Source: Alphaproteobacteria bacterium (GTDB lineage: Bacteria > Pseudomonadota > Alphaproteobacteria > SMXP01). From it: DNA of 64,000 bases. Position numbers and translations under genes: made by a program. Of the stretch, positions 1-64,000 are shown piece after piece; the first letter of the stretch is position 1; every line of letters begins with the position of its first letter. The stretch spans positions 1 through 64,000 of the forward strand of contig JANQPV010000025.1 of the NCBI GenBank assembly GCA_028285305.1, read 5' to 3'. The notes under the pieces were generated by a model. It saw nothing but the letters and a program-made list of their open reading frames with translations. It was not told the origin of the DNA and made no database searches.

Positions 1-169
1 GTTTTGGTTTTGACGGAAACACAAAACGGCTCCAGATTCTTTGTTTTGCGCGTTTCCTGACGGTGAACCGGATTCCACTTCACCTGGAAACGCTCTAGAC
101 CTCTTGTTTCAATTGACGCTTCGTGTGGTTTCTGGCACGCGCCGGACATCTTGTACCTGCACAATTTCT

Positions 170-1192
170 TCAGCCAAGGACAACTTCGGCAATCTTGTTC
201 ATGTTTTCAGCGGACTGCGGACCAATGAGCAGCCCTGTTACGGCGCTCTCTTCCCATTTCTGAATGCGATCCTTGATTCTTTCGATCGGTCCCACGAGTG
301 AGACTTCGTCCGCCAGTTCATCAGGGACGGCCATGGCGGCTGCACCTTTCTTGCCTTCCAAATATAGGTCTTGAACCAATTTTGCCTCCGCCTCGAAACC
401 AAATCGTCCGATTAATTCGTTATGAAAGTTTCGATCCCTTGCACCCATGCCTCCAATGTAGAGTGCAATAATACTCTTCGCGTGAAGCAATCCCTTCTCC
501 AAATCATCTGTTAGGTGAACAATCATGGGATATAAGATCTCGAACGAGTCTTTCCGGTTTACTATAGCATCAGCATATACGTGCTCGCGCCACGGCGAAT
601 AGTACAAAGGCAACCAGCCGTCGCAAATCTCGGTAGACAGAGCAACGTTCTTGGGCCCTTCTGCGCCAAGATAGATAGGAACGTCTGACCTAAGGGGGTG
701 AGTGATTGACTTGAGCGGTTTGCCCAGTCCCCACGATCCTTTTGCGTCGGCAGGGTACGGAATTGGATAGTGTTGGCCGGAGTTGGTCATAGGCTCGTTT
801 CGAGCGAGCACCTTGCGGATGATTTCAATGTACTCGCGCGTTCGCGATAGCGGTTTTGAGAATGGCTGGCCATACCAGCCTTCCACCACTTGAGGTCCGG
901 AAACACCCAAGCCAAGAAGCATTCGGCCTTGGCTGAGATGATCTAGTGTTAGAGCATGCATGGCAGTTGATGCCGGTGTGCGGGCGGACAACTGCACCAC
1001 AGCGGTGCCAAGCCTGATTTTTTTTGTATGCGATCCGATCCAGGCCAAAGGCGTGAAGGCATCTGAACCATATGCCTCAGCCGAGAAAACTGCCCAATAT
1101 CCCAATTCTTCCGCTCTTTTGGCGACACGAACGATGTCTTTCGGTGGTCTCGTTCCCCACTGCCCCAACGCTAGTCCGAGTTTTAGTTTCAT
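170..1192 (-). CDS. Luciferase-like (LLM) flavin-dependent oxidoreductase
   Basis: A 340-residue protein of the bacterial-luciferase-like TIM-barrel superfamily, which uses reduced FMN or F420 to oxidise or reduce small organic substrates in the cytoplasm. It starts MKLKLGLALGQWGTRPPKDI and contains the family-like stretches LGTAVVQLSARTPA (substrate/flavin pocket side) and DHLSQGRMLLGLGVSGPQVVEGW. The C-terminal part, LVGPIERIKDRIQKWEESAVTGLLIG in outline, is the usual closing segment of this family. Length is typical. The ATG follows a GGGAGTGAG ribosome-binding sequence. It is the last gene of a co-directional minus-strand block (esterase, TetR, P450, ferredoxin, MDR reductase) and lies 36 bp after the MDR gene. 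Its substrate cannot be read from sequence; a monooxygenase or dehydrogenase step in the same catabolic route is inferred. Confidence 0.88.
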   Translation of the reverse strand: MKLKLGLALGQWGTRPPKDIVRVAKRAEELGYWAVFSAEAYGSDAFTPLAWIGSHTKKIRLGTAVVQLSARTPASTAMHALTLDHLSQGRMLLGLGVSGPQVVEGWYGQPFSKPLSRTREYIEIIRKVLARNEPMTNSGQHYPIPYPADAKGSWGLGKPLKSITHPLRSDVPIYLGAEGPKNVALSTEICDGWLPLYYSPWREHVYADAIVNRKDSFEILYPMIVHLTDDLEKGLLHAKSIIALYIGGMGARDRNFHNELIGRFGFEAEAKLVQDLYLEGKKGAAAMAVPDELADEVSLVGPIERIKDRIQKWEESAVTGLLIGPQSAENMNKIAEVVLG

Positions 1193-1228
1193 TTTCTCAC
1201 TCCCAACGGGAGACCGTTTTCCGGAGGA

Positions 1229-2254
1229 CTAGTGTTCTAGTTCCAAAAGCTGCTTTCCAACGTTTTTGCCTTCAAAGAGACGCAGGAAGGTTTGGGGTAT
1301 CTGCTCGAATCCGTGTTGAATATCTTCCCGATGTCTGATTTTTCCTTCTTGGATCCAGGCAGACAGCTGAGATCTCGCCTCGTCGATTTGATCCGTGTAG
1401 TCATAGAGTAGAAAGCCCTCCATCGTCAGATGCCGGGCAACTAACTGCATGTAGTATTTCGGTCCGGGCGGGACCTCTGTTTCGTTGTAAGCTGAGATGC
1501 CGCCGCAAATTACGATGCGGCCATAGCGGGCCATATTGAGTAATCCATCATCGAGTAGAGTGCCGCCCACATTGTCAAAAAAAACATTGACACCAGTGGG
1601 GCATTCCTCACGAAGACGTCTGCGAACTCGCTCGGATTTGTAGTCAATAGCGACATCATATCCACATTCATCGAGAAGCCAGTCGCACTTCGTCTTGCCT
1701 CCGGCAACCCCGATTACCTTCTCTGCACCCTTGAGCTTTGCAATTTGACCTGCGATCGAACCCGTTGCACCGGCTGCTCCCGTGATCAGGACGGTATCAC
1801 CTTTGCCTGGTTTGCCGATGTTCAGCATACCAAGATACGCAGTGACGCCTGTTCCGCCTAGAGCGCTCAGCATCAATTGTGGTGGAACGGCGGGCGGGAC
1901 TTTCAGTGGCGCACCAATCTTATCACTTGTTTCTTTGATCACGGCATATTCTTGCCAACCGAACATTCCTGACACGTATTCGCCGATGGCGTACTTTTCG
2001 TTTTTTGAAGCGATAACTTCGCCGACCCCAGAGGCGCGCATTACATCTCCGATTTGGACCGGCGGGACGTAGCTTTTCACGTCGTCTAACCAACCGCGCA
2101 TTGCTGGTTCGAAGGCGATGAACTTGACGCGCACGAGCGCCTGATTTGCTTCGAGCGAGGGAACATCCCCCTCTTGCATCGTGAAATTGCTCGTTTGAAC
2201 CATACCTGTCGGCCTGGTCGCGAGCACCCATTGTCGATTTTTCGTTTTAGTCAA
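1229..2254 (-). CDS. Zinc-independent MDR-family NADP-dependent oxidoreductase
   Basis: A medium-chain dehydrogenase/reductase of the leukotriene-B4 dehydrogenase / curcumin reductase group, which reduces the C=C bond of alpha,beta-unsaturated carbonyls with NADPH. The nucleotide-binding stretch GAAGATGSIAGQIAK, the VIGVAGGKTKCDWL segment and the FDNVGGTLLDDGL motif are diagnostic; the zinc ligands of alcohol dehydrogenases are absent. I place the start at a TTG (2252-2254) because GGAGGAG lies five bases upstream and the protein then begins where family members begin; the longer in-frame ATG start at 2308 has no such support. A relative of the same family lies at 11789-12814. It sits between the ferredoxin gene (133 bp gap) and the LLM gene. 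Function at family level is secure, substrate unknown. Confidence 0.88.
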   Translation of the reverse strand: MTKTKNRQWVLATRPTGMVQTSNFTMQEGDVPSLEANQALVRVKFIAFEPAMRGWLDDVKSYVPPVQIGDVMRASGVGEVIASKNEKYAIGEYVSGMFGWQEYAVIKETSDKIGAPLKVPPAVPPQLMLSALGGTGVTAYLGMLNIGKPGKGDTVLITGAAGATGSIAGQIAKLKGAEKVIGVAGGKTKCDWLLDECGYDVAIDYKSERVRRRLREECPTGVNVFFDNVGGTLLDDGLLNMARYGRIVICGGISAYNETEVPPGPKYYMQLVARHLTMEGFLLYDYTDQIDEARSQLSAWIQEGKIRHREDIQHGFEQIPQTFLRLFEGKNVGKQLLELEH

Positions 2255-2387
2255 AGGATGCTCCTCCGATTCAAGGGGATGTGATCCGCTCGAAAACCCA
2301 ATACCCATGTGCGATACGGATCGATATCAAGATCAAAACTAATCAGCCAAACGTCAGGTGCCGCAGTATCCATCCGATTAGGGAAGC

Positions 2388-2597
2388 CTATTTTTCCTTC
2401 GGCTCAGACTTGGCCAAACGTATCGCTCCAACTGGGCAGCAGGCGATCAACTCGTTGAGATCTTCAAGTTGCTCGTCGGGGATTTCGTCTTTGGTCGGAT
2501 TAGGGCCGTCGTCTTCGCCTCTGCTGACCCATTCCGGGAACGTATAGTAGCACTGTCCTGTCTTGAGGCACGCATTCAAGTTTATTTTGATTTTCAT
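2388..2597 (-). CDS. P450-type 3Fe-4S/4Fe-4S ferredoxin
   Basis: A 69-residue acidic ferredoxin (71 if the GTG at 2603 is used). The cluster motif is CLKTGQC near the N-terminus and CCPVGAI near the C-terminus, the C-x3-G-x-C ... CP pattern of ferredoxins that donate electrons to bacterial P450s; the second cysteine position of a normal 4Fe-4S motif is Thr, which suggests a 3Fe-4S or a variant cluster. It lies 29 bp downstream of the P450 gene on the same strand, so it is very probably the P450's electron donor. No ferredoxin reductase gene is present nearby, so the reductase must be encoded elsewhere. The ATG at 2597 matches the usual family N-terminus. Confidence 0.87.
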   Translation of the reverse strand: MKIKINLNACLKTGQCYYTFPEWVSRGEDDGPNPTKDEIPDEQLEDLNELIACCPVGAIRLAKSEPKEK

Positions 2598-2632
2598 GAG
2601 CACACCGATCCATAGTCGTCAGTTTGTAGCAC

Positions 2633-3916
2633 CTATGCCTTATCAAAGCGCAGGTTCAATTCTGTCAGTGCACGAAAAATAAAGTTGTATTGGTATCGAA
2701 GCGAGTCTCGCGGTTGATCAAGGCGAATGTTCTTCAATCTCGTCAGCAACCGCTCGAAGGCTATGCGTGATTCCAGACGCGCCAACGCCGAACCGATACA
2801 ATAATGCGGTCCGGCTCCAAATCCGACATGGTCGGTCAAATCATCGCGTTGCACGTCAAATTTCGACGGATCTTTGAACTTCGCCTCATCACGGTTGGCG
2901 CAACCGTAAAGCATCACCACTCGAGAACCTTTTGGAATGACCTTGCCCTCGAGTTCCACGTCCTTGGTTGCGAAGCGGCCAAGCGCTTGAATGGGAGACT
3001 CAATTCTAATTCCTTCCTCGACCATTTTGGGGATAAGCGAGAAGTCATTGCGCACAGCGGTCATCTGCTTAGGGTTGTCGAGCAATAACAAAGTCAGGGA
3101 AGTGATCAAATAGTTGACGGTCTCCTGACCCGCAACAAGAAGCTGTTGAACAACGCTTACGATCTCAGGGGTGTCCAGCGGGCGATAGTTCTTTTCGTCT
3201 CCGGTCTCGTCTTCCAGCATATGAGCTTGGACAAGGTTTCCGATAAGATTGTCGGGAGGGTCTTTACGCGCTTCTTCGACTTTTGCCGCAATGTAGTTTT
3301 GTAGTTCGACAGAAGCAGTTGCTGCATCGATTGCTTTTTCTGGAGTGAGTTGGCCCGCAAGCGTAGCGACGGATCTGACTGACCAATCTTTGTACTTCTC
3401 CAGGTCTTCTGTCGGCACCCCCAATGTGATCGAGACCACCGTTAGTGGAACCATCATGGCAAACTGGCTGACCAGTTCGACCTTTCCATCTTCGATAAAA
3501 TTGTCGATTAGTTCATCAACGACGGTGGTGACCATGGGTTTCAGTTTTGCCACTCGTCCAGGTGAAAGGGGTCTGTTTACGAGGCTCCTGTATCGAACAT
3601 GGTGCGGCGGATCTCCCGACAAGAGCGTGTCCCTACTGGGCTGCCCCTTGTCCAAGATTTTCTGAATAACTTCAGGAGGACGCGTAGGTGTTGCCAATCC
3701 TTCCTCGCCTTGAAAATTTAAGAAGGCCGCACCTTCACCGGATTTGAATGTATGAGGATCTCTCAGAACTTTGTTTATCGTATCGTATTTGCTGATGAAG
3801 AAAACGCCTGGAGCCGCCTCATGCACCGGATCTTGTTGTCGCATCGCATCATAGAAGGGGTAGGGGCAACTAATCGTATCTTCAGAGAACGGATTAAAGC
3901 TATGAACGGACTTCAT
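2633..3916 (-). CDS. Cytochrome P450 (bacterial class I type)
   Basis: A 427-residue soluble cytochrome P450, a haem-thiolate monooxygenase that inserts oxygen into an unactivated C-H or C=C bond. Visible motifs are the I-helix AGQET (about residues 262-266, with Glu-Thr in the oxygen-activation position), ExxR as EGIR (301-304) and the haem loop FGAGPHYCIG with the axial ligand at about Cys373. Length is normal. The ATG is preceded by AGAGGAAA. The adjacent downstream ferredoxin gene supplies electrons, and the TetR gene lies 37 bp upstream. Esterase, MDR reductase and LLM oxidoreductase in the same block suggest that the P450 starts oxidation of a hydrophobic substrate; the substrate itself is not deducible. 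Confidence 0.93.
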   Translation of the reverse strand: MKSVHSFNPFSEDTISCPYPFYDAMRQQDPVHEAAPGVFFISKYDTINKVLRDPHTFKSGEGAAFLNFQGEEGLATPTRPPEVIQKILDKGQPSRDTLLSGDPPHHVRYRSLVNRPLSPGRVAKLKPMVTTVVDELIDNFIEDGKVELVSQFAMMVPLTVVSITLGVPTEDLEKYKDWSVRSVATLAGQLTPEKAIDAATASVELQNYIAAKVEEARKDPPDNLIGNLVQAHMLEDETGDEKNYRPLDTPEIVSVVQQLLVAGQETVNYLITSLTLLLLDNPKQMTAVRNDFSLIPKMVEEGIRIESPIQALGRFATKDVELEGKVIPKGSRVVMLYGCANRDEAKFKDPSKFDVQRDDLTDHVGFGAGPHYCIGSALARLESRIAFERLLTRLKNIRLDQPRDSLRYQYNFIFRALTELNLRFDKA

Positions 3917-3953
3917 TTGTTTCCTCTACGAATTGCGTTGGGCTTTCAGGGTG

Positions 3954-4682
3954 TCATTCGATCTTAGCGTTCTGGCTTCGATTTCCTTTCGGTTTGTTTC
4001 CCCCAAAGACATAACGTATCCTTCGTTTAGCGTCTTCGTTTGCGGAAAGTCCCAAAAGCACGGAGCCCACAACATTGTCCAATAGCTCGTCGGAAATGTC
4101 GGTAATAAATGACGATCCCTGAATGATAAAGCTGGCAACACCATGCACGGAGGTCCAAATCGAGATACTCATCATAAATGGATCATCATTTCGAAGCAGC
4201 CCTTCAGCGATGGCATCGTCGACTGCGCCTGACGCGACATTGAATGCTCTATTTCCAGCTGGGAGAGTGTCTTCTGGTGCGTCCCAGGCGCCGATTGGAG
4301 GAAAAAGCAACAGAAAACGGAAGATATTTGGTTGCTTTCGGGATGCTTTGACGTAGGCGTGAGAGATTGCTCGTAACCGTTCAAATGGATCTCTCGTCTC
4401 GATAGATTCGTAAAGATCTGCACGCCGATCATACTCTGCCTCCGCCAGAAGCCGCATCAAATCCAACTTGTTGTCTACATGGGCGTATAGCGCGGCCGCA
4501 GTGACTTTTAGACGGCTGGCAAGATATCTCAGAGATAACGCTTCATGGCCTTCATTCAGGATAATGTCGTGGGCTTCAGAGAGTATCGCGCTCTTTCTCA
4601 GTGCAGGGCGGATAGAGTTCTTTTTGGCCTTTCGTCCCGATTTCTTGGTTCGAATCTTTGTCTTTGGTGTTTTTTGCGGCAT
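3954..4682 (-). CDS. TetR/AcrR-family transcriptional regulator
   Basis: A 242-residue TetR-family repressor. After a very basic 30-residue tail (KTPKTKIRTKKSGRKAKK) comes the HTH domain: ILSEAHDIILNEGHEALSLRYLA, then SRLKVTAAALYAHVDNKLDLM with the recognition helix. The larger C-terminal half is the ligand-binding domain and is not conserved enough to name an inducer. The gene lies between the esterase (22 bp gap) and the P450 (37 bp gap) in the same direction, so it is likely autoregulated with them. It is one of two candidates, with the TetR at 18025, for binding the repeated ACTGACGCGTCAGT operator or the TAAACACTGTT palindrome of this region. Confidence 0.9.
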   Translation of the reverse strand: MPQKTPKTKIRTKKSGRKAKKNSIRPALRKSAILSEAHDIILNEGHEALSLRYLASRLKVTAAALYAHVDNKLDLMRLLAEAEYDRRADLYESIETRDPFERLRAISHAYVKASRKQPNIFRFLLLFPPIGAWDAPEDTLPAGNRAFNVASGAVDDAIAEGLLRNDDPFMMSISIWTSVHGVASFIIQGSSFITDISDELLDNVVGSVLLGLSANEDAKRRIRYVFGGNKPKGNRSQNAKIE

Positions 4683-4704
4683 ATCAAGTCACTTTCATAA
4701 ATCA

Positions 4705-5520
4705 TCATTTCTTGCTCGACGGCATATAGCGATTTAGGAAGGACAAAATCAATGCGACGGCCTCGCGGGCCAGAATTGGATCCTGGTCGAAGGCGTGCGG
4801 CACTCGGTCATACAGGTGAAGCTCGGTAGGTGAGCCCGCCTTAACGAGAGCTTGATACAGATCCAAGCTTTGACTGAGCGGAACCATTTCATCCTGAGCG
4901 CTCTGCAGCAGGAGTGTGGGAGGAAGTTTACTTGATGCGTATGTTGTTGGACTTGCATCTCGGTAGTCAGAGGGCTGTGAATCAGGCCCCATAAACTCCT
5001 TGACGAGATCCTTCAGCATGCTTCCGCCGGGCTTGATTTCGGTTATCCCATAAAAGGAAACGGCGGCGGAGATAGCGGTTGATTCGCCTGCATTGCCACC
5101 GTCGCCTTCAAACTTGGGATCGTTTCCTGTGGCGGCGGCGAGCAGGCCCAAATGGGCTCCGGAAGAGTTTCCTGAAACAACTATTTTGTCCGGATCTATG
5201 CCAAGTTCGTCGCAGTTGGCCCGCATCCATCGGATGGCCGACTTAATATCGTACAGCGGCTCGGGCCATTGCGCTTCTTCGGACAGCCGATATTCTGTAG
5301 CCACACAAACGAATCCTTCCCGTCCCAGCAGAAAGCCGTAGCCGCGAAGTTGCTTTCGATCCCCATATTTCCAAGCGCCACCGTGTATCAGTAGAATGGC
5401 GGGAGCACCGCCTTTGTTATTGGGGGGAGAGAAGACGTCGCACTTCAACTCGCGGCCCCCGCCCGTGCCAAACGTGACACCCTCCTTTAGTTCAACGCGA
5501 GGAGCTTCACTCTCAGACAC
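4705..5520 (-). CDS. Alpha/beta hydrolase, carboxylesterase-like
   Basis: A 271-residue serine hydrolase of the BD-FAE/carboxylesterase group. The oxyanion motif is HGGAW, the nucleophile elbow is GNSSGAH (Gly-x-Ser-x-Gly), and the acid and base are expected in SAQDEMVP (Asp) and RVPHAFDQD (His). No signal peptide is evident, so it acts in the cytoplasm. I choose a GTG start at 5520 because GAGGA lies seven bases upstream; the longer in-frame TTG start at 5586 lies next to a palindrome and lacks a good ribosome-binding site. It heads the minus-strand block that includes TetR, P450 and ferredoxin. The role is probably ester or lactone hydrolysis in the same pathway (inference). Confidence 0.86.
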   Translation of the reverse strand: MSESEAPRVELKEGVTFGTGGGRELKCDVFSPPNNKGGAPAILLIHGGAWKYGDRKQLRGYGFLLGREGFVCVATEYRLSEEAQWPEPLYDIKSAIRWMRANCDELGIDPDKIVVSGNSSGAHLGLLAAATGNDPKFEGDGGNAGESTAISAAVSFYGITEIKPGGSMLKDLVKEFMGPDSQPSDYRDASPTTYASSKLPPTLLLQSAQDEMVPLSQSLDLYQALVKAGSPTELHLYDRVPHAFDQDPILAREAVALILSFLNRYMPSSKK

Positions 5521-5599
5521 GTTTGAATCCTCTTTGGTCGCTAAAGCGTTCGTTGCGTAATGAGTTTTGACTGGGCTTGCGCCCAACTCTATGATCTAG

Positions 5600-5612
5600 T
5601 AAACACTGTTAA
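5600..5612. promoter_or_regulatory. Palindrome TAAACACTGTTAA in divergent promoter region
   Basis: The sequence TAAACACTGTTAA is an imperfect odd palindrome in the 185-bp gap between the divergent esterase (GTG at 5520) and acyl-CoA synthetase (ATG at 5706). A perfect version, TAAACACTGTTTA, occurs at 12835-12847. The repetition in two intergenic regions of the same catabolic island suggests a repressor site. The binding protein is unknown. Confidence 0.45.
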
Positions 5613-5705
5613 CTGAGGTATGTCAATCGGCTGGCCGCATAGTGCGGCGAATCAACGCTAATAAGAATGTTCTCCAGGCGGAGATTGAGATCAACGGAGA
5701 TTTCA

Positions 5706-7226
5706 ATGGCGTACGGGCTAAAGCACTTTGCAGATCAATACCCTGATCGAATTATGGTTTCGGACGAAACTACAGCTCTGAATTGTGCCCAATTCAACGG
5801 ACGTGTTAACCAGCTCATTGGCCTTATGCGAGGTCGTGGACTGAAGACGGGGGATGCTGTTGCAGTAATCGCCCTCAACTGCACGGACTTTCTAAGCATC
5901 GCGTGCGCCTCGGCACTAAGCGGCATTTCCCTTGTGCCGGTCAACTGGCACTTCGAGGTTGAAGAGGCGACTTACATTGTCGAAAATGGTAATGCGAAAC
6001 TGATGTTCGTTGACTCTGCAAATCTCAATACGGCAAAAGCAGTCGCTGCACGAACAAAATGTTCCGATGTAGTCGTAATCGGTGACGAGTTGGATTCTGA
6101 ACTCGAAGCTATCAATGCTGATGAGCCAAACGAGCAACTCTACTACGCAAGTCCCATATTCTTTACTTCCGGGACAACGGGGCGTCCTAAGGCGACAAGA
6201 CTATCGCAAGCTCCAACCGATGTTCGGGTAGAAGAGGCCCTCGGTCGCATTCAAGAGAACGCGAAACTAAGCGGTATGCGTGAAGGCTTTGTTCACATGG
6301 TTGCAGGCCCGCTTTATCATGCCGGACCCATAGGTAATGCGGTGCCCGCGCTTCTCTTAGGAGGTCCAGTTTACATACTACCCAAGTTTGATCCAGAAGC
6401 CGCTCTAAGATACATCGACACCTATCGTGTTACACACACATTGATGGTTCCGATTATGTTCATCCGGTTACTGAAGTTACCTGAAGCCATCCGTGAACAA
6501 TACGACGTTTCTTCTTTGGAGTTCGTGTCACACATTGCTGCCCCCATGCCGCCTCAAGTGAAGCGTGAGATGATCGATTGGTGGGGGCCGAAGCTGTTCG
6601 ACGCTTATGGGGGATCGGAAATTGGAGTCATCACAAGGATATCTTCGGAGGAATGGCTGAATAAGCCAGGATCAGTCGGCAAACCGATTTCTCAGTTTTC
6701 GATCAACATCGTAGGTCCCGAAGACAATGTCTTGCCTGTTGGTGAGATCGGGCAAATATACATGATCAGCCACACGGCTGTTGATCTGGAATATATTGAC
6801 GATCCGGAGAGAACCGCCGCCGCGCACCGAGGCCCGAAAGAATTCACTCTGGGTGATATGGGATGGTTGGATGAGGACGGATATTTGTACTTGGCCGACC
6901 GCCGTGTCGATATGATCAATTCAGGTGGGGTCAACATATACCCCGCGGAAATAGAAGCGGTGATGCACGATCACCCGTCCATAGAAGACGTCGCCGTATT
7001 CGGGATACCGAACGAAGAGTGGGGACAAGAGGTTAAGGCTGCCGTCCAATTAGGATCTTCCACAGAGGAAACCGAAGAGTTTGCCAACGAGCTAAAGTCG
7101 TGGATGCAAGGAAAAATCGCGACATACAAAATTCCCAAGACGATCGACTTCCACAAAGAACTTCCTCGATTCAGTAATGGAAAGCTCCATCGACGGGTCT
7201 TACGCGATGCCTACTGGCCTCAGTAA
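5706..7226 (+). CDS. AMP-forming acyl-CoA synthetase / ligase
   Basis: A 506-residue member of the ANL adenylating superfamily, which activates a carboxylic acid to its acyl-AMP and then to the CoA thioester. The P-loop-like motif FFTSGTTGRPKA, the DAYGGSEIG segment (A5), the LYLADRRVDMINSGGVNIYPAEIE segment in outline (A7/A8 hinge) and the C-terminal PRFSNGKLHRRVL with the catalytic lysine are all present. The ATG at 5706 has GGAGA six bases upstream; the longer in-frame ATG at 5667 has no good site. It is transcribed divergently from the esterase-TetR-P450 block. It probably makes the CoA ester on which the mutase, hydratase and other enzymes of the island work (inference); acid specificity is unknown. 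Confidence 0.93.
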   Translation: MAYGLKHFADQYPDRIMVSDETTALNCAQFNGRVNQLIGLMRGRGLKTGDAVAVIALNCTDFLSIACASALSGISLVPVNWHFEVEEATYIVENGNAKLMFVDSANLNTAKAVAARTKCSDVVVIGDELDSELEAINADEPNEQLYYASPIFFTSGTTGRPKATRLSQAPTDVRVEEALGRIQENAKLSGMREGFVHMVAGPLYHAGPIGNAVPALLLGGPVYILPKFDPEAALRYIDTYRVTHTLMVPIMFIRLLKLPEAIREQYDVSSLEFVSHIAAPMPPQVKREMIDWWGPKLFDAYGGSEIGVITRISSEEWLNKPGSVGKPISQFSINIVGPEDNVLPVGEIGQIYMISHTAVDLEYIDDPERTAAAHRGPKEFTLGDMGWLDEDGYLYLADRRVDMINSGGVNIYPAEIEAVMHDHPSIEDVAVFGIPNEEWGQEVKAAVQLGSSTEETEEFANELKSWMQGKIATYKIPKTIDFHKELPRFSNGKLHRRVLRDAYWPQ

Positions 7227-7455
7227 TCAATGCTCCGTAGGACGACTGGCGAGATCTCTTCTACAACCGACGTACAATGAGCTATTGCAAGCTTGTGGGC
7301 TCACGAGGGTTGTAGGCAATCCCGTGAATACTCAGCTTGCCGGTCACTTCAACACGGCGGACCACATTCCCCTCTGACTGCGTCGCAAGCAATTGGTGCG
7401 ACGATGGGCTGTACTGTGTTGTTTTACGCAAAGACTTGGTTGGTCCAATTTCGTA

Positions 7456-8865
7456 CTACGCTTTTGAGATATTGATGACTTGGGCCTCAGTGAAATGTTT
7501 GAGTCCTTCCACGGAACCCTCGACGCCTAACCCGGACTCTTTGGCTCCGCCAAACGGAATGTGAGGCAATACAACTGAGTGTTGGTTGACCCACGCGGTT
7601 CCGCTGTTTAGACGCGCTGCTAGTTGAACGCCTTTTTCGACGTCTTGGGTCCAAATTGACCCACCAAGACCATAAGGACTGTCATTCGCTTGTTCGATGG
7701 CGTCGTCCACGTTGGAGAATTTGATAATGGGCAGGATTGGTCCGAAGGGTTCTTCTTCAACGATTCTGTCGCCTTTTTTTGCATCCGCGACAAGCGTTAC
7801 CGGAAAGTAATAGCCCGGTTTGTCCGGCACTTCTCCTCCGGAAAGAATTCTGGCGCCGGATTTTTTTACGTCTTCTAGGATGTCGCAGACCTTATCAAAC
7901 TGCATTCTGTTTTGGATTGGGCCGAGAGTCGTGTCTTCGTTGGTACCGTCACCGACGACTGTGTTGTTCGCGATCTTCGACAACTCGTCGCACACTTGAT
8001 CATAAATTTCTTCGTGGACGTACAAGCGCTTTATTGCCATGCAGATTTGGCCGCTATTGTTGAATGAGGTCCAAAAAAGACGCTCGGCAATTTGCTCCGG
8101 TTTCGCGTCAGGCAAGATGATCGCAGCGTCATTCCCTCCAAGCTCGAGCGTCACGCGCTTGAGCGTTTTAGCTGCTGCAGCAACTATTTTCTTTCCGGTA
8201 TCGGAAGATCCTGTAAAAGATATCTTATGAATGCCGGGATGTTCTACCATTTGACGGCCCAGCTCATCGCCGCCTGCTAGTACATTGAGGACGCCCGGGG
8301 GCAGTACTTTGTTGAACATCTCAGCGGCGCGCAGAGTCGTTAGCGGTGTGTAGGGCGATGGTTTGAGAATGACGCAATTGCCGGTTACAAGCGCAGCGAA
8401 TACTTTCCAATAGCCCAAAAGGAGCGGATAGTTCCACGGAGCGATAGCGCCCACGACTCCCAATGGCTTGTAATGCACTTCGATTCGCATTTCATCGGTG
8501 TCCTGTAGCGTTTGGTTGGCCAAATTCAATCCCGCTGTGGTCTTTGCGAATAAACTAGTGTACTGAACTTCTTGGGTGGCGTTGGAGCGAGGCTTGCCTT
8601 GTTCCTGGATGAGTAGGTCAATCAATTCGGCGGCATTTTCTTCGAGAGCTTTCGCCATCTCCAGCACGTAGTTTTTCCGTTCTTCGACTTTAAGGGATGA
8701 CCATTTGGGAAAAGCGGCAGTTGCGGCTTCTACCGCGACATCAAGTTGATGGACTGTTGCGCTGTGGCAGGATGCGAACACCTTCTCATCAGCCGGATTG
8801 ACGACTTCGATCTGCTCTGTCGACTGGACCATTTTGCCATTAATCAGATTTTCGAAAGATTTCAT
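7456..8865 (-). CDS. NAD(P)+-dependent aldehyde dehydrogenase
   Basis: A 469-residue aldehyde dehydrogenase that oxidises an aldehyde to its acid. The cofactor motif FTGSSDTGK, the general base Glu241 in LELGGND and the nucleophile Cys275 in NNSGQICMA are intact, as is the PWNYP segment. It is the last gene of a tight operon, and its ATG overlaps the stop of the B12-binding subunit gene by four bases (ATGA). Co-transcription with an acyl-CoA mutase suggests that it handles an aldehyde arising in the same pathway, upstream of CoA activation (inference). It converges with the acyl-CoA synthetase across a 229-bp gap in which I see no gene. Confidence 0.94.
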   Translation of the reverse strand: MKSFENLINGKMVQSTEQIEVVNPADEKVFASCHSATVHQLDVAVEAATAAFPKWSSLKVEERKNYVLEMAKALEENAAELIDLLIQEQGKPRSNATQEVQYTSLFAKTTAGLNLANQTLQDTDEMRIEVHYKPLGVVGAIAPWNYPLLLGYWKVFAALVTGNCVILKPSPYTPLTTLRAAEMFNKVLPPGVLNVLAGGDELGRQMVEHPGIHKISFTGSSDTGKKIVAAAAKTLKRVTLELGGNDAAIILPDAKPEQIAERLFWTSFNNSGQICMAIKRLYVHEEIYDQVCDELSKIANNTVVGDGTNEDTTLGPIQNRMQFDKVCDILEDVKKSGARILSGGEVPDKPGYYFPVTLVADAKKGDRIVEEEPFGPILPIIKFSNVDDAIEQANDSPYGLGGSIWTQDVEKGVQLAARLNSGTAWVNQHSVVLPHIPFGGAKESGLGVEGSVEGLKHFTEAQVINISKA

Positions 8866-9317
8866 GGTTTAGCTCCGTCAGCAGAATATTTTGGGTTGAT
8901 CTGGGCTTCTATCTTTAAAGTTGAAGCTTTGACGTTAATTCGGCAGAGGCGAAATGCAGCATCGACAATGTCCTCAAGAGAGGAGCCAGGCGGATAGACT
9001 TCTATATGTCGGTCTTCGAGCTCCTTTTTTGCCCAAGGCGCAATGGCGCCTCCCGCAAAAACGGGAACGCCCACCATACGTTCGTTAAGTTGATCAACAG
9101 TTTTATGAACAACTTCGATGTGCCCTCCTACGTTCAGCCCTACCAAATCGACATCTTGTTCGACGGCTGCTGATACAATTTCATCCGGAGTTGCCATACC
9201 GATCATTACAACAAGGAAGCCCGCCTCTTGGAGTCGCTTTTCGACAAGCGAAACACCGCGCCAATGGCCGTCCAGTCCAGTCTTTGCCAGTAGTATCTTC
9301 TTTCCCAGAGCACTCAT
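8862..9317 (-). CDS. Acyl-CoA mutase small subunit, cobalamin-binding
   Basis: A 151-residue stand-alone B12-binding domain, as in two-subunit isobutyryl- or 2-hydroxyisobutyryl-CoA mutases. The cobalamin signature DxHxxG is present as D16-G-H18-W-R-G21, in which His18 is expected to replace the lower axial ligand of adenosylcobalamin. The later Gly-Gly motif is VFAGGAIAP. The Ser-x-Leu motif of methylmalonyl-CoA mutase (VSSL) is replaced by LNVGGH, a departure from the norm. It lies nine bases after the large subunit gene and overlaps the aldehyde dehydrogenase start. It should form the holoenzyme with the product of 9327-10952. Confidence 0.93.
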   Translation of the reverse strand: MSALGKKILLAKTGLDGHWRGVSLVEKRLQEAGFLVVMIGMATPDEIVSAAVEQDVDLVGLNVGGHIEVVHKTVDQLNERMVGVPVFAGGAIAPWAKKELEDRHIEVYPPGSSLEDIVDAAFRLCRINVKASTLKIEAQINPKYSADGAKP

Positions 9318-9326
9318 GAGTAAAAC

Positions 9327-10952
9327 CTATACAGAAATGGGTGTTTGCCAGTCGCCGAATACATTCCTAAAAACATCCCCGATTTCTCCCATCGTGACTT
9401 CTGCATCCATCGCTTCCATCATTGCCGGCATAATGTTCGTGTCTGTTCGGCAAGCGGCTTCCAGGTCGCGCATTTTTTCTGCAGCGAGCTTAGCGCTTCG
9501 TTCTGACTTTACGCGGTTTAGTCGTTCGAGTGCGTGCTTCCACTCACTGGACGAAGACTTGAACCCATCTATATCGAACGGTGTCACATCATCGGCGAAG
9601 GCATTCAAACCAACAATTATCTTGCTGCCGTCGTCGATCGAAGCTTGTTCTTCGAACTGATTTTTGTGCGCTACTTGGTGAAGCCATCCGCTATCCAATG
9701 TATTCAGGAAACCACCGTGGGCTTCTATTTCGTCAAAGAACTCCCAAGCTTTCTCTTCGACTTGCGCGGTGAGAGTTTCGATGAAATAGGACCCACCCAT
9801 CGGATCGGCGACAGCACACAGATTGGTTTCGTTCTGTAGAATTTGCTGAATGCGCAGCGACATTTGATGGGCGTGTTCGGAGGGAATAGAAAGAGCTTCA
9901 TCGTATCCCGAAACACCGAGTGATTGTGTCCCTCCTAGAACACCGGCTAACGCCATGATGGTGCCTCGAACCAGATTGTTGAGAGGCTGCGGATACATCA
10001 TCATCGATCCAGCGGTCAGGCTGTGAATGCGCAGTCGTTGCGCCTTGTCATCATTTATGTTGTATCGTTTGGCCAAAAGCTCAGCCCACATCTTCCGTCC
10101 AGCGCGCAGTTTTGCGACATCTTCAAATAGATCCATGCCGACCCTGAAACTGACGCCGCCAACACCCTTTGCGGCGTCCACAATGGAGATGTTTCCCCGC
10201 CTTTGGATTTCATCAAGGTACTCGACGGCATTGGCAAAGACCGCTCCCAATTCTTGGTAGGCGTTTAACCCCGTATCCGCGCCATTGTAGCCGGCAATGG
10301 AAACCGGTACCCAATGCGGCATGTGCTCCGCACAGAATTCAATGATGTCGGCATTAAAACGCAGGCCAGTTTGGGTTGGCACCTGCTGTTTCGTCACGCA
10401 CCCAAGATAAGTAAGAAAGAAATCGCTTTGGCCCGTCCCAGGGAGCTTTCCAAGGTCTATTCCGCGTCTTCTTGCGACGGTCCAATAGCAAGCCAGTGCA
10501 TAAGGTCCGTGTTGCACAACACCGCCTCCTGGATGACCGTAAGTTGACTCAATCGGAATGCCCTTGAGCACAGTTTCATAGTCCCGAACACTTTGAATAG
10601 TCGCGCCGGTCAGACCCACGTCCTCACGGCGCGCCATCACCTCGGGGTGGTCCACATTATACAGATGATCTCCCGTATTGCGGTCGTGCTCCATAATGAA
10701 GCCGGTTTCGCCATGCTCCAAAAGAAACCTTATGCGCTCGCCCTCCTCTTCTGGACTGCCGAAGCCACTGAGCTGAAAAATTCGCCAAGGTTTGCTTCGG
10801 TACATCGAAGGGTAGGCTCCCCTTAGAAAAGGGGCTTGACCAGGCTGGCTCAGCATCGCCGTTCGGATTGACCGGGGTATATCATAGGATCCGTATACCG
10901 ATTTGATCGGAATGCCAGATCGTGATGCATAGGGTCTTTCGGTTTTCGTCAC
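9327..10952 (-). CDS. B12-dependent acyl-CoA mutase large subunit, unusual active site
   Basis: A 541-residue catalytic subunit homologous to the TIM-barrel domain of methylmalonyl-CoA mutase. Conserved family blocks are RGAYPSMYRSKPW (44-56), LNNLVRGTIMALAGVLGGTQSL (about 324-345) and ADPMGGSYFIE (382-392). By eye alignment Tyr51 matches Tyr89 of the Propionibacterium mutase, but the Arg207 position that binds the malonyl carboxylate falls near Val186, and the catalytic His of SGYH is Asn223 (AGYN). The normally invariant AFDLPT stretch reads MEHDRNTG. It is therefore unlikely to be a methylmalonyl-CoA mutase. The GTG start overlaps the upstream gene's stop (GTGA). No MeaB-type GTPase chaperone is nearby. 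Homology is secure, substrate unknown. Confidence 0.92.
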   Translation of the reverse strand: MTKTERPYASRSGIPIKSVYGSYDIPRSIRTAMLSQPGQAPFLRGAYPSMYRSKPWRIFQLSGFGSPEEEGERIRFLLEHGETGFIMEHDRNTGDHLYNVDHPEVMARREDVGLTGATIQSVRDYETVLKGIPIESTYGHPGGGVVQHGPYALACYWTVARRRGIDLGKLPGTGQSDFFLTYLGCVTKQQVPTQTGLRFNADIIEFCAEHMPHWVPVSIAGYNGADTGLNAYQELGAVFANAVEYLDEIQRRGNISIVDAAKGVGGVSFRVGMDLFEDVAKLRAGRKMWAELLAKRYNINDDKAQRLRIHSLTAGSMMMYPQPLNNLVRGTIMALAGVLGGTQSLGVSGYDEALSIPSEHAHQMSLRIQQILQNETNLCAVADPMGGSYFIETLTAQVEEKAWEFFDEIEAHGGFLNTLDSGWLHQVAHKNQFEEQASIDDGSKIIVGLNAFADDVTPFDIDGFKSSSSEWKHALERLNRVKSERSAKLAAEKMRDLEAACRTDTNIMPAMMEAMDAEVTMGEIGDVFRNVFGDWQTPISV

Positions 10953-11674
10953 TCTTTTGTTCCCGAACCCGTCTTGCCTGCCGAGGTTTTGGTCGGTTTG
11001 GTCAAGCCCAACCGATCATAATATTTGTCCGGAACATCGCCAGGGTCTTTGTAGATAATGAAGGAGCAAGGCTCTTTACCGAGATCTTTTGAGGGCTCGA
11101 CAACGACAAACGGGCTTCCGTTTTGTTCGATGTCGATCTGCTCCATGGCGGCTTCGTGAGCGCAATACACGGGAAAATCTGAGCGATCGTAGGTCATTTT
11201 TTGCGGTGTGGATACCTTCAGGAAGCCGTCTGGTCCGTCATACTTCCCTTCAAGCACCAGACGACCGCCGCTTCCGCAAGGCTTCATCTTTAGCGTGATC
11301 TTTTCATCATCTTCTTCGACGGACATAGGTTGCATATGACCTCGCAGTCCTGCGGCGAACATCTTCGCCTTTATGCTAAGATCGCCTTTTGAGCCTTCTT
11401 CCATGGCGGCCAAGTTGGGAAGCCACCAAGACTTTACTGTCTCCGTCATGACCTCGTCCAATACGCTATCACCGAAGCGCCGTCCGATTTCGCTGAGGAG
11501 CGCAGTCACCCAATTTCGATAACCGTCATGCTGGCTTAGAAACTCGTTGTACATCTTTTGCGCCAAGAGCTTTGAATTTGCTGTATCGCCATCCTCTATT
11601 GCGCTCAAAAGCCGGTCCAAAGTTCGTGTACCCATTTGTTCGAGTTCGGTATCGGAGAAAAGTCGCTTCACCAT
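10949..11674 (-). CDS. Unknown protein heading the mutase operon, conserved Cys/His motifs
   Basis: A 241-residue cytoplasmic protein that I do not recognise as a named family. An all-helical-looking N-terminal half (about 1-110) is followed by a C-terminal half with KPCGSGGRL (about 132-140), VYCAHEAAMEQ (about 168-178) and EPCSFIIYKD (about 202-211). Three cysteines with a histidine could bind a metal, or be catalytic. There is no P-loop, so it is not a MeaB-like GTPase. The C-terminal 20 residues are low-complexity and rich in Lys, Thr and Gly. It is translationally coupled to the mutase large subunit, so a role as auxiliary, assembly or partner enzyme for the mutase is inferred only from position. 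Confidence 0.85.
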   Translation of the reverse strand: MVKRLFSDTELEQMGTRTLDRLLSAIEDGDTANSKLLAQKMYNEFLSQHDGYRNWVTALLSEIGRRFGDSVLDEVMTETVKSWWLPNLAAMEEGSKGDLSIKAKMFAAGLRGHMQPMSVEEDDEKITLKMKPCGSGGRLVLEGKYDGPDGFLKVSTPQKMTYDRSDFPVYCAHEAAMEQIDIEQNGSPFVVVEPSKDLGKEPCSFIIYKDPGDVPDKYYDRLGLTKPTKTSAGKTGSGTKE

Positions 11675-11750
11675 TTATGAGTATTCCCCTTGATAGACCT
11701 GCAGGATTTTTCACTTAACATCGTTTACCGGGAAAAGTAAAATGGATTTG

Positions 11751-11766
11751 ACTGACGGGTCAATAG
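11751..11766. promoter_or_regulatory. Operator copy 1 (ACTGACGGGTCAATAG)
   Basis: This 16-bp element lies 23 bp upstream of the GTG of the MDR gene, in the 114-bp gap between the divergent mutase operon and that gene. It matches the first seven bases and the central GTCA of the perfect palindrome at 14023, with a decayed right arm. A weak TTTACC / TTGACT promoter pair could overlap it. It may control either or both divergent units. Confidence 0.5.
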
Positions 11767-11788
11767 TGGAAGAGGAGGAGCGTGGACC

Positions 11789-12814
11789 GTGGGTAAACCA
11801 GTGAATAATCGCGTTATGCTCAGGCGCCGGCCTGAAGGCCTACCCAAGAAAACAGATTTCGAGTGGCGGACCGAAGGAGTTCCGCGTCCCGGCGATGGTC
11901 AAGTTTTGCTGCGGAATATCTATCTTTCCCTGGACCCCGCTATTCGTGGTTGGATGTCACCGGCTGAAAACAGCTACCAACCACCCATTGAAATCGGCGA
12001 GGTCATGCGCGGCGTCACTGTCGGCAGAGTTGAAGAAACCAACAATGCCAATTTCGCTGTCGGCGACTATGTGATGGGATTGAATGGTTGGGAACAATAC
12101 TCGATTTCCAATGGCCAGGGATTCATCAGCAAAATTCCTCCCCATCTGGATCTTCCGCTTTCGAATTTCTTGGGTGTTTTAGGAACCACTGGGCTCACAG
12201 CCTACTTTGGATTGCTTGAAATTGGCGGCCCAAAGAAGGGTGAGACGGTTTTGGTAAGTGCTGCGGCAGGGGCAGTGGGGTCGATTGTCGGGCAAATCGC
12301 GCAAATCAAAGGATGTAAAACGGTGGGTATCGCAGGAGGAAAAGAAAAGTGCGAACGCCTTAAAACCGTGTTCGGATTTGACGAAACGATCGATTACAAA
12401 GCGTCCGGCAGCATAGAAGAAAAAATTAGGTCAAGTTGCCCAGCCGGGATTGATATCTACTTCGACAATGTCGGGGGAGAAATACTGGATGGTGCCCTTA
12501 ATTGTCTTGCAGATGGAGCGCGGGTCGTCATGTGCGGCGCGATCTCAACATATAACGATGAAACGCCTACTACTGGTCCATCCAATCTCTGGCAACTTCT
12601 TGTCCACAATGCGCGCATGGAGGGGTTCATCGTCAGCAAGTTCGTAAGCGAGTTTCCCAATGCCATAAGCCAGTTGGGCCGATGGGTTTCCGAAGGCCGT
12701 CTACAGCATTGTGAGGAATTCGTTGACGGTCTGGAGAACGCACCGGATGCGTTTCTTAGACTATTTGATGGTTCTCACAGTGGAAAGCTTATCGTCAATC
12801 TGGGTCGCCTCTGA
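11789..12814 (+). CDS. Zinc-independent MDR-family NADP-dependent oxidoreductase
   Basis: A 341-residue relative of the enzyme at 1229-2254, of the leukotriene-B4 dehydrogenase/curcumin reductase type that reduces enone or enoyl double bonds. It shows LDPAIRGWMS, the nucleotide-binding AAAGAVGSIVGQIAQ, VGIAGGKEKCERL and YFDNVGGEILDGAL motifs in the same order. The GTG start has AGGAGGAG eight bases upstream. It is transcribed divergently from the mutase operon, behind operator copy 1. Both paralogues keep the same core, but the regions lining the substrate pocket differ, so different substrates in one pathway are plausible (inference). Confidence 0.9.
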   Translation: MGKPVNNRVMLRRRPEGLPKKTDFEWRTEGVPRPGDGQVLLRNIYLSLDPAIRGWMSPAENSYQPPIEIGEVMRGVTVGRVEETNNANFAVGDYVMGLNGWEQYSISNGQGFISKIPPHLDLPLSNFLGVLGTTGLTAYFGLLEIGGPKKGETVLVSAAAGAVGSIVGQIAQIKGCKTVGIAGGKEKCERLKTVFGFDETIDYKASGSIEEKIRSSCPAGIDIYFDNVGGEILDGALNCLADGARVVMCGAISTYNDETPTTGPSNLWQLLVHNARMEGFIVSKFVSEFPNAISQLGRWVSEGRLQHCEEFVDGLENAPDAFLRLFDGSHSGKLIVNLGRL

Positions 12815-12834
12815 GGGTGTTTAGTCGCGCCAGC

Positions 12835-12847
12835 TAAACACTGTTTA
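12835..12847. promoter_or_regulatory. Perfect odd palindrome TAAACACTGTTTA
   Basis: TAAACA-C-TGTTTA is symmetric on every pair around the central base. A near-identical copy lies at 5600-5612. It sits six bases upstream of the -35 element of the SDR promoter, a position suited to a regulator, although the left half also forms part of a hairpin that might end the MDR transcript. Confidence 0.45.
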
Positions 12848-12852
12848 TATTC

Positions 12853-12893
12853 TTGACTAAATGCCTTAAGAAGCTAGACTGACGGACCAGTCA
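12853..12893 (+). promoter_or_regulatory. Promoter with overlapping operator copy 2
   Basis: TTGACT (12853-12858) and TAGACT (12875-12880) with a 16-bp spacer form a sigma-70-like promoter. Operator copy 2, ACTGACGGACCAGTCA (12878-12893), starts inside the -10 box and covers the expected start site. Repression by a bound TetR protein would block this promoter. The leader to the SDR start codon would be about 320 bases. Confidence 0.55.
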
Positions 12894-13209
12894 GGGCAGA
12901 AGCGGGGACGGCAGCGCACCGACTAAGGTCGTCGAAGGTGGATCAGTGGATGGCTTCAATGGGCTCTTTGGAAGAATTTGAATAATCGGAAGGAATTTGG
13001 GGAATTCCATCGAATTCTAGGCTTGGCTGGGACCTCGCTTTCACAGATCTAGAATTTTGCGGATGCCGTTGAGTAGTTGGTCCGACAGCTGAATAGATTT
13101 GATGCTGTCCACTCACTACTTCCGAATGGACGGAAAGTAGAAGGAATGACTGGGACTCATCGATGCGTCCTTTCCTTTTCATTGTTTCAAGACCCGGAGA
13201 AAACAGATT

Positions 13210-13968
13210 ATGGGAAGACTTGATGGTCGAGTTGCAATCGTCACCGGTGGGGCACAAGGAATTGGGGCAGAGTATGCTCGTGCGCTTGCCCGAGAAGGAG
13301 CTCGTGTGGTTGTGGCGGACATTCAAAGTTGCGATGCATGCGTTGCTGCAATCAAAGAGCAAGGAGGCGAAGCCCTTGGACTGTCGGTGGATGTGACGGA
13401 TAGCGCTTCCATCAGCGAGATGGTTTCAGCCGCGGAATCCACATGGGGAACCGTACACATCCTGGTCAACAATGCAGCTATCTTTGCCAGCCTCCCGCTG
13501 CGGCCATTTATGGAAATTCCTGATCAGGAGTGGGAGGCGGTTATGAGTGTAAATGTCGGTGGATTGTTCAAGTGTGCTAAGGCCGTTGTACCTGTCATGA
13601 AGAAAGGGGGAGGAGGCAAGATCATCAACATCTCCTCAGGGACGGTCATGAATGGTTCGGCAATGCTTCTTCATTATGTGACATCCAAATCCGCCGTGAT
13701 CGGGTTGACGAGGTCATTGGCACGAGAGCTCGGCGAGTCAAATATATGCGTCAATGCCTTGGCACCGGGGTTCACCCTAAGCGAGGGGGTGCAAGCCAAT
13801 GATGGATATTCGGAGCCGCTCCGCGCCGGAATCAACGCTCAACGTTGCATAAAGAGGGATCAAAAGCCGGATGACCTTGTGGGGACGCTATTGTACCTTG
13901 CTTCATCCGACAGTGATTTTGTGACAGGGCAGATGGTTCTTGTCGATGGCGGCATGTACACGCACTAA
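13210..13968 (+). CDS. Short-chain dehydrogenase/reductase (SDR)
   Basis: A 252-residue classical SDR, an NAD(P)-dependent alcohol/ketone oxidoreductase. The cofactor motif is TGGAQGIG, followed by NNAA, the catalytic Ser in INISSGT, and YVTSK as the Tyr-x3-Lys pair. The C-terminal TGQMVLVDGGMYTH is standard. An acidic residue after the second strand (VVVADIQ) suggests NAD+ preference, hence probably the oxidative direction. The ATG follows a GGAGAA sequence. Its promoter carries operator copy 2, tying it to the island's regulon. Probable role: oxidation of a hydroxy intermediate such as a P450 product or a hydroxyacyl-CoA (inference). Confidence 0.93.
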   Translation: MGRLDGRVAIVTGGAQGIGAEYARALAREGARVVVADIQSCDACVAAIKEQGGEALGLSVDVTDSASISEMVSAAESTWGTVHILVNNAAIFASLPLRPFMEIPDQEWEAVMSVNVGGLFKCAKAVVPVMKKGGGGKIINISSGTVMNGSAMLLHYVTSKSAVIGLTRSLARELGESNICVNALAPGFTLSEGVQANDGYSEPLRAGINAQRCIKRDQKPDDLVGTLLYLASSDSDFVTGQMVLVDGGMYTH

Positions 13969-13996
13969 AGCAAAATGTGGACGATCTTAAATGTGG

Positions 13997-14038
13997 TTGA
14001 CACTGCACCATGCAAAAATTAGACTGACGCGTCAGTCA
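13997..14038 (+). promoter_or_regulatory. Strong promoter with perfect operator copy 3
   Basis: TTGACA (13997-14002), a 17-bp spacer and TAGACT (14020-14025) form a near-consensus promoter. The perfect 14-bp palindrome ACTGACGCGTCAGT (14023-14036) starts within the -10 box and covers the start site. It is the best copy of the three and the likely defining site of the regulon. It drives the di-iron protein gene and probably the genes after it. Confidence 0.65.
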
Positions 14039-14074
14039 AAATAGTTTCAACAAATTAGAGCGCGGAGGAATTCT

Positions 14075-15265
14075 ATGCCCTTTCCAATTGATAAGCGACT
14101 TGCGGAAGTACTTTGGTTTCCTGCGCCAGATGTTATTCCCCAACTTTGTGCAGCGGTTAGTGCTGTTCCGATGGACGTATGGAACTCAACTGAGGATCTG
14201 TATGAGCTCGCGGATATCATGGAGCCTTATCTTGAGCAGCATGGTGGGCGGAAGTGGGACTTTATCTGGTCAATGGAGCGCCATTTCTCTGAACCGTATG
14301 GTCCGTTGCCCAAGGCAAAACAAACTTTTATGGCGGGCATTCCCGATGAATTCTTGCAGGATGCTGGCGGTCTACCGGAAAACGTCGGTTCTTACGAGGT
14401 CGGTGGCGTCAGCGACGTCAGATTTGTCCGTGATGACACAGAAGAGATTGAGGCACAGCCGTATCAATACGAAGCTGGCGATGATATGCCGGAAGAATAT
14501 CGTTTCTGGTTGTCGAAGCTGTTCTTTAAGCACGGCGAATGCATGATGCCCTACTTTGGGGAAGCGGCCAAAGGGCACAAGAGCATGTTTAGTGCTATTG
14601 ATGCGTTCTCCTTAGAGGCTGCTCCGGATGCGGAGTCTCGCCTGAGGCAGCAAAACTTTACAGCGGAAGAATACAAGCACACGTTCCAGTTCTACAAGCT
14701 ATACAACGAGTACGATCCAGAAATACCAATACAGATCTATGAGCGTGAGCGCGAGACTTTCCGTGCCTATGAGCAGACTGCGATGGAGAAGACCTGGGTT
14801 GACCGTGGTCTTTACAATATGCTGGCGGATCGCTTTGGCGTGTATCAAGGGTTCCAGTGGGTGCAATCGTCCTATGCGCCGCTCGCACGGGTTTCCTTGT
14901 TGGTGTGCAAAGACGAACGTGGCCACAGCAATATGGGCTATCTCCATGTCCGGGATTCTATCGAACTGTGGGGTGAAGATGCACGAAAGGATGCGCAGCG
15001 GCGCGTAGACGAGTATTGGTACCCGCAATTCATGGCGTCTTTTGGGGCGGATGACTCACGCAACAGTAAGATGTGGCGTAAGTGGGGTTTGAAAGAGCTG
15101 ACCAACGGCCAGATGCGTGACGCATTCCATCTTGAGATGGTAGAAGTGCTCGAGAGCTTGAATCTCGAAACGCCAGACAAGGATAAAGCCCTAGCCCGGG
15201 GCATGGAGATGGCGGAAGAAGTCAAGAAGAAGATGGCAGGAATAGCCGTCAAGAAGTCCGCTTAA
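14075..15265 (+). CDS. PaaA-like ferritin-fold di-iron protein
   Basis: A 396-residue protein resembling the catalytic subunit of phenylacetyl-CoA epoxidase and related di-iron oxygenases. Two ExxH motifs, E199-Y-K-H202 and E281-R-G-H284, lie about 80 residues apart, with acidic residues in FKHGECMMPYFGEAAKGH (152-168) as further ligand candidates. The PaaB, PaaC, PaaD and PaaE partners are missing here, so it is not a normal paa operon. It could be a stand-alone oxygenase or use electron donors encoded elsewhere. It stands behind the strongest operator of the island and precedes a luciferase-like oxidoreductase gene, so oxygen insertion or epoxidation in the island's pathway is inferred. The ATG has GGAGG upstream. 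Confidence 0.75.
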   Translation: MPFPIDKRLAEVLWFPAPDVIPQLCAAVSAVPMDVWNSTEDLYELADIMEPYLEQHGGRKWDFIWSMERHFSEPYGPLPKAKQTFMAGIPDEFLQDAGGLPENVGSYEVGGVSDVRFVRDDTEEIEAQPYQYEAGDDMPEEYRFWLSKLFFKHGECMMPYFGEAAKGHKSMFSAIDAFSLEAAPDAESRLRQQNFTAEEYKHTFQFYKLYNEYDPEIPIQIYERERETFRAYEQTAMEKTWVDRGLYNMLADRFGVYQGFQWVQSSYAPLARVSLLVCKDERGHSNMGYLHVRDSIELWGEDARKDAQRRVDEYWYPQFMASFGADDSRNSKMWRKWGLKELTNGQMRDAFHLEMVEVLESLNLETPDKDKALARGMEMAEEVKKKMAGIAVKKSA

Positions 15266-15431
15266 TGATGGTTTGAGGCGCATTTGGCGTTTCCTTTACC
15301 TATCAGATTATCTAGACGGGTTTGGCAAATACGATTGGTGCACTGATTCAAGTGTGCCGATCGTCTGTGCGTAGGGCTTGACCGGCGGGCTTTTTTTGTC
15401 TTAGCGATAATGAGAATGGTGAGAAAGTCTG

Positions 15432-16631
15432 ATGAAGTTTGGGGTGTTTTACGAATTGCAGCTCCCGCGGCCGTGGGAAGAAGATAGCGAACACAAATTG
15501 TTTAGCAATGCCCTTGATCAGGTGGAGTTGGCCGATGCTCTGGGATACGATTATGCCTGGATGGTGGAACATCATTTCCTGGAAGAGTACTCTCATTGCT
15601 CGGCACCTGAAGTATTTTTGGGCGCCGCTAGTCAGCGTACCCACAATATCAGATTGGGGCACGGCATTATCCAATTGCCCACAAACCATCCGGCCCGTGT
15701 GGCTGAAAGAGTTTCGACACTAGACTTGTTAAGTGACGGGCGAGTGGAACTTGGAATAGGGGAAGGGTCGAGCGTAACAGAACTCCATCCATTTGGCAGA
15801 AAGTTTCGTGACAAGCGGGCTGTATGGGAGGATGCCGTAAAGGCTTGCTTGCCAATGTTTTGGAATGACTCATGGGAATACAAAGGTGAGTATTTTGAAT
15901 TTCCAAAACGCAATGTGATTCCTAAACCAATGCAGAAACCACACCCTCCGCTTTGGGTTGCCTGTTCGCAGCTGGAAACGATTACTTATGCAGGCTCTCG
16001 TGGTATGGGTGCGCTGGGCTTCCAGTTTGTCGACGCCAAATCGGCGCAGGCGTGGCGTCACGCATACTACAATGCATACCTCAATAGTCTAGATAAGCTT
16101 TGCGACTATCAAACAAATCCGAATTTGGCGGTTGTGGCTCCCTTTATGTGCTGTGAAACCGACGAGGAAGCACAAGAAAAAATGGATGGGTGGACATTCT
16201 TTCAATTTGCGCTGGTCCTTTACAGCAAAGAAGGTCCATTCGAGCCCGGATCAATAGACTTCTGGGAGCGATATGAGGAGTGGAAAAAAGAGAACAAGTC
16301 CAAGCACGTTCCCAATAGTGGCTTGGTGGGGTCTCCGGAAACAATCCGCAAAAAGCTCAGAGAATTCCAAGAGGCTCGCATCGATCAAATTATATTGTTG
16401 AACCAGGCCGGTAAGAATGCTCATGAGGATATCTGTGCAAGTCTAGAGCTTTTTGGCCGTGAGGTTATGCCGGAATATCAGGCTCAAGACGCAGATCATC
16501 AGGAATGGAAAGCCAAAGTGCTTTCCGGAGACATCGTATTGGAAGAGATAGATACGGATCCCTACAATGCCTACTCAACCCAGACGCCCGTCAGTGTTGT
16601 TCGAAAGGCTGAAAAGGCCGGTGCGAACTAG
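15432..16631 (+). CDS. Luciferase-like (LLM) flavin-dependent monooxygenase
   Basis: A 399-residue LLM-class enzyme, closer to the bacterial luciferase alpha-subunit/alkanal type than the one at 170-1192. Diagnostic segments are VEHHFLEEYSHCSAPEVFL, RLGHGIIQLPTNHP and DLLSDGRVELGIGEGSS, with QKPHPPLWVACS later. The C-terminal VGSPETIRKKLREF segment is the usual one. It would use reduced FMN from a separate reductase to insert oxygen, for example by Baeyer-Villiger chemistry. It lies 166 bp after the di-iron gene; a run of seven T residues in the gap could mark weak termination, but no strong hairpin is seen. The substrate is not deducible. Confidence 0.9.
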   Translation: MKFGVFYELQLPRPWEEDSEHKLFSNALDQVELADALGYDYAWMVEHHFLEEYSHCSAPEVFLGAASQRTHNIRLGHGIIQLPTNHPARVAERVSTLDLLSDGRVELGIGEGSSVTELHPFGRKFRDKRAVWEDAVKACLPMFWNDSWEYKGEYFEFPKRNVIPKPMQKPHPPLWVACSQLETITYAGSRGMGALGFQFVDAKSAQAWRHAYYNAYLNSLDKLCDYQTNPNLAVVAPFMCCETDEEAQEKMDGWTFFQFALVLYSKEGPFEPGSIDFWERYEEWKKENKSKHVPNSGLVGSPETIRKKLREFQEARIDQIILLNQAGKNAHEDICASLELFGREVMPEYQAQDADHQEWKAKVLSGDIVLEEIDTDPYNAYSTQTPVSVVRKAEKAGAN

Positions 16632-16676
16632 GATCCATCGGTGAGCGGGGTTAAGGCAGATTAGGAGGTCAGACTT

Positions 16677-17186
16677 ATGGCGAGAATTGCACCTAAAGAC
16701 ATTTCTGACATTCAGGATGATATTCCAGAAGCAGAAAAGAAATCCGGCGTTGTTTTAAACCGTACTCGGACCATGGCGCATGTGGCCGGACTTCCGAGGA
16801 CTATTGCTTCAGTTGAGAGATTTATAGGTGAACACGGATCACTTTCGCCGGAGGTCAAAGCCGTGGTGATTGCCAGCACAGTTAGAAGGAGCCCTTATGA
16901 GCTTACGCGTTTAAGGCCCGACCTTCTGGCTGCGGGGCTGACATCAGATATATTGGAAGCCATTGAGGAGGAGGATTGGACCGAACCGACTCTTTCCGAA
17001 CATCAGAAAATAGCGTTCCGATTTGCATTGATGTACGACGCCGGGCACGGTATCCCCGACGCCATATATGAAGAGTTACAGGAGAGTTTTTCTGTTCCCG
17101 AGATCATCGAACTCGCGGCTGTATGTGGTCATTATGGGGGGCTGGCTCGCATGGCCATTGCGCTTTCTTTTGATATGGAAGAATAG
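16677..17186 (+). CDS. Carboxymuconolactone decarboxylase-like (CMD/AhpD fold) protein, no CxxC
   Basis: A 169-residue all-helical protein of the CMD/AhpD superfamily, recognisable from LSPEVKAVVIASTVRRSPYELTRLRPDLLAAGLTSDILEAI in outline and the final AAVCGHYGGLARMAIAL segment. The family's CxxC redox pair and general-base His are absent from the expected helix (TVRRSPYELTRL), so it is not a peroxidatic AhpD. The ATG has AGGAGG upstream. It lies between the LLM monooxygenase and enoyl-CoA hydratase genes, nine bases before the latter, so it is almost certainly co-transcribed with them. A lyase or hydrolase role in the pathway is possible but unproven. Confidence 0.8.
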   Translation: MARIAPKDISDIQDDIPEAEKKSGVVLNRTRTMAHVAGLPRTIASVERFIGEHGSLSPEVKAVVIASTVRRSPYELTRLRPDLLAAGLTSDILEAIEEEDWTEPTLSEHQKIAFRFALMYDAGHGIPDAIYEELQESFSVPEIIELAAVCGHYGGLARMAIALSFDMEE

Positions 17187-17194
17187 GAGAGGGA

Positions 17195-17986
17195 ATGAGC
17201 GAACCGGTAATCAAAGTCGAAAAAGAGGGTCATCTGACCATCATTACAATCAATCGTGCCGACAGGCTCAACGCACTTGATGCCGATGCAGGTCGAGCGC
17301 TTGGCGAGGCATTTACAGAATTCGAGAATGACAGGGACCAATGGGTCGCTATATTAACGGGTGAGGGCCGGGCTTTCTGTACAGGGAATGATTTGGTTGC
17401 TATGTCCCAAGGCGGCGCCGGTGCGGGACAGCGACCGAGACCTGGATCGCATGGGTTTGGCTTTGGGTCAATCTGCAAGCGGTTTCCGCTCTACAAACCG
17501 GTGATTGCAGCAATCAACGGATATGCTGTTGCCGGAGGCCTAGAACTGGCGCTGGTTTGTGACATCTTGATCGCATCGGAAAAAGCAAGGTTTGGATTGA
17601 CAGAGGTGCGCTGGGGATTGATGCCCATGGGGGGTGGTACACAGCGTTTGCCAAGGTCCATCCCAAGGGCGTGGGCAAATTATCTCCTTTTGACCGGCGA
17701 TCAGATTGGTGCCGAGGATGCGCAGAAAATAGGGCTGATCAGTCATGTTGTGTCTGAGGAGGAACTCATGCCGAAAGCCCGTGAAACTGCTGATATGATC
17801 CTCAGCCGCGGCCCACTTGCTGTTTGGGCTGCAAAGGAATCAAGTCTGCGCGGCGCAGATTTACCTTTAGAACAGGCGTTAGCTTACGAAGACGCAATCG
17901 GATCGCAGGTCCTTCACAGTGATGATTCAAAGGAGGGTCCGAAAGCTTTTGCCGAGAAGCGCGCGCCCAACTTCCAGGCGCGTTAG
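17195..17986 (+). CDS. Enoyl-CoA hydratase/isomerase (crotonase family)
   Basis: A 263-residue crotonase-fold enzyme acting on an acyl-CoA. The oxyanion-hole segments are GRAFCTGNDLVAMS and INGYAVAGGLELALVCDILIA; the catalytic-Glu region is LTEVRWGLMPMGGGTQRLP, where Glu in TEVRWG corresponds to one of the hydratase glutamates. The Gly-rich insert GGAGAGQRPRPGSHGFG after the first segment is longer than in fatty-acid hydratases and sits near the acyl pocket. It follows the CMD-like gene by nine bases. Hydration or isomerisation of a ring-derived enoyl-CoA is the likely role. The next gene converges on it. Confidence 0.92.
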   Translation: MSEPVIKVEKEGHLTIITINRADRLNALDADAGRALGEAFTEFENDRDQWVAILTGEGRAFCTGNDLVAMSQGGAGAGQRPRPGSHGFGFGSICKRFPLYKPVIAAINGYAVAGGLELALVCDILIASEKARFGLTEVRWGLMPMGGGTQRLPRSIPRAWANYLLLTGDQIGAEDAQKIGLISHVVSEEELMPKARETADMILSRGPLAVWAAKESSLRGADLPLEQALAYEDAIGSQVLHSDDSKEGPKAFAEKRAPNFQAR

Positions 17987-18024
17987 TGAAATAATCACCT
18001 TACAGATTGATTCGATGGGCTTGA

Positions 18025-18585
18025 TTAGTTTTCCCCTTCGATAATCAACCCTCGCGCAACGGTTTCGTAGATTGCGTCCGATATCTCTTGATTTGACCTA
18101 ATTTTCTTCTTGCCGCGCTGAGAGTTTGGCTGATACCAAAAGGCAATCCAATTGCAGGCACCCACGATTGCGAATGCGGCGATTTGTGCGTCTGTTTTCC
18201 TAAACACGCCCTGTTTCGCACCTTCCTCCAACAATTTCTTGAGACTCTTTACGTACCTGCTGTCGCCGTTAGCAACCAACCGGTCCAATGTGTCTCGTGG
18301 TATCTCGTTTCTTTCCCTAAAATAGATTTGAAATATGTCTTGCCGTTCGATCACCAGATCCACATGGGTATCGATCACCATGCGCAGCCTATCGACGGGC
18401 GACATTGATTCGCCTTCAAAGACTTCTGCCAATCGGCTGTTCAGCGTTTCACCTACCGAAATGTAAAGCTGCGCCAGCACTTCCATCTTGTTTTTGAAAT
18501 GGTAGTAGATCAGCGACTTGCTGATCCCAATTTCCCGCGCAACGTCTTCCAAAGTCGCCTTATGATATCCGTCGCGATTGAACAC
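18025..18585 (-). CDS. TetR-family regulator with no canonical full-length start
   Basis: A TetR-family repressor with the HTH ATLEDVAREIGISKSLIYYHF and a ligand domain of normal length. The only ATG/GTG/TTG in frame is the GTG at 18585, which gives 186 residues and cuts off helix 1 of the DNA-binding domain. Upstream of it the same frame stays open to a stop at 18817-18819 and encodes SRRREILQAAIQVFNRDGY, exactly the missing helix, preceded by a basic Ser-rich tail. The gene therefore either starts at a rare codon (ATC or ATA) or carries an upstream frameshift. It converges with the enoyl-CoA hydratase and is a candidate regulator of the plus-strand operon. Confidence 0.8.
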   Translation of the reverse strand: MFNRDGYHKATLEDVAREIGISKSLIYYHFKNKMEVLAQLYISVGETLNSRLAEVFEGESMSPVDRLRMVIDTHVDLVIERQDIFQIYFRERNEIPRDTLDRLVANGDSRYVKSLKKLLEEGAKQGVFRKTDAQIAAFAIVGACNWIAFWYQPNSQRGKKKIRSNQEISDAIYETVARGLIIEGEN

Positions 18586-18816
18586 TTGGATTGCCGCTTG
18601 GAGGATCTCGCGACGGCGGCTCTTAGAGATTGAGTGTTTCGTCTTTGTTCCCGTCTTTGCTCGACTGCTGGATACTGAATTCTGCGAGTTTTTGGGCCGT
18701 TGCCGATTGGCCTTGATTTCTGATTTGGAGGCGATGATCTGTGTTCCGGTGATTGAGATGAGTTGTAGGTGCCGTCCTTGTAGTCCAAAAAGGAGTGAGA
18801 ACCAAGCAAGTGCTAT

Positions 18817-19582
18817 TCAACCGTTTTGAGCAAGGAGTACCGGAGAGGGGGCGGAGGGTAAGTCTGGCTAAGGGAGACCTACTTCCTTCGCACACTCTCA
18901 ATGCCAAGTGCGACGTGTAGCAAGCAGCAATTTTGGCCGCCCCCGCAGAAATATGCGTGAAGCGGAGATTCTGTCAATCGGTGGGATTGGCGCCAGCGAA
19001 GCGAGTGGAAAAGGTTTTCCAGGGTGAGTGTTAGATTCCGACTACTGACTTTCTTATTTTGGCATTAATTCCCCTGGCCTGCAAAGCGAATCTGACGGCG
19101 TCATGTTGCCGAGAGGCCCGTGAGGACGGCTCTCATTGTAATCTCGGCGGTTCGGCTTAGCCTCGAACCGCTGGCGCAGCATCGCTCATTGGGTCGGTGT
19201 CGGCAGTTCAATCCTGCCCGCACCCACCATTTAGTCTTTCAACTCCAAGTGTTTTAGTGGCGATGATGGTTGTGTTGGTGTGGGTTCGATTTGGGTAAGC
19301 CTAGGCTAAGCCGCCGATCAAGGTTGAGAATATCATCGCCTGGGGCCATTTTGTGGGATTAAATTCATGCCTTCTGTGAACTGATTCTTTGACCTGTCAG
19401 ACTCTTCCCCACGATCAGTTGCGTTGGATTCTGGACCTGAAGTCTTCGATCGAAGCTTCGAGAGTTCGACGTCTTCAATCACTAAGGGGAGAACCCCTGA
19501 GTTCGCGAGCATCGATTGTTCGTGTCTGGGCATCCGATGGGCCGAAGGGATTAGGGATCTGCAGTTTTGGTAGTCTGAGAAT
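18817..19582. other. Gene-poor boundary between catabolic and iron regions
   Basis: In about 770 bp I find no convincing protein gene. It contains an inverted repeat GCGGTTCG (19147-19154) / CGAACCGC (19164-19171) with a nine-base loop, then a tRNA 3'-end fragment (19202-19229), then about 350 bp without recognisable structure apart from the palindrome AGCCTAGGCT near 19299-19308. The stretch separates the catabolic island from the iron genes. Confidence 0.6.
19202..19229 (+). other. tRNA 3'-end fragment (T arm, acceptor strand, CCA)
   Basis: GGCAG-TTCAATC-CTGCC forms a perfect five-base-pair T stem with a canonical seven-base T loop (TTC, conserved A58 position, closing G53-C61 pair). It is followed by the seven-base CGCACCC, a discriminator A and CCA, exactly as in the 3' end of a tRNA gene. 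The matching 5' acceptor strand GGGTGCG and a foldable D arm and anticodon arm are not found upstream. It looks like the 3' part of a tRNA gene separated from its 5' part, as left by integration or deletion. Confidence 0.5.
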
Positions 19583-20776
19583 TCACGAGTTTTGGGTTGC
19601 TTTGTAAGCTATTGGAAGGCTGAGGGTAAAACCCAGAACCAAAATGCTTCCCGCGAAATAGATCGTGTACGTAGGTGACATCTGATAGAGCCCTGTGGCT
19701 GCCAAAGGTCCGATGATGTAACCAATAGATGCGGCGGATTGGACGAAGCCGGCGGCTTGGCCTTGGGCGTCTTCACTCGTCCTTAAGGAAACGGCTGCAG
19801 TGATGCCCGGGTTGATCAGCCCAAATCCCATGCCCATCACCGCCATGCCGGCAACGATCTGCCATATGGAAGTAGGGGCGGCGTAAATCAGTAAACCGAC
19901 TAAGAAAATTGGAAAGCCTGTCAGGAGGAGTATTCTTGGGCTTGGTTTGAGAGCTTGAATGAGGCCGCCCTGCACCAAGAGAGTTGCCACAGCAAGAGCC
20001 ATGAAGCAGTAGCCGGTGAACTGAGCTGCGGTCTTTGTATCCAAACCGAGTGAATCTTGGACATAGAACGCGACAGTTTGCTGGAGTGAGGCGACAACCG
20101 TGAAGAGAGCAAAGCCGATCATCAGCAATGGGAGGAGTTTCAATAATGACAGATCGCCTTGGGACTTGGACCCGGCGTCTGTCCGGTTGGGTTCTTGAAG
20201 TGCGAACGCACATATGAGCGCCATCATCAGGCCCAGACTGGCGATGACATAAAGAGGCGCTAAGACCCCAAACCCGACCAGGCCCGCTGCAGCGGCTGGG
20301 CCAAGAATAGAGCCGATGCCAAAGGACGCGCCGACCATAGCAATGGCCGCCGTTCGCTTCTCCGGTGAAGACAAGTCCGCCATCAGAGCGGTGGCGGAAG
20401 GCTGGATGCCGGCTCCGAGCGCCGCATAGGTCACCCGCAGGCCCAGAAGGATAAAGAACGTGGCAAGCGCCGCGGTCAGTCCGTTCAAGCCCGCCTGCAT
20501 CGCTGCGGCAAACAAGACACTCACAATGCCGTAAGATGTGAGTCCGAAAACGATCGTCCGCTTACGCCCCCAAGAGTCGGAGATGCGCCCCCAGATGGGA
20601 GAGGCGACAACGAACACAGCGGCTGCCGATGCGATGATGGTTCCAAATTGGAATTCGGAGAGACCGATGTCGCGGGCTACCGGCCCAGCGACAGCGAACA
20701 GAACCGTCTGGCCCATCGCGAATGCAATAAGAGCCGGGATCAGGACAGCTTGTGCTCGGCCGAGACTTTGGTTCAT
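19583..20776 (-). CDS. MFS transporter (drug/siderophore exporter type)
   Basis: A 397-residue major facilitator with about twelve hydrophobic segments. The motif-A loop GRISDSWGRKRTIVFGL follows transmembrane segment 2, and GAGIQPSATALMADLSSPEKRTAAIAM resembles the motif-C region of drug/proton antiporters in the TetA/Bmr group. It acts in the inner membrane. It is the second gene of a two-gene unit with the small unknown protein 20788-21297, separated by 11 bp, whose start lies just downstream of a Fur-like box. Iron-controlled export, for example of a siderophore or haem-related compound, is therefore plausible but inferred. Confidence 0.88.
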   Translation of the reverse strand: MNQSLGRAQAVLIPALIAFAMGQTVLFAVAGPVARDIGLSEFQFGTIIASAAAVFVVASPIWGRISDSWGRKRTIVFGLTSYGIVSVLFAAAMQAGLNGLTAALATFFILLGLRVTYAALGAGIQPSATALMADLSSPEKRTAAIAMVGASFGIGSILGPAAAAGLVGFGVLAPLYVIASLGLMMALICAFALQEPNRTDAGSKSQGDLSLLKLLPLLMIGFALFTVVASLQQTVAFYVQDSLGLDTKTAAQFTGYCFMALAVATLLVQGGLIQALKPSPRILLLTGFPIFLVGLLIYAAPTSIWQIVAGMAVMGMGFGLINPGITAAVSLRTSEDAQGQAAGFVQSAASIGYIIGPLAATGLYQMSPTYTIYFAGSILVLGFTLSLPIAYKATQNS

Positions 20777-20787
20777 AGGTTGCCTGA

Positions 20788-21297
20788 CTAATGTATAAGT
20801 GCGGAACTTTCAGCTGCGTTTTCCTGTTTTGACCAAGTTCGATTGACGCATATGGCGGCGTGCTTGGTCGGAGAAATATGCATGCGGAGCGTATCCATAG
20901 CCCCTGAGAGAAACATGAGGGGCTGGGAGGAAATTCGTACGACCGCAGGCGCCATCCAATACGACAAAAGAGATTGATAAAGGGGCATATCTCCGCTTTG
21001 CGCCGCGGCAATCGCAGCGAGCATGCGCACTTCGTCTTGGCTCATACACCTGCACGTCGTTTTGCGCACGTCAATGGGCCGCCGGGTATTACCGGACAGC
21101 AGTGTCATGAAGCTGTTGAAAGCGCCGCTGGCGGCGGGCGTGATTCCCACTTCATGGAGATCCTTTTGCCACAGTATCTCTTTTTCATCCTTGAGCCAAT
21201 CATCGACCCAATGCCGAACGCACAGGACAATCCGCATTTCAGCAGGGGAAAGATGATCGATTGTTAGCACGTCTTCACACGCGTGATCTGACTCCAC
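20788..21297 (-). CDS. Small protein of unknown function behind a Fur box (paralogue 1)
   Basis: A 169-residue soluble protein that I do not recognise by name. The most distinctive stretch is CRCMSQDEVRMLAAIAAAQ at about residues 82-100. The protein at 29480-29965 carries the matching stretch GCCGVTADELSVVALIASAQ in the same relative position, with a similar length and helical character, so the two look like distant paralogues. Its ATG lies about 20 bp downstream of a strong Fur-like box (21316-21338), and it is followed by an MFS gene 11 bp later. Function unknown; a link to iron or haem homeostasis is inferred from regulation and neighbours. Confidence 0.75.
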   Translation of the reverse strand: MESDHACEDVLTIDHLSPAEMRIVLCVRHWVDDWLKDEKEILWQKDLHEVGITPAASGAFNSFMTLLSGNTRRPIDVRKTTCRCMSQDEVRMLAAIAAAQSGDMPLYQSLLSYWMAPAVVRISSQPLMFLSGAMDTLRMHISPTKHAAICVNRTWSKQENAAESSALIH

Positions 21298-21315
21298 TTG
21301 GACGCTCCCGAATTT

Positions 21316-21338
21316 TTGCGAGTGACTATCAATAGCGA
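21316..21338. promoter_or_regulatory. Fur-like box A
   Basis: The 19-bp core GCGAGTGACTATCAATAGC is an imperfect dyad. It agrees with the cores at 29205 and 30079 at most positions (18 of 23 over the extended site with each). It lies just upstream of the gene at 20788-21297 and in the shared region with hmuR. Iron-dependent repression by Fur is the natural reading. Confidence 0.6.
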
Positions 21339-21375
21339 CTATTAACTGCCAGGAGCGTTGGTGGCAATCTCTTTT

Positions 21376-21398
21376 TTGCGAGCCGTTCTCAATTGAGA
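21376..21398. promoter_or_regulatory. Fur-like box B (weaker)
   Basis: This starts with TTGCGAG like box A and contains the perfect palindrome TCTCAATTGAGA (21387-21398). It matches box A at 16 of 23 positions. It is closer to hmuR and might serve it. The assignment is less certain than for box A. Confidence 0.4.
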
Positions 21399-21753
21399 GT
21401 GCTCAAAATTGGCTGTTTTTGGTGCTTCTCAATGGGATACTTATAAACTGTGCTCAAAACGCACGCATCGCCCGACAAATCTTCCAGGCTCCGTTAACTT
21501 TTCATCAACTTCATTGACTTTGATAATCACTCGCATTACCACAATGGTGAGGATGGGTGCACCCCTGCGACAAAACGGTTTCGTAGGGTTGTTGCCATGA
21601 TTGGGGGGCGAAATCGTTCTGTTAGGAACGGCAAGGGTTCGCCCATCCCCAGTTTGAATTCAAGCGTTTTCCCAGCCAGTGCGCTTTCGCGCGGCCAGCC
21701 AGGCACAACGCAGACTTTGGTTTGTGGACTGACTGTGCGTTAGGAGCGGGATA

Positions 21754-23922
21754 ATGGGAAACTTGAACCGAATAAAATACGGTGTGGCGGTGTTGCCTTT
21801 CTTTCTTTCGATGGGTGCGATGAATGGGGCCAGCGCTCAAGAAGAAGCGGGCGCGCAGCCGCCCCGGGGGCTCGATGAAGTGATCGTCACCGCGACACGA
21901 ACCGAGCGAGACTTGTTCACGACCCCGTTTTCGGGATCGGTGATCGACTATACTGAGTTCGAATTATACCAGCCGCAAAATTTTTCGGACGTGTTCGACA
22001 ATATTCCGGGTGCAACAGTTCAAGGCGGGTCGCGCAGGGTTGCGCAAGAGCCCAACATCCGAGGATTTGTTGATCAACAACTCCTTATACGGCTGGATGG
22101 CGCACGCCAGAATTTTGATCTCGCCCACCGCGGTCGCTTCTTTGCGGATAATGATCTCATCAAACGTATCGAGGTGCTTCGCGGTGGCGCCTCATCTCTG
22201 TTCGGTAGCGGCGCCATCGGCGGTGTCGTTTCGTTCGAAACGCTGGGAGCAAAGGATCTTCTTAGGCCGGACGAAAATTGGGGGGCTCGGGCGAAAGTTG
22301 GATATCAAACGAACGGGGAGGAGCCGATACTTACTGGCGGACTTTTTGGGACTGCCGGTCCGTTCGATGCTTTGGCTAATTTCGTTTACCGCGATATCAA
22401 ATTCGATCTCGAGGACGGCGACGACAACCCCATTCTGAATACGGCAGAGCGTGTCTACAATGGGCTGGTCAAAGTTGGATTTGAACCGACGGGTGATCAG
22501 CGATTTGAGATCATTGCAGATATATATGATTCTAAGGGCGATGGGCCGTCTAACGCCGACGATGAAGTTGATGCAACTTCCATTCTCGTTGGTCGGGACA
22601 TCAAGGAAACTAACGTTCGAGGAAACTATTCCTTTTCCCCGGACAATAATCCGTGGGTCAATTTAAAGGCGGTCGCGTATTATTCGGACGTGGATGTCAC
22701 GGAAACCGGCCTCGAAGGAAATACACTCGGACGATTTGACGAGACCGATTTTCGCAGCTTTGGCGTTGATCTCGCGAACACCAGTTCGCTGGACTTTGGC
22801 GACACCGCCAGTCTGGCTCTGACCTATGGCTTTGAGTATTTTCGGGATGAGCAGTCCGGTGAGCGCGGACAAACAAATGTCGTTTCTATTGCAACACGCA
22901 CTTTTCCCGATGCAGAACGGTCTTTTGCGGCGGGTTTTGCTCAAGCCGAACTCGCACTGTTCGATATCGTGTCCATCGTTCCAGGAGTCCGCATTGATCG
23001 TTTCAAACTTGAGGAAGAGGGCGGACAGGATCGATCAGAGAGCGAATTTTCTCCGCGGATCGCCGTGGGTGTGGAGCCGGCATCTTGGCTTTACCTCTGG
23101 GGATCCTATTCCGAGGCATTTCGTGCGCCTAGTTTGACGGAGCTCTACAACGATGGTCAGCACTTTCAGGTTCAGTTGGCGGAGGGGACGCTTTTTTCGC
23201 CAGATGTTTTTGTAAGCAATGAATTTGTCCCCACGCCTGACCTGGAGCCGGAAAAAGCGAAGACAGTTGAGGCAGGTTTCCGGCTCAAAGGAACGGATTT
23301 GTTCCTAGATAATGACAAAGTCACAGTCAGCGGGACCTACTTTAAGGCCGATGTCGACAACTTCATCGACACGATCGTCACATTCATCGATCCGACTATT
23401 CCTGCCGTGACTATCCCTCCGTTTGGTCCGCCGTCGACCGTTATCAACTTCGGCACGACACAGAACCTTAATGTGAATGCGGAAATAACCGGTTTTGAAG
23501 GGGAGCTAAAATACAAGAGCACTTATCTCGACGCAACGTTGCTCGGATCACTGGCCGACGGGGACAACAAAGACAACGGCTTCGGGCTCAACTCCATTCC
23601 GCAAAACACAACCGTATTCCAATTGGTCGGCAAGGTCCCAATTGCAGGTGTTCAACTGGGTGGGCGCTTTACATATGCCATGCCTCAACGGGATATTGTG
23701 GATCCGGCCACTTTGGGCGGCGGCACGCCTATCGAAACCGATCGGTATGAAACACTCGATCTGTTTGCGTCTTGGGCGCCCCCCTCGGGTACCCTTGAAG
23801 GTGCGGTCTTTACGATCGGAGGAGACAACATCCTTGACGAGACCTTTTCCGTGCATCCGCAGGTTATCCGTCAGCCTGGAAGAAGTTTTCGAGCGTCTTT
23901 GCGTCTTCAATTTGGAGGTTAG
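21754..23922 (+). CDS. hmuR: TonB-dependent haem/haemoglobin receptor
   Basis: A 722-residue outer-membrane receptor. A signal peptide ends near GASA (about residue 28), followed by a TonB-box-like DEVIVTATRTER and a plug domain with VEVLRGGASSLFGSGAIGGVVSF in outline. The barrel contains the FRAPSLTELYNDG motif (about 455-467), found in haem and haemoglobin receptors, and ends in a typical beta-signal FRASLRLQFGG. Spacing to hemP is zero, and hmuSTUV follow, so it imports haem through the outer membrane using TonB energy. Two Fur-like boxes lie upstream. The ATG has AGGAGCGGG before it. Confidence 0.93.
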   Translation: MGNLNRIKYGVAVLPFFLSMGAMNGASAQEEAGAQPPRGLDEVIVTATRTERDLFTTPFSGSVIDYTEFELYQPQNFSDVFDNIPGATVQGGSRRVAQEPNIRGFVDQQLLIRLDGARQNFDLAHRGRFFADNDLIKRIEVLRGGASSLFGSGAIGGVVSFETLGAKDLLRPDENWGARAKVGYQTNGEEPILTGGLFGTAGPFDALANFVYRDIKFDLEDGDDNPILNTAERVYNGLVKVGFEPTGDQRFEIIADIYDSKGDGPSNADDEVDATSILVGRDIKETNVRGNYSFSPDNNPWVNLKAVAYYSDVDVTETGLEGNTLGRFDETDFRSFGVDLANTSSLDFGDTASLALTYGFEYFRDEQSGERGQTNVVSIATRTFPDAERSFAAGFAQAELALFDIVSIVPGVRIDRFKLEEEGGQDRSESEFSPRIAVGVEPASWLYLWGSYSEAFRAPSLTELYNDGQHFQVQLAEGTLFSPDVFVSNEFVPTPDLEPEKAKTVEAGFRLKGTDLFLDNDKVTVSGTYFKADVDNFIDTIVTFIDPTIPAVTIPPFGPPSTVINFGTTQNLNVNAEITGFEGELKYKSTYLDATLLGSLADGDNKDNGFGLNSIPQNTTVFQLVGKVPIAGVQLGGRFTYAMPQRDIVDPATLGGGTPIETDRYETLDLFASWAPPSGTLEGAVFTIGGDNILDETFSVHPQVIRQPGRSFRASLRLQFGG

Positions 23923-23946
23923 GTGCTCAAACAACGGCTAGGAACA

Positions 23947-24123
23947 ATGGAGGAAGATCAAGACAAGTCGGACAAAGGGGACCGTTCAGATCCTCCAAAT
24001 CCGATGCGCCGGATCTCTTCCGGTGAATTGATGCAGGGCAAGAAGGAGATCATCATTGTTCATGAAGACTCTGAATATCGCCTGCGGATCACCAGCCAGA
24101 ACAAGCTCATTTTGACCAAGTGA
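23947..24123 (+). CDS. hemP: Haemin uptake protein HemP
   Basis: A 58-residue protein (66 with the GTG at 23923). The family core is RISSGELMQGKKEIIIVHEDSEYRLRITSQNKLILTK in outline: Ser-x-Glu-Leu, Glu-Ile-x-Ile-x-His, Tyr-Arg-Leu-Arg, Lys-Leu-Ile-Leu-Thr-Lys. HemP proteins are small cytoplasmic factors encoded next to haem receptors and required for, or regulating, haem uptake in alpha- and betaproteobacteria. I prefer the ATG at 23947, which follows TAGGAACA. It lies directly after hmuR, in the normal place. Confidence 0.92.
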   Translation: MEEDQDKSDKGDRSDPPNPMRRISSGELMQGKKEIIIVHEDSEYRLRITSQNKLILTK

Positions 24124-24319
24124 GAAATCCTGTTTCGATTTTTCAAGGAGTAGGCTTTACTCACGGTCCCGCGTGTTAGATAAGGGATCCACAATCTCGC
24201 CAGCCCGCGGTTGCGCGCCTTTCCGGTGTGCACTGCCAGCCAGCCAAGAACTCTCATCCATTCAATTTGCTTCTCGCGAGGCGCTCGCGCAGAAGCCCGA
24301 CGAGAAGGATAGACGTCTC

Positions 24320-25363
24320 ATGGACATGGCAACAGACCTGAAAAACCGTTGGACCGCCTACAAGCAACAAAACCCGAACGTTCGTATCCGGAATGCCGCT
24401 AAGGATCTGGACACCAGTGAAGCCGCTCTCGTTGCCACGGGCATCGGCGAAACGGCAGTGCGATTGGACGGCGATTGGGGCGAGCTGATTCAGCGTTTTC
24501 CCGCGCTTGGCAAGGTCCTTTGTATTACGCGAAACAATTATGCGGTTCATGAGAAAACCGGAGAGTTCGACAAAATCTCTATCGGGCCAGGCCACGGCAT
24601 CGTTCTCAACGTCGAGATCGACTTGCGTCTGTTCCTCAGCCAATGGCATTTCGGCTTTGCCGTGACCGAACAAACTCAACGGGGCGAGCGCAAGAGCTTC
24701 CAATTTTTCAACATTGATGGTGAATCGGTTCACAAAGTGTACATGGTCGATGACAGTGATCTCACGGTCTACAACCAACTTGTGGATGACTTCCGCGCGG
24801 ATGATCAGTCCCCAGACCTAAAGACCGTACCTCTGCCGCCAGAGGTAGCGCCTCGCCCGGATGGGGACATTGATGTCCAGACGATGCGGGCGCATTGGGA
24901 GGCCCTTCAAGATACGCATGATTTCATCGAACTGTTGCGGACCTTCGACGTGCGGCGTTTGCAAGCTTTGCGTTTGGTGGGCGAGGATCTCGCATACCAG
25001 GTGCCGGTGGAAACCTTTAAGCACGCGCTTGAAACGGCGGCAGAACGGCAGACCTCAATTATGGTGTTTGTCGGCAGCAAAGGCTGTATCCAGATTCATA
25101 CAGGGCCCGTGTCCAATGTCAAAGACATGCATGGTTGGACCAATGTGCTCGACCCCGGTTTCGATTTGCATGTGAAGTTGGATGAAATCGATCAGGCGTG
25201 GGTCGTGCGTAAGCCAACTCGGGACGGCATTGTCACCTCCCTGGAGCTTTATGACGCTTCCGGTAAAGAAGTGCTCTACATGTTCGGTGAACGCAAGCCA
25301 GGTGAAGCAGAACGAACAGACTGGCAGCACCTCGTCGCGGATCTAACAAAGGAAGCGGCGTAA
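24320..25363 (+). CDS. hmuS: Haemin-degrading/transport factor HmuS
   Basis: A 347-residue cytoplasmic haem-binding protein of the HemS/ChuX/HmuS family, made of two tandem HemS domains (about 20-170 and 190-340). Typical stretches are LGKVLCITRNNYAVHEKTG in the first half and SIMVFVGSKGCIQIHTGPV in the second. It takes haem from the HmuTUV importer and releases iron or passes haem on. The reading frame is open further upstream, but the ATG at 24320 (MDMATDL) gives the family-standard N-terminus and has AAGGA ten bases before it. It overlaps hmuT by one base (TAATG). Confidence 0.93.
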   Translation: MDMATDLKNRWTAYKQQNPNVRIRNAAKDLDTSEAALVATGIGETAVRLDGDWGELIQRFPALGKVLCITRNNYAVHEKTGEFDKISIGPGHGIVLNVEIDLRLFLSQWHFGFAVTEQTQRGERKSFQFFNIDGESVHKVYMVDDSDLTVYNQLVDDFRADDQSPDLKTVPLPPEVAPRPDGDIDVQTMRAHWEALQDTHDFIELLRTFDVRRLQALRLVGEDLAYQVPVETFKHALETAAERQTSIMVFVGSKGCIQIHTGPVSNVKDMHGWTNVLDPGFDLHVKLDEIDQAWVVRKPTRDGIVTSLELYDASGKEVLYMFGERKPGEAERTDWQHLVADLTKEAA

Positions 25364-26238
25364 TGTATTTAAAGCGTGCCGTTTGGGCGGTGTTAGGTTT
25401 AGTCTCCGCCTTGAGTTTGCCATCAGGTGCGTGGGCTGACTGTCCGAAAGATCCGCAGCGAATTGTCAGTCTTGGCGGAACAATCACGGAGATCATCTAT
25501 CGTCTGGGTGAAGAGGGCCGAATTGTCGCCGTCGACAGCACGTCCTCCTATCCGGCTGCGTCCGCCTCACTTCCAAAGGTGGGATACTTTCGGCAAGTGG
25601 CGGCGGAGGGTGTGTTGTCACTCAATCCGGATTTGGTTTTGGCTGACGCGGATGCCGGCCCGACAGATGTCCTTGAGCAGATTGAGCAAGCTGGCATCTG
25701 CGTGCTGCGCGCGCCTGACGGTGGAACGATTGAGTCGATCCTAGATCGTGTCCGTATGGTGGGAAAAACGCTGGGTGTTGAAGAAAAGGCGACCGGTGTT
25801 GCCGAGGAAATTGAAGCTGCGCTCAGCGAGACGGCGACAAAAATCGCGGCTGCCGACGGTGAGCCCAAAATTCTCTTTCTTATAAGTATTGATGCAGGCA
25901 CGCCGATGGCCGCAGGAACAGAGACGGAAGCGGACGATATCATTCGTCTGGCCGGGGGTGTGAATGCGGTGAACGCCTTTTCGGGCTACAAACCGCTTTC
26001 TCCGGAAGTCGCTGCCGCTTCGCAAGCCGATTATATTTTGGTCATGGATCACACGGCACAGCAGGCTGGCGGTGCGGACCGCATTCTAAGCCTTCCCCCA
26101 TTGGCCGTCACGCCTGCGGGCGCCAACGGCAACCTCATTTCGATGGAGGGGCTTTTGCTTCTTGGATTCGGTCCTCGCACTCCGGAAGCGGTCCTGAAAC
26201 TGGCGAGCGCGATCCATCCTGAGCTTTCGGCCGAGTAG
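25363..26238 (+). CDS. hmuT: Haemin ABC transporter, periplasmic binding protein HmuT
   Basis: A 291-residue class III (FecB/BtuF type) binding protein. The signal peptide runs to about residue 25 (SLPSGAWA, then DCPKDPQRIVSLGG). The PQRIVSLGGTITEIIYRLG opening is standard for haem-binding HmuT proteins, as is the KVGYFRQVAAEGVLSLNPDLVL region. It carries haem through the periplasm to HmuUV. Start and stop are coupled tightly to hmuS, and hmuU follows after 11 bp. Confidence 0.93.
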   Translation: MYLKRAVWAVLGLVSALSLPSGAWADCPKDPQRIVSLGGTITEIIYRLGEEGRIVAVDSTSSYPAASASLPKVGYFRQVAAEGVLSLNPDLVLADADAGPTDVLEQIEQAGICVLRAPDGGTIESILDRVRMVGKTLGVEEKATGVAEEIEAALSETATKIAAADGEPKILFLISIDAGTPMAAGTETEADDIIRLAGGVNAVNAFSGYKPLSPEVAAASQADYILVMDHTAQQAGGADRILSLPPLAVTPAGANGNLISMEGLLLLGFGPRTPEAVLKLASAIHPELSAE

Positions 26239-26249
26239 CAGTCCCCCAT

Positions 26250-27341
26250 ATGGCCACTCACAGCCTTCCGTTGAATAACAAGACGTGGCGAGCGCGATTT
26301 TCCACAACTCATCGCGTTTTCATTCTGCTGAGCGGTTTACTGGTCTTCTCATTTGTCTTGGGTCTGACCATTGGTGGCTATGACCTGAGTTTTCTGAAAA
26401 TTCTTTCCGTACTGCTTTTGAGTATCGGGCTGCCTGGATTTGTGGAGGTTGCCCCCCATGAACAAGCGATCTTGCTCTCTATCCGCATTCCTAGGCTTTT
26501 ATTGGCGATTGCGGTTGGGGGGGCGCTGGGAATCGCCGGGGCGGTCATGCAGTCCTTGTTTCGCAATCCCTTGGCCGAACCCGGTCTTGTGGGTGTTTCC
26601 TCCGGTGCGGCGCTCGCCGCCGTCATTGTCATTGTCGGAATTGGGTCGGAACTCATTCTGTTCGGCCTCAACATGACGCCTTATGCGCTTCCGGTCGCAG
26701 CGTTTATCGGCGGCTTGGGCGCAACTACGCTTCTCTATGTGTTGGCCCAGCGTGTGCCTGGTGATCCTTTGCCGAGCATGCTGCTTATCGGCATTGCAAT
26801 CAATGCCATTGCTGTTGCAGGGATCGGGCTAGCGCAATTTGTCAGTACAGATACACAATTGCGGCTCGTGACGTTCTGGATGTTGGGCGGACTTGGTGCG
26901 GCGCGCTGGGAGACCATCGCTCTTCCGCTTTTGCTCATTGTTGGCTCTTGCTTCTATTTGGTGCGGCTGGCCCAGCCATTGAATGCTTATCTTCTTGGGA
27001 CCGATGAGGCGCGGCATTTGGGTGTGGATCCCAAGGCGCTGACACGACGCGCGGTGTTTTTTGTTGCGCTCGCGGTGGGAGCCGCCGTTGCGGTATCCGG
27101 AATTATCAGTTTCGTCGGTCTCATTGTGCCGCATCTGGTGCGGCTCGTCACTGGGCCTGACAATCGTACTGTTTTGGCTGCGTCCGCGCTCTTTGGCGCC
27201 AGCTTCCTCATTTTTATGGATCTCATTGCCCGGACGATTGTCATACCTGCGGAAATGCCTATTGGGCTTGTTTGTAGCGCGTTTGGAGGTCCATTCTTTT
27301 TGTGGTTGCTTCTCTACAAGATCAGGGGGCAACGCGCATGA
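26250..27341 (+). CDS. hmuU: Haemin ABC transporter permease HmuU (FecCD family)
   Basis: A 363-residue inner-membrane permease of the FecCD/BtuC family with about ten transmembrane segments. Characteristic stretches are RIPRLLLAIAVGGALGIAGAVMQSLFRNPLAEPGLVGVSSGAAL in outline, WMLGGLGAARW, and VSGIISFVGLIVPHLVRLVTGPDNR near the C-terminus, which includes the coupling region for the ATPase. With HmuV it moves haem into the cytoplasm. Its stop overlaps the HmuV start (ATGA). Confidence 0.94.
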   Translation: MATHSLPLNNKTWRARFSTTHRVFILLSGLLVFSFVLGLTIGGYDLSFLKILSVLLLSIGLPGFVEVAPHEQAILLSIRIPRLLLAIAVGGALGIAGAVMQSLFRNPLAEPGLVGVSSGAALAAVIVIVGIGSELILFGLNMTPYALPVAAFIGGLGATTLLYVLAQRVPGDPLPSMLLIGIAINAIAVAGIGLAQFVSTDTQLRLVTFWMLGGLGAARWETIALPLLLIVGSCFYLVRLAQPLNAYLLGTDEARHLGVDPKALTRRAVFFVALAVGAAVAVSGIISFVGLIVPHLVRLVTGPDNRTVLAASALFGASFLIFMDLIARTIVIPAEMPIGLVCSAFGGPFFLWLLLYKIRGQRA

Positions 27342-28147
27342 GTTTGTGTTTGGCCAGTGCGAGTTATGATGTTTCGGGAAAGAGACTGCTCGATCGGGTC
27401 TCCATAGACGTTCCTCCAGGCCGTGTGACGGCGGTGGTCGGTCCGAACGGCGCGGGCAAGTCAACTGCCCTCAAATTGCTCTCAGGGGATTTGGTGCCCT
27501 GCGAAGGTACGTGTTCTATAGACGGGGCGGATGTTGGCACTGTTTCGCCTCAGGACTTAGCGCGGCGCCGGGCTGTCTTGCCTCAGTCGTCACATTTGTC
27601 ATTTGGTTTTCGGGTTGGAGACTTAGTGGCGCTCGGACGGTTGCCTCACGGAGAGACAGGTGCGACGCTGTCTTCAGAAGCGCTTATTTCCGAGGCAATG
27701 GCCAGAGCAGGGTGTTTTGAGTTGAAAGACCGAGACTATTTGACCTTGTCAGGGGGTGAACGTCAAAGGACCCATCTTGCCCGTACTCTCGCGCAAATAG
27801 CAGAACCTGTGGGCGATTTACCGCGCTATTTTCTGCTTGATGAACCAACCAATGCGCTGGACCTGGTTCATCAAATCTCACTGCTCGACTTGATGCGTCA
27901 GCTTGCCGCCGAAGGTGTGGGTGTTTTGATGATCGTCCATGATCTAAACCATGCCTTGGGGTACGCAGATTATGTGTATGTGTTAAAGGACGGCAAGCTT
28001 GTTGGAGAAGGGGAGCCAAAATCCGTGATGACGCCACAGCTCATAAAATTCGCTTGGGGGGTGGATGTGGCGTCCATCGAAAGCCCCGTTTCAGGTGTTT
28101 CCTACTTGTTCCCGGACCGGGCTGCCACAAGTGCTCTGCCTGCTTGA
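27338..28147 (+). CDS. hmuV: Haemin ABC transporter ATP-binding protein HmuV
   Basis: A 269-residue ABC ATPase. Walker A is GPNGAGKST, the Q-loop lies in LPQSSHLSFGFRVGDLV, the signature is LSGGERQRTHLARTL, Walker B is YFLLDEPTNALD and the H-loop is IVHDLNHAL. It powers HmuU. The ATG at 27338 overlaps the hmuU stop by four bases, so I prefer it over an upstream start in the same frame. It is the last of the haem operon's known genes. Confidence 0.94.
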   Translation: MSLCLASASYDVSGKRLLDRVSIDVPPGRVTAVVGPNGAGKSTALKLLSGDLVPCEGTCSIDGADVGTVSPQDLARRRAVLPQSSHLSFGFRVGDLVALGRLPHGETGATLSSEALISEAMARAGCFELKDRDYLTLSGGERQRTHLARTLAQIAEPVGDLPRYFLLDEPTNALDLVHQISLLDLMRQLAAEGVGVLMIVHDLNHALGYADYVYVLKDGKLVGEGEPKSVMTPQLIKFAWGVDVASIESPVSGVSYLFPDRAATSALPA

Positions 28148-28168
28148 GGGAGGTGAAGGCTGAACGCG

Positions 28169-28360
28169 ATGTTGTCCAAGCTCACTGACTTTTTCGAAGG
28201 CGAAGGCCTGAGCAAACGGATTCGCAATGGCATCGCTTACCTCAAAGCCAACAAGAAGCGCCTCTTTTGGTATTGGATCGCATACCAATCAATTAAGGGT
28301 ATGATTACCCTTTCGATCATTTGGATCCCCCTCCTGCTTGTTTGGTTGAACAAGGGGTGA
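28169..28360 (+). CDS. Small single-span membrane protein after hmuV
   Basis: A 63-residue protein with a charged N-terminal half (FFEGEGLSKRIRNGIAYLKANKKR) and one hydrophobic segment (GMITLSIIWIPLLLVWL) near the C-terminus. I recognise no family. A GAGGGAGG stretch lies upstream and the gene follows hmuV by 21 bp in the same direction, so it is probably part of the haem operon. It converges with bfr 16 bp later. It may be an accessory membrane protein; function unknown. Confidence 0.6.
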   Translation: MLSKLTDFFEGEGLSKRIRNGIAYLKANKKRLFWYWIAYQSIKGMITLSIIWIPLLLVWLNKG

Positions 28361-28376
28361 AGAGAGTGTCTTTTTG

Positions 28377-28856
28377 CTAAGAGACCTCTTCGCCCATGGC
28401 CGACTGGAGATAGTTCTTCTTGCCCAGTTTATCGATCAGGGAAAGCTGCGTTTCGAGCCAATCAATGTGGTCTTCTTCCGACTCCAGAATGTGTTCGAAA
28501 ATATCTCTTGTGACGTAGTCCCGGGTGTCGTTGCAGTAGTTTGCGGCTTCAACGTAGAGCGGGTGCGCCTTCATTTCGGCTTTGAGATCGCACTCTAGGC
28601 ACTCTTTGACGTCTTCGCCGATCATCAGTTGTTCTAGATCTTGAAGATTAGGCAGTCCTTCCAAGAATAAGATGCGATTGATGAGCGTATCCGCATGCTT
28701 CATTTCATCAATCGATTCTTCGTACTCCTTCTTGCCTAACGCTTCGAAACCCCAATTCGAGAACATTCGTGCGTGCAGAAAGTATTGATTGATGGTCGTC
28801 AGCTCTAGTTTGAGAGCGCGATTGAGGTACTCGATTACTTTTGGATCGCCTTTCAT
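28377..28856 (-). CDS. bfr: Bacterioferritin
   Basis: A 159-residue haem-containing iron-storage protein that assembles into a 24-mer shell. All ferroxidase ligands are present: Glu18, Glu51, His54, Glu94, Glu127 and His130. The axial haem ligand Met52 is also present. It oxidises Fe2+ and stores it as a ferric mineral. It lies next to the gene for its ferredoxin (bfd) and the haem-uptake operon, so uptake, storage and release of iron are grouped here. The ATG is preceded by a GGAGA sequence. Confidence 0.96.
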
Positions 28857-28982
28857 GGCAGATGTCTCCTTGGACAGGATTTGGCAATGGAATAGTCTCT
28901 TTGTGGACTAGTTCCAGTTACGATCCTATCTGGAGCGCGGTTTGAAGAGAAGGCGAATAAACGCCAAACGCCTTGGAACTGG

Positions 28983-29168
28983 CTAATTCTCGGCCGTTCT
29001 GGACGAGGAAATCGTTTGGCTGATGAGGGAAGAGAGTGTTGGAAAGCATTTCCCGCATTGAGGCTTATAGCCCAAGGATTTCAGAGTGGACTTGACGCAG
29101 CCGTTTCGGCCTTTGGCGGCGGCTCTAAGTTCTTTATCCGAGAGAGATCGGCAGATACAAACGTACAA
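28983..29168 (-). CDS. bfd: Bacterioferritin-associated ferredoxin
   Basis: A 61-residue [2Fe-2S] protein. The cysteine pattern YVCICR ... QCGKCFP (C-x-C and C-x2-C) is diagnostic for Bfd, which reduces the ferric core of bacterioferritin to release iron. No ATG fits; I use the TTG at 29168, which makes the protein start exactly at the family N-terminus and follows CCAGGAAA. The ribosome-binding spacing is short, so the start is uncertain. A Fur-like box lies about 35-57 bp upstream, fitting induction in iron starvation. Confidence 0.88.
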   Translation of the reverse strand: MYVCICRSLSDKELRAAAKGRNGCVKSTLKSLGYKPQCGKCFPTLSSLISQTISSSRTAEN

Positions 29169-29202
29169 TTTCCTGGCCTTTTTTGGCAGTTTTCTATTGC
29201 AA

Positions 29203-29225
29203 ATGCGAATGACTGTCAATATCGC
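29203..29225. promoter_or_regulatory. Fur-like box C upstream of bfd
   Basis: The core GCGAATGACTGTCAATATC matches box A at 18 of 23 positions over the extended site. It lies 35 bp before the bfd start on the minus strand, where it would cover or flank the promoter. Repression of bfd by iron-loaded Fur fits the known role of Bfd. Confidence 0.6.
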
Positions 29226-29256
29226 ATAGGTTTCCTTAATACGGGGTGAACGGCGC

Positions 29257-29487
29257 TCAGGAGCTTTTTTCGAGATTTGAAAGAGCCGCGCGCATCCACT
29301 CCCGATGGGCTTCAATCTTGTTCAATAGGGTCGGGTTCTTGGCGTCCGCTTCCCTCACTTCGGTGGCCCATTTCTTGAGCAAGACATCTTGCTCTTTGAA
29401 CCAGCCCAGCGAGCAAGATATGTCCTCCTTCTGAGTATTAAGCTGTGTACGGAGGAATGATTTCGACCGATTGTACAATCTAAGCAT
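29257..29487 (-). CDS. Small helical protein of unknown function
   Basis: A 76-residue protein starting MLRLYNRSKSFLRTQLNTQK and containing WFKEQDVLLKKWATEVREAD, with strongly helical, charged character and no cysteine motif. I do not recognise it. The ATG at 29487 lies inside the end of the preceding gene (stop at 29480), so the two are translationally coupled. The reading frame is open further upstream, but that part is only a shadow of the neighbour. It sits between the paralogue-2 gene and bfd, hence presumably in the iron regulon. Confidence 0.6.
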   Translation of the reverse strand: MLRLYNRSKSFLRTQLNTQKEDISCSLGWFKEQDVLLKKWATEVREADAKNPTLLNKIEAHREWMRAALSNLEKSS

Positions 29488-29965
29488 GGCCGGCCTCGTG
29501 ATGGGTTTTGAAATCTCTTCCTTCGCTGTGATCCTCGAGTTCGAGATCGGGCGGATTGATCCCCATGCCGGCTGTAAGGAACAGAGCTCCGATCGTGTCC
29601 GCAGCGAGACGAGCCCGATCTTCCCCATGACGGCCCATCAGCCATCTGAGATGCGCATCGCGTCGTTCTCCGTCTTGCTCCTGAGCAGATGCGATAAGGG
29701 CAACGACGCTGAGTTCGTCCGCTGTCACGCCGCAACAGCCAGGCTCCCCGATCAAGATTTTTCTCCCACCGTGTAGGCCAATAGATCTCACGAGTTCATG
29801 CATGCATTCCAGTGCGGAATCGCCGTCCGGGCCGAGCGCTCTTTGATAGCCCTCCCGCAAGACTCGGCACTCCGTATGGCGCATAGCTGCGGCTCGAAAG
29901 CCCCAAAGAATGTATCCCGCCGCCAGCCCAAGCTGCGGAATGGTGAGAGATGGAATGTAAGCCAA
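29480..29965 (-). CDS. Small protein of unknown function behind a Fur box (paralogue 2)
   Basis: A 161-residue protein without a recognised family name. Its central stretch GCCGVTADELSVVALIASAQ matches CRCMSQDEVRMLAAIAAAQ of the protein at 20788-21297 in spacing and character (Cys-x2-[VM]-x2-Asp-Glu, then Ala-x-Ile-Ala-x-Ala-Gln), and both have about 165 residues, so they look paralogous. I set the start at a TTG (29963-29965) because GGGGAGG lies five bases upstream; the longer frame would begin inside a Fur box. A strong Fur-like box is at 30077-30099. It overlaps the next small gene by eight bases. Function unknown. Confidence 0.7.
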   Translation of the reverse strand: MAYIPSLTIPQLGLAAGYILWGFRAAAMRHTECRVLREGYQRALGPDGDSALECMHELVRSIGLHGGRKILIGEPGCCGVTADELSVVALIASAQEQDGERRDAHLRWLMGRHGEDRARLAADTIGALFLTAGMGINPPDLELEDHSEGRDFKTHHEAGHA

Positions 29966-30076
29966 GAAAACCTCCCCTGACAGATCAACAAGACGCTCTG
30001 ACCGAAGATGCGTTTCAGGACATATCGATGAGGGCCCCCGGTCAAACTGCGGCGACCATAACGAACGCAGCAATAC

Positions 30077-30099
30077 TTGCAAGTGATTATCACTTGCGT
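30077..30099. promoter_or_regulatory. Fur-like box D, perfect 19-bp dyad
   Basis: GCAAGTGATTATCACTTGC (30079-30097) is symmetric at every pair around its central base and is the best dyad of the five. It lies about 112 bp before the TTG of the paralogue-2 gene on the minus strand and just before a possible plus-strand promoter. It probably mediates iron-dependent repression in one or both directions. Confidence 0.65.
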
Positions 30100-30123
30100 T
30101 CGCAAAAAAATTGGTTTAAATGA

Positions 30124-30312
30124 GTCCTTGTGCGGTGAGAGTAGCTTCTTCCATTCCTCCTTTCGCTGCGCGATGCACCGTTCTTATCTCGTCCCGAGTG
30201 GCAGGGTGTGGTCATCACCCGACCGACTGTAGGAATCGCAATCGCGGGATGAGAACGGTTTTTCTCCCTTACTTTCTGGCCGGGGCTCTTTTTGAGCTCC
30301 GGCCATTTTTGT
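30124..30312 (+). ncRNA. Candidate Fur-controlled small RNA
   Basis: TTGCGT (30094-30099) and TAAATG (30117-30122) with a 17-bp spacer form a possible promoter that overlaps Fur-like box D. About 160 bp later comes a near-perfect 11-bp GC-rich hairpin followed by ATTTTTG. The transcript would be about 180-190 nt. The only open frame in it is a 78-codon one with no ribosome-binding site and implausible composition. This layout resembles iron-responsive small RNAs, but no sequence family is recognised; a terminator belonging to an undetected short gene is the alternative. Confidence 0.3.
30278..30311 (+). terminator. Rho-independent terminator
   Basis: GGCCGGGGCTC (30278-30288) and GAGCTCCGGCC (30294-30304) pair over eleven positions (one G-U pair) around a TTTTT loop, followed by ATTTTTG. 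The T-rich tail is on the plus strand. There is no plus-strand protein gene directly before it. Confidence 0.75.
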
Positions 30313-30500
30313 TGGCCGCGGCCCAATTTGGAGAACGATCCGGACACTTCATATGACTGCTAAGGGTGGAAAGTTCATCCAAGCTGCGGCGATGTGGCGA
30401 TCCCGAACTCCGGCCTTGGTGAGTTTCGAGACGAGGACTTCTCCGAGTTTTCGACCGGATAGGCTTTCCGAACGATCTCGCTATTCCAGCATAATGTATT

Positions 30501-30523
30501 TTGAGAATAATTATTAATTGCAA
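30501..30523. promoter_or_regulatory. Fur-like box E upstream of the ABC pair
   Basis: The core GAGAATAATTATTAATTGC is an AT-rich dyad matching box D at 15 of 23 positions over the extended site. It lies about 80 bp before the ABC transporter start, a normal place for a Fur operator. It is more diverged than boxes A, C and D. Confidence 0.5.
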
Positions 30524-30599
30524 ATATGATAGTCTTGTGTCAACGTAGCTAGAACTCACTCTTCAGAGTCGACAGCCATTGCAGTGATGAAAAAGCGAC

Positions 30600-32411
30600 A
30601 TGGACCAAACCGCTACCCAAGAAAAGATTGGCGCACCGAGCCGACCTCGGCCCGAACAGACGAGCCCGCTAAAGAATCCGGTTGGTCCTTTGATCGCACC
30701 GATCAAGAACACGCTCATTTTCGCCTGCGTCCTCAAGGGGATTAGTTCCGTTGCGGGAGTTATTCCGTTTATCGCTCTGGCGGAGCTCGGGCGGGTCTTG
30801 CTGGCGGAAGGCCCGGCTGATGAAGGACGGGCCTGGTTGGTGGTTGGTGTTGCTGTCGGCGCACTCGTTGTTCGGTTGGTGTTCCTGATGGCATCAGGGG
30901 GGCTTACTCATCTGGCCGACGCGGACCTTCAGCTTAATCTACGCCGCCGCATGGCCGAACACTTGAGCCACGTCCCGTTGGGGTGGTTCACGGAGCGAAA
31001 TGCCGGTGAAGTGAAGAAGGCCCTCCAGGATGACGTTACTACGCTTCATCATCTTGTTGGTCATTCGTACACAGATATGGTTGGGGCGATCATTACACCG
31101 ATCGCCGCCTTTGGCTATCTCTTCTGGGTGGACTGGCGTCTGGCGTTGATTTCGGCGCTGCCGTTGGCGCTCGGCATGTTCCTAATGTCTTTCCAATATC
31201 GTGGGTATGAGGAGCGTATGGCTGAGTACAACAAAGCCTTAGGGGAGGTGAATGCGGCCGCGGTTGAGTTCGTGCAGGGCATTGCTGTGGTCAAGACCTT
31301 CGGCCAGGCTCAACAAGCCCACGGAAGATTTATCGATCGTACCAACGATTTTGTTGAATACTTCTGGGGCTGGGTCAGCCGGCGCATTGGAATGTCTGCC
31401 GCCGCTGAAACCGTTCTGTCCCCGGTGTTTGCGATGCTCGTGATTGCCGGGGCGTGTGTGGCTTTTGTTGCGTTTGCGGGCGTGGCGCCTGTGGACGTTC
31501 TCCCCTTCATAATTCTCGGACCTGGCCTGGCCGCGCCCTTTATGACGCTCGCCTATGCACAAAACGATATGATGCTGGCAAAGGAAGCGGCATACCGCAT
31601 ATCTGCACTTCTGAACACGCCCACACTGCCGGATCCGACGCATATCCGGACAGCGAAAGATGCTGCAGTTTCCTACAACGGGGTTAGTTTCTCCTACGAC
31701 GGAGAAACCCAAGTTTTGAGTAAAATCAATCTCACCCTCGAACCGGGGACCGTCACTGCTCTTGTGGGACCGTCAGGTTCCGGCAAAAGCACGCTCGCCC
31801 GGCTCTTGCCGCGGTTTTGGGATCCAACGCTGGGGACCGTCTCCATCGGTTCGGTGCCGATTACAGAGATTTCGCCGAGCGAACTTTACCGCAAAGTGGG
31901 TTTTGTCTTTCAGGACGTTCAATTGCTCCGTTCGAGCATTGCCGAGAACATTGCCCTCGGCCGGCCCGAAGCCACCCAAGACGAGATCGAAGCGGCGGCA
32001 AAAGCGGCCCAAATTCATGACCGAATTGTTCAGCTTCCACGCGGCTATGACTCGATCGCCGGGGAAGATGCACTCCTCTCCGGCGGAGAGGCTCAACGGG
32101 TCTCAATTGCACGGGCATTGTTGGCTGATACGCCCATTCTCGTGCTTGATGAGGCGACGGCGTTTTCTGATCCGGAATCAGAAGCGGCGATCCAAGATGC
32201 CCTCTCTACTTTGATCGCTGGGCGGACACTTCTTGTCATCGCCCATCGGCTCCATACCATTGTCGGGGCGGACCAAATCTGTGTCTTGGACAAAGGCGAG
32301 ATCGTCGAGCGTGGCGCTCACAAGGATTTGCTTGCTCACGATGGTCTCTATGCCAAGCTTTGGGCTGCGAGCGAAGCAGCGCTGGATGACCGTAAGGGGG
32401 TGTCCAAATGA
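30600..32411 (+). CDS. ABC half-transporter, siderophore/iron type (YbtP/IrtA-like)
   Basis: A 603-residue fused transmembrane-ATPase protein. About six hydrophobic segments (residues 35-300) are followed by the ATPase: Walker A GPSGSGKST, Q-loop FVFQDVQLL, signature LLSGGEAQRVSIARAL, Walker B ILVLDEATAFSDPES and H-loop AHRLHT. The exporter-type fold paired with a second half-transporter, four-base overlap, and an upstream Fur-like box match the YbtPQ and IrtAB systems, which import metal-siderophores despite an exporter fold. It acts in the inner membrane as a heterodimer with the next gene product. Export of another compound cannot be excluded. Confidence 0.87.
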   Translation: MDQTATQEKIGAPSRPRPEQTSPLKNPVGPLIAPIKNTLIFACVLKGISSVAGVIPFIALAELGRVLLAEGPADEGRAWLVVGVAVGALVVRLVFLMASGGLTHLADADLQLNLRRRMAEHLSHVPLGWFTERNAGEVKKALQDDVTTLHHLVGHSYTDMVGAIITPIAAFGYLFWVDWRLALISALPLALGMFLMSFQYRGYEERMAEYNKALGEVNAAAVEFVQGIAVVKTFGQAQQAHGRFIDRTNDFVEYFWGWVSRRIGMSAAAETVLSPVFAMLVIAGACVAFVAFAGVAPVDVLPFIILGPGLAAPFMTLAYAQNDMMLAKEAAYRISALLNTPTLPDPTHIRTAKDAAVSYNGVSFSYDGETQVLSKINLTLEPGTVTALVGPSGSGKSTLARLLPRFWDPTLGTVSIGSVPITEISPSELYRKVGFVFQDVQLLRSSIAENIALGRPEATQDEIEAAAKAAQIHDRIVQLPRGYDSIAGEDALLSGGEAQRVSIARALLADTPILVLDEATAFSDPESEAAIQDALSTLIAGRTLLVIAHRLHTIVGADQICVLDKGEIVERGAHKDLLAHDGLYAKLWAASEAALDDRKGVSK

Positions 32412-34144
32412 TCGGCAAACTCTTCGCGGTTGTTGGAGTGGAAGGCGCGGGCCGGCTGAGGGCAAACCTTCTGGGCCTGGTCGCAGAATCCGTTCTGATG
32501 GGGGTCGGCTTTGTCTTGATGGTTCCTCTCTTGGGTGCATTGCTCACAAACGATGTGCCGGGCTCGGTGACATGGTTGGCCGCCACGGCCGGCTTGATGA
32601 TCCTCTACTCGTTCGTGCGCTACCGGACTCAAATCGCGGGCTACCTGGCGGCGGTTGGCCTGGCCAACGGTCTTTATCGCACCCTTGGGGATCATATTGC
32701 AAAGCTGCCCATAGGCTGGTTTGAAGCCGAACGCGTCGGCCGCGTCGGTCGGTTGACCAGCCAAGGCGTGATCGATGTTATGGGTGTTCCGGCTCATCTG
32801 TTGAGGCCGGTCGTATCCGCTATCGTCACGCCTGTAACCGTCGTGGCTCTGATGTTCGTATTCGACTGGCGGCTCGCATTGGCTACGGTCTTGACAGCGC
32901 CCATTATCGCTTTCGTGTTTCGCTGGACGGGTGATTTGGTACAGTCTACGGATCACCGGGTCGATGCAGCGGCTTCCGAAGCCGCCGGGCGGGTTGTTGA
33001 ATTTGCACAGGCGCAGGCGGTTTTGCGCGCCTTTGGACGTGCAAGCGAAGGCCACACGCAATTGTCGGACGCTCTGCAAGAGCAGCGGGATGCTGGGCGC
33101 CATCAAATCTTTCGCGTCTCCTCGGGGCTAACATCGTTTGTCTTGGTTTTGCAGCTCGCGTTCACAGTCATTCTGATCTTCGGGACCAATCTCGCTTTGG
33201 GCGGGGAGATCGACATTCCCGAGCTGTTAGCGCTCTTGGTGCTGACAGTGCGCTATGTGGAGCCTTTGATTGGGGCTGCAGATTTGGGTGGCGCGCTTCG
33301 GATCAGCCAGAACAGCCTAGCGCGCATGGATGCTCTGCTCGCCACGGCTCCTTTGGCAGAGCCTGCTACATCTAAAAGAGTGGTAAGTTCGGATATCGAA
33401 TTTGAGAATGTAGGATTCTCCTATGGGGACACTCCCGTCCTGGAGGAGGTGAGCTTTACCGTCCCGGAGCGGACGATGACAGCGATTGTCGGCCCTTCAG
33501 GCTCAGGAAAAACCACAGTCCTCAGGTTGATTTCACGATTTTGGGATGTGGGTGCGGGCGCCGTTCGCGTTGGCGGTGTGAATGTGCGCGAGCAGAGCAC
33601 TTTAGATCTGATGGCGCAAATCTCTACTGTGTTCCAAGATGTCTATCTCTTTGACGCGACCATAGAGGAAAACATTCGCATCGGCCGACCTGACGCAACC
33701 GCAGATGAGGTCGAGCAAGCAGCGCAACTGGCGCGAGTTGACGAGATTGCAGATCGACTGCCCGGCGGCCTTCGAGCTCGCGTGGGGGAGGGCGGCGCCG
33801 CCCTTTCGGGAGGAGAGCGCCAAAGGGTCTCCATTGCCCGCGCTATTCTAAAAGATACCCCCATTGTCCTGCTTGATGAGGCGACCGCCGCGTTGGATCC
33901 TGTGAACGAAGCGGCGGTACAAGACGGACTTCGTGAGCTGACGAAGGAAAAGACATTGGTCGTTGTTGCTCATCGACTGCAAACAGTGCAGTCAGCGGAT
34001 CAAATCCTCTTTTTGGATGGAGGCAAAATCGTTGAGCGGGGAAGTCACGAGGAGTTACTTGCCGACAACGGCCGATATGCTGATTTCTGGAAAGAGCGGT
34101 CACGGGCGTCGGGCTGGCGATTGGCGGGATCCGGAAATGACTGA
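32408..34144 (+). CDS. ABC half-transporter, siderophore/iron type (YbtQ/IrtB-like)
   Basis: A 578-residue partner half-transporter. Six predicted membrane spans are followed by Walker A GPSGSGKTT, Q-loop TVFQDVYLF, signature LSGGERQRVSIARAI, Walker B IVLLDEATAALDP and H-loop AHRLQT. Its ATG overlaps the stop of the first half-transporter (ATGA), showing translational coupling and a heterodimer. Both halves keep the catalytic Glu after Walker B, so both ATP sites may work. Iron or siderophore transport is inferred from the Fur-like box and the haem/iron neighbourhood; a different substrate is possible. Confidence 0.87.
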   Translation: MIGKLFAVVGVEGAGRLRANLLGLVAESVLMGVGFVLMVPLLGALLTNDVPGSVTWLAATAGLMILYSFVRYRTQIAGYLAAVGLANGLYRTLGDHIAKLPIGWFEAERVGRVGRLTSQGVIDVMGVPAHLLRPVVSAIVTPVTVVALMFVFDWRLALATVLTAPIIAFVFRWTGDLVQSTDHRVDAAASEAAGRVVEFAQAQAVLRAFGRASEGHTQLSDALQEQRDAGRHQIFRVSSGLTSFVLVLQLAFTVILIFGTNLALGGEIDIPELLALLVLTVRYVEPLIGAADLGGALRISQNSLARMDALLATAPLAEPATSKRVVSSDIEFENVGFSYGDTPVLEEVSFTVPERTMTAIVGPSGSGKTTVLRLISRFWDVGAGAVRVGGVNVREQSTLDLMAQISTVFQDVYLFDATIEENIRIGRPDATADEVEQAAQLARVDEIADRLPGGLRARVGEGGAALSGGERQRVSIARAILKDTPIVLLDEATAALDPVNEAAVQDGLRELTKEKTLVVVAHRLQTVQSADQILFLDGGKIVERGSHEELLADNGRYADFWKERSRASGWRLAGSGND

Positions 34145-34247
34145 GTACGCACGGACCATAGGGGCGGCGCGTCCACAAACGAGGTATCGCTACCGAGTCG
34201 ATCGGCGCTTTGGGCCGCCCTCTAGCCGCCGTAAGGGGGATCTTCAC

Positions 34248-34934
34248 ATGCGCAGCAGTCACATTCTCTGCAAAGTCCATGACCTTCCATCTGCCGTTCG
34301 AAAGTGGGAGGACCAAGGCTTCGTGGTCCAACTGGGTGACGCACCCGATAAAGCCATGAATGCCCTCGTTTGGTTCGAAGGTGGCCCCTTTATTGAGTTG
34401 ATCGATGTAAGGCGCGCCCAGCCACCTTGGTTGTTTCGGATGCTGATGGGGTTGGTCTCGCCGGACGGTGTCGTCCGCCGCCTACAGAGGTGGCTAGACA
34501 GTCCGGAAGGCTGGTGTGAGTTCTCTCTGGAAACACATGACACAGATGTTGCGCCAGGTGTGAAAAAACTCCGTGCAAACGGGACAAAGATATTCGGACC
34601 AGTCCGAAACAAAAGAACGCCAGTAGACAGTGTAACGATCACCACCCAGACCGCATTCCCTCACGAAACGTCATTGCCCATACTGATGGGCGCCTATCGT
34701 CCAAATCCCAGACCGAAGCAAATTACGCACCCCAACGGTGTCACGTCTGTTGCTCATATAGCAGTGCGCACGCCCCAGGACACCCTCGGCACTTGGCACG
34801 AAATGCTGGATGTGAACGATCCCTGGTTGGCGCTGGAGGTTGGAGAACCCGCCGTCAGATGCGTCAGTTTAAGCGGATTAAGCCAATCCATCCCACCTGA
34901 GCTCATCAACGGAGCTGTGGTTGAACCCGCTTAG
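34248..34934 (+). CDS. VOC-superfamily (glyoxalase-like) protein
   Basis: A 228-residue protein with a glyoxalase-like domain: SSHILCKVHDLPSAVRKWEDQGFVVQLGD is the first beta-alpha-beta module, with His5 as a candidate metal ligand, and NALVWFEGGPFIELIDVRR closes it with a candidate Glu. A second module includes TSVAHIAVRTPQDTLGTWHEML. I chose the ATG at 34248 because AAGGGGGA lies six bases before it, giving the standard N-terminus; an ATG at 34137 that overlaps the ABC stop has no such site. VOC proteins include dioxygenases, lyases and binding proteins, so no reaction is assigned. Confidence 0.8.
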   Translation: MRSSHILCKVHDLPSAVRKWEDQGFVVQLGDAPDKAMNALVWFEGGPFIELIDVRRAQPPWLFRMLMGLVSPDGVVRRLQRWLDSPEGWCEFSLETHDTDVAPGVKKLRANGTKIFGPVRNKRTPVDSVTITTQTAFPHETSLPILMGAYRPNPRPKQITHPNGVTSVAHIAVRTPQDTLGTWHEMLDVNDPWLALEVGEPAVRCVSLSGLSQSIPPELINGAVVEPA

Positions 34935-34979
34935 TGGATCATCCACTTACCACTAAATATTGTGACTAAGGAACACCAG

Positions 34980-36233
34980 ATGCTGAAGCGCAACGAGGAA
35001 TTAACGAACTTGGTACAGATGGTCTGCCCGGGGAATGGTGCGCTCGTTGACGAGCCGCTTTCACTCAAGTTCGAGGGGCTTGCGCCAAGTCAATTGGCTC
35101 GTGTTCAGATGACGGCTGTCGATAAATCTCGCCGTACTTGGCGGTCTTCCGCAGTCTATGATGTCGACGAAACTGGTTTTCTGGATATCGCCAAGAAACA
35201 CTCCATAGATGGGTCTTATCGAGGTGTAGATGATCAGGGTCTGATCTGGTCTATGCGAGCGGAAATGGGGGGAACAGATGGCCCGTTCGCCTTGTCTGTT
35301 GACGAAGGTATGGATCTCATTGTTTCTTGCGTACAGGGAGGAGAGCTGGAGATAAAATACTCCATACAGAGACAAATTGTCAGCAAAAACGTTTCCGTCT
35401 CTGATTTTGACAAAGACGGGCTCGTTGGTCGTTTCTATGAGCCAAGTTCGCCAGCGCCCAATTGTATCCCGTTTGTCTATCTGGGGGGCTCCGACGGGGC
35501 GCTCAAAGCAGAATTCCCGGCATTGCTCGCGTCCCATGGGATTCCCGCGCTGGCATTGGCCTATTTTGGTCAAGGTGATCTGCCAAAGTTTTGTGCGGAA
35601 CTGCCCGCCGAGTATTTTACCAAAGCGATTGATGAGCTTACCAAGCGTACGGGCCACACCCAGGTGAATGTAGGCGGACTTTCAAAAGGGGGAGAGGCCG
35701 CTTTCCTGATCGCGAGTCTCGACACTCGGGTGCACGGACTAATTTCATGGTCCGGAAGTCCGGCGGCTTGGGAGGGGATCGGTCCGCAGGGCGCTGGACG
35801 TTCGTCGTGGACGGTCGGGGGAGAACCGTTGCCGTTCTTGTCTTTTGACCGAAGTGCGATCGAAATTGAAAGTCCTTTGCGACTGGCGCCAGGATACGCC
35901 GCAGTTATCAAGGGCGCCAGGAAAGCAATGTTCGATTTGAAGGCGCGCCCACTGAACGTTTTGATGATTGCCGGCGATGATGATGCCATGTGGCCGTCCG
36001 CCCAATTGCATCGGCTGGCGGAACGTTACCTCGCGCCTGGATCAACAGTGAAGAATTTGGTCTACCCTGGCGCCGGTCACGCGATCGGCGTCCCCGGTTT
36101 ACCTACGACCACGATCGAAGTTGTCCATCCTGCCCTCAATCTTATGATCACAACGGGAGGTACCCCCGAGGCGAATGCAAAGGCGCGTGCCGAGTCTTGG
36201 GCAGAGGTGGTTCGATTTTCGAGTGGACCTTAG
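34980..36233 (+). CDS. BAAT/acyl-CoA thioesterase-family alpha/beta hydrolase
   Basis: A 417-residue two-domain protein. An N-terminal beta-sandwich (about 1-130, with PLSLKFEGLAPSQLARVQMTAVD) resembles the acyl-CoA thioesterase/bile-acid acyltransferase N-domain; the C-terminal hydrolase has GGSDG, the nucleophile elbow GGLSKGGEAA with Ser, an Asp in GDDDAMWPS and a His in YPGAGHAIGVP. Known relatives cleave acyl-CoA esters or transfer the acyl group to an amino acid. The nucleophile Ser, as in bacterial members, favours hydrolase activity. The ATG at 34980 has AAGGA seven bases upstream. It follows the VOC gene by 45 bp, across a short palindrome (AGTGGATCATCCACT). Confidence 0.85.
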   Translation: MLKRNEELTNLVQMVCPGNGALVDEPLSLKFEGLAPSQLARVQMTAVDKSRRTWRSSAVYDVDETGFLDIAKKHSIDGSYRGVDDQGLIWSMRAEMGGTDGPFALSVDEGMDLIVSCVQGGELEIKYSIQRQIVSKNVSVSDFDKDGLVGRFYEPSSPAPNCIPFVYLGGSDGALKAEFPALLASHGIPALALAYFGQGDLPKFCAELPAEYFTKAIDELTKRTGHTQVNVGGLSKGGEAAFLIASLDTRVHGLISWSGSPAAWEGIGPQGAGRSSWTVGGEPLPFLSFDRSAIEIESPLRLAPGYAAVIKGARKAMFDLKARPLNVLMIAGDDDAMWPSAQLHRLAERYLAPGSTVKNLVYPGAGHAIGVPGLPTTTIEVVHPALNLMITTGGTPEANAKARAESWAEVVRFSSGP

Positions 36234-36368
36234 ACTGCGAAAGTTTGTTCATAGCGTATTGTGGGGAAGGATCGCACAAACCAGCACAGCTTAGCACAAG
36301 CATCTTTCGACTGGAGACCAGGGGGATTGAACCGTTGTGCTGTGTTGGGCATTGGAATTGACCGTCGA

Positions 36369-37091
36369 CTACTCGTTTCGATCCGAGGGGCCGGCGCGCG
36401 TCGAACCGGTAAATGAGACCATGTCCACCAAAGGGTGGCATGATAAGGCGGCGCCAGTTGTCGGTCCCTCGCCATTGACAAGGTTGAACACGCCGGCGGG
36501 AACGCCCGCGGCATCGAATATCTCCGCCCAAATATATCCAGAAAACGGAGCAACTTCGGACGGTTTCAAAACCATCGTACAGCCTGTTGCGAGGGCGGGC
36601 GCCACTTTGCAACCAATTTGGTTTGACGGCCAATTCCACGGTGTGATGAAGGCGCAGACGCCGACGGGCTCTTTCGCCAACATGGTCGTGCCTTGAAGCT
36701 CTTCAAAGTCGAACTCTTTCAGAATGTTTGCAGCATGCAGAAGATGCTCGCGGCCGACCCGTGCCTGAGCCGCTTGTGCGAGCCATACGGGGGCTCCCAT
36801 TTCCTCAGATATCGCCTGCGCCATATCCTCAAATCGCTCTTCGTATTTGGCCGCAAGCTCATGGAGCAATTCAATTCTCTCTGAAGGGCTCGTCTGGGAG
36901 AATGAGCTAAATGCTTTGCTGGCTGCGCCGACGGCCGCATCTACGCCGGCCTGAGAAGCCAGACTGATCACGCCGCATTTTTCCTCAGTCGCCGGGTTAA
37001 TAACATCAAGCCGCTCATTTTCGGCCGGTTTGACCCAACGACCGTTTATATAGAACTGTGTGTATTCACGCACTCGAACCTCCTCGGACAA
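36369..37091 (-). pseudogene. Truncated aldehyde dehydrogenase (N-terminal half only)
   Basis: This encodes 240 residues of an aldehyde dehydrogenase of about 480. The N-terminus (YINGRWVKPAENERLDVINPATEE) and the cofactor-domain PWNWP segment and MVSFTGSTRAG are intact, and then the frame ends after PSDRNE. The region with the general-base Glu and the catalytic Cys is missing, and no remnant of it is found in any frame between here and the BAAT-like gene (136 bp). The product cannot be active. It lies nine bases after the transporter stop, so it was once the third gene of a receptor-transporter-dehydrogenase unit. A deletion or rearrangement junction is expected near 36385-36392. Confidence 0.85.
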
Positions 37092-37099
37092 AATTGGTA

Positions 37100-38791
37100 C
37101 TACAAGTAATCAGTTCCCTTTGCGGGGCGTTCCTGCTGGACGGAGGGAGCCGCGACATTTTGTTCGCTCTCTGACGAGCCCTGATCGTTCTGGATTTGAG
37201 ACTCTTGTGCTGAAGTGGCACTATCCACAGCGGGATTATGTGAAGATTCCAACAAGCTCGTATGCGTCTGGTCAGCGGTTGCTGCGCCGACGGGTTTTAG
37301 GGCCGGAGCAGCGGCAGTCGTCTTCGCGTCAAATGCAGGCACAGGTGTGATGTCGGGGCTGGCGCTTAGCCGTTGGAGGTTCGCTTCATGTTTCTCCCGA
37401 TCGATTTTGTAGAAGCTGAGGAGAAGGATACCGAGCGCATAAACGGTGAGCATACAGGGGACATACAACGTGGCCAGATTGCGAATGATTTCGGGGTCCA
37501 CGCTTTCGGGTCGCCTTCCCGCAGGGAAGCTCACGGCGGAAAGCATGAGACCGGCGGAAAGAGCGCCAAGTCCAGACACCGATTTCTTGGCAAAGGTCTG
37601 GGCAGCAAAAAAAAGGCCTTCTGATCGGCGTCCTGTTTTCGTCTCACTGTCTTCGACGATGTCGGCGATCATTGATGTCATTAAAATCTGTGCCGTGAAT
37701 ATTAGGGAAAAGTCGACGAGGACGAAGACGACCAAGGTATAGAAGAGTGCATCCGTGCCTGTTGCGGGAAACCAGCCGATAAGACTGAGAGCGATCGCCA
37801 GAGGTGAAGCAAAGAAGGCAATCGTCCCTATGATGATGGCGCCTCTCTTTTTCCCGATTTTTTCAGTCACATACGGCGCGAACTTAAACGCGATGCCGGC
37901 CGAGAAGAATGCTGCGACCGAAATGGCCCCTACTTGCCGCGGCGACAATTGCCAAAAAAAGTTGTTGATATGATGATTCAGATTGGATGCGATACCGGAC
38001 GCCATCCCGAACATGAGTGATGCCAGAAAGATGGCGATAAACGAGGGATTGGAAAAGCTCTCCAAGAGCTCAGACAAGGCTCGTTTAAAGTCAAACGAGC
38101 GATTGGCCGGTGGCTGTCGCAGCTTTGGAATATGTTTGTGTGTTCCCAGCGCGGAAACCATGATCGCCGCAAAGATAACGATCGCGGCGAGGGCGCCATA
38201 TTGCGAGTACCCTTCGAGATTGAAATAACCGTTGGGCTCATCATCGGTGGCGACGAGCAACTGCGTTAGCGTAAAAATGGATACGGCGAACGCGCCAACA
38301 GCGCCGAAAAGAACTCTGTAGCTTACAAAAGACGTCCGCTGATCATAGTCATCGGTGAGTTCAGCAACAAGAGAAAGCGATGGAATTTCGTATAGAGTGA
38401 TCGATACTCGAATAAGGATTGCGAGAAACAGGAGATAAGGAAAGAGATCCGCTCCACGCAGGTCTGCAGGCGGATTGAATAGTAAAAATACACCAATAGA
38501 GACAGGCAATGCCGACGCGTACATGAAAGGGTGACGCCGCCCCCACCGAGAACGCAAAGAGTCTGACCAATATCCGATGATGGGGTCCGAAACGGCGTCT
38601 ACCATCAGCGCTATGAAGATAGCTAGACTAGTGAGTGCGGGTGGAACACCCAAGACGGCGCCATAAAAGATGAGGATAAATCCGAAACCGTAGTCTTTGA
38701 CCGTGTAGGCAATCGATCCCGACCCATAGGTGACTTTCGTGAGCTGATCGGTTGTGCTCGCGGTTTTTTCACCTTCTTCGGGTTTTGTCAT
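37100..38791 (-). CDS. GPH/MFS-type cation symporter with long C-terminal tail
   Basis: A 563-residue transporter of the glycoside-pentoside-hexuronide:cation symporter family (MFS superfamily). Typical stretches are LTKVTYGSGSIAYTVKDYGF, the acidic DAVSDPIIGYWSDSLRSRWGRRHPFMYASA in outline after segment 2, and MIADIVEDSETKTGRRSEG between the halves. After about residue 470 comes a 90-residue tail rich in Pro, Ala, Gln and Ser that is unusual for the family and probably cytoplasmic. It follows the TonB receptor gene in the same direction, so receptor and transporter may move the same compound across both membranes. In proteobacteria this family also takes non-sugar substrates. Confidence 0.87.
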   Translation of the reverse strand: MTKPEEGEKTASTTDQLTKVTYGSGSIAYTVKDYGFGFILIFYGAVLGVPPALTSLAIFIALMVDAVSDPIIGYWSDSLRSRWGRRHPFMYASALPVSIGVFLLFNPPADLRGADLFPYLLFLAILIRVSITLYEIPSLSLVAELTDDYDQRTSFVSYRVLFGAVGAFAVSIFTLTQLLVATDDEPNGYFNLEGYSQYGALAAIVIFAAIMVSALGTHKHIPKLRQPPANRSFDFKRALSELLESFSNPSFIAIFLASLMFGMASGIASNLNHHINNFFWQLSPRQVGAISVAAFFSAGIAFKFAPYVTEKIGKKRGAIIIGTIAFFASPLAIALSLIGWFPATGTDALFYTLVVFVLVDFSLIFTAQILMTSMIADIVEDSETKTGRRSEGLFFAAQTFAKKSVSGLGALSAGLMLSAVSFPAGRRPESVDPEIIRNLATLYVPCMLTVYALGILLLSFYKIDREKHEANLQRLSASPDITPVPAFDAKTTAAAPALKPVGAATADQTHTSLLESSHNPAVDSATSAQESQIQNDQGSSESEQNVAAPSVQQERPAKGTDYL

Positions 38792-38868
38792 TTACTGTCT
38801 TTCCCAACCCAATTCATAGGGCAACATTTAGATCTTATCTGTATCTACAGCAACGAACCTCAGACAAA

Positions 38869-38892
38869 GGCCGGGGCATTATTGCCCCGGCC
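38869..38892 (-). terminator. Terminator hairpin after the TonB receptor gene
   Basis: GGCCGGGGCA and TGCCCCGGCC form a perfect ten-base-pair stem around a four-base loop. Read on the minus strand it follows the receptor stop by about 30 bp and is followed by TTTG. The T-run is short, so it might end only part of the transcripts and attenuate the downstream transporter. Confidence 0.6.
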
Positions 38893-38922
38893 GGCCTGCT
38901 CCAACTTTGCCCCAAAACGGTT

Positions 38923-41367
38923 CTAAAAGCGCCCGCGGGCGGTAAACCCAAATGTCCGCGGCTCCGTGAAACCTGCCACGATACTGCCGGGAAGCGCGGA
39001 GTTAAGAGGAACCGAAGCGTAGTCTTCATCAAAAATGTTCTTGCCCCAGAATGAGACATCAACACTTTCTTCCAGCACCGATGCGCCAATCCGCAGGTTG
39101 ACCAATCCGAACCCACCGGTTGTCTTTCTCGGATCGTTTTCCGTGCCGTAGAACCTCTCAGAGGTATATGTCGTGTCGATCTGAGAGTACGCGACTAAGT
39201 TGCTAAAGAACTCTCGGTGAACGCGGGCGGATGCCGATACTGAGTTGTTGGGCGTTCCTTGCGCGTTCCGATCCGTGTTGTCACACCCCGTCGTCTGAGG
39301 CAGGTCTTGAATGCCGCAAGCCCCTCCCGGGAATTCATCATAATACGCATCAATGTATGCATAGGCGCCGAAGAGATCCAACCAGTCGGTTGGCGTGGCC
39401 TGGAAGTCCACTTCGAAGCCTCTCGATATGACGGAGGCGGCATTCTTGATCACGAAAGTATTGACCGTCGGATCGAATTGGTTGAGTTGCAAGTTATCAA
39501 ATTTCGTCCGGAATAACGCCAAGTTTAGGCGAAGTCTGTTGTCGAACAAGTTTGATTTCATCCCAATTTCCCAAGATTTGGACTCTTCCTCTCGGAAAGT
39601 GACGGGGACGATTGTTTCCACAGTTTCCGGGTCGAAAGTCCCTGTCGTGAGAAACTGATTGGATGCAATCAGCGCCGTGGTGGGGTCGAGCGCTAAACGA
39701 TCAATGTTTGTGCCGCCCGCCTTGTATCCCAATCCATAGGACGCAAATGTCATGATGTCGTCCGTCCAAAAATAACTCAATTTTGCGGTTCCGGACCAGG
39801 AGTCATCCCCATATTTCACGTCATCACGGGCGTCGCCTATTGGCGTTATGAATGCGGAACGGACGAACGCTGGGTAAGGGGCCGTCGACCCAAAGTCCGC
39901 ATTGAGTTCTTTGGACTCTGAGTTAAATCGAACACCGAGCGTGCCAATCAAATTGTCCGTTATGTTCACATCGCCCTGACCGAAGATCGCCCAGCTGGAC
40001 TGCTCTTGCCTGGAAAAATCAAGAGATCCTGTACCGCCAGGATTTGCTGGCAAGGCGCAAAACGGAACCAATGACGGCGCCAAATTGGCTGCACACGATC
40101 CAACGCCTGCAGGAATACCGAACGCGGTTAGCCCGCCTAGTGTAACCAATTGGTCCAATGTCACATCGAAACCGCCGGTTTGGAATAAGAACGCGCTTTC
40201 CCCATTGAGGGTGCTCGATACATCCTCAAGTTCTTGCGTGTAGTAATACGCGCCGACAAGCCAATCCAACCTATCCGCCACACTGCCATCAAATCGTATT
40301 TCCTGACTGAATGACCATTGATTGTTTGACGCGGTGGAGGAGGCGATATCGACCGAAGAGAAATCAGCATCGACAAGTGTCGAAGTATCAAATTCCCTAT
40401 ACGCCGTAATAGAGGTGAAATTCGCGGCGCCGAAGTCCCAGTTGAGCTCGCCCGAAACACCCCATTCTTCGACGACCGAAGACGGATCAATATTCACGGA
40501 ATATTCGTCGTTATGAAACCTTGTGGCGGGCAAGATATCGCCGCTGGCGAGTTGAGCTGTTTCAAATGCTGCTCCCGTCTCCACAAAGATACCGTTTGCA
40601 CAGCACACTTCGTCGAGTTTGGCGTAGTCACCGATCAAGCGGAACGAAATGTTCTCCGTTGGTGTAAAGAGCGCTTGAATCTTTCCTTGATATCTATCTC
40701 TTTCATTGGCTTCGGTTCCGAGAAAGACATTGTCAACATATCCATCTCGTTTCGAAATGCTTCCCGATACCCGCGTCGCGAGTTTACCTTCGATTATTGG
40801 AACATTGATTGCGCCCTTGAAGTTGAGATGATCGAGATTGCCAGCCTGCAACTCCAACCAGCCTCCCAACTCATCGTCCGGCGCTTTGCTGATATATTGG
40901 ATCGCCCCTGAAATTGTGTTGCGCCCGAACAAAGTACCTTGAGGGCCTTTAAGAACCTCAACACGCTCCAAATCGACAAGATCGCTGATTGCTGAAGATT
41001 GCCGAGATCGGTACACACCATCAATGTAGATACCAACACCTGACTCAAAGGCGATCGAGCCGCCCGTTGTTCCCAATCCGCGAATAGCGATTGTTGTCGT
41101 AACATTACTGGCCGCCGTCACAACACCCAATCCCGGGGTGAATTGCTGCAATTCCAGCAGGTCGTCTATGCCTGCATCATCGATAAAATCACCTGTAACT
41201 GCTGCGATCGTGATTGGCACCTCTTGAACGCTCTGTTCACGTTTTTGCGCTGTTACAATGATCTCATCAATCTGTGCGAAGGCTGTTGAAGTCCCAGATA
41301 CCGACATAAACAGAACCGCGGCACCCACTTTCCAATTCCGGGCGCTCTTTGTACCCCTCATAAGCAT
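38923..41367 (-). CDS. TonB-dependent receptor (small-molecule type)
   Basis: An 814-residue outer-membrane receptor. The signal peptide ends near TSTAFA (about residue 31); then come a TonB-box region IDEIIVTAQKREQSVQEVPITIA and a plug with GVGIYIDGVYRSRQSSAISDLVDLERVEVLKGPQGTLFGRNTISGAI in outline, followed by a barrel that ends FGFTARGRF. The IDEIVVTAQKR-plus-QGTLFGRN pattern is that of the large receptor class abundant in sphingomonads and marine alphaproteobacteria, typically for hydrophobic or plant-derived compounds. It is followed on the same strand by the GPH transporter. The substrate is unknown; the surrounding catabolic genes suggest an organic compound rather than iron. Confidence 0.92.
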   Translation of the reverse strand: MLMRGTKSARNWKVGAAVLFMSVSGTSTAFAQIDEIIVTAQKREQSVQEVPITIAAVTGDFIDDAGIDDLLELQQFTPGLGVVTAASNVTTTIAIRGLGTTGGSIAFESGVGIYIDGVYRSRQSSAISDLVDLERVEVLKGPQGTLFGRNTISGAIQYISKAPDDELGGWLELQAGNLDHLNFKGAINVPIIEGKLATRVSGSISKRDGYVDNVFLGTEANERDRYQGKIQALFTPTENISFRLIGDYAKLDEVCCANGIFVETGAAFETAQLASGDILPATRFHNDEYSVNIDPSSVVEEWGVSGELNWDFGAANFTSITAYREFDTSTLVDADFSSVDIASSTASNNQWSFSQEIRFDGSVADRLDWLVGAYYYTQELEDVSSTLNGESAFLFQTGGFDVTLDQLVTLGGLTAFGIPAGVGSCAANLAPSLVPFCALPANPGGTGSLDFSRQEQSSWAIFGQGDVNITDNLIGTLGVRFNSESKELNADFGSTAPYPAFVRSAFITPIGDARDDVKYGDDSWSGTAKLSYFWTDDIMTFASYGLGYKAGGTNIDRLALDPTTALIASNQFLTTGTFDPETVETIVPVTFREEESKSWEIGMKSNLFDNRLRLNLALFRTKFDNLQLNQFDPTVNTFVIKNAASVISRGFEVDFQATPTDWLDLFGAYAYIDAYYDEFPGGACGIQDLPQTTGCDNTDRNAQGTPNNSVSASARVHREFFSNLVAYSQIDTTYTSERFYGTENDPRKTTGGFGLVNLRIGASVLEESVDVSFWGKNIFDEDYASVPLNSALPGSIVAGFTEPRTFGFTARGRF

Positions 41368-41438
41368 TCTGTACCTCCCAATAGGCTGGCGCCTAGTAAC
41401 TCAATTGGACGAACGCTCATGGTAAGGAGCTAAGCCAG

Positions 41439-41458
41439 CTGGTCCTTAGAATGACCAG
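41439..41458. promoter_or_regulatory. Inverted repeat CTGGTC-N8-GACCAG
   Basis: CTGGTC (41439-41444) and GACCAG (41453-41458) are separated by eight bases, about 70-90 bp upstream of the TonB receptor start. The spacing of about 14 bp between arm centres fits a dimeric repressor. Only one copy was seen, so the call is tentative. Confidence 0.35.
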
Positions 41459-41668
41459 TTGTTTTCCGATTTCGCTGCACTTCAAATGCTAGAGTGCTGT
41501 CCTTGATTTGAGTTTTTCATTTGGCGCTAACGTTCCTCCCGAAGCGCGCAGTAAGATCAAGCTTGTTAATTCTCTGCCCACGGTGCGGTGCAGCAGGACC
41601 TTCAGCTCACTAAACCTCACTACATTGATGAGGTTAGCAACGGGATTTCCGTGAATCAACTAAAAACA

Positions 41669-41684
41669 AACTTGAATTCAAGTT
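41669..41684. promoter_or_regulatory. Operator AACTTGAATTCAAGTT (copy 1)
   Basis: This perfect 16-bp palindrome recurs identically at 47308-47323, with similar AT-rich sequence on its right side ([CT]AATT). It lies 153 bp upstream of the esterase ATG. A TetR gene (43165) is close by. It is most simply read as a repressor operator shared by the esterase and the AKR/P450 units. Confidence 0.6.
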
Positions 41685-41837
41685 CAATTATGAGATAGTT
41701 GCAAATATGAGCCATGTAATTCTGTGCTGGAGGTTGCTTCGGTGCGGCCTGGACAATTGTGCCAAAATCAAGTTGGCCCTTGAAAGGGAGGCCAGCCCGT
41801 TACCCAATTCCGGATCGAGCTAAAGTGGGTACCGTGT

Positions 41838-42842
41838 ATGCCCGTCGTCAGACAAGAAAGGAATTCTCTCTTGGAACCAATTACTGATCTCACGCCCTTT
41901 CTGGACGAGGAGCTTGCGGAGGCACTGAGAAGACGTCCAGCGGTAGAGTGGACGGAAAAAGCGGATTTCGACGAGCTGCGTGCAGCAGTGAAACCGCCCG
42001 CGATGGAAGAACCAGACGATGTCCGTATTTCAAATATATCTGTGCCGGGCTATCAGGCCGGTAACTATGAAGTACCTGTACGAATCTACTCTCCGAAGAA
42101 CGCGGTGAACACCAACACGCTTGTTTGGGTACACGGCGGCGGGTTTGTTTCGGGCAGTGTGAATGAAAATGACGCAATGGGTGTTTTCATCGCACGCAGA
42201 GTTGGGTGTAATGTCGTTTCGGTCGACTACAGGCTTGCTCCCGAAAACCCGTTTCCCGCGGGTCAGAACGATTGCTATGGCGCCTTGCTTTGGGTCGGCA
42301 GTGGCCCTGAGCAATTGGGGGGACGGCAGAGCAAAATTGCGGTAGGGGGAGGGAGCGCCGGTGGATGTTTGGCCGCAGCGCTGACATTGATGGCGCGGGA
42401 TTTGGGCGGACCAGAGATTTGCCACCAGTTCTTGGTCGTACCAGTCTTGGATGACCGCCTGGAAACACGCTCCGCCCACCTCATTCAAGACCCTCGCGTC
42501 TGGAACCGCAAGAAGGCTCAGAAGGGGTGGGAATTGTATTTGGGCGATGCTTATGGCGGCGATGTTTCTCCCTATGCGTCTCCTGCCAGGGCAGAAGACC
42601 TTACTGGCTTACCGCCCGCGAGTATCTTTGTGGAGGAAATGGATCTGTTGAGAGACGAGGCCGTGGAGTACGCAAATCGACTGACAGCCAGCAACGTGCG
42701 AACGAACTTGACTGTCTATGCAGGCACAAATCATGGGCACATGAACCTTCTGCCTACGGCCCAATCGAGCCGAAAAACGGCACGTGACTTTGAAGAAGCC
42801 GTGAAGTTGGGCTTCGGAATACCTGTGTGGAATGACGATTGA
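41838..42842 (+). CDS. HSL-family alpha/beta hydrolase (esterase)
   Basis: A 334-residue hormone-sensitive-lipase-type esterase. The oxyanion motif is VWVHGGGFVSG, the nucleophile elbow is VGGGSAGG (the usual GDSAGG has Asp where Gly stands here), the acid is in FVEEMDLLRDEA and the base in GTNHGHMNL. It should hydrolyse short to medium esters in the cytoplasm. A relative lies at 43941-44939. It stands behind operator AACTTGAATTCAAGTT and upstream of a TetR gene. Ester cleavage at the entry of the neighbouring pathway is inferred. Confidence 0.9.
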   Translation: MPVVRQERNSLLEPITDLTPFLDEELAEALRRRPAVEWTEKADFDELRAAVKPPAMEEPDDVRISNISVPGYQAGNYEVPVRIYSPKNAVNTNTLVWVHGGGFVSGSVNENDAMGVFIARRVGCNVVSVDYRLAPENPFPAGQNDCYGALLWVGSGPEQLGGRQSKIAVGGGSAGGCLAAALTLMARDLGGPEICHQFLVVPVLDDRLETRSAHLIQDPRVWNRKKAQKGWELYLGDAYGGDVSPYASPARAEDLTGLPPASIFVEEMDLLRDEAVEYANRLTASNVRTNLTVYAGTNHGHMNLLPTAQSSRKTARDFEEAVKLGFGIPVWNDD

Positions 42843-43164
42843 TCACTTTGGAGGAGGCCAGTGATGTTTATCGGCAGCGATTGTCCAGAGCTTGGCGCTG
42901 CCTGAGGACGAAGTCAGTCCGAAAGTCGGCCGAAATGCCAACAGGGTCGGTATACCTCTCGGCGGAATATATATAATGAGCGGCGCCGATCCCTCTGATG
43001 TTTTGGTGCTTGGGTCAATTCAACGATGCCGCCGGACGGCTACAAGATATGAAACGAAAAAGAAACGGGTCTTGGTTTACAGAGATACGGAAGAATTGAG
43101 GTGAGAATTCCGCGAGACTCGTGTAAGTGAATAGTTCAATCATTTAAGTGCGTGAAAGAAAACA
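42843..43164 (+). other. Gap with a good ribosome-binding site but no gene
   Basis: GGAGGAGG at 42850-42857 precedes an ATG at 42863, but that frame stops after 13 codons. A different frame is open over 42892-43104 without a ribosome-binding site or recognised similarity. This could be a frameshifted remnant of a small gene between the esterase and TetR genes, or a short leader peptide. No clear terminator is seen. Confidence 0.35.
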
Positions 43165-43944
43165 ATGAGCCGACTAAAGCGGGCAACAAAAGAAAAAGCT
43201 CAGCAACAAGACAAACACGCGAAGAGCGGCGTTAAGGATGATCTGTTGTGGGATAGCCGCTGGGTGCGGAAGCCGCAGCAGGGCAGAAGCGAAAGAACGA
43301 GAGTACTCCTCTTGAACGCGGCCCAACAGATCCTGGAAGAAGACGGGCCGGAAAAGCTCACAATAAGCGCAGTCGCCAAGTTGGCGGGATGTTCCGTCGG
43401 CAACATGTACCATTATTTTCAAGATAGGCAGACACTCATCTATGCGGTGATTGATCGTTTTGCGGAGGGTCTTGCAGACAGAGTGGAGCGCGGGCTGGAT
43501 GAAGGTCAGTTCGAAGGAATGTCGCTGATGGACATACTGGAAGCGAACTTCCGTTATTGGGTGAAGCTTCAAAGTCGCTATCCCGGCACGATCCGCTCCA
43601 ATCGGCTGCTCGCTTTACAAGATCCTTTGATTGCGGCTCGCATGTATGAGTCAGGTCAGAAGGCGAGACACCTGATACTCGATGTGCTCAGGGAGCGATT
43701 TCACGAAGTCAATCATCCGGATACGGAACAAGCCGTTATCTTCGTGCTTGAGACATTCCAGTCTATGCTAACGCAATGGACCATGGGATCGTTGCCTGAT
43801 CGCAATCAATCCCTTCCCATCCGTACCAACGAAGAATTCACCCACGAAATGTTATTGATGGCGGCCGGGTATCTGCAGATTTCCGGGTGGACCGGGCCCA
43901 AACAAACCAAAGCCATACTACCGCCAAAGAAACCAAAGGGTTAA
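43165..43944 (+). CDS. TetR-family transcriptional regulator
   Basis: A 259-residue TetR repressor. A basic, Gln-rich tail of about 40 residues precedes the HTH: RTRVLLLNAAQQILEEDG, then LTISAVAKLAGCSVGNMYHYF with the recognition helix. The C-terminal domain (about 100-240) is the ligand sensor. The gene lies between two esterase genes; its stop overlaps the stop of the convergent second esterase by four bases. It is the best local candidate for the protein that binds the AACTTGAATTCAAGTT operators at 41669 and 47308 (inference). Confidence 0.9.
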   Translation: MSRLKRATKEKAQQQDKHAKSGVKDDLLWDSRWVRKPQQGRSERTRVLLLNAAQQILEEDGPEKLTISAVAKLAGCSVGNMYHYFQDRQTLIYAVIDRFAEGLADRVERGLDEGQFEGMSLMDILEANFRYWVKLQSRYPGTIRSNRLLALQDPLIAARMYESGQKARHLILDVLRERFHEVNHPDTEQAVIFVLETFQSMLTQWTMGSLPDRNQSLPIRTNEEFTHEMLLMAAGYLQISGWTGPKQTKAILPPKKPKG

Positions 43945-44939
43945 GGATAAAATGCGCGGTTCAAAACGCGCAGCCGATCTCGACCCAACTCCTTTGCGAT
44001 CTGCGAATTCGGCGTTGCCATTGTTCCATGCGGTGCGCCGGGCATGATCCTGAATTCAGTGGAAACTCCGCCTTCGATGAGCCGCATCGCGTAGTCCGTG
44101 CCCTCCACCAAAAAGAGATCCATCGCGCCGGTAAGCAAATACGTAGGGGGCAGCCCAGACAAATCGGTTTCACGTGCGGGCGCAGCGTATTTTGAAACGT
44201 TGTCGCTACCCGGTGGATCGGCGAGATAGGACTCCCATCCGAACCGGTTCTGTTGCCGGTTCCATCCAAACTCCCCCGTAAAGGGATGCGGGTCGGCTTC
44301 CTCCCGGGGCACCGTCCGATCATCTAACATGGGGACGGCGAGATACTGAAAAAGAACAGGATACTCTTCAAGATCGCGCGCCATAAGGCAAAGTCCGGCT
44401 GCCAGACCACCACCCGCGCTCTCTCCTGCAATTGCTATCCTATCTGGGTCGACGTTGAGGTAATCAGTATTCTGATGAGTCCAGGCCAATCCCGCGTAAC
44501 AATCATCCATCGGGCCTGGAAACTTGGTTTCGGGAGAGAGACGGTAGTCGACGGAGACAATGACACAGTCGAGTTCTTGGATCAGCGAAACATAGCCCGC
44601 TTCGCCCATTTCCGCGCTGCCAAGAATAAAGCCACCGCCATGGGTATGATACAAAGCTGGGCGGTTCGCTTTTTCCTTTTTGGGGCGATAAATCAAAAGG
44701 CGGACGTCCGGGTCACCATTTCTGCCCGGGACGAAGCGTTCCTCGCGAACGATACTAACAGGAAGTGGTTCGCTATTTACCAATATCTCCGCGCTCATTT
44801 TCCGGATCGTTGGCAGAATGTCATGCGTTAGCGTGTAGTGGGGCCTCGCTTCCACATGCGCTAGAAGCTCCGGATCTATTAGATGTTTTGATGACAAGTC
44901 AGCCTCGTGATTAAAAATGCTACGGCACGTGTTGTTCAA
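43941..44939 (-). CDS. HSL-family alpha/beta hydrolase (esterase)
   Basis: A 332-residue hormone-sensitive-lipase-type esterase with THGGGFILGS (oxyanion hole), AGESAGGG (nucleophile Ser), an acid in LTGAMDLFLVEGTDY and a base in PGAPHGTMA. It resembles the esterase at 41838-42842 throughout, including the VPMLDDR and APARETDLSGLPPTY segments. No ATG fits; the frame starts at a TTG at 44939, and another TTG at 44897 preceded by GAGG is also possible. It converges with the TetR gene. Substrate unknown. Confidence 0.88.
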   Translation of the reverse strand: MNNTCRSIFNHEADLSSKHLIDPELLAHVEARPHYTLTHDILPTIRKMSAEILVNSEPLPVSIVREERFVPGRNGDPDVRLLIYRPKKEKANRPALYHTHGGGFILGSAEMGEAGYVSLIQELDCVIVSVDYRLSPETKFPGPMDDCYAGLAWTHQNTDYLNVDPDRIAIAGESAGGGLAAGLCLMARDLEEYPVLFQYLAVPMLDDRTVPREEADPHPFTGEFGWNRQQNRFGWESYLADPPGSDNVSKYAAPARETDLSGLPPTYLLTGAMDLFLVEGTDYAMRLIEGGVSTEFRIMPGAPHGTMATPNSQIAKELGRDRLRVLNRAFYP

Positions 44940-45004
44940 AAAGACGATTAGTCATTGTCAGAATAGGAGCGGCGAGTCCGTATTTTACTGAATCCCAACT
45001 CATG

Positions 45005-46024
45005 CTAACCATCGTCTTCCAGATTCATCATTGCCCTAATCTCGCGCACTCTGGCCTCTCGATTATAAGGGTAGATCGCAGGCAGAGCAGATACATCGTG
45101 AAGCTCTTGCCTTGCGTCGTCATCGAACTCAACGTCGAGCGCTCCGAGATTGTCTCTTATTTGGTCGACCGTGCGTGCGCCAATGATGGGTGAAGTGATG
45201 CCTTTTTGCTCAGCTGTCCAGGCCAGTGCAACCTGACTGGGAGTCTTGTCCATGCGTTTGGCAACGCGGATGAGCGTTTCGGCGATCTCATAGTTTTTGT
45301 CGGTCAACAGCGCCTTTACGCTAGGGCCCATCGCGGCTCGCGATCCATCCGGAGCGGCCTGATCGCGCCTGACTTTGCCGGTCAGAATCCCTCCACCGAG
45401 CGGACTATAGGGGATAACTCCTATCCCTTCATTCCGGCAAAACGGCGTATGTTCATACTCGATCCCACGGCTGATCAATGAATATTCCGGTTGAGAACAG
45501 TCGAAACGGGCGCCGCCCATCTCCCTGGCGATTGCGTTGGATTTTGCAATTTGCCACGCCGTATAGTTCGAACAGCCAATATAGCGTACTTTGCCTGACC
45601 GCACACAATCGTCCAGGGCTCGCATCGTTTCTTCGATCGGTGTTATCGAATCGAAGCCATGCACCTGATACAAGTCGACGTAATCCGTTCCCAATCTGCG
45701 AAGGCTGTCGTCGATCGAATCGAGGATATGTTTACGAGATGCTCCCATATCGTTCGGTCCGCGGCCCATTGGGGCAACGCATTTTGTTGCGAGAACGATC
45801 TGCTTTCTCTTGTCCTTTATGATCCGCCCGGTGATCTCTTCCGATAGTCCGAGACCGTAAATGTTGGCAGTATCGACAAAATTGCCGCCGGCGCCGACAA
45901 ACTCATCCAGGATCCTCTGCGCGGTTGCCTCGTCACATCCCCACTCCTTGGGACCAAAGGTCATCGTACCTAGACAGTATTTTGAAACCTTCAGTCCGGT
46001 TCGGCCCATCGCCCGTATCTTCAT
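45005..46024 (-). CDS. Aldo/keto reductase
   Basis: A 339-residue aldo/keto reductase that uses NADPH to reduce carbonyl groups. The catalytic tetrad is visible as Asp and Tyr in DTANIYGLGLSEE, Lys in VLATKC and His in LYQVHGFD. The C-terminal cofactor part SPIIGARTVDQIRDNLGAL is standard. I use the ATG at 46024 (MKIRAMGRTGLKVSKYCLG); the frame is open upstream but without similarity. A close paralogue lies directly upstream (46126-47142), with 101 bp between them. Both point toward the operator-bearing region before the P450. Confidence 0.92.
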   Translation of the reverse strand: MKIRAMGRTGLKVSKYCLGTMTFGPKEWGCDEATAQRILDEFVGAGGNFVDTANIYGLGLSEEITGRIIKDKRKQIVLATKCVAPMGRGPNDMGASRKHILDSIDDSLRRLGTDYVDLYQVHGFDSITPIEETMRALDDCVRSGKVRYIGCSNYTAWQIAKSNAIAREMGGARFDCSQPEYSLISRGIEYEHTPFCRNEGIGVIPYSPLGGGILTGKVRRDQAAPDGSRAAMGPSVKALLTDKNYEIAETLIRVAKRMDKTPSQVALAWTAEQKGITSPIIGARTVDQIRDNLGALDVEFDDDARQELHDVSALPAIYPYNREARVREIRAMMNLEDDG

Positions 46025-46125
46025 TTCTTCAGCTTTCTCTTGTGTTGTATGACGCTGCCAACTGTTGGCACCGCGCGAACCCATGCATCCCCGTGTCGAT
46101 TCCACCCAAACATCTGAGTTCAGAT

Positions 46126-47142
46126 CTAATCGATGTCGTATCCCGCTGCGCGCGCCCGAGCGCGTGCATCTGCCTGTTGTTCATAGGGGTAAGTGGGGGG
46201 AAGCGCAGAGACTTCGTCAAGCAAACTGAGCGATTCCTGATCCAACTCTATGTCTTCGGCACCAAGATTGTCTTCAAGTTGCTCGATGGTACGTGCGCCG
46301 AAGATAGGGGAGGTTACTCCGGGTTGGCTGACCGCCCAAGCAAGCGCCACTTGGCCCGTGGTTTTATCAAAGCGTTTGGCGACGCTCTTTACCACATCGA
46401 CGATGTCAAACACCTCGTCCGTCAGCAAGCCTTGCAGCCGGGGCGCGAGAGCCGTCCGTGTGCCATCGGCCGGTGTGTCGCCCCGGGTAAATTTACCGGT
46501 CAAGATGCCACCCGCCAGCGGGCTCCAAGGTATGGTGCCGATGCCTTCGTCGCGGCAAAGCGGAATATGTTCGCGCTCAATCTCCCGGCAAATCAAAGAG
46601 TATTGTGGTTGCAGACAGTCAAAGCGGGCTAGGCCGTTTTCTTTTGCGATCGCATTGGCTTTGGCAAGATGCCAGGCGGAGTAGTTTGAGCATCCGATAT
46701 ATCTGACTTTGCCCGCACGAACGCAGTCGTTTAGCGCTACTATGGTCTCGTCAAGGGGTGTCGTCGGATCGTATCCATGCACTTGGTACAGATCGATATA
46801 ATCCGTGCCTAGCCGGCGCAAGCTCGCATCTACGGCGTCCAAAATGTGCTTGCGCGATGTCCCTAGATCATTGGGAAGTTTGCCCATGGCCGCGCTACAT
46901 TTGGTGGCCAGAATGATCTCTTGCCGTTTGGATTTGATCGCGCGGCCGGTGATTTCTTCCGATACGCCCATCGAATACACATCGGCAGTGTCGATGAAAT
47001 TGCCGCCAGCATCGACGAAGCGGTCGACAATTTCTTGCGAGGTGGCTTCATCGCACCCCCATTTCGGCGCTCCGAAGGTCATGGCGCCCAAGCAAAGCCT
47101 TGAGACTTTGAGTCCCGTTTTTCCTAGCTTTCTGTATCTCAT
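46126..47142 (-). CDS. Aldo/keto reductase (paralogue)
   Basis: A 338-residue aldo/keto reductase with the same tetrad: Asp and Tyr in DTADVYSMGVSEE, Lys in LATKCSAAMG, His in LYQVHGYD, and the cofactor segment SPIFGARTIEQLEDNLGAE. It is clearly a duplicate of the gene at 45005-46024, with near-identical stretches (GWGCDEAT or equivalent, GASRKHILD or GTSRKHILD, VRYIGCSNY). It is transcribed divergently from the P450 gene, with the operator AACTTGAATTCAAGTT at 47308-47323 between them. The duplication suggests two related carbonyl substrates, or altered stereochemistry. Confidence 0.93.
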   Translation of the reverse strand: MRYRKLGKTGLKVSRLCLGAMTFGAPKWGCDEATSQEIVDRFVDAGGNFIDTADVYSMGVSEEITGRAIKSKRQEIILATKCSAAMGKLPNDLGTSRKHILDAVDASLRRLGTDYIDLYQVHGYDPTTPLDETIVALNDCVRAGKVRYIGCSNYSAWHLAKANAIAKENGLARFDCLQPQYSLICREIEREHIPLCRDEGIGTIPWSPLAGGILTGKFTRGDTPADGTRTALAPRLQGLLTDEVFDIVDVVKSVAKRFDKTTGQVALAWAVSQPGVTSPIFGARTIEQLEDNLGAEDIELDQESLSLLDEVSALPPTYPYEQQADARARARAAGYDID

Positions 47143-47307
47143 AACGCTTACTGCCTCCGCTCGGTCCCGGCCAAATGGGACACGCCAGCGCCCGCAAACT
47201 TCATACTATTGCGCGATCCAACAAAGTTCCGCGCGCGCATCAAGCTCCAGAATTTCTCTTCCTGATCGATGCGAGATTTGCACCCGTATGTTCAATTTGT
47301 CAATACG

Positions 47308-47323
47308 AACTTGAATTCAAGTT
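47308..47323. promoter_or_regulatory. Operator AACTTGAATTCAAGTT (copy 2)
   Basis: This is identical over 16 bp to the palindrome at 41669-41684. It lies in the 266-bp gap between the divergent aldo/keto reductase and P450 genes, 85 bp before the P450 start. It may control both. Confidence 0.6.
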
Positions 47324-47408
47324 TAATTTTTATTGATGTCGCAGATTACATGCTGTAGAAGGGTCTCGAATGGATGATATCTTGGAAAAAGCGATGCGGC
47401 CTTAGCTG

Positions 47409-48746
47409 ATGTCAGAACTCGAAACTCTTTATAGGGCGGAAACCTGGTCCAATCCTGAATTCGTCCACGATATCTTTTCTGAATTGAGGCGAGAGAAATC
47501 AATCCCATTCGTGGAGAGCAATCAGTATCCAGATTTCTGGCATATCTCGAAGCACCAGGATATTTTTGAAATAGAAAGGCGCACCGACATATTTCTCAGT
47601 GCGCCGAGAACAAACATCCAAACACGTCAAACTGAAGCAGAAGGACTTGTGCGCTCAGGGGGAAAGAGCAGGTTGCGTACGTTGGTCTCGATGGATCCGC
47701 CGGAACATCCGAAGATGCGGATGCTGACACAAAACTGGTTCATGCCGAAGAATCTCTCGCGGCTGCAAACCAGTATCGAAGAGTCAGCCGAGAGGGGCCT
47801 CGACCGGTTTGTTGAACTAAACGGTGCCTGCGATTTTGCTCAAGACGTCGGCGTTGAGTTCCCGTTGCGCGTCATTATGACCATTCTTGGAGTGCCCCCG
47901 GAAGACTACTCGTCCATGCTGCGCCTGACGCAGGAACTGTTTGGGTCTGAGGATCCGGACTTGCGCCGCCGCGGTGACACGCACTCGGATCCGGAGTTGA
48001 CGAAGCTGGCTACGTACATGGATTTCGGCCAGTACTTCCTGAAAATGACCGAAGACAGACGAAAGAACCCACGCGATGATCTCGCAACTCTCATCGCCAA
48101 TGCCCGCGTAGACGGTGAGCCAATCGATGACGCCTCAACATTCGGCTATTACCTGATCGCGGCAACGGCCGGCCACGATACGACGAGCTATTCGCTGATT
48201 GAGGCGGTGCATCAATTGGCTTTGGATCCTGACCTCTTGGCGCGTCTCAAGCAGGACCCCGACTCGATGAGCAAGAAGATCGCAGAGGAAGCGATCAGGT
48301 TTGCCTCTCCGGTTCGTCATTTTGTTCGGACAGCCAAAGCCGACTACGAATTGAGAGGCAAAACCATCAGGGCGGGAGATTCAGTTATTCTCTGGTACCC
48401 CTCAGGCAGTCGCGACGAGGACATTTTCGAAGATCCTCACGCTTTTAATCCTGATAGAGATACGAGCGTCCGTCACGCGTCCTTCGGACATGGCGCCCAT
48501 ATGTGTCTTGGGATGCATTTGGCGCGGCAGGAAATTTCGACTTTTTTGAGGATGCTCTGCGAGCGAACAGATAGTATCGAATTGACTGGAGAACCTCTTT
48601 ATGCGCAAGCAAACTTTGTGAGCGGAATAAAAAAGCTCCTGGTGAAGGCAGCGCTTGTCTCGGACTCGAGTTTGAGTGATCGAAGCCCCGACTTCCCATC
48701 CGGTGGTATTGCCAGTCATGAAGAACAGAACCAATCGGCACTCTAA
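47409..48746 (+). CDS. Cytochrome P450
   Basis: A 445-residue P450 monooxygenase. The I-helix motif AGHDTT is at 254-259, ExxR is E294-A-I-R297 and the haem loop is FGHGAHMCLGMHLARQE with axial Cys366. The CYP-type is close to bacterial P450s that hydroxylate terpenoids or steroids, but the family cannot be fixed by eye. No ferredoxin gene lies beside it; it might share the ferredoxin at 2388. The next gene (epoxide-hydrolase-like) starts within 22 bp. The start ATG has only a weak ribosome-binding site. Confidence 0.93.
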   Translation: MSELETLYRAETWSNPEFVHDIFSELRREKSIPFVESNQYPDFWHISKHQDIFEIERRTDIFLSAPRTNIQTRQTEAEGLVRSGGKSRLRTLVSMDPPEHPKMRMLTQNWFMPKNLSRLQTSIEESAERGLDRFVELNGACDFAQDVGVEFPLRVIMTILGVPPEDYSSMLRLTQELFGSEDPDLRRRGDTHSDPELTKLATYMDFGQYFLKMTEDRRKNPRDDLATLIANARVDGEPIDDASTFGYYLIAATAGHDTTSYSLIEAVHQLALDPDLLARLKQDPDSMSKKIAEEAIRFASPVRHFVRTAKADYELRGKTIRAGDSVILWYPSGSRDEDIFEDPHAFNPDRDTSVRHASFGHGAHMCLGMHLARQEISTFLRMLCERTDSIELTGEPLYAQANFVSGIKKLLVKAALVSDSSLSDRSPDFPSGGIASHEEQNQSAL

Positions 48747-48767
48747 AGCGAGTTGGGCGAAGCCAGA

Positions 48768-49658
48768 ATGACCGCAAAGATCAAAACCAAAGAGTTCACT
48801 TTTACGGCGGAATTGGCCGGACCGGACGACGGTGAACTCGTAATACTCTTGCATGGTTTCCCCCAAACGAATCATGCATGGCGAGCCGAAGTGTCCGCCT
48901 TAAGTGAGATTGGGTACCGTGCGTGTGCGTATAATCAAAGGGGCTATTCCGAAGGAGCGAGACCCGAGGGGATCGACTCATACCGCATGGAATTCATTGT
49001 GTCGGACGTCTTCGAGATCGCGGATGCTCTTGGAGCCGATCAGTTTCATCTTGTGGGACATGATTGGGGTGGCCAAATAGCTTGGTGCGCCGCTGCCACG
49101 CAACCTGAGCGTATCAAGACGCTGTCTGTTATATCGCGCCCTCATCCGAGGGCGTTCATAAAGGCAATGGCTGAAGACACCGAGCAGCCGAAGAAATCAA
49201 CCCACCATCGATCGCATCTCAGGCCGGAGATGACAGATGAAATGCTGGCAAACGGTGCTGCGCTCTGGCGGCGCGGGCTTCATGCCGTTCCGCCCAAAGA
49301 TATCGACGCTTACGAGGCGGTCGTTGCCAATCGCGAGGCGCTAGATGCGGCGCTAAATTGGTACCGGGCCGTGCCTCTCTCCAATCTCAAGGGATCGGCA
49401 ATTCCTGCCGTCGTCGTACCAACGCTTTATGTATGGGGGACCGTTGATGGAACGGTTGGCAGGGCGGCAGCCGAAGGAACGAAGGAGTGGGTTGACGCTC
49501 CATATCGCTTTGTTCAGTTACCGGACGTCGGCCACTTTGTGACCGATCAGGCGCCCGGACAGTTTACACCGTTACTCATCGAGCATTTGAGGTCATGTGA
49601 GCTCGAGAGTCATGAACAAACGAACGTGATATCAATCGAGGAAAGAACCGCAAGGTGA
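48768..49658 (+). CDS. Alpha/beta hydrolase, epoxide-hydrolase-like
   Basis: A 296-residue alpha/beta hydrolase with the HGFPQTNHAW oxyanion motif, and GHDWGGQIAW in which the nucleophile is Asp rather than Ser. This is the pattern of epoxide hydrolases and haloalkane dehalogenases. The cap has NWYRAVP, typical of epoxide hydrolases, and the base His is in DVGHFV. It follows the P450 by 21 bp; a P450 that epoxidises and a hydrolase that opens the epoxide is an attractive pairing, though inferred. A TTG at 48753 gives five more residues; I prefer the ATG. Confidence 0.88.
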   Translation: MTAKIKTKEFTFTAELAGPDDGELVILLHGFPQTNHAWRAEVSALSEIGYRACAYNQRGYSEGARPEGIDSYRMEFIVSDVFEIADALGADQFHLVGHDWGGQIAWCAAATQPERIKTLSVISRPHPRAFIKAMAEDTEQPKKSTHHRSHLRPEMTDEMLANGAALWRRGLHAVPPKDIDAYEAVVANREALDAALNWYRAVPLSNLKGSAIPAVVVPTLYVWGTVDGTVGRAAAEGTKEWVDAPYRFVQLPDVGHFVTDQAPGQFTPLLIEHLRSCELESHEQTNVISIEERTAR

Positions 49659-49683
49659 GTGAGATTAATCCAGGAGTGGAGAA

Positions 49684-51399
49684 ATGAGCGAACATGATCT
49701 TGTAATTCGTAACGGGACGATCATTGATGGGTCCGGAGCGGAGCGAAGAACCGGAGACGTTGCTGTTTCCGACGGCAAAATTGCTCAGGTTGGTAAAGTC
49801 GAAGGGCGAGGCAAACGCGAATTGGATGCCGGTGGGCGGCTGGTGCAGCCGGGTTTTGTGGACATTCATACTCATTACGATGGTCAAGCGACTTGGGATT
49901 CGCAATTGGCGCCCTCCAGTTGGCATGGGGTGACAACGGCCGTCATGGGGAACTGCGGCGTTGGATTTGCGCCCGTCAAGCCCCATGACCGCGAAAGGCT
50001 CGTACAATTCATGGAGGGAATTGAAGATATTCCTGGTACGGCCTTACATGAAGGCCTGCCGTGGACGTGGGAGAGCTTCGAAGAGTATATGGATATGCTC
50101 GACTCAATTCCTCACGACATCGACATCGCAGCTCAAGTTCCCCATGCGGCGTTGCGGCTCTATGCGATGGGGGAACGCGGTGTGACCAATAATCTTGCGA
50201 CTTCAGACGACATTCATGTGATGGGGGATCTGGCGAAGCGAGCCATACTCGCCGGCGCACTCGGCTTCACCAGCTCCCGGACCGTGAACCACAAATCGTC
50301 GCTGGGCGAAACAACGCCAGGCGTACATGCGGCCTTTGATGAGATGGTGGGTATCGCTGAAGCTGTCGGTTCAACGGGGAAAGGCGTGCTGCAGCTTATC
50401 AGTGATTTTAGAGATTTTGAGAAAGAATTCGGAATGGTGACTGAGATGTCGCGCCGTTCTGGTCGGCCGATTTCGATATCGATAGGTCAAACTTATATCA
50501 AACCGGAGAACTGGCGGCGTTTGCTTGATGCGATGACCAAAGTACGCTCTGAGGGCATTGAGATGAGGGCTCAGGTTGCGACAAGGGCAATCGGGGTCAT
50601 GCTCGGTCTTCAAGCAACGACAAATCCATTCGATGATTGTCCCGCATATCAAGCAATTGCAGACCTTCCATTGAACGAGCGCGTTGCCCGAATGCAAAAC
50701 CCTGAACTGCGCGCTAAGATCCTCAATCAGTACAAAGAGCGGTATAAGGACGAAGCAGATAAACGGCAACGAAAGCGCTGGGAAACAATCTACGAGCTGG
50801 GAGACCCACCGAACTACGAGCCTGATCCCTCTACGGCGATTGCATTCAAAGCCAAAGAAAAGGGCATCAGCCCGGCCGAACATGCCTATGACTACATGCT
50901 TCGCGATTCAGGAAAAGCGATGCTCTACATGACAATCATAAATTATGTCGATGGCAATTTGGATTGCGTGCGCGAGCAGCTCATGCATGAGGCTGCTGTG
51001 CCCGGACTGTCGGATGGGGGCGCCCACGTAGGCACCGTCTGTGATGTCAGTTTTCCAACCACACTCATGCAATGGTGGGGTCGGGACCGCCCCCATGATC
51101 GTATTCCGGTTGAAACAGTCGTTCACAAGCAATCAAGGGCGACCGCGGAAGCCGTTGGATTGCTTGACCGTGGGCTGATTGCTCCTGGATACAAAGCCGA
51201 CATAAACGTCGTTGACTTCGACAAGCTCCGTCTTCATGTCCCTACAATCGTCCACGATCTTCCCGCAGGCGGAAAAAGATTTCTGCAGAAGGTGACCGGC
51301 ATCGACCACACATTCGTGTCGGGTATCGAAGTGGCATCGAACTCTGAGTCGACCGGCGCTACGCCAGGGCGGTTGGTTAGAGGAGAACAATTCGTATAA
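49684..51399 (+). CDS. Amidohydrolase-superfamily protein, D-aminoacylase-like
   Basis: A 571-residue metal-dependent hydrolase of the N-acyl-D-amino-acid deacylase group. Metal-site features are FVDIHTHYDGQ (His-x-His) and VMGNCGVGFAP (the Cys found in D-aminoacylases), with the catalytic Asp expected in GLSDGGAHV. It is about 90 residues longer than classic D-aminoacylases (about 480), as in many environmental relatives annotated only as amidohydrolases. A paralogue lies at 60118-61842. The ATG has GGAGTGGAG upstream. It follows the epoxide-hydrolase gene by 25 bp. It probably cleaves an amide, or another C-N or ester bond; the substrate is unknown. Confidence 0.88.
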   Translation: MSEHDLVIRNGTIIDGSGAERRTGDVAVSDGKIAQVGKVEGRGKRELDAGGRLVQPGFVDIHTHYDGQATWDSQLAPSSWHGVTTAVMGNCGVGFAPVKPHDRERLVQFMEGIEDIPGTALHEGLPWTWESFEEYMDMLDSIPHDIDIAAQVPHAALRLYAMGERGVTNNLATSDDIHVMGDLAKRAILAGALGFTSSRTVNHKSSLGETTPGVHAAFDEMVGIAEAVGSTGKGVLQLISDFRDFEKEFGMVTEMSRRSGRPISISIGQTYIKPENWRRLLDAMTKVRSEGIEMRAQVATRAIGVMLGLQATTNPFDDCPAYQAIADLPLNERVARMQNPELRAKILNQYKERYKDEADKRQRKRWETIYELGDPPNYEPDPSTAIAFKAKEKGISPAEHAYDYMLRDSGKAMLYMTIINYVDGNLDCVREQLMHEAAVPGLSDGGAHVGTVCDVSFPTTLMQWWGRDRPHDRIPVETVVHKQSRATAEAVGLLDRGLIAPGYKADINVVDFDKLRLHVPTIVHDLPAGGKRFLQKVTGIDHTFVSGIEVASNSESTGATPGRLVRGEQFV

Positions 51400-51453
51400 G
51401 TTTTCACTGTGTAAACGAATGCATCCCCTTCCAAAGATTGGAAGCTTCTGTCT

Positions 51454-51485
51454 GGTCGCCGGAGACATTCGGCGACCTTTTTTTT
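51454..51485 (+). terminator. Rho-independent terminator after the amidohydrolase
   Basis: GGTCGCC (51454-51460) and GGCGACC (51471-51477) pair, extended by one G-C pair, around an eight-base loop and are followed by eight T residues. It ends the P450-hydrolase-amidohydrolase transcript and lies just before the convergent MBL gene. Confidence 0.88.
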
Positions 51486-51495
51486 GCGACCACGT

Positions 51496-52464
51496 TCAAT
51501 TGTCAGGATAAGTCGGAGTCCACTTTTGAAGCCATCTCGGCTCCGCAGCCAAAATCATCCTTTCATTGACGGAATAAATCACGGGATAAGTCCCGGTTCC
51601 CTTGATCTCACCTTCACGCACCTTGATCAGTGTCGCCCGTAGGTCCGTCAAGTCATCGTGATTATTTGAGGGCATTGTTCCATCTTCCGGTCCGTGGGCG
51701 CCATGAATGGTCGTCCGAGAATTCGTAGATTCGAGGACACGCTCTGTCGTTTGCAAATAGTCTCCCAAGTTTGAAGTAGGGGTCAACGCACCGGCCAAAG
51801 GTCCGGATACAAAGTCTCCTGAGAACATGATTTGCCGATCGGCATCATAGAGCGAGACTGAGTTGTCAGTATGCCCCGGTGTGTAGAGCAGTAAGAGACG
51901 GCGTTGGCCGAGATCAATCACTTGGCCGGGCTTGATCCACTCATCAATCGTCAAGGTGGGCGTCTCTATCCCCTCTGCGGAGCCAAGATGTTGCTCCCAA
52001 CTAAGTGTTAATTCGTTTCCTCTTGCCTGATCGCGGATGTGGGGCAGATCGACCACCGCGATGCGATCGAACGAACCCTCCCGGCCGGTGTGATCATAGT
52101 GAAAATGGGACGGAAGAAACGTCACCGGAAGATGGGTCAATGACTCAACGACAGGCCGAATATCGCGATGTCCCGGACCGCTATCGAATAAGAGAGCTCG
52201 CTCATTGCCAACAATGAGATAGCTAATGTTGCGCGCCCAATAGTGTGGCTCCGAAATGGCGAACGTTTGCGGATCTAAGGACACCACAGTGTAGTATTCC
52301 TCGTCCCCGAATGGAACGGCTCCGGCAATCACCTTTGCATCTTCAATAAGCTGAGGTTCTTCACCAGGAGTGGTAAGGGACACGATGATGGCGTGACGAT
52401 GGTTGACAGCGAACCATGCGACAAGTGCGAACGCCAATAAGCCAATCACTATAAATTTCCGCAC
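51496..52464 (-). CDS. MBL-fold metallo-hydrolase, membrane-anchored or secreted
   Basis: A 322-residue metallo-beta-lactamase-fold protein. An N-terminal hydrophobic segment (FIVIGLLAFALVAWFAV) is a signal anchor or uncleaved signal. The zinc motif is SHFHYDHTG (HxHxDH), followed by a His in YTPGHTDNSVSLYDADRQIMFSGD and a late His in TTIHGAHG. I use the GTG at 52464, which follows AAAGGA; the frame is open upstream to a longer start. Family members cleave lactones, thioesters, sulfate esters and beta-lactams, so no reaction is assigned. It faces the MFS gene across a gap that carries a degenerate operator. Confidence 0.85.
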   Translation of the reverse strand: MRKFIVIGLLAFALVAWFAVNHRHAIIVSLTTPGEEPQLIEDAKVIAGAVPFGDEEYYTVVSLDPQTFAISEPHYWARNISYLIVGNERALLFDSGPGHRDIRPVVESLTHLPVTFLPSHFHYDHTGREGSFDRIAVVDLPHIRDQARGNELTLSWEQHLGSAEGIETPTLTIDEWIKPGQVIDLGQRRLLLLYTPGHTDNSVSLYDADRQIMFSGDFVSGPLAGALTPTSNLGDYLQTTERVLESTNSRTTIHGAHGPEDGTMPSNNHDDLTDLRATLIKVREGEIKGTGTYPVIYSVNERMILAAEPRWLQKWTPTYPDN

Positions 52465-52776
52465 GGAGCACGTCCTTTCTCTTCCTGGTTCCAATCCCGT
52501 CTTCCAGTGGACCATTCATTCCGAGAGTCGCTTTGAATGCGAGTTCCGTTCCCATCATAATCGGGCAGTCCGATCAAAGTGGCATCGGCAAAGTTTCTTG
52601 TAATTGAAATTGAATTCGTATTCAAAATTTATCATACTGCTTATCGTGTTCAACTCCTTAGTTGCTGGTTTCTGAGGGAGAAGAGGTCATGCCAGGCAAC
52701 AGTTTGGGTCCGGTATGTGCGTCTTTGCGAAATGTAGATTTCGCATTCGATCCGTCATCGGGTCGAGAGAAGGCGC
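52465..52776. other. Divergent gap with a degenerate operator
   Basis: In this 312-bp gap the only structure I see is TTGAAT-TCGT-ATTCAA at 52610-52625, whose left part (AAATTGAATTC) matches 10 of 11 bases of the operators at 41669 and 47308. No gene is apparent. Confidence 0.45.
52610..52625. promoter_or_regulatory. Degenerate operator copy 3
   Basis: TTGAATTCGTATTCAA is an inverted repeat with six-base arms and a four-base spacer. It shares the AAxTTGAATTC half with the two perfect operators and lies between the MBL and MFS genes. It could be a weak site of the same regulator. Confidence 0.4.
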
Positions 52777-54039
52777 ATGTTTAGCCAACAGACCACCTCA
52801 ATACCACGCCGATTGTCTTTACCGGATCAGAAATGGCGCGTCCTGATTTTATTGCTTATTGTTCAAGCGTTTTCCATTGGCATCAGCATCTTCTGTTTTA
52901 CATTTTGGGTAGAGCCATGGATGAACGAGTTTCAAGTATCACGGCGTGAAGTGATGATCGCCGTTTCCGCTCTGACCTATGTCTCCGGCTTTGCCTCGTT
53001 CTTCGCCGGCAGATGGATCGATCTGTACCCAGCCAAATATGTGGTAACAGGTGGTCTGGTGTTTATGGTTCTGGGGATGTTCATCGTTTCCTTAGCCCAG
53101 AACATTGGGACCATATGGCTTGTTTACGCTCTGATCTTGCCGGCCTGCATTTCACTCTGTGGACCGCTTGTTGCGATGACGCTCGTATCTCGCAGTTTCG
53201 GGGCGCGGCGCGGATTGGCGATGTCCCTTGTCACGATGGGAACTTCGCTGGGCGGTGTGATATTCCCAATTGTAGTTGCGGCGCTGCTCAATGAATTTGG
53301 ATGGAGGTCAACGTTTGTCATTATCGCGGCTGCATCGGGTTGTCTTCTGTTGCCGGTCACTTGGATCATTCTAGACAAAGAACCGCCTCCACATCCAATG
53401 GGTGATGTACAAAACGTGACCGGCAGTCCACCGCGCATGAAAGGAGGGTTCTCTTTTGTTCTTAAGGGACCATTCTGGATATTGGCGTGTGCGATGTTAT
53501 GCGCCTGGTGGGTGTTTTCAAGCATGCAGCACAACGTCCGGCCCTTCGCCAGCGATCTCGGCTATTCCACTTCTGCAGCCGCTTTTCTGGTTTCAGCAAT
53601 GGCGCTGTCGATGAACGCAGGTAAGCTGATTGTGGCTTCGCTCGCTGACCAGATTGATGTCCGATATCTGCTTCTAGGCTCAAAGGTTCTGATGGCAGGA
53701 AGCTTACTTAGTATAACTCTTTCTACGGATTATAAGTTGGTGTTGCTGTCTATTGCTCTGCTTGGCGTTGCCGCAGGAAGTTTTCTCCCTCTGCAAGGGT
53801 CGCTTCATGCCGGCATCTATGGGACGCAGATGATGGGCCGGACGATGGGCATGGCGGCTCCGATTCAGTCGCTTTCCGCATTGGGAGCGTTCTTTGCCGC
53901 TTGGACCCGAGATGCCTCAGGCAGCTATGATCTATACTTCCAATCTGCCGCGTTCGCTTTGTTGCTCACTTCAGTTTTATTGCTCGTCCTGCCAGCTCCT
54001 CAGCTTGCAAAGCACAATCCTCGGATGGGAGAACAATAG
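52777..54039 (+). CDS. MFS transporter (monocarboxylate/oxalate-formate type)
   Basis: A 420-residue inner-membrane transporter with about twelve membrane spans. The features EPWMNEFQVSRREVMIAVSALTYVSGFASFFAGRWID in outline, with a shortened motif A, and RSFGARRGLAMSLVTMGTSLGGVIFPIVVAALL, recall oxalate/formate and monocarboxylate porters. Uptake of an organic acid is therefore likely but not certain. GAGAAGG precedes the ATG. The AraC gene converges on it. Confidence 0.87.
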   Translation: MFSQQTTSIPRRLSLPDQKWRVLILLLIVQAFSIGISIFCFTFWVEPWMNEFQVSRREVMIAVSALTYVSGFASFFAGRWIDLYPAKYVVTGGLVFMVLGMFIVSLAQNIGTIWLVYALILPACISLCGPLVAMTLVSRSFGARRGLAMSLVTMGTSLGGVIFPIVVAALLNEFGWRSTFVIIAAASGCLLLPVTWIILDKEPPPHPMGDVQNVTGSPPRMKGGFSFVLKGPFWILACAMLCAWWVFSSMQHNVRPFASDLGYSTSAAAFLVSAMALSMNAGKLIVASLADQIDVRYLLLGSKVLMAGSLLSITLSTDYKLVLLSIALLGVAAGSFLPLQGSLHAGIYGTQMMGRTMGMAAPIQSLSALGAFFAAWTRDASGSYDLYFQSAAFALLLTSVLLLVLPAPQLAKHNPRMGEQ

Positions 54040-54126
54040 CAATCGCCGTTTAAACATTAGAGGCCGCGCCCATTCAAGGGGAGGGTAAACTGCCGAACTT
54101 TGAGCCGTTGACACGAAAGCCAGAGA

Positions 54127-55146
54127 CTATTTGGAACTCGCAATGCGCGCTTCCAGCGGTGTCATGCCTGTCCAATTGCGAAAAGCGCGGTAGAATGAAT
54201 TCGGGTCGCGGTAGCCGAGAAGATAAGATATCTCTTCGACGCTGTGCACGCCGTCCTCTAGATAATGCAGGGACATTTCCGAGCGTGTGGCGTCGAGGAG
54301 CGACTTGAAAGTCTCTCCCTCATTCTTCAGGCGACGCTGCAAACTACGTTTGCTGATATGCAATCGCTCACACACGGAGGTCACAGAGGTTTGACCGCTT
54401 GGAAGCAGCTCCAGCAGTGCTCGTTTGACTCGCGCCGTCATAGGCTCGTCTCGATTGTGCTCCAACAATTGTGTATGGAAACTACTTTCGAAGCGGGACC
54501 ACAATTCCGCATTCTCAGAGATAAAGGGCAGCAATGTATCTTCATGGCTCAAAACGATCGCGGACTTGTCTGCGATTTCTGCAGTCACACCAAGATAATC
54601 GTCGAGTGCCTTCTTGAATCCAACCGGCCGGGGAATCGAAGCGCGAAGCGGCGTTAGTTGAGCGCTGGTAAAAACGCGAGACGACTCCAGAAAGTGCACC
54701 AGCTGGTAGATGGCGGCACCGGTGGGAAGTGGAGAGGCAGGTTCGCAGGAAATAAACGAAATTGCGACACCTTCTTTTGTCCCGCGAAAGTCGATCGTGG
54801 TCGGCCCGACAAGGGGCTTCAGAAGCGCGAGTCGTTCGAGCCCTGTTGCAATATTGGGGCTGCAGGAATAAGCAAAAACTGCTGCGTTCAAAGGCCCATG
54901 CGCCATCTCTCTGGCCAGATACAAAGTAAGATCGTCTCGCTGCGACTCGGCACTCAGTGCACGGCCGATGCCAAATATCTTTTGCGCTGGAATGCGGTTT
55001 CGTTCGTCGTTCAGGGCGTCCGGCGGCAGTCCGGCGCGTTTGAGGACCCGTTCCGGAGAGATTTTGAGGATCGCGCAGAATTTGCGCGTTGCCACAACGA
55101 ATGGATATTTGTCCCTTCGGTTCATCTGTGGATCTTGCGCATCCAA
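54127..55146 (-). CDS. AraC-family transcriptional regulator (OruR/AraC_arabinose_bd type)
   Basis: A 339-residue AraC-family activator. The N-terminal 200 residues form the arabinose-binding-like effector domain seen in OruR-type regulators, and the C-terminal 100 residues hold two HTH motifs: SVTSVCERLHISKRSLQRRLKNEG and SVEEISYLLGYRDPNSFYRAFRNWTG. I keep the TTG at 55146, which has AAAGG eight bases upstream; the ATG at 55125 is also possible. It lies between the MFS transporter and the enoyl-CoA hydratase/MFS/PQQ genes and may activate one of them. Confidence 0.9.
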   Translation of the reverse strand: MDAQDPQMNRRDKYPFVVATRKFCAILKISPERVLKRAGLPPDALNDERNRIPAQKIFGIGRALSAESQRDDLTLYLAREMAHGPLNAAVFAYSCSPNIATGLERLALLKPLVGPTTIDFRGTKEGVAISFISCEPASPLPTGAAIYQLVHFLESSRVFTSAQLTPLRASIPRPVGFKKALDDYLGVTAEIADKSAIVLSHEDTLLPFISENAELWSRFESSFHTQLLEHNRDEPMTARVKRALLELLPSGQTSVTSVCERLHISKRSLQRRLKNEGETFKSLLDATRSEMSLHYLEDGVHSVEEISYLLGYRDPNSFYRAFRNWTGMTPLEARIASSK

Positions 55147-55341
55147 GTTTATTGCCTTTCAGCTTAAAGCGATGACCCGATTGTAACCAGGGCGTTCCTC
55201 CGCTTCAATCTGAATTGGCGCGCGTCGTTATAGTTTTGGCGCAGTCTGCAAGAGCACATCTGAAGGTCCATCGGTTACTCTGCGGTCCTGGTTGCATGGA
55301 GAGGGCCGCCTGGACAAGGGCGTCCTACCATTTTCAGGGGC

Positions 55342-55485
55342 ATGCCGATGATTAGAATCACCGTCAATGAGGCAATTCGTGAGCTGAATGTAGACCCGAA
55401 TATGCCTCTACTTTGGGTGTTGCGTGAAGAGTTAGAATTGGCGGGCTCAAAGTTTGGTTACGGCATTCCGATCACGCGATCATAA
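55342..55485 (+). pseudogene. Remnant of a [2Fe-2S] subunit of a molybdenum hydroxylase
   Basis: This 47-codon frame encodes the N-terminus of a xanthine dehydrogenase/isoquinoline 1-oxidoreductase small subunit: ITVNEAIRELNVDPNMPLLWVLREELELAGSKFGYGI in outline. It stops where the first iron-sulfur motif, normally GCG-x4-CGAC, should come, and the Cys of KFGCG is already Tyr. The rest of the subunit and the large molybdopterin subunit are missing. It is a deletion remnant. CAGGGG precedes the ATG. Confidence 0.8.
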
Positions 55486-55613
55486 AGGGCGTTCGGGTGC
55501 GCGAGCTGTCATTGTCGAAGCAGTGTTTTCCTTCACCAGACAGTTTAGGACGTGTGACGGGCTAACAGGAACAAGATCGCGGTTCAATCCAGATCACTCT
55601 ATGGAGTTCAATC

Positions 55614-56408
55614 ATGGAATTTGAGTGTCTCCAGTTCGAAGTTGCTGATCAGGTCGCAACGATCACACTAAATCGGCCGGAACGGTACAACGCGCTTAAT
55701 CCCATACTTCGCCAGAATATTCTTGATGCAGTGCAATTGTGTGAGCGTCAAGAAGACATCAGAACCGTGATCATCACCGGTGCGGGTAAGGCATTCTGTT
55801 CGGGCGGAGACATGAAGGAAATGATGGAGGCTGCGGAGAAGGGGGAGACTAATCCGCTGTCCAACAAGCTTTCACCGATCCGTGATGAGATCATTCTGGC
55901 CATTCGGGGCTCGACTAAACCTTATATCGCGGCGGTCAACGGTGCAGCAGCGGGAGGAGGAATGGGGATTGCCCTTGCCTGCGACATTCGTGTTGCGTCG
56001 ACTGCGGCGTGGTTTGGGCAAACCTTCTCAAAGCGGGGCATGCATCCCGATTGGGGTGGAACTTACTTTCTCCCGCGGCTGATTGGCACGGCGAAGGCCT
56101 GCGAGTTGATCTGGTCGGGCCGTATGATTGATGCAGAAGAGGCGCTCCAATTGGGGCTCGTCTCGCAAGTGCTCGAGCCCGAAGAGCTGATATCGGGTGT
56201 TGGCGATATGGCGCTCACATTTGCGTCCGGTCCCCCGATTGCCATCCGCCTTTCCAAGCGGGCAATTTATCGAAATCTCGAAGCAGGCCTCAGGGAGGCT
56301 CTCGAATTCGAAACATACGCGCAAAACATTTGTGTGGAGACGGAAGATGTCAGGGAAGGTGTCACCGCTTTCCTCGAAAAAAGAGAACCCAAATTTAAGG
56401 GACAATAG
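55614..56408 (+). CDS. Enoyl-CoA hydratase/isomerase (crotonase family)
   Basis: A 264-residue crotonase. Oxyanion segments are GKAFCSGGDMKEMM and VNGAAAGGGMGIALACDIRVAS; the later catalytic region is FSKRGMHPDWGGTYFLPRLIG, in which neither hydratase Glu is at its usual place (Gly and Asp instead), suggesting an isomerase, dehalogenase-like or other crotonase reaction rather than standard hydration. It precedes an MFS gene by 12 bp. The substrate is an acyl-CoA of unknown nature. Confidence 0.9.
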   Translation: MEFECLQFEVADQVATITLNRPERYNALNPILRQNILDAVQLCERQEDIRTVIITGAGKAFCSGGDMKEMMEAAEKGETNPLSNKLSPIRDEIILAIRGSTKPYIAAVNGAAAGGGMGIALACDIRVASTAAWFGQTFSKRGMHPDWGGTYFLPRLIGTAKACELIWSGRMIDAEEALQLGLVSQVLEPEELISGVGDMALTFASGPPIAIRLSKRAIYRNLEAGLREALEFETYAQNICVETEDVREGVTAFLEKREPKFKGQ

Positions 56409-56420
56409 GGAGGCGATCAT

Positions 56421-57734
56421 ATGACCAGTCGTGAGAGTGGGGTTGGGGCCCAGCCCGTCGGTCTGATCAAGCAGAGCGAATCGGGCACGTATCTCCTCGT
56501 TTTGCTATTTTTGGTCTCTGTCATGAACTTTCTGGATCGCCAGGTCCTTTCGATCGTTCAAGAAGACATCAAACTCGAACTCAGTCTAACGGACGGCCAG
56601 TTGGGGTACCTGGCCTTAGGGTTTGGTCTGGTTAATGCATTCTTTGCTCTGCCTATCGGCCGAATGGCCGATCGCGTTCCGCGTAAAACTGTTTTGGTGG
56701 CGTGCCTGACGGTCTGGAGTTCTGTGACCGCCATGGCAGGCCTCGTTACCAATTTTGCGCAACTATTGATTACGCGCATGGGTGTTGCTCTGGGCGAGGC
56801 GGGCGTAACGCCGACGACTTATTCTTTGATTTCCGACAAGTATCCGCTGAAGCGCCGCGCAACCGCTATCGCCGTTTGCAGCGCCGGTATCCCCGTTGGA
56901 TTGATGCTTTCTCTTTTCTTTGGGGGGATTATCTCCGACACCCTGGGATGGCGTTGGACATTTGTTCTCTTTGGCGTGCCCGGATTGGTTTTGGCTGCTG
57001 TCTTGTGGTTCACCGTGAAGGCGCCAGAGCGGGGCCAAGCCGATGGCGTCAAAGAAGTCAAAGAGTCTAGCTTCATGGACTCTTTCAAGCATCTCTTCAC
57101 GACACCAACGTTCGTATTGATCGTGGTCGGATCAGCGTTCAAGTCGATTGGAACATACGGCATTCTTCAGTGGATTCCGACATTTTACATTCGAAAGTTT
57201 GAACTCAGCGCCGCGCAGGTCGGAACGACGCTTGGGCCGATCATGGGAATTGTAGGACTGGTGAGCCTGATTGGTGCGGCGTATGCGGCGGACCGGCTCT
57301 CCGAGCGGGATCTGAGATGGTATACATGGATTCTGACAGGGGCGATGGTATTGGCGTTTCCCTTCAATCTGCTCGCGTTCACAAGTGGCAGCTATGTGGC
57401 ATCCCTCATCTTTATGGGCGCCGGCATATTCTGCGCCAATTCCATGATCGCGATCACGAACAATCTCGTTCAAAGCACGGCGCCTGTACAAATGAGGGGC
57501 GTGGCGTCGGCATCCAAGACAGTAGCCCTCAGCTTTGTGGGGTACGGTATTGGGGGAGCTCTCATTGGCCAACTGAGCGACATCTTTGGCACGGAGAATG
57601 CTGGAGATGGACTGTCTGCTGCACTCATTTTTGTATCGTGTACTTATCTAATTGCCGCTCTGCTCTTTTGGGCGAGTTCGTTTAAAGTGCGTACGGACGT
57701 AGCGGGTGCTCAACATGCATCATCAGCAGCATAA
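56421..57734 (+). CDS. MFS transporter (spinster-like)
   Basis: A 437-residue MFS protein of the spinster-like group, common in sphingomonads. The pattern MNFLDRQVLSIVQEDIKLELSLTDGQLGYL in outline in segment 1, motif A GRMADRVPRKTVL and GEAGVTPTTYSLISDKYP are characteristic. It has about twelve spans and is in the inner membrane. The ATG has GGAGGCGAT upstream. Its C-terminus overlaps the PQQ dehydrogenase start by about 20 bp, so the two are co-expressed. Uptake of an organic acid or aromatic compound is plausible. Confidence 0.88.
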   Translation: MTSRESGVGAQPVGLIKQSESGTYLLVLLFLVSVMNFLDRQVLSIVQEDIKLELSLTDGQLGYLALGFGLVNAFFALPIGRMADRVPRKTVLVACLTVWSSVTAMAGLVTNFAQLLITRMGVALGEAGVTPTTYSLISDKYPLKRRATAIAVCSAGIPVGLMLSLFFGGIISDTLGWRWTFVLFGVPGLVLAAVLWFTVKAPERGQADGVKEVKESSFMDSFKHLFTTPTFVLIVVGSAFKSIGTYGILQWIPTFYIRKFELSAAQVGTTLGPIMGIVGLVSLIGAAYAADRLSERDLRWYTWILTGAMVLAFPFNLLAFTSGSYVASLIFMGAGIFCANSMIAITNNLVQSTAPVQMRGVASASKTVALSFVGYGIGGALIGQLSDIFGTENAGDGLSAALIFVSCTYLIAALLFWASSFKVRTDVAGAQHASSAA

Positions 57735-59889
57735 AGTGAAACCGCGGCTCGTCACATCGCGCGTTTGGCTTCTTCTCTGCCTGCTTGGTATTGCCGGATG
57801 CGGAGATGAGGGCCCAGTTTCGGAGAAGGCAGACACCCGTTCGGTGTCTTCGATGGGCAAAGATCACCAGGACGGTGAGTGGTTGTTGCACGGACTGTCT
57901 CAAGGAGAACAACGGTATTCGCCACTTGCCCGGATTAACGCGAATAACGTGAACGACTTAGCTCTTGCCTTCGAATACCGTGACTTTGTCGTCCGTGGCA
58001 GAACGGAACGTGGCCTGCAAGCTACGCCGCTTATGGATGATGGGACGCTGTATTTTACCGGCCCGTGGGATGTCGTGTATGCGGTTGATGCCCGCACCGG
58101 TGAAGAAAGGTGGGTTTATGACCCGGACGTCGACGGCGCACGTGCCCGAGTGGCCTGTTGCGATGTCGTCAATCGAGGAGTGGCCCTCCGAGATGAGAAC
58201 GTGTTTGTTGCAACGACTGACGGGTATCTGGTCGCCTTAGAAAAAGGAACCGGCGAAGAAGTTTGGAAGACGAATACATTCGTTGACAGGACAGCCTCCT
58301 ATACCATCACAGGCGCACCCCGCTTGGCAGGTAATCTCGTCGTTATCGGGAATGGCGGCGCCGAAATGGGCGTGCGCGGCTATGTCAGCGCGTATGAGAT
58401 CGAGACCGGCGATCTTGAATGGCGGTTCTATACAATACCGGGCGCGGGTCAAGACGAGACAATCGATATCGCGCGGGCGCGCAAGACCTGGAGCGACAAC
58501 ATGCCCTGGGAATATGGAGGCGGCGGAACAGTCTGGGACTCCATGGTCTACGACGAAAAACTTGGCATGCTGTATATCGGTGTGGGGAACGGGGGACCTT
58601 GGCCCGCCTGGGAGAGAGGGGACGGCGCAATACATGACAATCTCTATTTGTCGTCGATTGTGGCGTTGGACGCAGAAACTGGTTTGGCGAAATGGCACTA
58701 CCAAACAACGCCGGGGGACAGCTGGGACTATACAGCGACCCAACACATGATCCTGGCCGATATGGAGTGGGATGGCGAAGTTCGTCAACTCATCATGCAG
58801 GCGCCTAAGAACGGCTTTTTCTATGTCCTTGATCGTGAATCAGGTGAGCTGTTGTCCGCGGAACCCTTCGTACCCGTTTCTTGGGCAAGCGGTGTGGACA
58901 TGGCAACAGGCCGGCCGATACTAAAGGAGAACGCGAATTATTCTAAACAGGACCGCGTTATCACCCCCGCGCCCGGTGGAGCACACAACTGGCCGCCGAT
59001 GGCGCTTAATCTTGATACAAACCTAGTCTATATTCCGGCGGAAGAGCGTTCTGGGAAGTACGCAACTTATGACGATGGTAGGGGCTATTTGAGCGGATCG
59101 AGGAATACGCGCGCCCTGTCCACGTTTCCCAACGCGAAAATGGATGCGGATCTTTTGGAGGGCCTCCCCCCTCTTAGACTCCACAGTCAGGTGATAGCTT
59201 GGGATCCAGTCCGTGGCGAAGCGGTTTGGAAAAGTGAATCCCAACTCCCGTTCACGGGTGGGCTGCTCACGACAGCCGGGAATCTCGTCTTATCCGGAAG
59301 TTCCGCGGGTTTCTTTAACGTATTCCATGCTGAGACAGGAGCTCTGCTTAAATCGATAGAAGTCGGTACGATGATTACCGCACCTCCGATGGCCTATGAG
59401 CTGGATGGTGAACAGTACATCGCGGTACTTGCGGGAGCTGGTGGTGTTGCGTTGGGCAGGTACCACCCTGAGTTTGCGCCTGTGAAGTATAGGAATCAAG
59501 GACGGCTGCTTGTGTTTAAGCTTGGAGGCAATACTGTCCCGCTTGCACCGCTTAAAGAGGCGCCGATACAGAACGCTATTCCGGCCGGCCTTCCAAGCGA
59601 TGCTGAGACTCTGCTTCTCGGACAGGAACAGTTCGAGCGTCACTGCGTGCGATGTCATCAGCCTCGGGGTTTCCCAAGCGGGTATCCGGACCTTTGGAAC
59701 ATGTCTCCGGAAACCGACGAAATGTTCAATGAAATCGTGCTCGACGGCGTAATGGAATATGGTGGTATGGCGGAGTTCTCAGATATTCTGACGTCAGAGG
59801 ATGCACTTGCCATCCGTGCTTATATCGCCGCTGATCGTGAAAAGGTTCGCCGAGGTGAGGTTCAAGCCGATCGAATTCAGCTGCATTGA
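57715..59889 (+). CDS. PQQ-dependent quinohaem alcohol dehydrogenase, lipoprotein
   Basis: A 724-residue quinohaemoprotein alcohol dehydrogenase. A lipoprotein signal (LLCLLGIAGC) anchors it in the periplasmic membrane. The eight-bladed propeller has the vicinal disulfide motif VACCDVVNRG, the WDYTATQ segment with the catalytic Asp, and several tryptophan-docking repeats. The C-terminal cytochrome c domain has one CVRCH haem motif. It oxidises an alcohol with PQQ and passes electrons to the respiratory chain. A lipid anchor is uncommon in this family. No PQQ synthesis genes are in the window, so PQQ must come from elsewhere. An earlier GTG at 57706 is also in frame. Confidence 0.9.
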   Translation: MHHQQHKVKPRLVTSRVWLLLCLLGIAGCGDEGPVSEKADTRSVSSMGKDHQDGEWLLHGLSQGEQRYSPLARINANNVNDLALAFEYRDFVVRGRTERGLQATPLMDDGTLYFTGPWDVVYAVDARTGEERWVYDPDVDGARARVACCDVVNRGVALRDENVFVATTDGYLVALEKGTGEEVWKTNTFVDRTASYTITGAPRLAGNLVVIGNGGAEMGVRGYVSAYEIETGDLEWRFYTIPGAGQDETIDIARARKTWSDNMPWEYGGGGTVWDSMVYDEKLGMLYIGVGNGGPWPAWERGDGAIHDNLYLSSIVALDAETGLAKWHYQTTPGDSWDYTATQHMILADMEWDGEVRQLIMQAPKNGFFYVLDRESGELLSAEPFVPVSWASGVDMATGRPILKENANYSKQDRVITPAPGGAHNWPPMALNLDTNLVYIPAEERSGKYATYDDGRGYLSGSRNTRALSTFPNAKMDADLLEGLPPLRLHSQVIAWDPVRGEAVWKSESQLPFTGGLLTTAGNLVLSGSSAGFFNVFHAETGALLKSIEVGTMITAPPMAYELDGEQYIAVLAGAGGVALGRYHPEFAPVKYRNQGRLLVFKLGGNTVPLAPLKEAPIQNAIPAGLPSDAETLLLGQEQFERHCVRCHQPRGFPSGYPDLWNMSPETDEMFNEIVLDGVMEYGGMAEFSDILTSEDALAIRAYIAADREKVRRGEVQADRIQLH

Positions 59890-60117
59890 TAGGTTAAAAA
59901 AAACGGAATCCGAACATGACACTTTTCATCGGAGTGTTTTGTCAGGTGACAGGAGCCGGAGACTACGAAAAGCGAACTTGCACGCTCAAAGAGAGCCCCC
60001 TCGAAAGGGATATCTTAGGTCAACATATTCGCTCAATGGATAGAAACTGAGTATACGGAGAGGTTGCCGTTCTCGTGATGTGAAACAACCACCAGAAAGA
60101 TGCAAAAGGAGAGGGTG

Positions 60118-61842
60118 ATGGCTGAACACGATCTGGTAATTCGAGATGGAACCATCATCGACGGGACCGGTGATCCGCGTCGATCAGGGGATGTCGCAGT
60201 ATCTGATGGCCTCATTACCGAAGTGGGCAAGATCTCTGGCCGTGGCCATCGTGAAATTGCTGCAGACGGGCGATTCGTTCAGCCGGGTTTTGTTGATATC
60301 CACACGCACTATGACGGCCAGGCCACATGGGACTCCCAACTTGCGCCTTCGAGTTGGCACGGCGTAACGACGGTGGTGATGGGCAATTGCGGCGTCGGCT
60401 TTGCGCCAGTCAAACCAACTGACCATGAACGTCTGGTTCAGCTGATGGAAGGTGTAGAGGATATTCCGGGTACAGCCCTTCATGAGGGTCTTCCCTGGGC
60501 GTGGCAGGAGTTCGAGGAATATCTGGACTATCTAGACGGGAAACCGCGCGATATTGATGTCGGCGCGCAACTCCCTCACGCGGCACTTCGCCTCTTCGTG
60601 ATGGGAGAAAGAGGCGCTGCCCGTGAACCGGCCTCGGCCGACGACATAAATGCGATGGCAGACATTTCTCGCCAAGCAATTGAGGCGGGCGCGTTAGGAT
60701 TCTCGTCCTCTCGCACGGTCCGTCACAAATCGTCGCTTGGAGAACCGACCCCAACCCTGAACGCAGAATTCGCCGAGCTCATTGGAATTGCAAAGTCAAT
60801 CGGATCAACAGGTCGGGGGGTCATCCAGCTCATAAGCGACTTCAAAGACTTCGATACCGAGTTTGAATTAGCGAAGGCAATGGGGCGGGAGTCGGGACGC
60901 CCGGTGTCAATATCGGTTGCCCAAACGTCCGCCGATCCGACCAAGTGGAAAAGGCTACTGGACGCAATGTCCGCGGAGACGGCCCGAGGCATAACAATGC
61001 GAGGTCAAGTGGGAGCCCGTCCTATCGGAGTTCTTCTCGGGCATTTGGGATCGGTTAATCCGTTTAAGGAGTGCCCAACGTATAGAGAACTTCGGTCGCT
61101 ACCATTTGCCGATGTCGTCAAAAGGATGAAAACCGAACCTGTGAGATCTGCCATCTTGCGGGAGATGGAAGAGCTTGGGCAAGCGAAGGGAAACCCGGCA
61201 CGGTCACCCTATCAGTGGGACAAAATCTATCCTCTCGGTGAGCCGCCAGTTTACGAACCTAATCCGATCACGTCTCTGTCGTATCAGGCGTTTGAACGAG
61301 GCGTTGCGCCAGCAGAAATTGCTTATGATTACATGCTGGGTGATGAAGGCAAGGCCTTGCTCTATATGCCCATCGCCAACTTTGTGGATTGGAATTTGGA
61401 TGTGGTTCGCGAGCAATTTCTACACGAAGCTTCTGTGCCTGGTCTATCGGATGGAGGCGCCCATGTTCGTACCATCTGTGATGTGAGCTTTCCGACAACG
61501 TTGATGCAATGGTGGGGTAGGGATAGGCCTCGCGGACGAATTCCTGTCGAACAGATCGTCGCAAAACAGTCGCGTGCGACCGCCGAGGCCGTTGGACTTT
61601 TCGATCGAGGTCTCATAGCACCGGGGCATAAGGCAGACATCAATGTGATCGACTTTGAGGCGTTGACACTGCATGGGCCAGAGATCGTCAACGATCTTCC
61701 GGCGGGAGGCAGCCGATTCCTCCAACGTGTTACTGGTATTGATCACACCTTCGTCTCCGGTGTTGAGGTTGCGAGCAATTCTGAGTCTAGCGGAGAACTG
61801 CCGGGGAGTCTCGTACGAGGCGGTAAAAGCGTGTGCCGGTAA
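60118..61842 (+). CDS. Amidohydrolase-superfamily protein, D-aminoacylase-like (paralogue)
   Basis: A 574-residue protein with the same architecture as 49684-51399: FVDIHTHYDGQATWDSQLAPSSWHG, VVMGNCGVGFAP and GLSDGGAHV. By eye well over half of aligned positions are identical, and the first 110 residues are much closer. The Lys/Asp-rich middle (about 330-420) differs most, probably at the substrate face. I use the ATG at 60118 with AAAGGAGAGGG upstream; an earlier frame start at 60100 is unsupported. It follows the PQQ gene by about 230 bp, in which no gene is seen. Confidence 0.88.
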   Translation: MAEHDLVIRDGTIIDGTGDPRRSGDVAVSDGLITEVGKISGRGHREIAADGRFVQPGFVDIHTHYDGQATWDSQLAPSSWHGVTTVVMGNCGVGFAPVKPTDHERLVQLMEGVEDIPGTALHEGLPWAWQEFEEYLDYLDGKPRDIDVGAQLPHAALRLFVMGERGAAREPASADDINAMADISRQAIEAGALGFSSSRTVRHKSSLGEPTPTLNAEFAELIGIAKSIGSTGRGVIQLISDFKDFDTEFELAKAMGRESGRPVSISVAQTSADPTKWKRLLDAMSAETARGITMRGQVGARPIGVLLGHLGSVNPFKECPTYRELRSLPFADVVKRMKTEPVRSAILREMEELGQAKGNPARSPYQWDKIYPLGEPPVYEPNPITSLSYQAFERGVAPAEIAYDYMLGDEGKALLYMPIANFVDWNLDVVREQFLHEASVPGLSDGGAHVRTICDVSFPTTLMQWWGRDRPRGRIPVEQIVAKQSRATAEAVGLFDRGLIAPGHKADINVIDFEALTLHGPEIVNDLPAGGSRFLQRVTGIDHTFVSGVEVASNSESSGELPGSLVRGGKSVCR

Positions 61843-61877
61843 GTGGCGAGGCCTACCAAAGGCGAGGGGTACTCAGC

Positions 61878-61891
61878 AGGCGTTAACGCCT
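61878..61891. promoter_or_regulatory. Perfect palindrome AGGCGTTAACGCCT
   Basis: A perfect 14-bp palindrome between the amidohydrolase stop and the SDR start. On the plus strand it is followed by TTGCGG, so it is a poor terminator. It could be an operator for the SDR-CMD unit. Only one copy was noticed. Confidence 0.35.
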
Positions 61892-61949
61892 TTGCGGCCG
61901 CCCGTGTTACGCTGCTTTGGGTCGTTGGGAAAAGAAGCTTTTCAAATCA

Positions 61950-62729
61950 ATGAACTATCAGCTCAAAGATAAGGTGGCAATCGTGTGTGGAGCGGGAGCT
62001 CCCGGCGATGGAATTGGGAATGGTCGAGCCGCTGCCATTTTGTTAGCACGGTTGGGATGCAAAGTGGCTGTCGTTGACCGCGAAGGTGAATCGGCCGAAA
62101 AGACTGCATTAATGATCCGGGAAGAAGGTGGAACTTCGCTTAGAATCGAGGCGGATGTCACATCCAGAGACGATTGCGAACGAATTGTACGCGCGACAAC
62201 TGAGAGATATCTCGGTATCGATTTGCTCGTAAACAATGTGGGCGTTGGCAGCCAAGGGTCGGTTGTGGCAGAGGACCCCGATCGATGGGATCGCGTCATG
62301 CAAATCAATGTCAAATCCGTGTTCTGGATGTCGCGATTTGCTATTCCTGAGATGATAAAAAGGGGTGGAGGTGCGATCGTTAACGTGTCTTCTATATCGG
62401 CATTCAGACCACGCGGCCTCACGGCCTATTCAACCTCCAAAGGCGCGGTGATTGCGATGACACGCGCCATGGCGGTAGATCACGCCCAACACGGGATCAG
62501 AGTGAACTGCGTGGCGCCTGGTCCGGTGCATACGCCTAGGATTGAAGCTTATGGTCTTGGTGAGGAACATCGAAGGCTCCGAAAAGAAGCGTCACCATTG
62601 AAAATTGAAGGGACCGGCTGGGATGTGGGAAATACAGTCGCGTTCCTACTGTCTAACGCTTCGCGTTACATCACCGGGCAGACTATTGTGGTTGATGGGG
62701 GCGTTTCGCTCGTAGCTGCCGAACGATAA
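61950..62729 (+). CDS. Short-chain dehydrogenase/reductase (SDR)
   Basis: A 259-residue classical SDR. The cofactor motif is GAGAPGDGIGNGRA, longer and looser than the usual TGxxxGIG; then come NNVG, the Ser in NVSSIS and Tyr-x3-Lys as YSTSK. The Asp in VAVVDREGE favours NAD+. The C-terminal ITGQTIVVDGG is standard. The ATG at 61950 gives the family N-terminus; upstream frame extension is unsupported. It precedes the CMD-like gene by 15 bp. It probably oxidises a hydroxyl group in the neighbouring pathway. Confidence 0.9.
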   Translation: MNYQLKDKVAIVCGAGAPGDGIGNGRAAAILLARLGCKVAVVDREGESAEKTALMIREEGGTSLRIEADVTSRDDCERIVRATTERYLGIDLLVNNVGVGSQGSVVAEDPDRWDRVMQINVKSVFWMSRFAIPEMIKRGGGAIVNVSSISAFRPRGLTAYSTSKGAVIAMTRAMAVDHAQHGIRVNCVAPGPVHTPRIEAYGLGEEHRRLRKEASPLKIEGTGWDVGNTVAFLLSNASRYITGQTIVVDGGVSLVAAER

Positions 62730-62744
62730 CAGGAGATCCATACG

Positions 62745-63293
62745 ATGGCGCGTGTACCTTATCTGGGAAAGGATGATCTGCCGGAAGAGTATCATGATTT
62801 GCTCCAAAGGGATATAAACCTTGCAAAACTGTACGCTCATAGTCCGGAAGCGGGTCGTGGTCTTGCTCGTGTCGGTTACTGGATTAGATACAAATGCGAT
62901 TTAGACCCCCGGTTGCGAGAGCTGGCGATTCTTCAAGTGGGATATCTTTCCCGTACGCCTTATGAGTATTCCCATCACATAAAGATTGGCCGCGACTTCG
63001 GAGTATCCGATGATGACATTCGGGCAATCGCTTTGGAAACAGAAGGAGAAGAAAGCGATATTGATGAGCTCGCTGCGCTCGTTCTCCGGGGGGCGCGAGA
63101 AATGACCTCCGGCCTCGAAATGAAAGACGATACGTTCAAGGCGTTGCACAAAGAGCTGGGTGATGCAGGAATTGTCGATCTTACAATCGTGATAAGCTTC
63201 TACAACAGCGTTATCCGTTTTCTGACCAATCTCCGCATCGACGTAGAGGACGACTACTTACCGTTTTTGGAAGAGTTTCCACTCCCGGACTGA
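62745..63293 (+). CDS. Carboxymuconolactone decarboxylase-like protein
   Basis: A 182-residue CMD/AhpD-fold protein. The family stretch is LRELAILQVGYLSRTPYEYSHHIKIGRDFGVSDDDIRAI in outline: the His of YEYSHH is kept, but the family's Cys pair is absent (Leu-Ser-Arg). It is therefore not a redox AhpD. It is coupled to the SDR gene, as a CMD-like gene is to the enoyl-CoA hydratase gene in region A. AGGAG precedes the ATG. The exact reaction is unknown. Confidence 0.87.
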   Translation: MARVPYLGKDDLPEEYHDLLQRDINLAKLYAHSPEAGRGLARVGYWIRYKCDLDPRLRELAILQVGYLSRTPYEYSHHIKIGRDFGVSDDDIRAIALETEGEESDIDELAALVLRGAREMTSGLEMKDDTFKALHKELGDAGIVDLTIVISFYNSVIRFLTNLRIDVEDDYLPFLEEFPLPD

Positions 63294-63303
63294 TTTAGAT
63301 TTG

Positions 63304-63323
63304 GCGGTCTTTGTGCCGACCGC
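63304..63323 (+). terminator. Possible terminator after the CMD-like gene
   Basis: GCGGTC (63304-63309) and GACCGC (63318-63323) form a six-base-pair stem with an eight-base loop, followed by ATTTAAA. The T-run is weak. It lies 11 bp after the stop. Confidence 0.4.
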
Positions 63324-63556
63324 ATTTAAAGCGCTGCGATTGGCGGAAGATTCGTCCAAATCTGGAAACGCTTTATAGGAGTAAGCATACTACTTTCATT
63401 TTCTTATAAGGCCGATTCACACTATTGGGCTAGCCTACCTTATTGGCGAGATCATTCAGGTTCTGGCCTTTCACTTGACGCCATTCGGTCGCTGGAGCAA
63501 GCGGAGATTGAAACGGTTACTCCGTCTCGAGACGAGGACATCCTATTAGCCTGTAC

Positions 63557-64000
63557 TCAGTCCGGGAACCCAATGTAGCGAACGAAATTTTCATTTGGCT
63601 CCCGGTCCGACACGACTCGGTTTGCGGGAAAGCTGTCATCCGGATAACCCATTGCGATAGCGGTCATGATCACTTCCTCATCGGGTATGTTTGCGACTTC
63701 GCGTACGATGTTTGAGCGGGAGATGCCCTGTCCATTGACAACACACCCGATACCGCGATCCCAGGCGGAAAGAACGATACCGTAACACAGCGCACCTAGA
63801 TCGAAGTGACACGTTACGCCGGGGTCGAGGCAACGGTCATAGGTCAGTATGATGGAAACGGGTGCATCGAATTGCCGAAATCCGCGGCGAACCCAATCTT
63901 GGCGCTTTTCCGCATCATGGCGTTCGATTTTCATCTCGGCAAAAAGTTTCTTTGCGATGTCCACTTGTCTCTGTCGATGCAGTCCTTCGTAGGGTCCGTG
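63557..64000 (-). CDS. Nitroreductase-family FMN protein (5' end outside window)
   Basis: The C-terminal part of a nitroreductase-fold FMN enzyme. The frame stays open from the right edge: HGPYEGLHRQRQ precedes the internal GTG at 63964, so the gene starts beyond the window and at least 147 residues are seen. The segment DLGALCYGIVLSAWDRGIGCVVNGQG and the closing MTAIAMGYPDD are typical of the family's FMN-binding C-terminal half. It reduces nitro groups, quinones or an enone with NAD(P)H; the exact substrate is unknown. It faces the CMD-like gene across 263 bp without any gene. Confidence 0.87.
   Translation of the reverse strand, partial: HGPYEGLHRQRQVDIAKKLFAEMKIERHDAEKRQDWVRRGFRQFDAPVSIILTYDRCLDPGVTCHFDLGALCYGIVLSAWDRGIGCVVNGQGISRSNIVREVANIPDEEVIMTAIAMGYPDDSFPANRVVSDREPNENFVRYIGFPD

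Follow-up and report, generated by a model that had tools for sequence, protein, structure and literature searches.

The operon at positions 7456 to 11674 of the window (i.e., the whole 64,000-nt stretch of alphaproteobacterial DNA that we analyzed) encodes a two-subunit homolog of methylmalonyl-CoA mutase (MCM) whose clade is monophyletic, keeps the mutase fold and the B12-binding motifs, and has an active site that is rebuilt yet strongly conserved. Our favored explanation is that the pair is a working adenosylcobalamin (AdoCbl)-dependent mutase in a subfamily of its own, probably performing a 1,2-shift of the 2-hydroxyisobutyryl/pivalyl type on a branched acyl-CoA larger than 2-hydroxyisobutyryl-CoA. 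Mutase function and substrate are what we infer, and we can only guess at the substrate class from the neighboring gene families. The first-pass annotation had proposed an undescribed carbon-skeleton rearrangement; this survives as the best guess, with a non-standard active site outside the MCM, 2-hydroxyisobutyryl-CoA mutase (HCM), ethylmalonyl-CoA mutase (ECM), and IcmF classes, but its altered positions and operon traits required correction.

The locus and its two mutase subunits

On the minus strand, four open reading frames overlap or nearly abut from 11674 to 7456, and the genes around them supply the context discussed below:

10949..11674 (-): Cys protein, 241 aa (PCGSGGR ... YCAHE ... 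PCSF), overlapping the large subunit by 4 nt
9327..10952 (-): mutase large subunit (TIM-barrel, substrate-binding), 541 aa, GTG start; PF01642, E = 4.6e-140
8862..9317 (-): mutase small B12-binding subunit, 151 aa, DGHWRG and GG intact; PF02310, E = 2.6e-16
7456..8865 (-): aldehyde dehydrogenase, 469 aa, overlapping the small subunit by 4 nt; PF00171 (Aldedh), E = 3e-152
11789..12814 (+): MDR-family NADP-dependent oxidoreductase, divergent from the operon and kept in the two nearest relatives (L009 and L063)
13210..17986 (+): divergent set of SDR, PaaA-like di-iron protein, luciferase-like monooxygenase, short unassigned protein, and enoyl-CoA hydratase, with identical gene order in L009
2633..3916 (-): cytochrome P450, context gene
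5667..7226 (+): AMP-binding acyl-CoA ligase, context gene

Elsewhere in the window, two look-alike amidohydrolase-type genes (MSEHDLVIRNGTIIDGSG / MAEHDLVIRDGTIIDGTG) lie 9 kb apart, at 49684-51399 and 60100-61842.

In a profile search, the large subunit matched MM_CoA_mutase (PF01642) with 468 bits (cut-off 22). Its best HMMER match among solved structures was the 2-hydroxyisobutyryl-CoA mutase HcmA (305 bits), followed by the methylmalonyl-CoA mutases, and it matched IcmF with 121 bits only. A predicted model built with 40 relatives (pLDDT 88.7) superposed in Foldseek on HcmA (4r3u; TM 0.93) and MutB (1req; TM 0.92), so that profile and fold both bear out the homology to methylmalonyl-CoA mutase first read from the sequence. 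The small subunit, which matches PF02310, is the B12-binding partner and carries both DxHxxG and GG. Across the 60 non-redundant full-length or nearly full-length members, including the window, that a genome-contig scan yielded at an identity of at least 47%, the small-subunit gene is present at 60/60 loci, and both its DGHxxG motif (D16, H18, G21; already recognized in the window) and its GG (89-90) are conserved at 60/60. Together, the two subunits would constitute an AdoCbl-dependent enzyme for the 1,2-rearrangement of a CoA ester.

A rebuilt and strongly conserved active site

Residues of known mutases are given in the literature numbering of P. shermanii MutB (PDB chain sequence index + 1). 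Three codons of the large subunit mark the central replacements:

10284..10286 (-): Asn223, at the MutB His244 position in the HMMER alignment to solved mutases; 60/60 in the clade
10398..10400 (-): Cys185, at the MutB Arg207 position (Gln in HCM); 58/60 in the clade
10689..10691 (-): Glu88, at the MutB Ala116 / HcmA Asp117 position, within GFIMEHDRNT; 60/60 in the clade

The alignment agreed with the first-pass annotation that the SGYH histidine is represented by Asn223 and that the AFDLPT block of known mutases is replaced, reading MEHDRNT here. It differed for the Arg207 position, which had been placed near Val186 and is in fact Cys185, Val186 being its neighbor. In addition, MutB Tyr89 corresponds to Leu61, again in 60/60 members. 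No His occurred within five residues of Asn223, and no Arg beside Cys185, in any of the 60 members, which excludes realignment of either residue to an adjacent position; the non-standard active site thus stands. Sequencing error behind the Asn and Cys is likewise excluded, as the replacements are conserved across the clade, and their frequencies (N223, L61, and E88 each 60/60; C185 58/60) indicate that they are due neither to chance nor to error. The IcmF, ECM, and HCM sequences that we compared all have the His, as the first-pass annotation had stated for the isobutyryl-, ethylmalonyl-, and 2-hydroxyisobutyryl-CoA mutases. His244 of methylmalonyl-CoA mutase contacts the thioester carbonyl, and mutants of this residue are slower, not dead, making Asn plausible at this position in a working enzyme; the structure of an H244A mutase (1e1c) was among the Foldseek matches.

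Judged from the alignment, the remodeling extends much further than the three residues first noticed. Where most or all MCM, HCM, ECM, and IcmF sequences agree, the clade has Arg57 for Thr85, Phe59 for Arg87, Ile/Leu for Ser114, Tyr/Phe for Ser162, His140 for Ser164, Gly142 for Thr166, Val215 for Asn236, Gly266 for Ser285, Ser/Asn for Phe287, and Val/Leu for Gln330, and has lost Arg283. In the 1req, 4req, and 2xiq structures, these positions presumably line the CoA/substrate channel of methylmalonyl-CoA mutase. Asn223, Leu61, Arg57, Phe59, Glu88, His140, and Gly266 are invariant in the clade of 60, and His89 and Arg91 nearly so, while the B12-side and core residues T195, Q197, Y243, H328, Q361, S362, and E370 are retained in at least 58/60. 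The mean majority frequency was 0.88-0.94 in six of seven active-site blocks versus 0.50 in the N-terminal and 0.66 in the C-terminal part. Nearly all CoA/substrate-tunnel residues of the known classes thus appear to have been replaced and conserved anew, with the B12 side kept.

Loss of the classic substrate residues could also mean that the protein is a catalytically dead or structural subunit, like the MutA beta chain of methylmalonyl-CoA mutase. We hold this to be very improbable: conservation at 60/60 loci extends to the B12-side residues and to an intact B12 subunit dedicated to this protein, the active-site blocks are the most conserved parts of the protein, MeaB is linked, and no second large subunit is adjacent. 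The MutA beta chain itself has none of the seven retained B12-side and core residues.

Use of a CoA ester is not certain, because T85, R87, S114, S164, T166, N236, R283, and S285, which we take to be the positions that bind the CoA tail in the known classes, are lost. A descendant of methylmalonyl-CoA mutase might have given up the CoA tunnel and the catalytic His to rearrange, by radical chemistry, a substrate that is not a CoA ester or is otherwise unprecedented (a free acid, an alcohol, or a small polar molecule, cf. glutamate mutase), the ligase then acting on the product. The exchange of nearly all tunnel residues conserved in MCM, HCM, ECM, and IcmF for other invariant ones, and the new polar or charged residues among them (invariant R57, E88, and H140; near-invariant H89 and R91), speak for this scenario. 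We nevertheless consider it unlikely, given that T195, Q197, and H328 are retained, that the large residues lost (R283, F287) offset the gains, so that the outcome may be a reshaped tunnel and not a closed one, and that the mutase is linked, in unrelated lineages, to genes for CoA ligase and enoyl-CoA hydratase, in some cases also for acyl-CoA dehydrogenase.

Placement among known mutases

The clade was collected with two scan patterns, namely, GFIMEHD, which lies inside the active site, and N[VI]MPAMM. Thirteen of the 60 members were found without GFIMEHD, via N[VI]MPAMM, and all 13 carry Glu88 and Asn223; the ascertainment bias for the GFIMEHD block is small but real. The relatives are 47-73% identical and come from Halieaceae, other Gamma- and Alphaproteobacteria, Actinomycetota, and Myxococcota. 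In a maximum-likelihood tree (quick search, SH-aLRT supports only) with 28 clade representatives, the Asn223 clade formed one side of a branch with SH-aLRT 100, and the MCM, ECM, HCM, and IcmF sequences lay elsewhere; deep branching order is uncertain because some outgroup branches are long. The window protein falls within this monophyletic group and has its Asn223, Cys185, Leu61, Glu88, Arg57, Phe59, and His140. Scoring the Tyr89, Arg207, and His244 positions alongside the tree, as the first-pass annotation had suggested, placed it outside the MCM, HCM, ECM, and IcmF sequences compared. On this sequence evidence, the Asn223 clade appears to be a subfamily of its own in the methylmalonyl-CoA mutase superfamily and, as far as we searched, a new one: a literature search restricted by licence returned neither a description nor an assayed member. 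The clade is rare, with two other genomes among 385 of the class and none beyond the window's own among 398 of the phylum.

The known classes differ from the window enzyme in distinct ways. Methylmalonyl-CoA mutase (human MUT, P. shermanii MutB) has the same fold and shares E370, Q361, H328, Y243, T195, and Q197, but its Tyr89, Arg207, and His244 are Leu61, Cys185, and Asn223 here, and the window enzyme has loop insertions and a B12 domain on a separate chain. Ethylmalonyl-CoA mutase, of the same family, keeps the Tyr, Arg, and His and occupies another branch of the tree; the window protein neither groups with it nor has these residues. IcmF (isobutyryl-CoA / pivalyl-CoA mutase) catalyzes the type of 1,2-shift on a branched acyl-CoA that the window enzyme would perform, and it uses a MeaB-type G protein, but it is a fused protein, with G-protein and B12 domains, and keeps the His; the window protein has neither this fusion nor the active-site His.

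The closest characterized system is HcmAB of Aquincola tertiaricarbonis, which is similar in its two subunits, its fold, an acidic residue on strand 1 (Asp117 / Glu88), and its operon logic (oxygenase, dehydrogenase, and CoA ligase). Asp117 of HcmA reportedly touches the substrate hydroxyl. The window enzyme could be proposed to be a disguised 2-hydroxyisobutyryl-, isobutyryl-, or pivalyl-CoA mutase that acts on a known substrate with the aid of compensating substitutions, as HcmA tops both the sequence and the fold matches among solved structures, and a separate small subunit and Glu88 at the Asp117 position recall HCM. This, too, seems improbable to us, since the identity to HcmA is only ~33%, the clades are separate, Ile90, Asp117, Gln208, and the His of HCM are Leu, Glu, Cys, and Asn here, and the classic tunnel Ser/Thr/Arg residues that HCM keeps are nearly all replaced in the Asn223 clade.

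The nearest branch in the tree comprises mutases of Ca. Methanolliviera (oil/asphalt archaea), which likewise have Asn at 244 and Cys at 207 but are archaeal and ~35% identical, retain much of the classic tunnel (T85, R87, S162) and Ala116, and are without the MEHDRNT block. Several mutase genes lie adjacent in these contigs (L074 1783-8161; L073 1-5327), each with its own B12 subunit, and every copy that covers the His244 position encodes Asn there. A Rhodospirillaceae MAG mutase (L076 9953-11575) lies on a separate branch, with Asn at His244 and Pro at Arg207; the His may thus have been lost more than once, and Asn at 244 does not by itself mark the clade, being found in the Methanolliviera and Rhodospirillaceae proteins as well. 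The window's own genome contains another non-standard two-subunit mutase, L122 (G000:C72, 5873-7875, minus strand), with Phe at His244 (DTYFFSESG) and Cys at Arg207, which falls outside the Asn223 clade. Two contigs labeled Klebsiella pneumoniae (L012) and Janthinobacterium lividum (L031) are MAG records whose labels look doubtful, because the mutase sequence (for L012, also the neighborhood) fits gammaproteobacterial clade members.

Gene neighborhoods and the candidate substrate

Neighbors were counted at the 32 loci whose two flanks each reached at least 7.5 kb, a set dominated by related Halieaceae: CoA ligase genes occurred at 29, MeaB at 22, iron-containing alcohol dehydrogenase at 21, luciferase-like monooxygenase (LLM) and P450 at 18 each, and enoyl-CoA hydratase at 16. 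Halieaceae loci usually carry P450, luciferase-like flavin monooxygenase, TonB receptor, CoA ligase, TetR, and iron alcohol dehydrogenase on one side and, divergently, mutase large and small subunits, MeaB, and often acyl-CoA dehydrogenase and enoyl-CoA hydratase on the other, some with a lactonase-like metallohydrolase as well. Their flavin monooxygenase is nearest to dimethylsulfone monooxygenase and RutA, below the cut-offs of both. Actinomycetota tend toward nitroreductase-like protein, mutase, CoA ligase, and MeaB. The window, L009, and L063 share Cys protein, mutase, and aldehyde dehydrogenase, divergent from the MDR gene, and the window and L009 further share SDR, PaaA-like di-iron protein, flavin monooxygenase, and enoyl-CoA hydratase. 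Between the three lineages, CoA ligase identity is only 23-28%, so the mutase recurs beside non-orthologous ligases; as neighbors vary between lineages, one single pathway is unproven. A Ltp2-like thiolase, ChsH2-type protein, or CoA-transferase lies close by in the nearest relatives, with Ltp2-like genes at L063 7306-9838 (with a ChsH2-type protein) and L009 15393-16544. Pairing of Ltp2 with ChsH2 is known from retro-aldol cleavage of the steroid side chain.

Two operon traits of the window proved to be local. Its lack of MeaB, correctly noted at first, is a trait of the window's lineage and not of the enzyme: MeaB adjoins the mutase in most relatives, sits within the set in L009 and L063, and is encoded twice in the window's genome, both copies outside the operon. 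Likewise, the Cys protein and the aldehyde dehydrogenase are both present in the operon as described, but they characterize this lineage rather than the enzyme. The dehydrogenase ortholog, at the equivalent place in L009 and L063, is confined to these two and the window. The Cys protein occurs at the same 3/60 loci only, which rules it out as a core mutase partner; it is a lineage-specific accessory. Its family has no Pfam entry above cut-off, the model of the window protein is poor and of low confidence (helical bundle plus beta domain, pLDDT 52), and no solved relative was found. The N-terminal helices weakly matched the B12-binding cap PF02607 (E = 0.05 in the window, 8e-4 in one homolog). 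Relatives of ~30% identity in other Alphaproteobacteria (L126-L133; PCGSGGR ... YCxHC ... PCxW) have genes for CoA ligase, SDR, CoA-transferase, or thiolase close by, as read by eye from translations.

For the favored acyl-CoA mutase, the superfamily suggests that Co-C homolysis would generate an adenosyl radical that removes a substrate hydrogen, whereupon the carbonyl-thioester group would migrate to the adjacent carbon and the product radical would recover hydrogen. Asn223 may fill the hydrogen-bonding role of His244, Glu88, His89, Arg91, Cys185, and His140 may recognize a different substrate, and MeaB, usually adjacent, would load and guard the cofactor. From context, the substrate could be a branched acyl-CoA whose alpha carbon is tertiary or quaternary and which exceeds 2-hydroxyisobutyryl-CoA in size. 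During the breakdown of alicyclic or terpenoid compounds, it would be supplied by P450/flavin oxygenase together with alcohol or aldehyde dehydrogenase and an AMP-dependent CoA ligase; comparing P450 and CoA ligase with solved structures for typing indicated no substrate. Such an alpha carbon would be a natural reason for this mutase, as it blocks beta-oxidation and the shift would lift the block, which is the part that 2-hydroxyisobutyryl-CoA mutase plays for MTBE and isobutylene. The isobutylene ibc cluster combines oxygenase, dehydrogenases, CoA ligase, B12 mutase, and a MeaB-like protein (PMC13188929), and the present context resembles this MTBE/isobutylene route, except that the genes here would suit a larger alicyclic or terpenoid skeleton.

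The gene occurs in named strains, i.e., Pseudohaliea rubra DSM 19751, Haliea alexandrii, Kineobactrum sediminis, and Acidithrix ferrooxidans, and is thus directly testable. The characterized mutases compared (MCM, HCM, ECM, and IcmF) have one catalytic His and one CoA tunnel in common, and a conserved clade without that His and tunnel would reveal which residues radical B12 chemistry needs. The clade may also point to an unrecognized aerobic route by which marine and freshwater bacteria break down branched or quaternary carbon skeletons.
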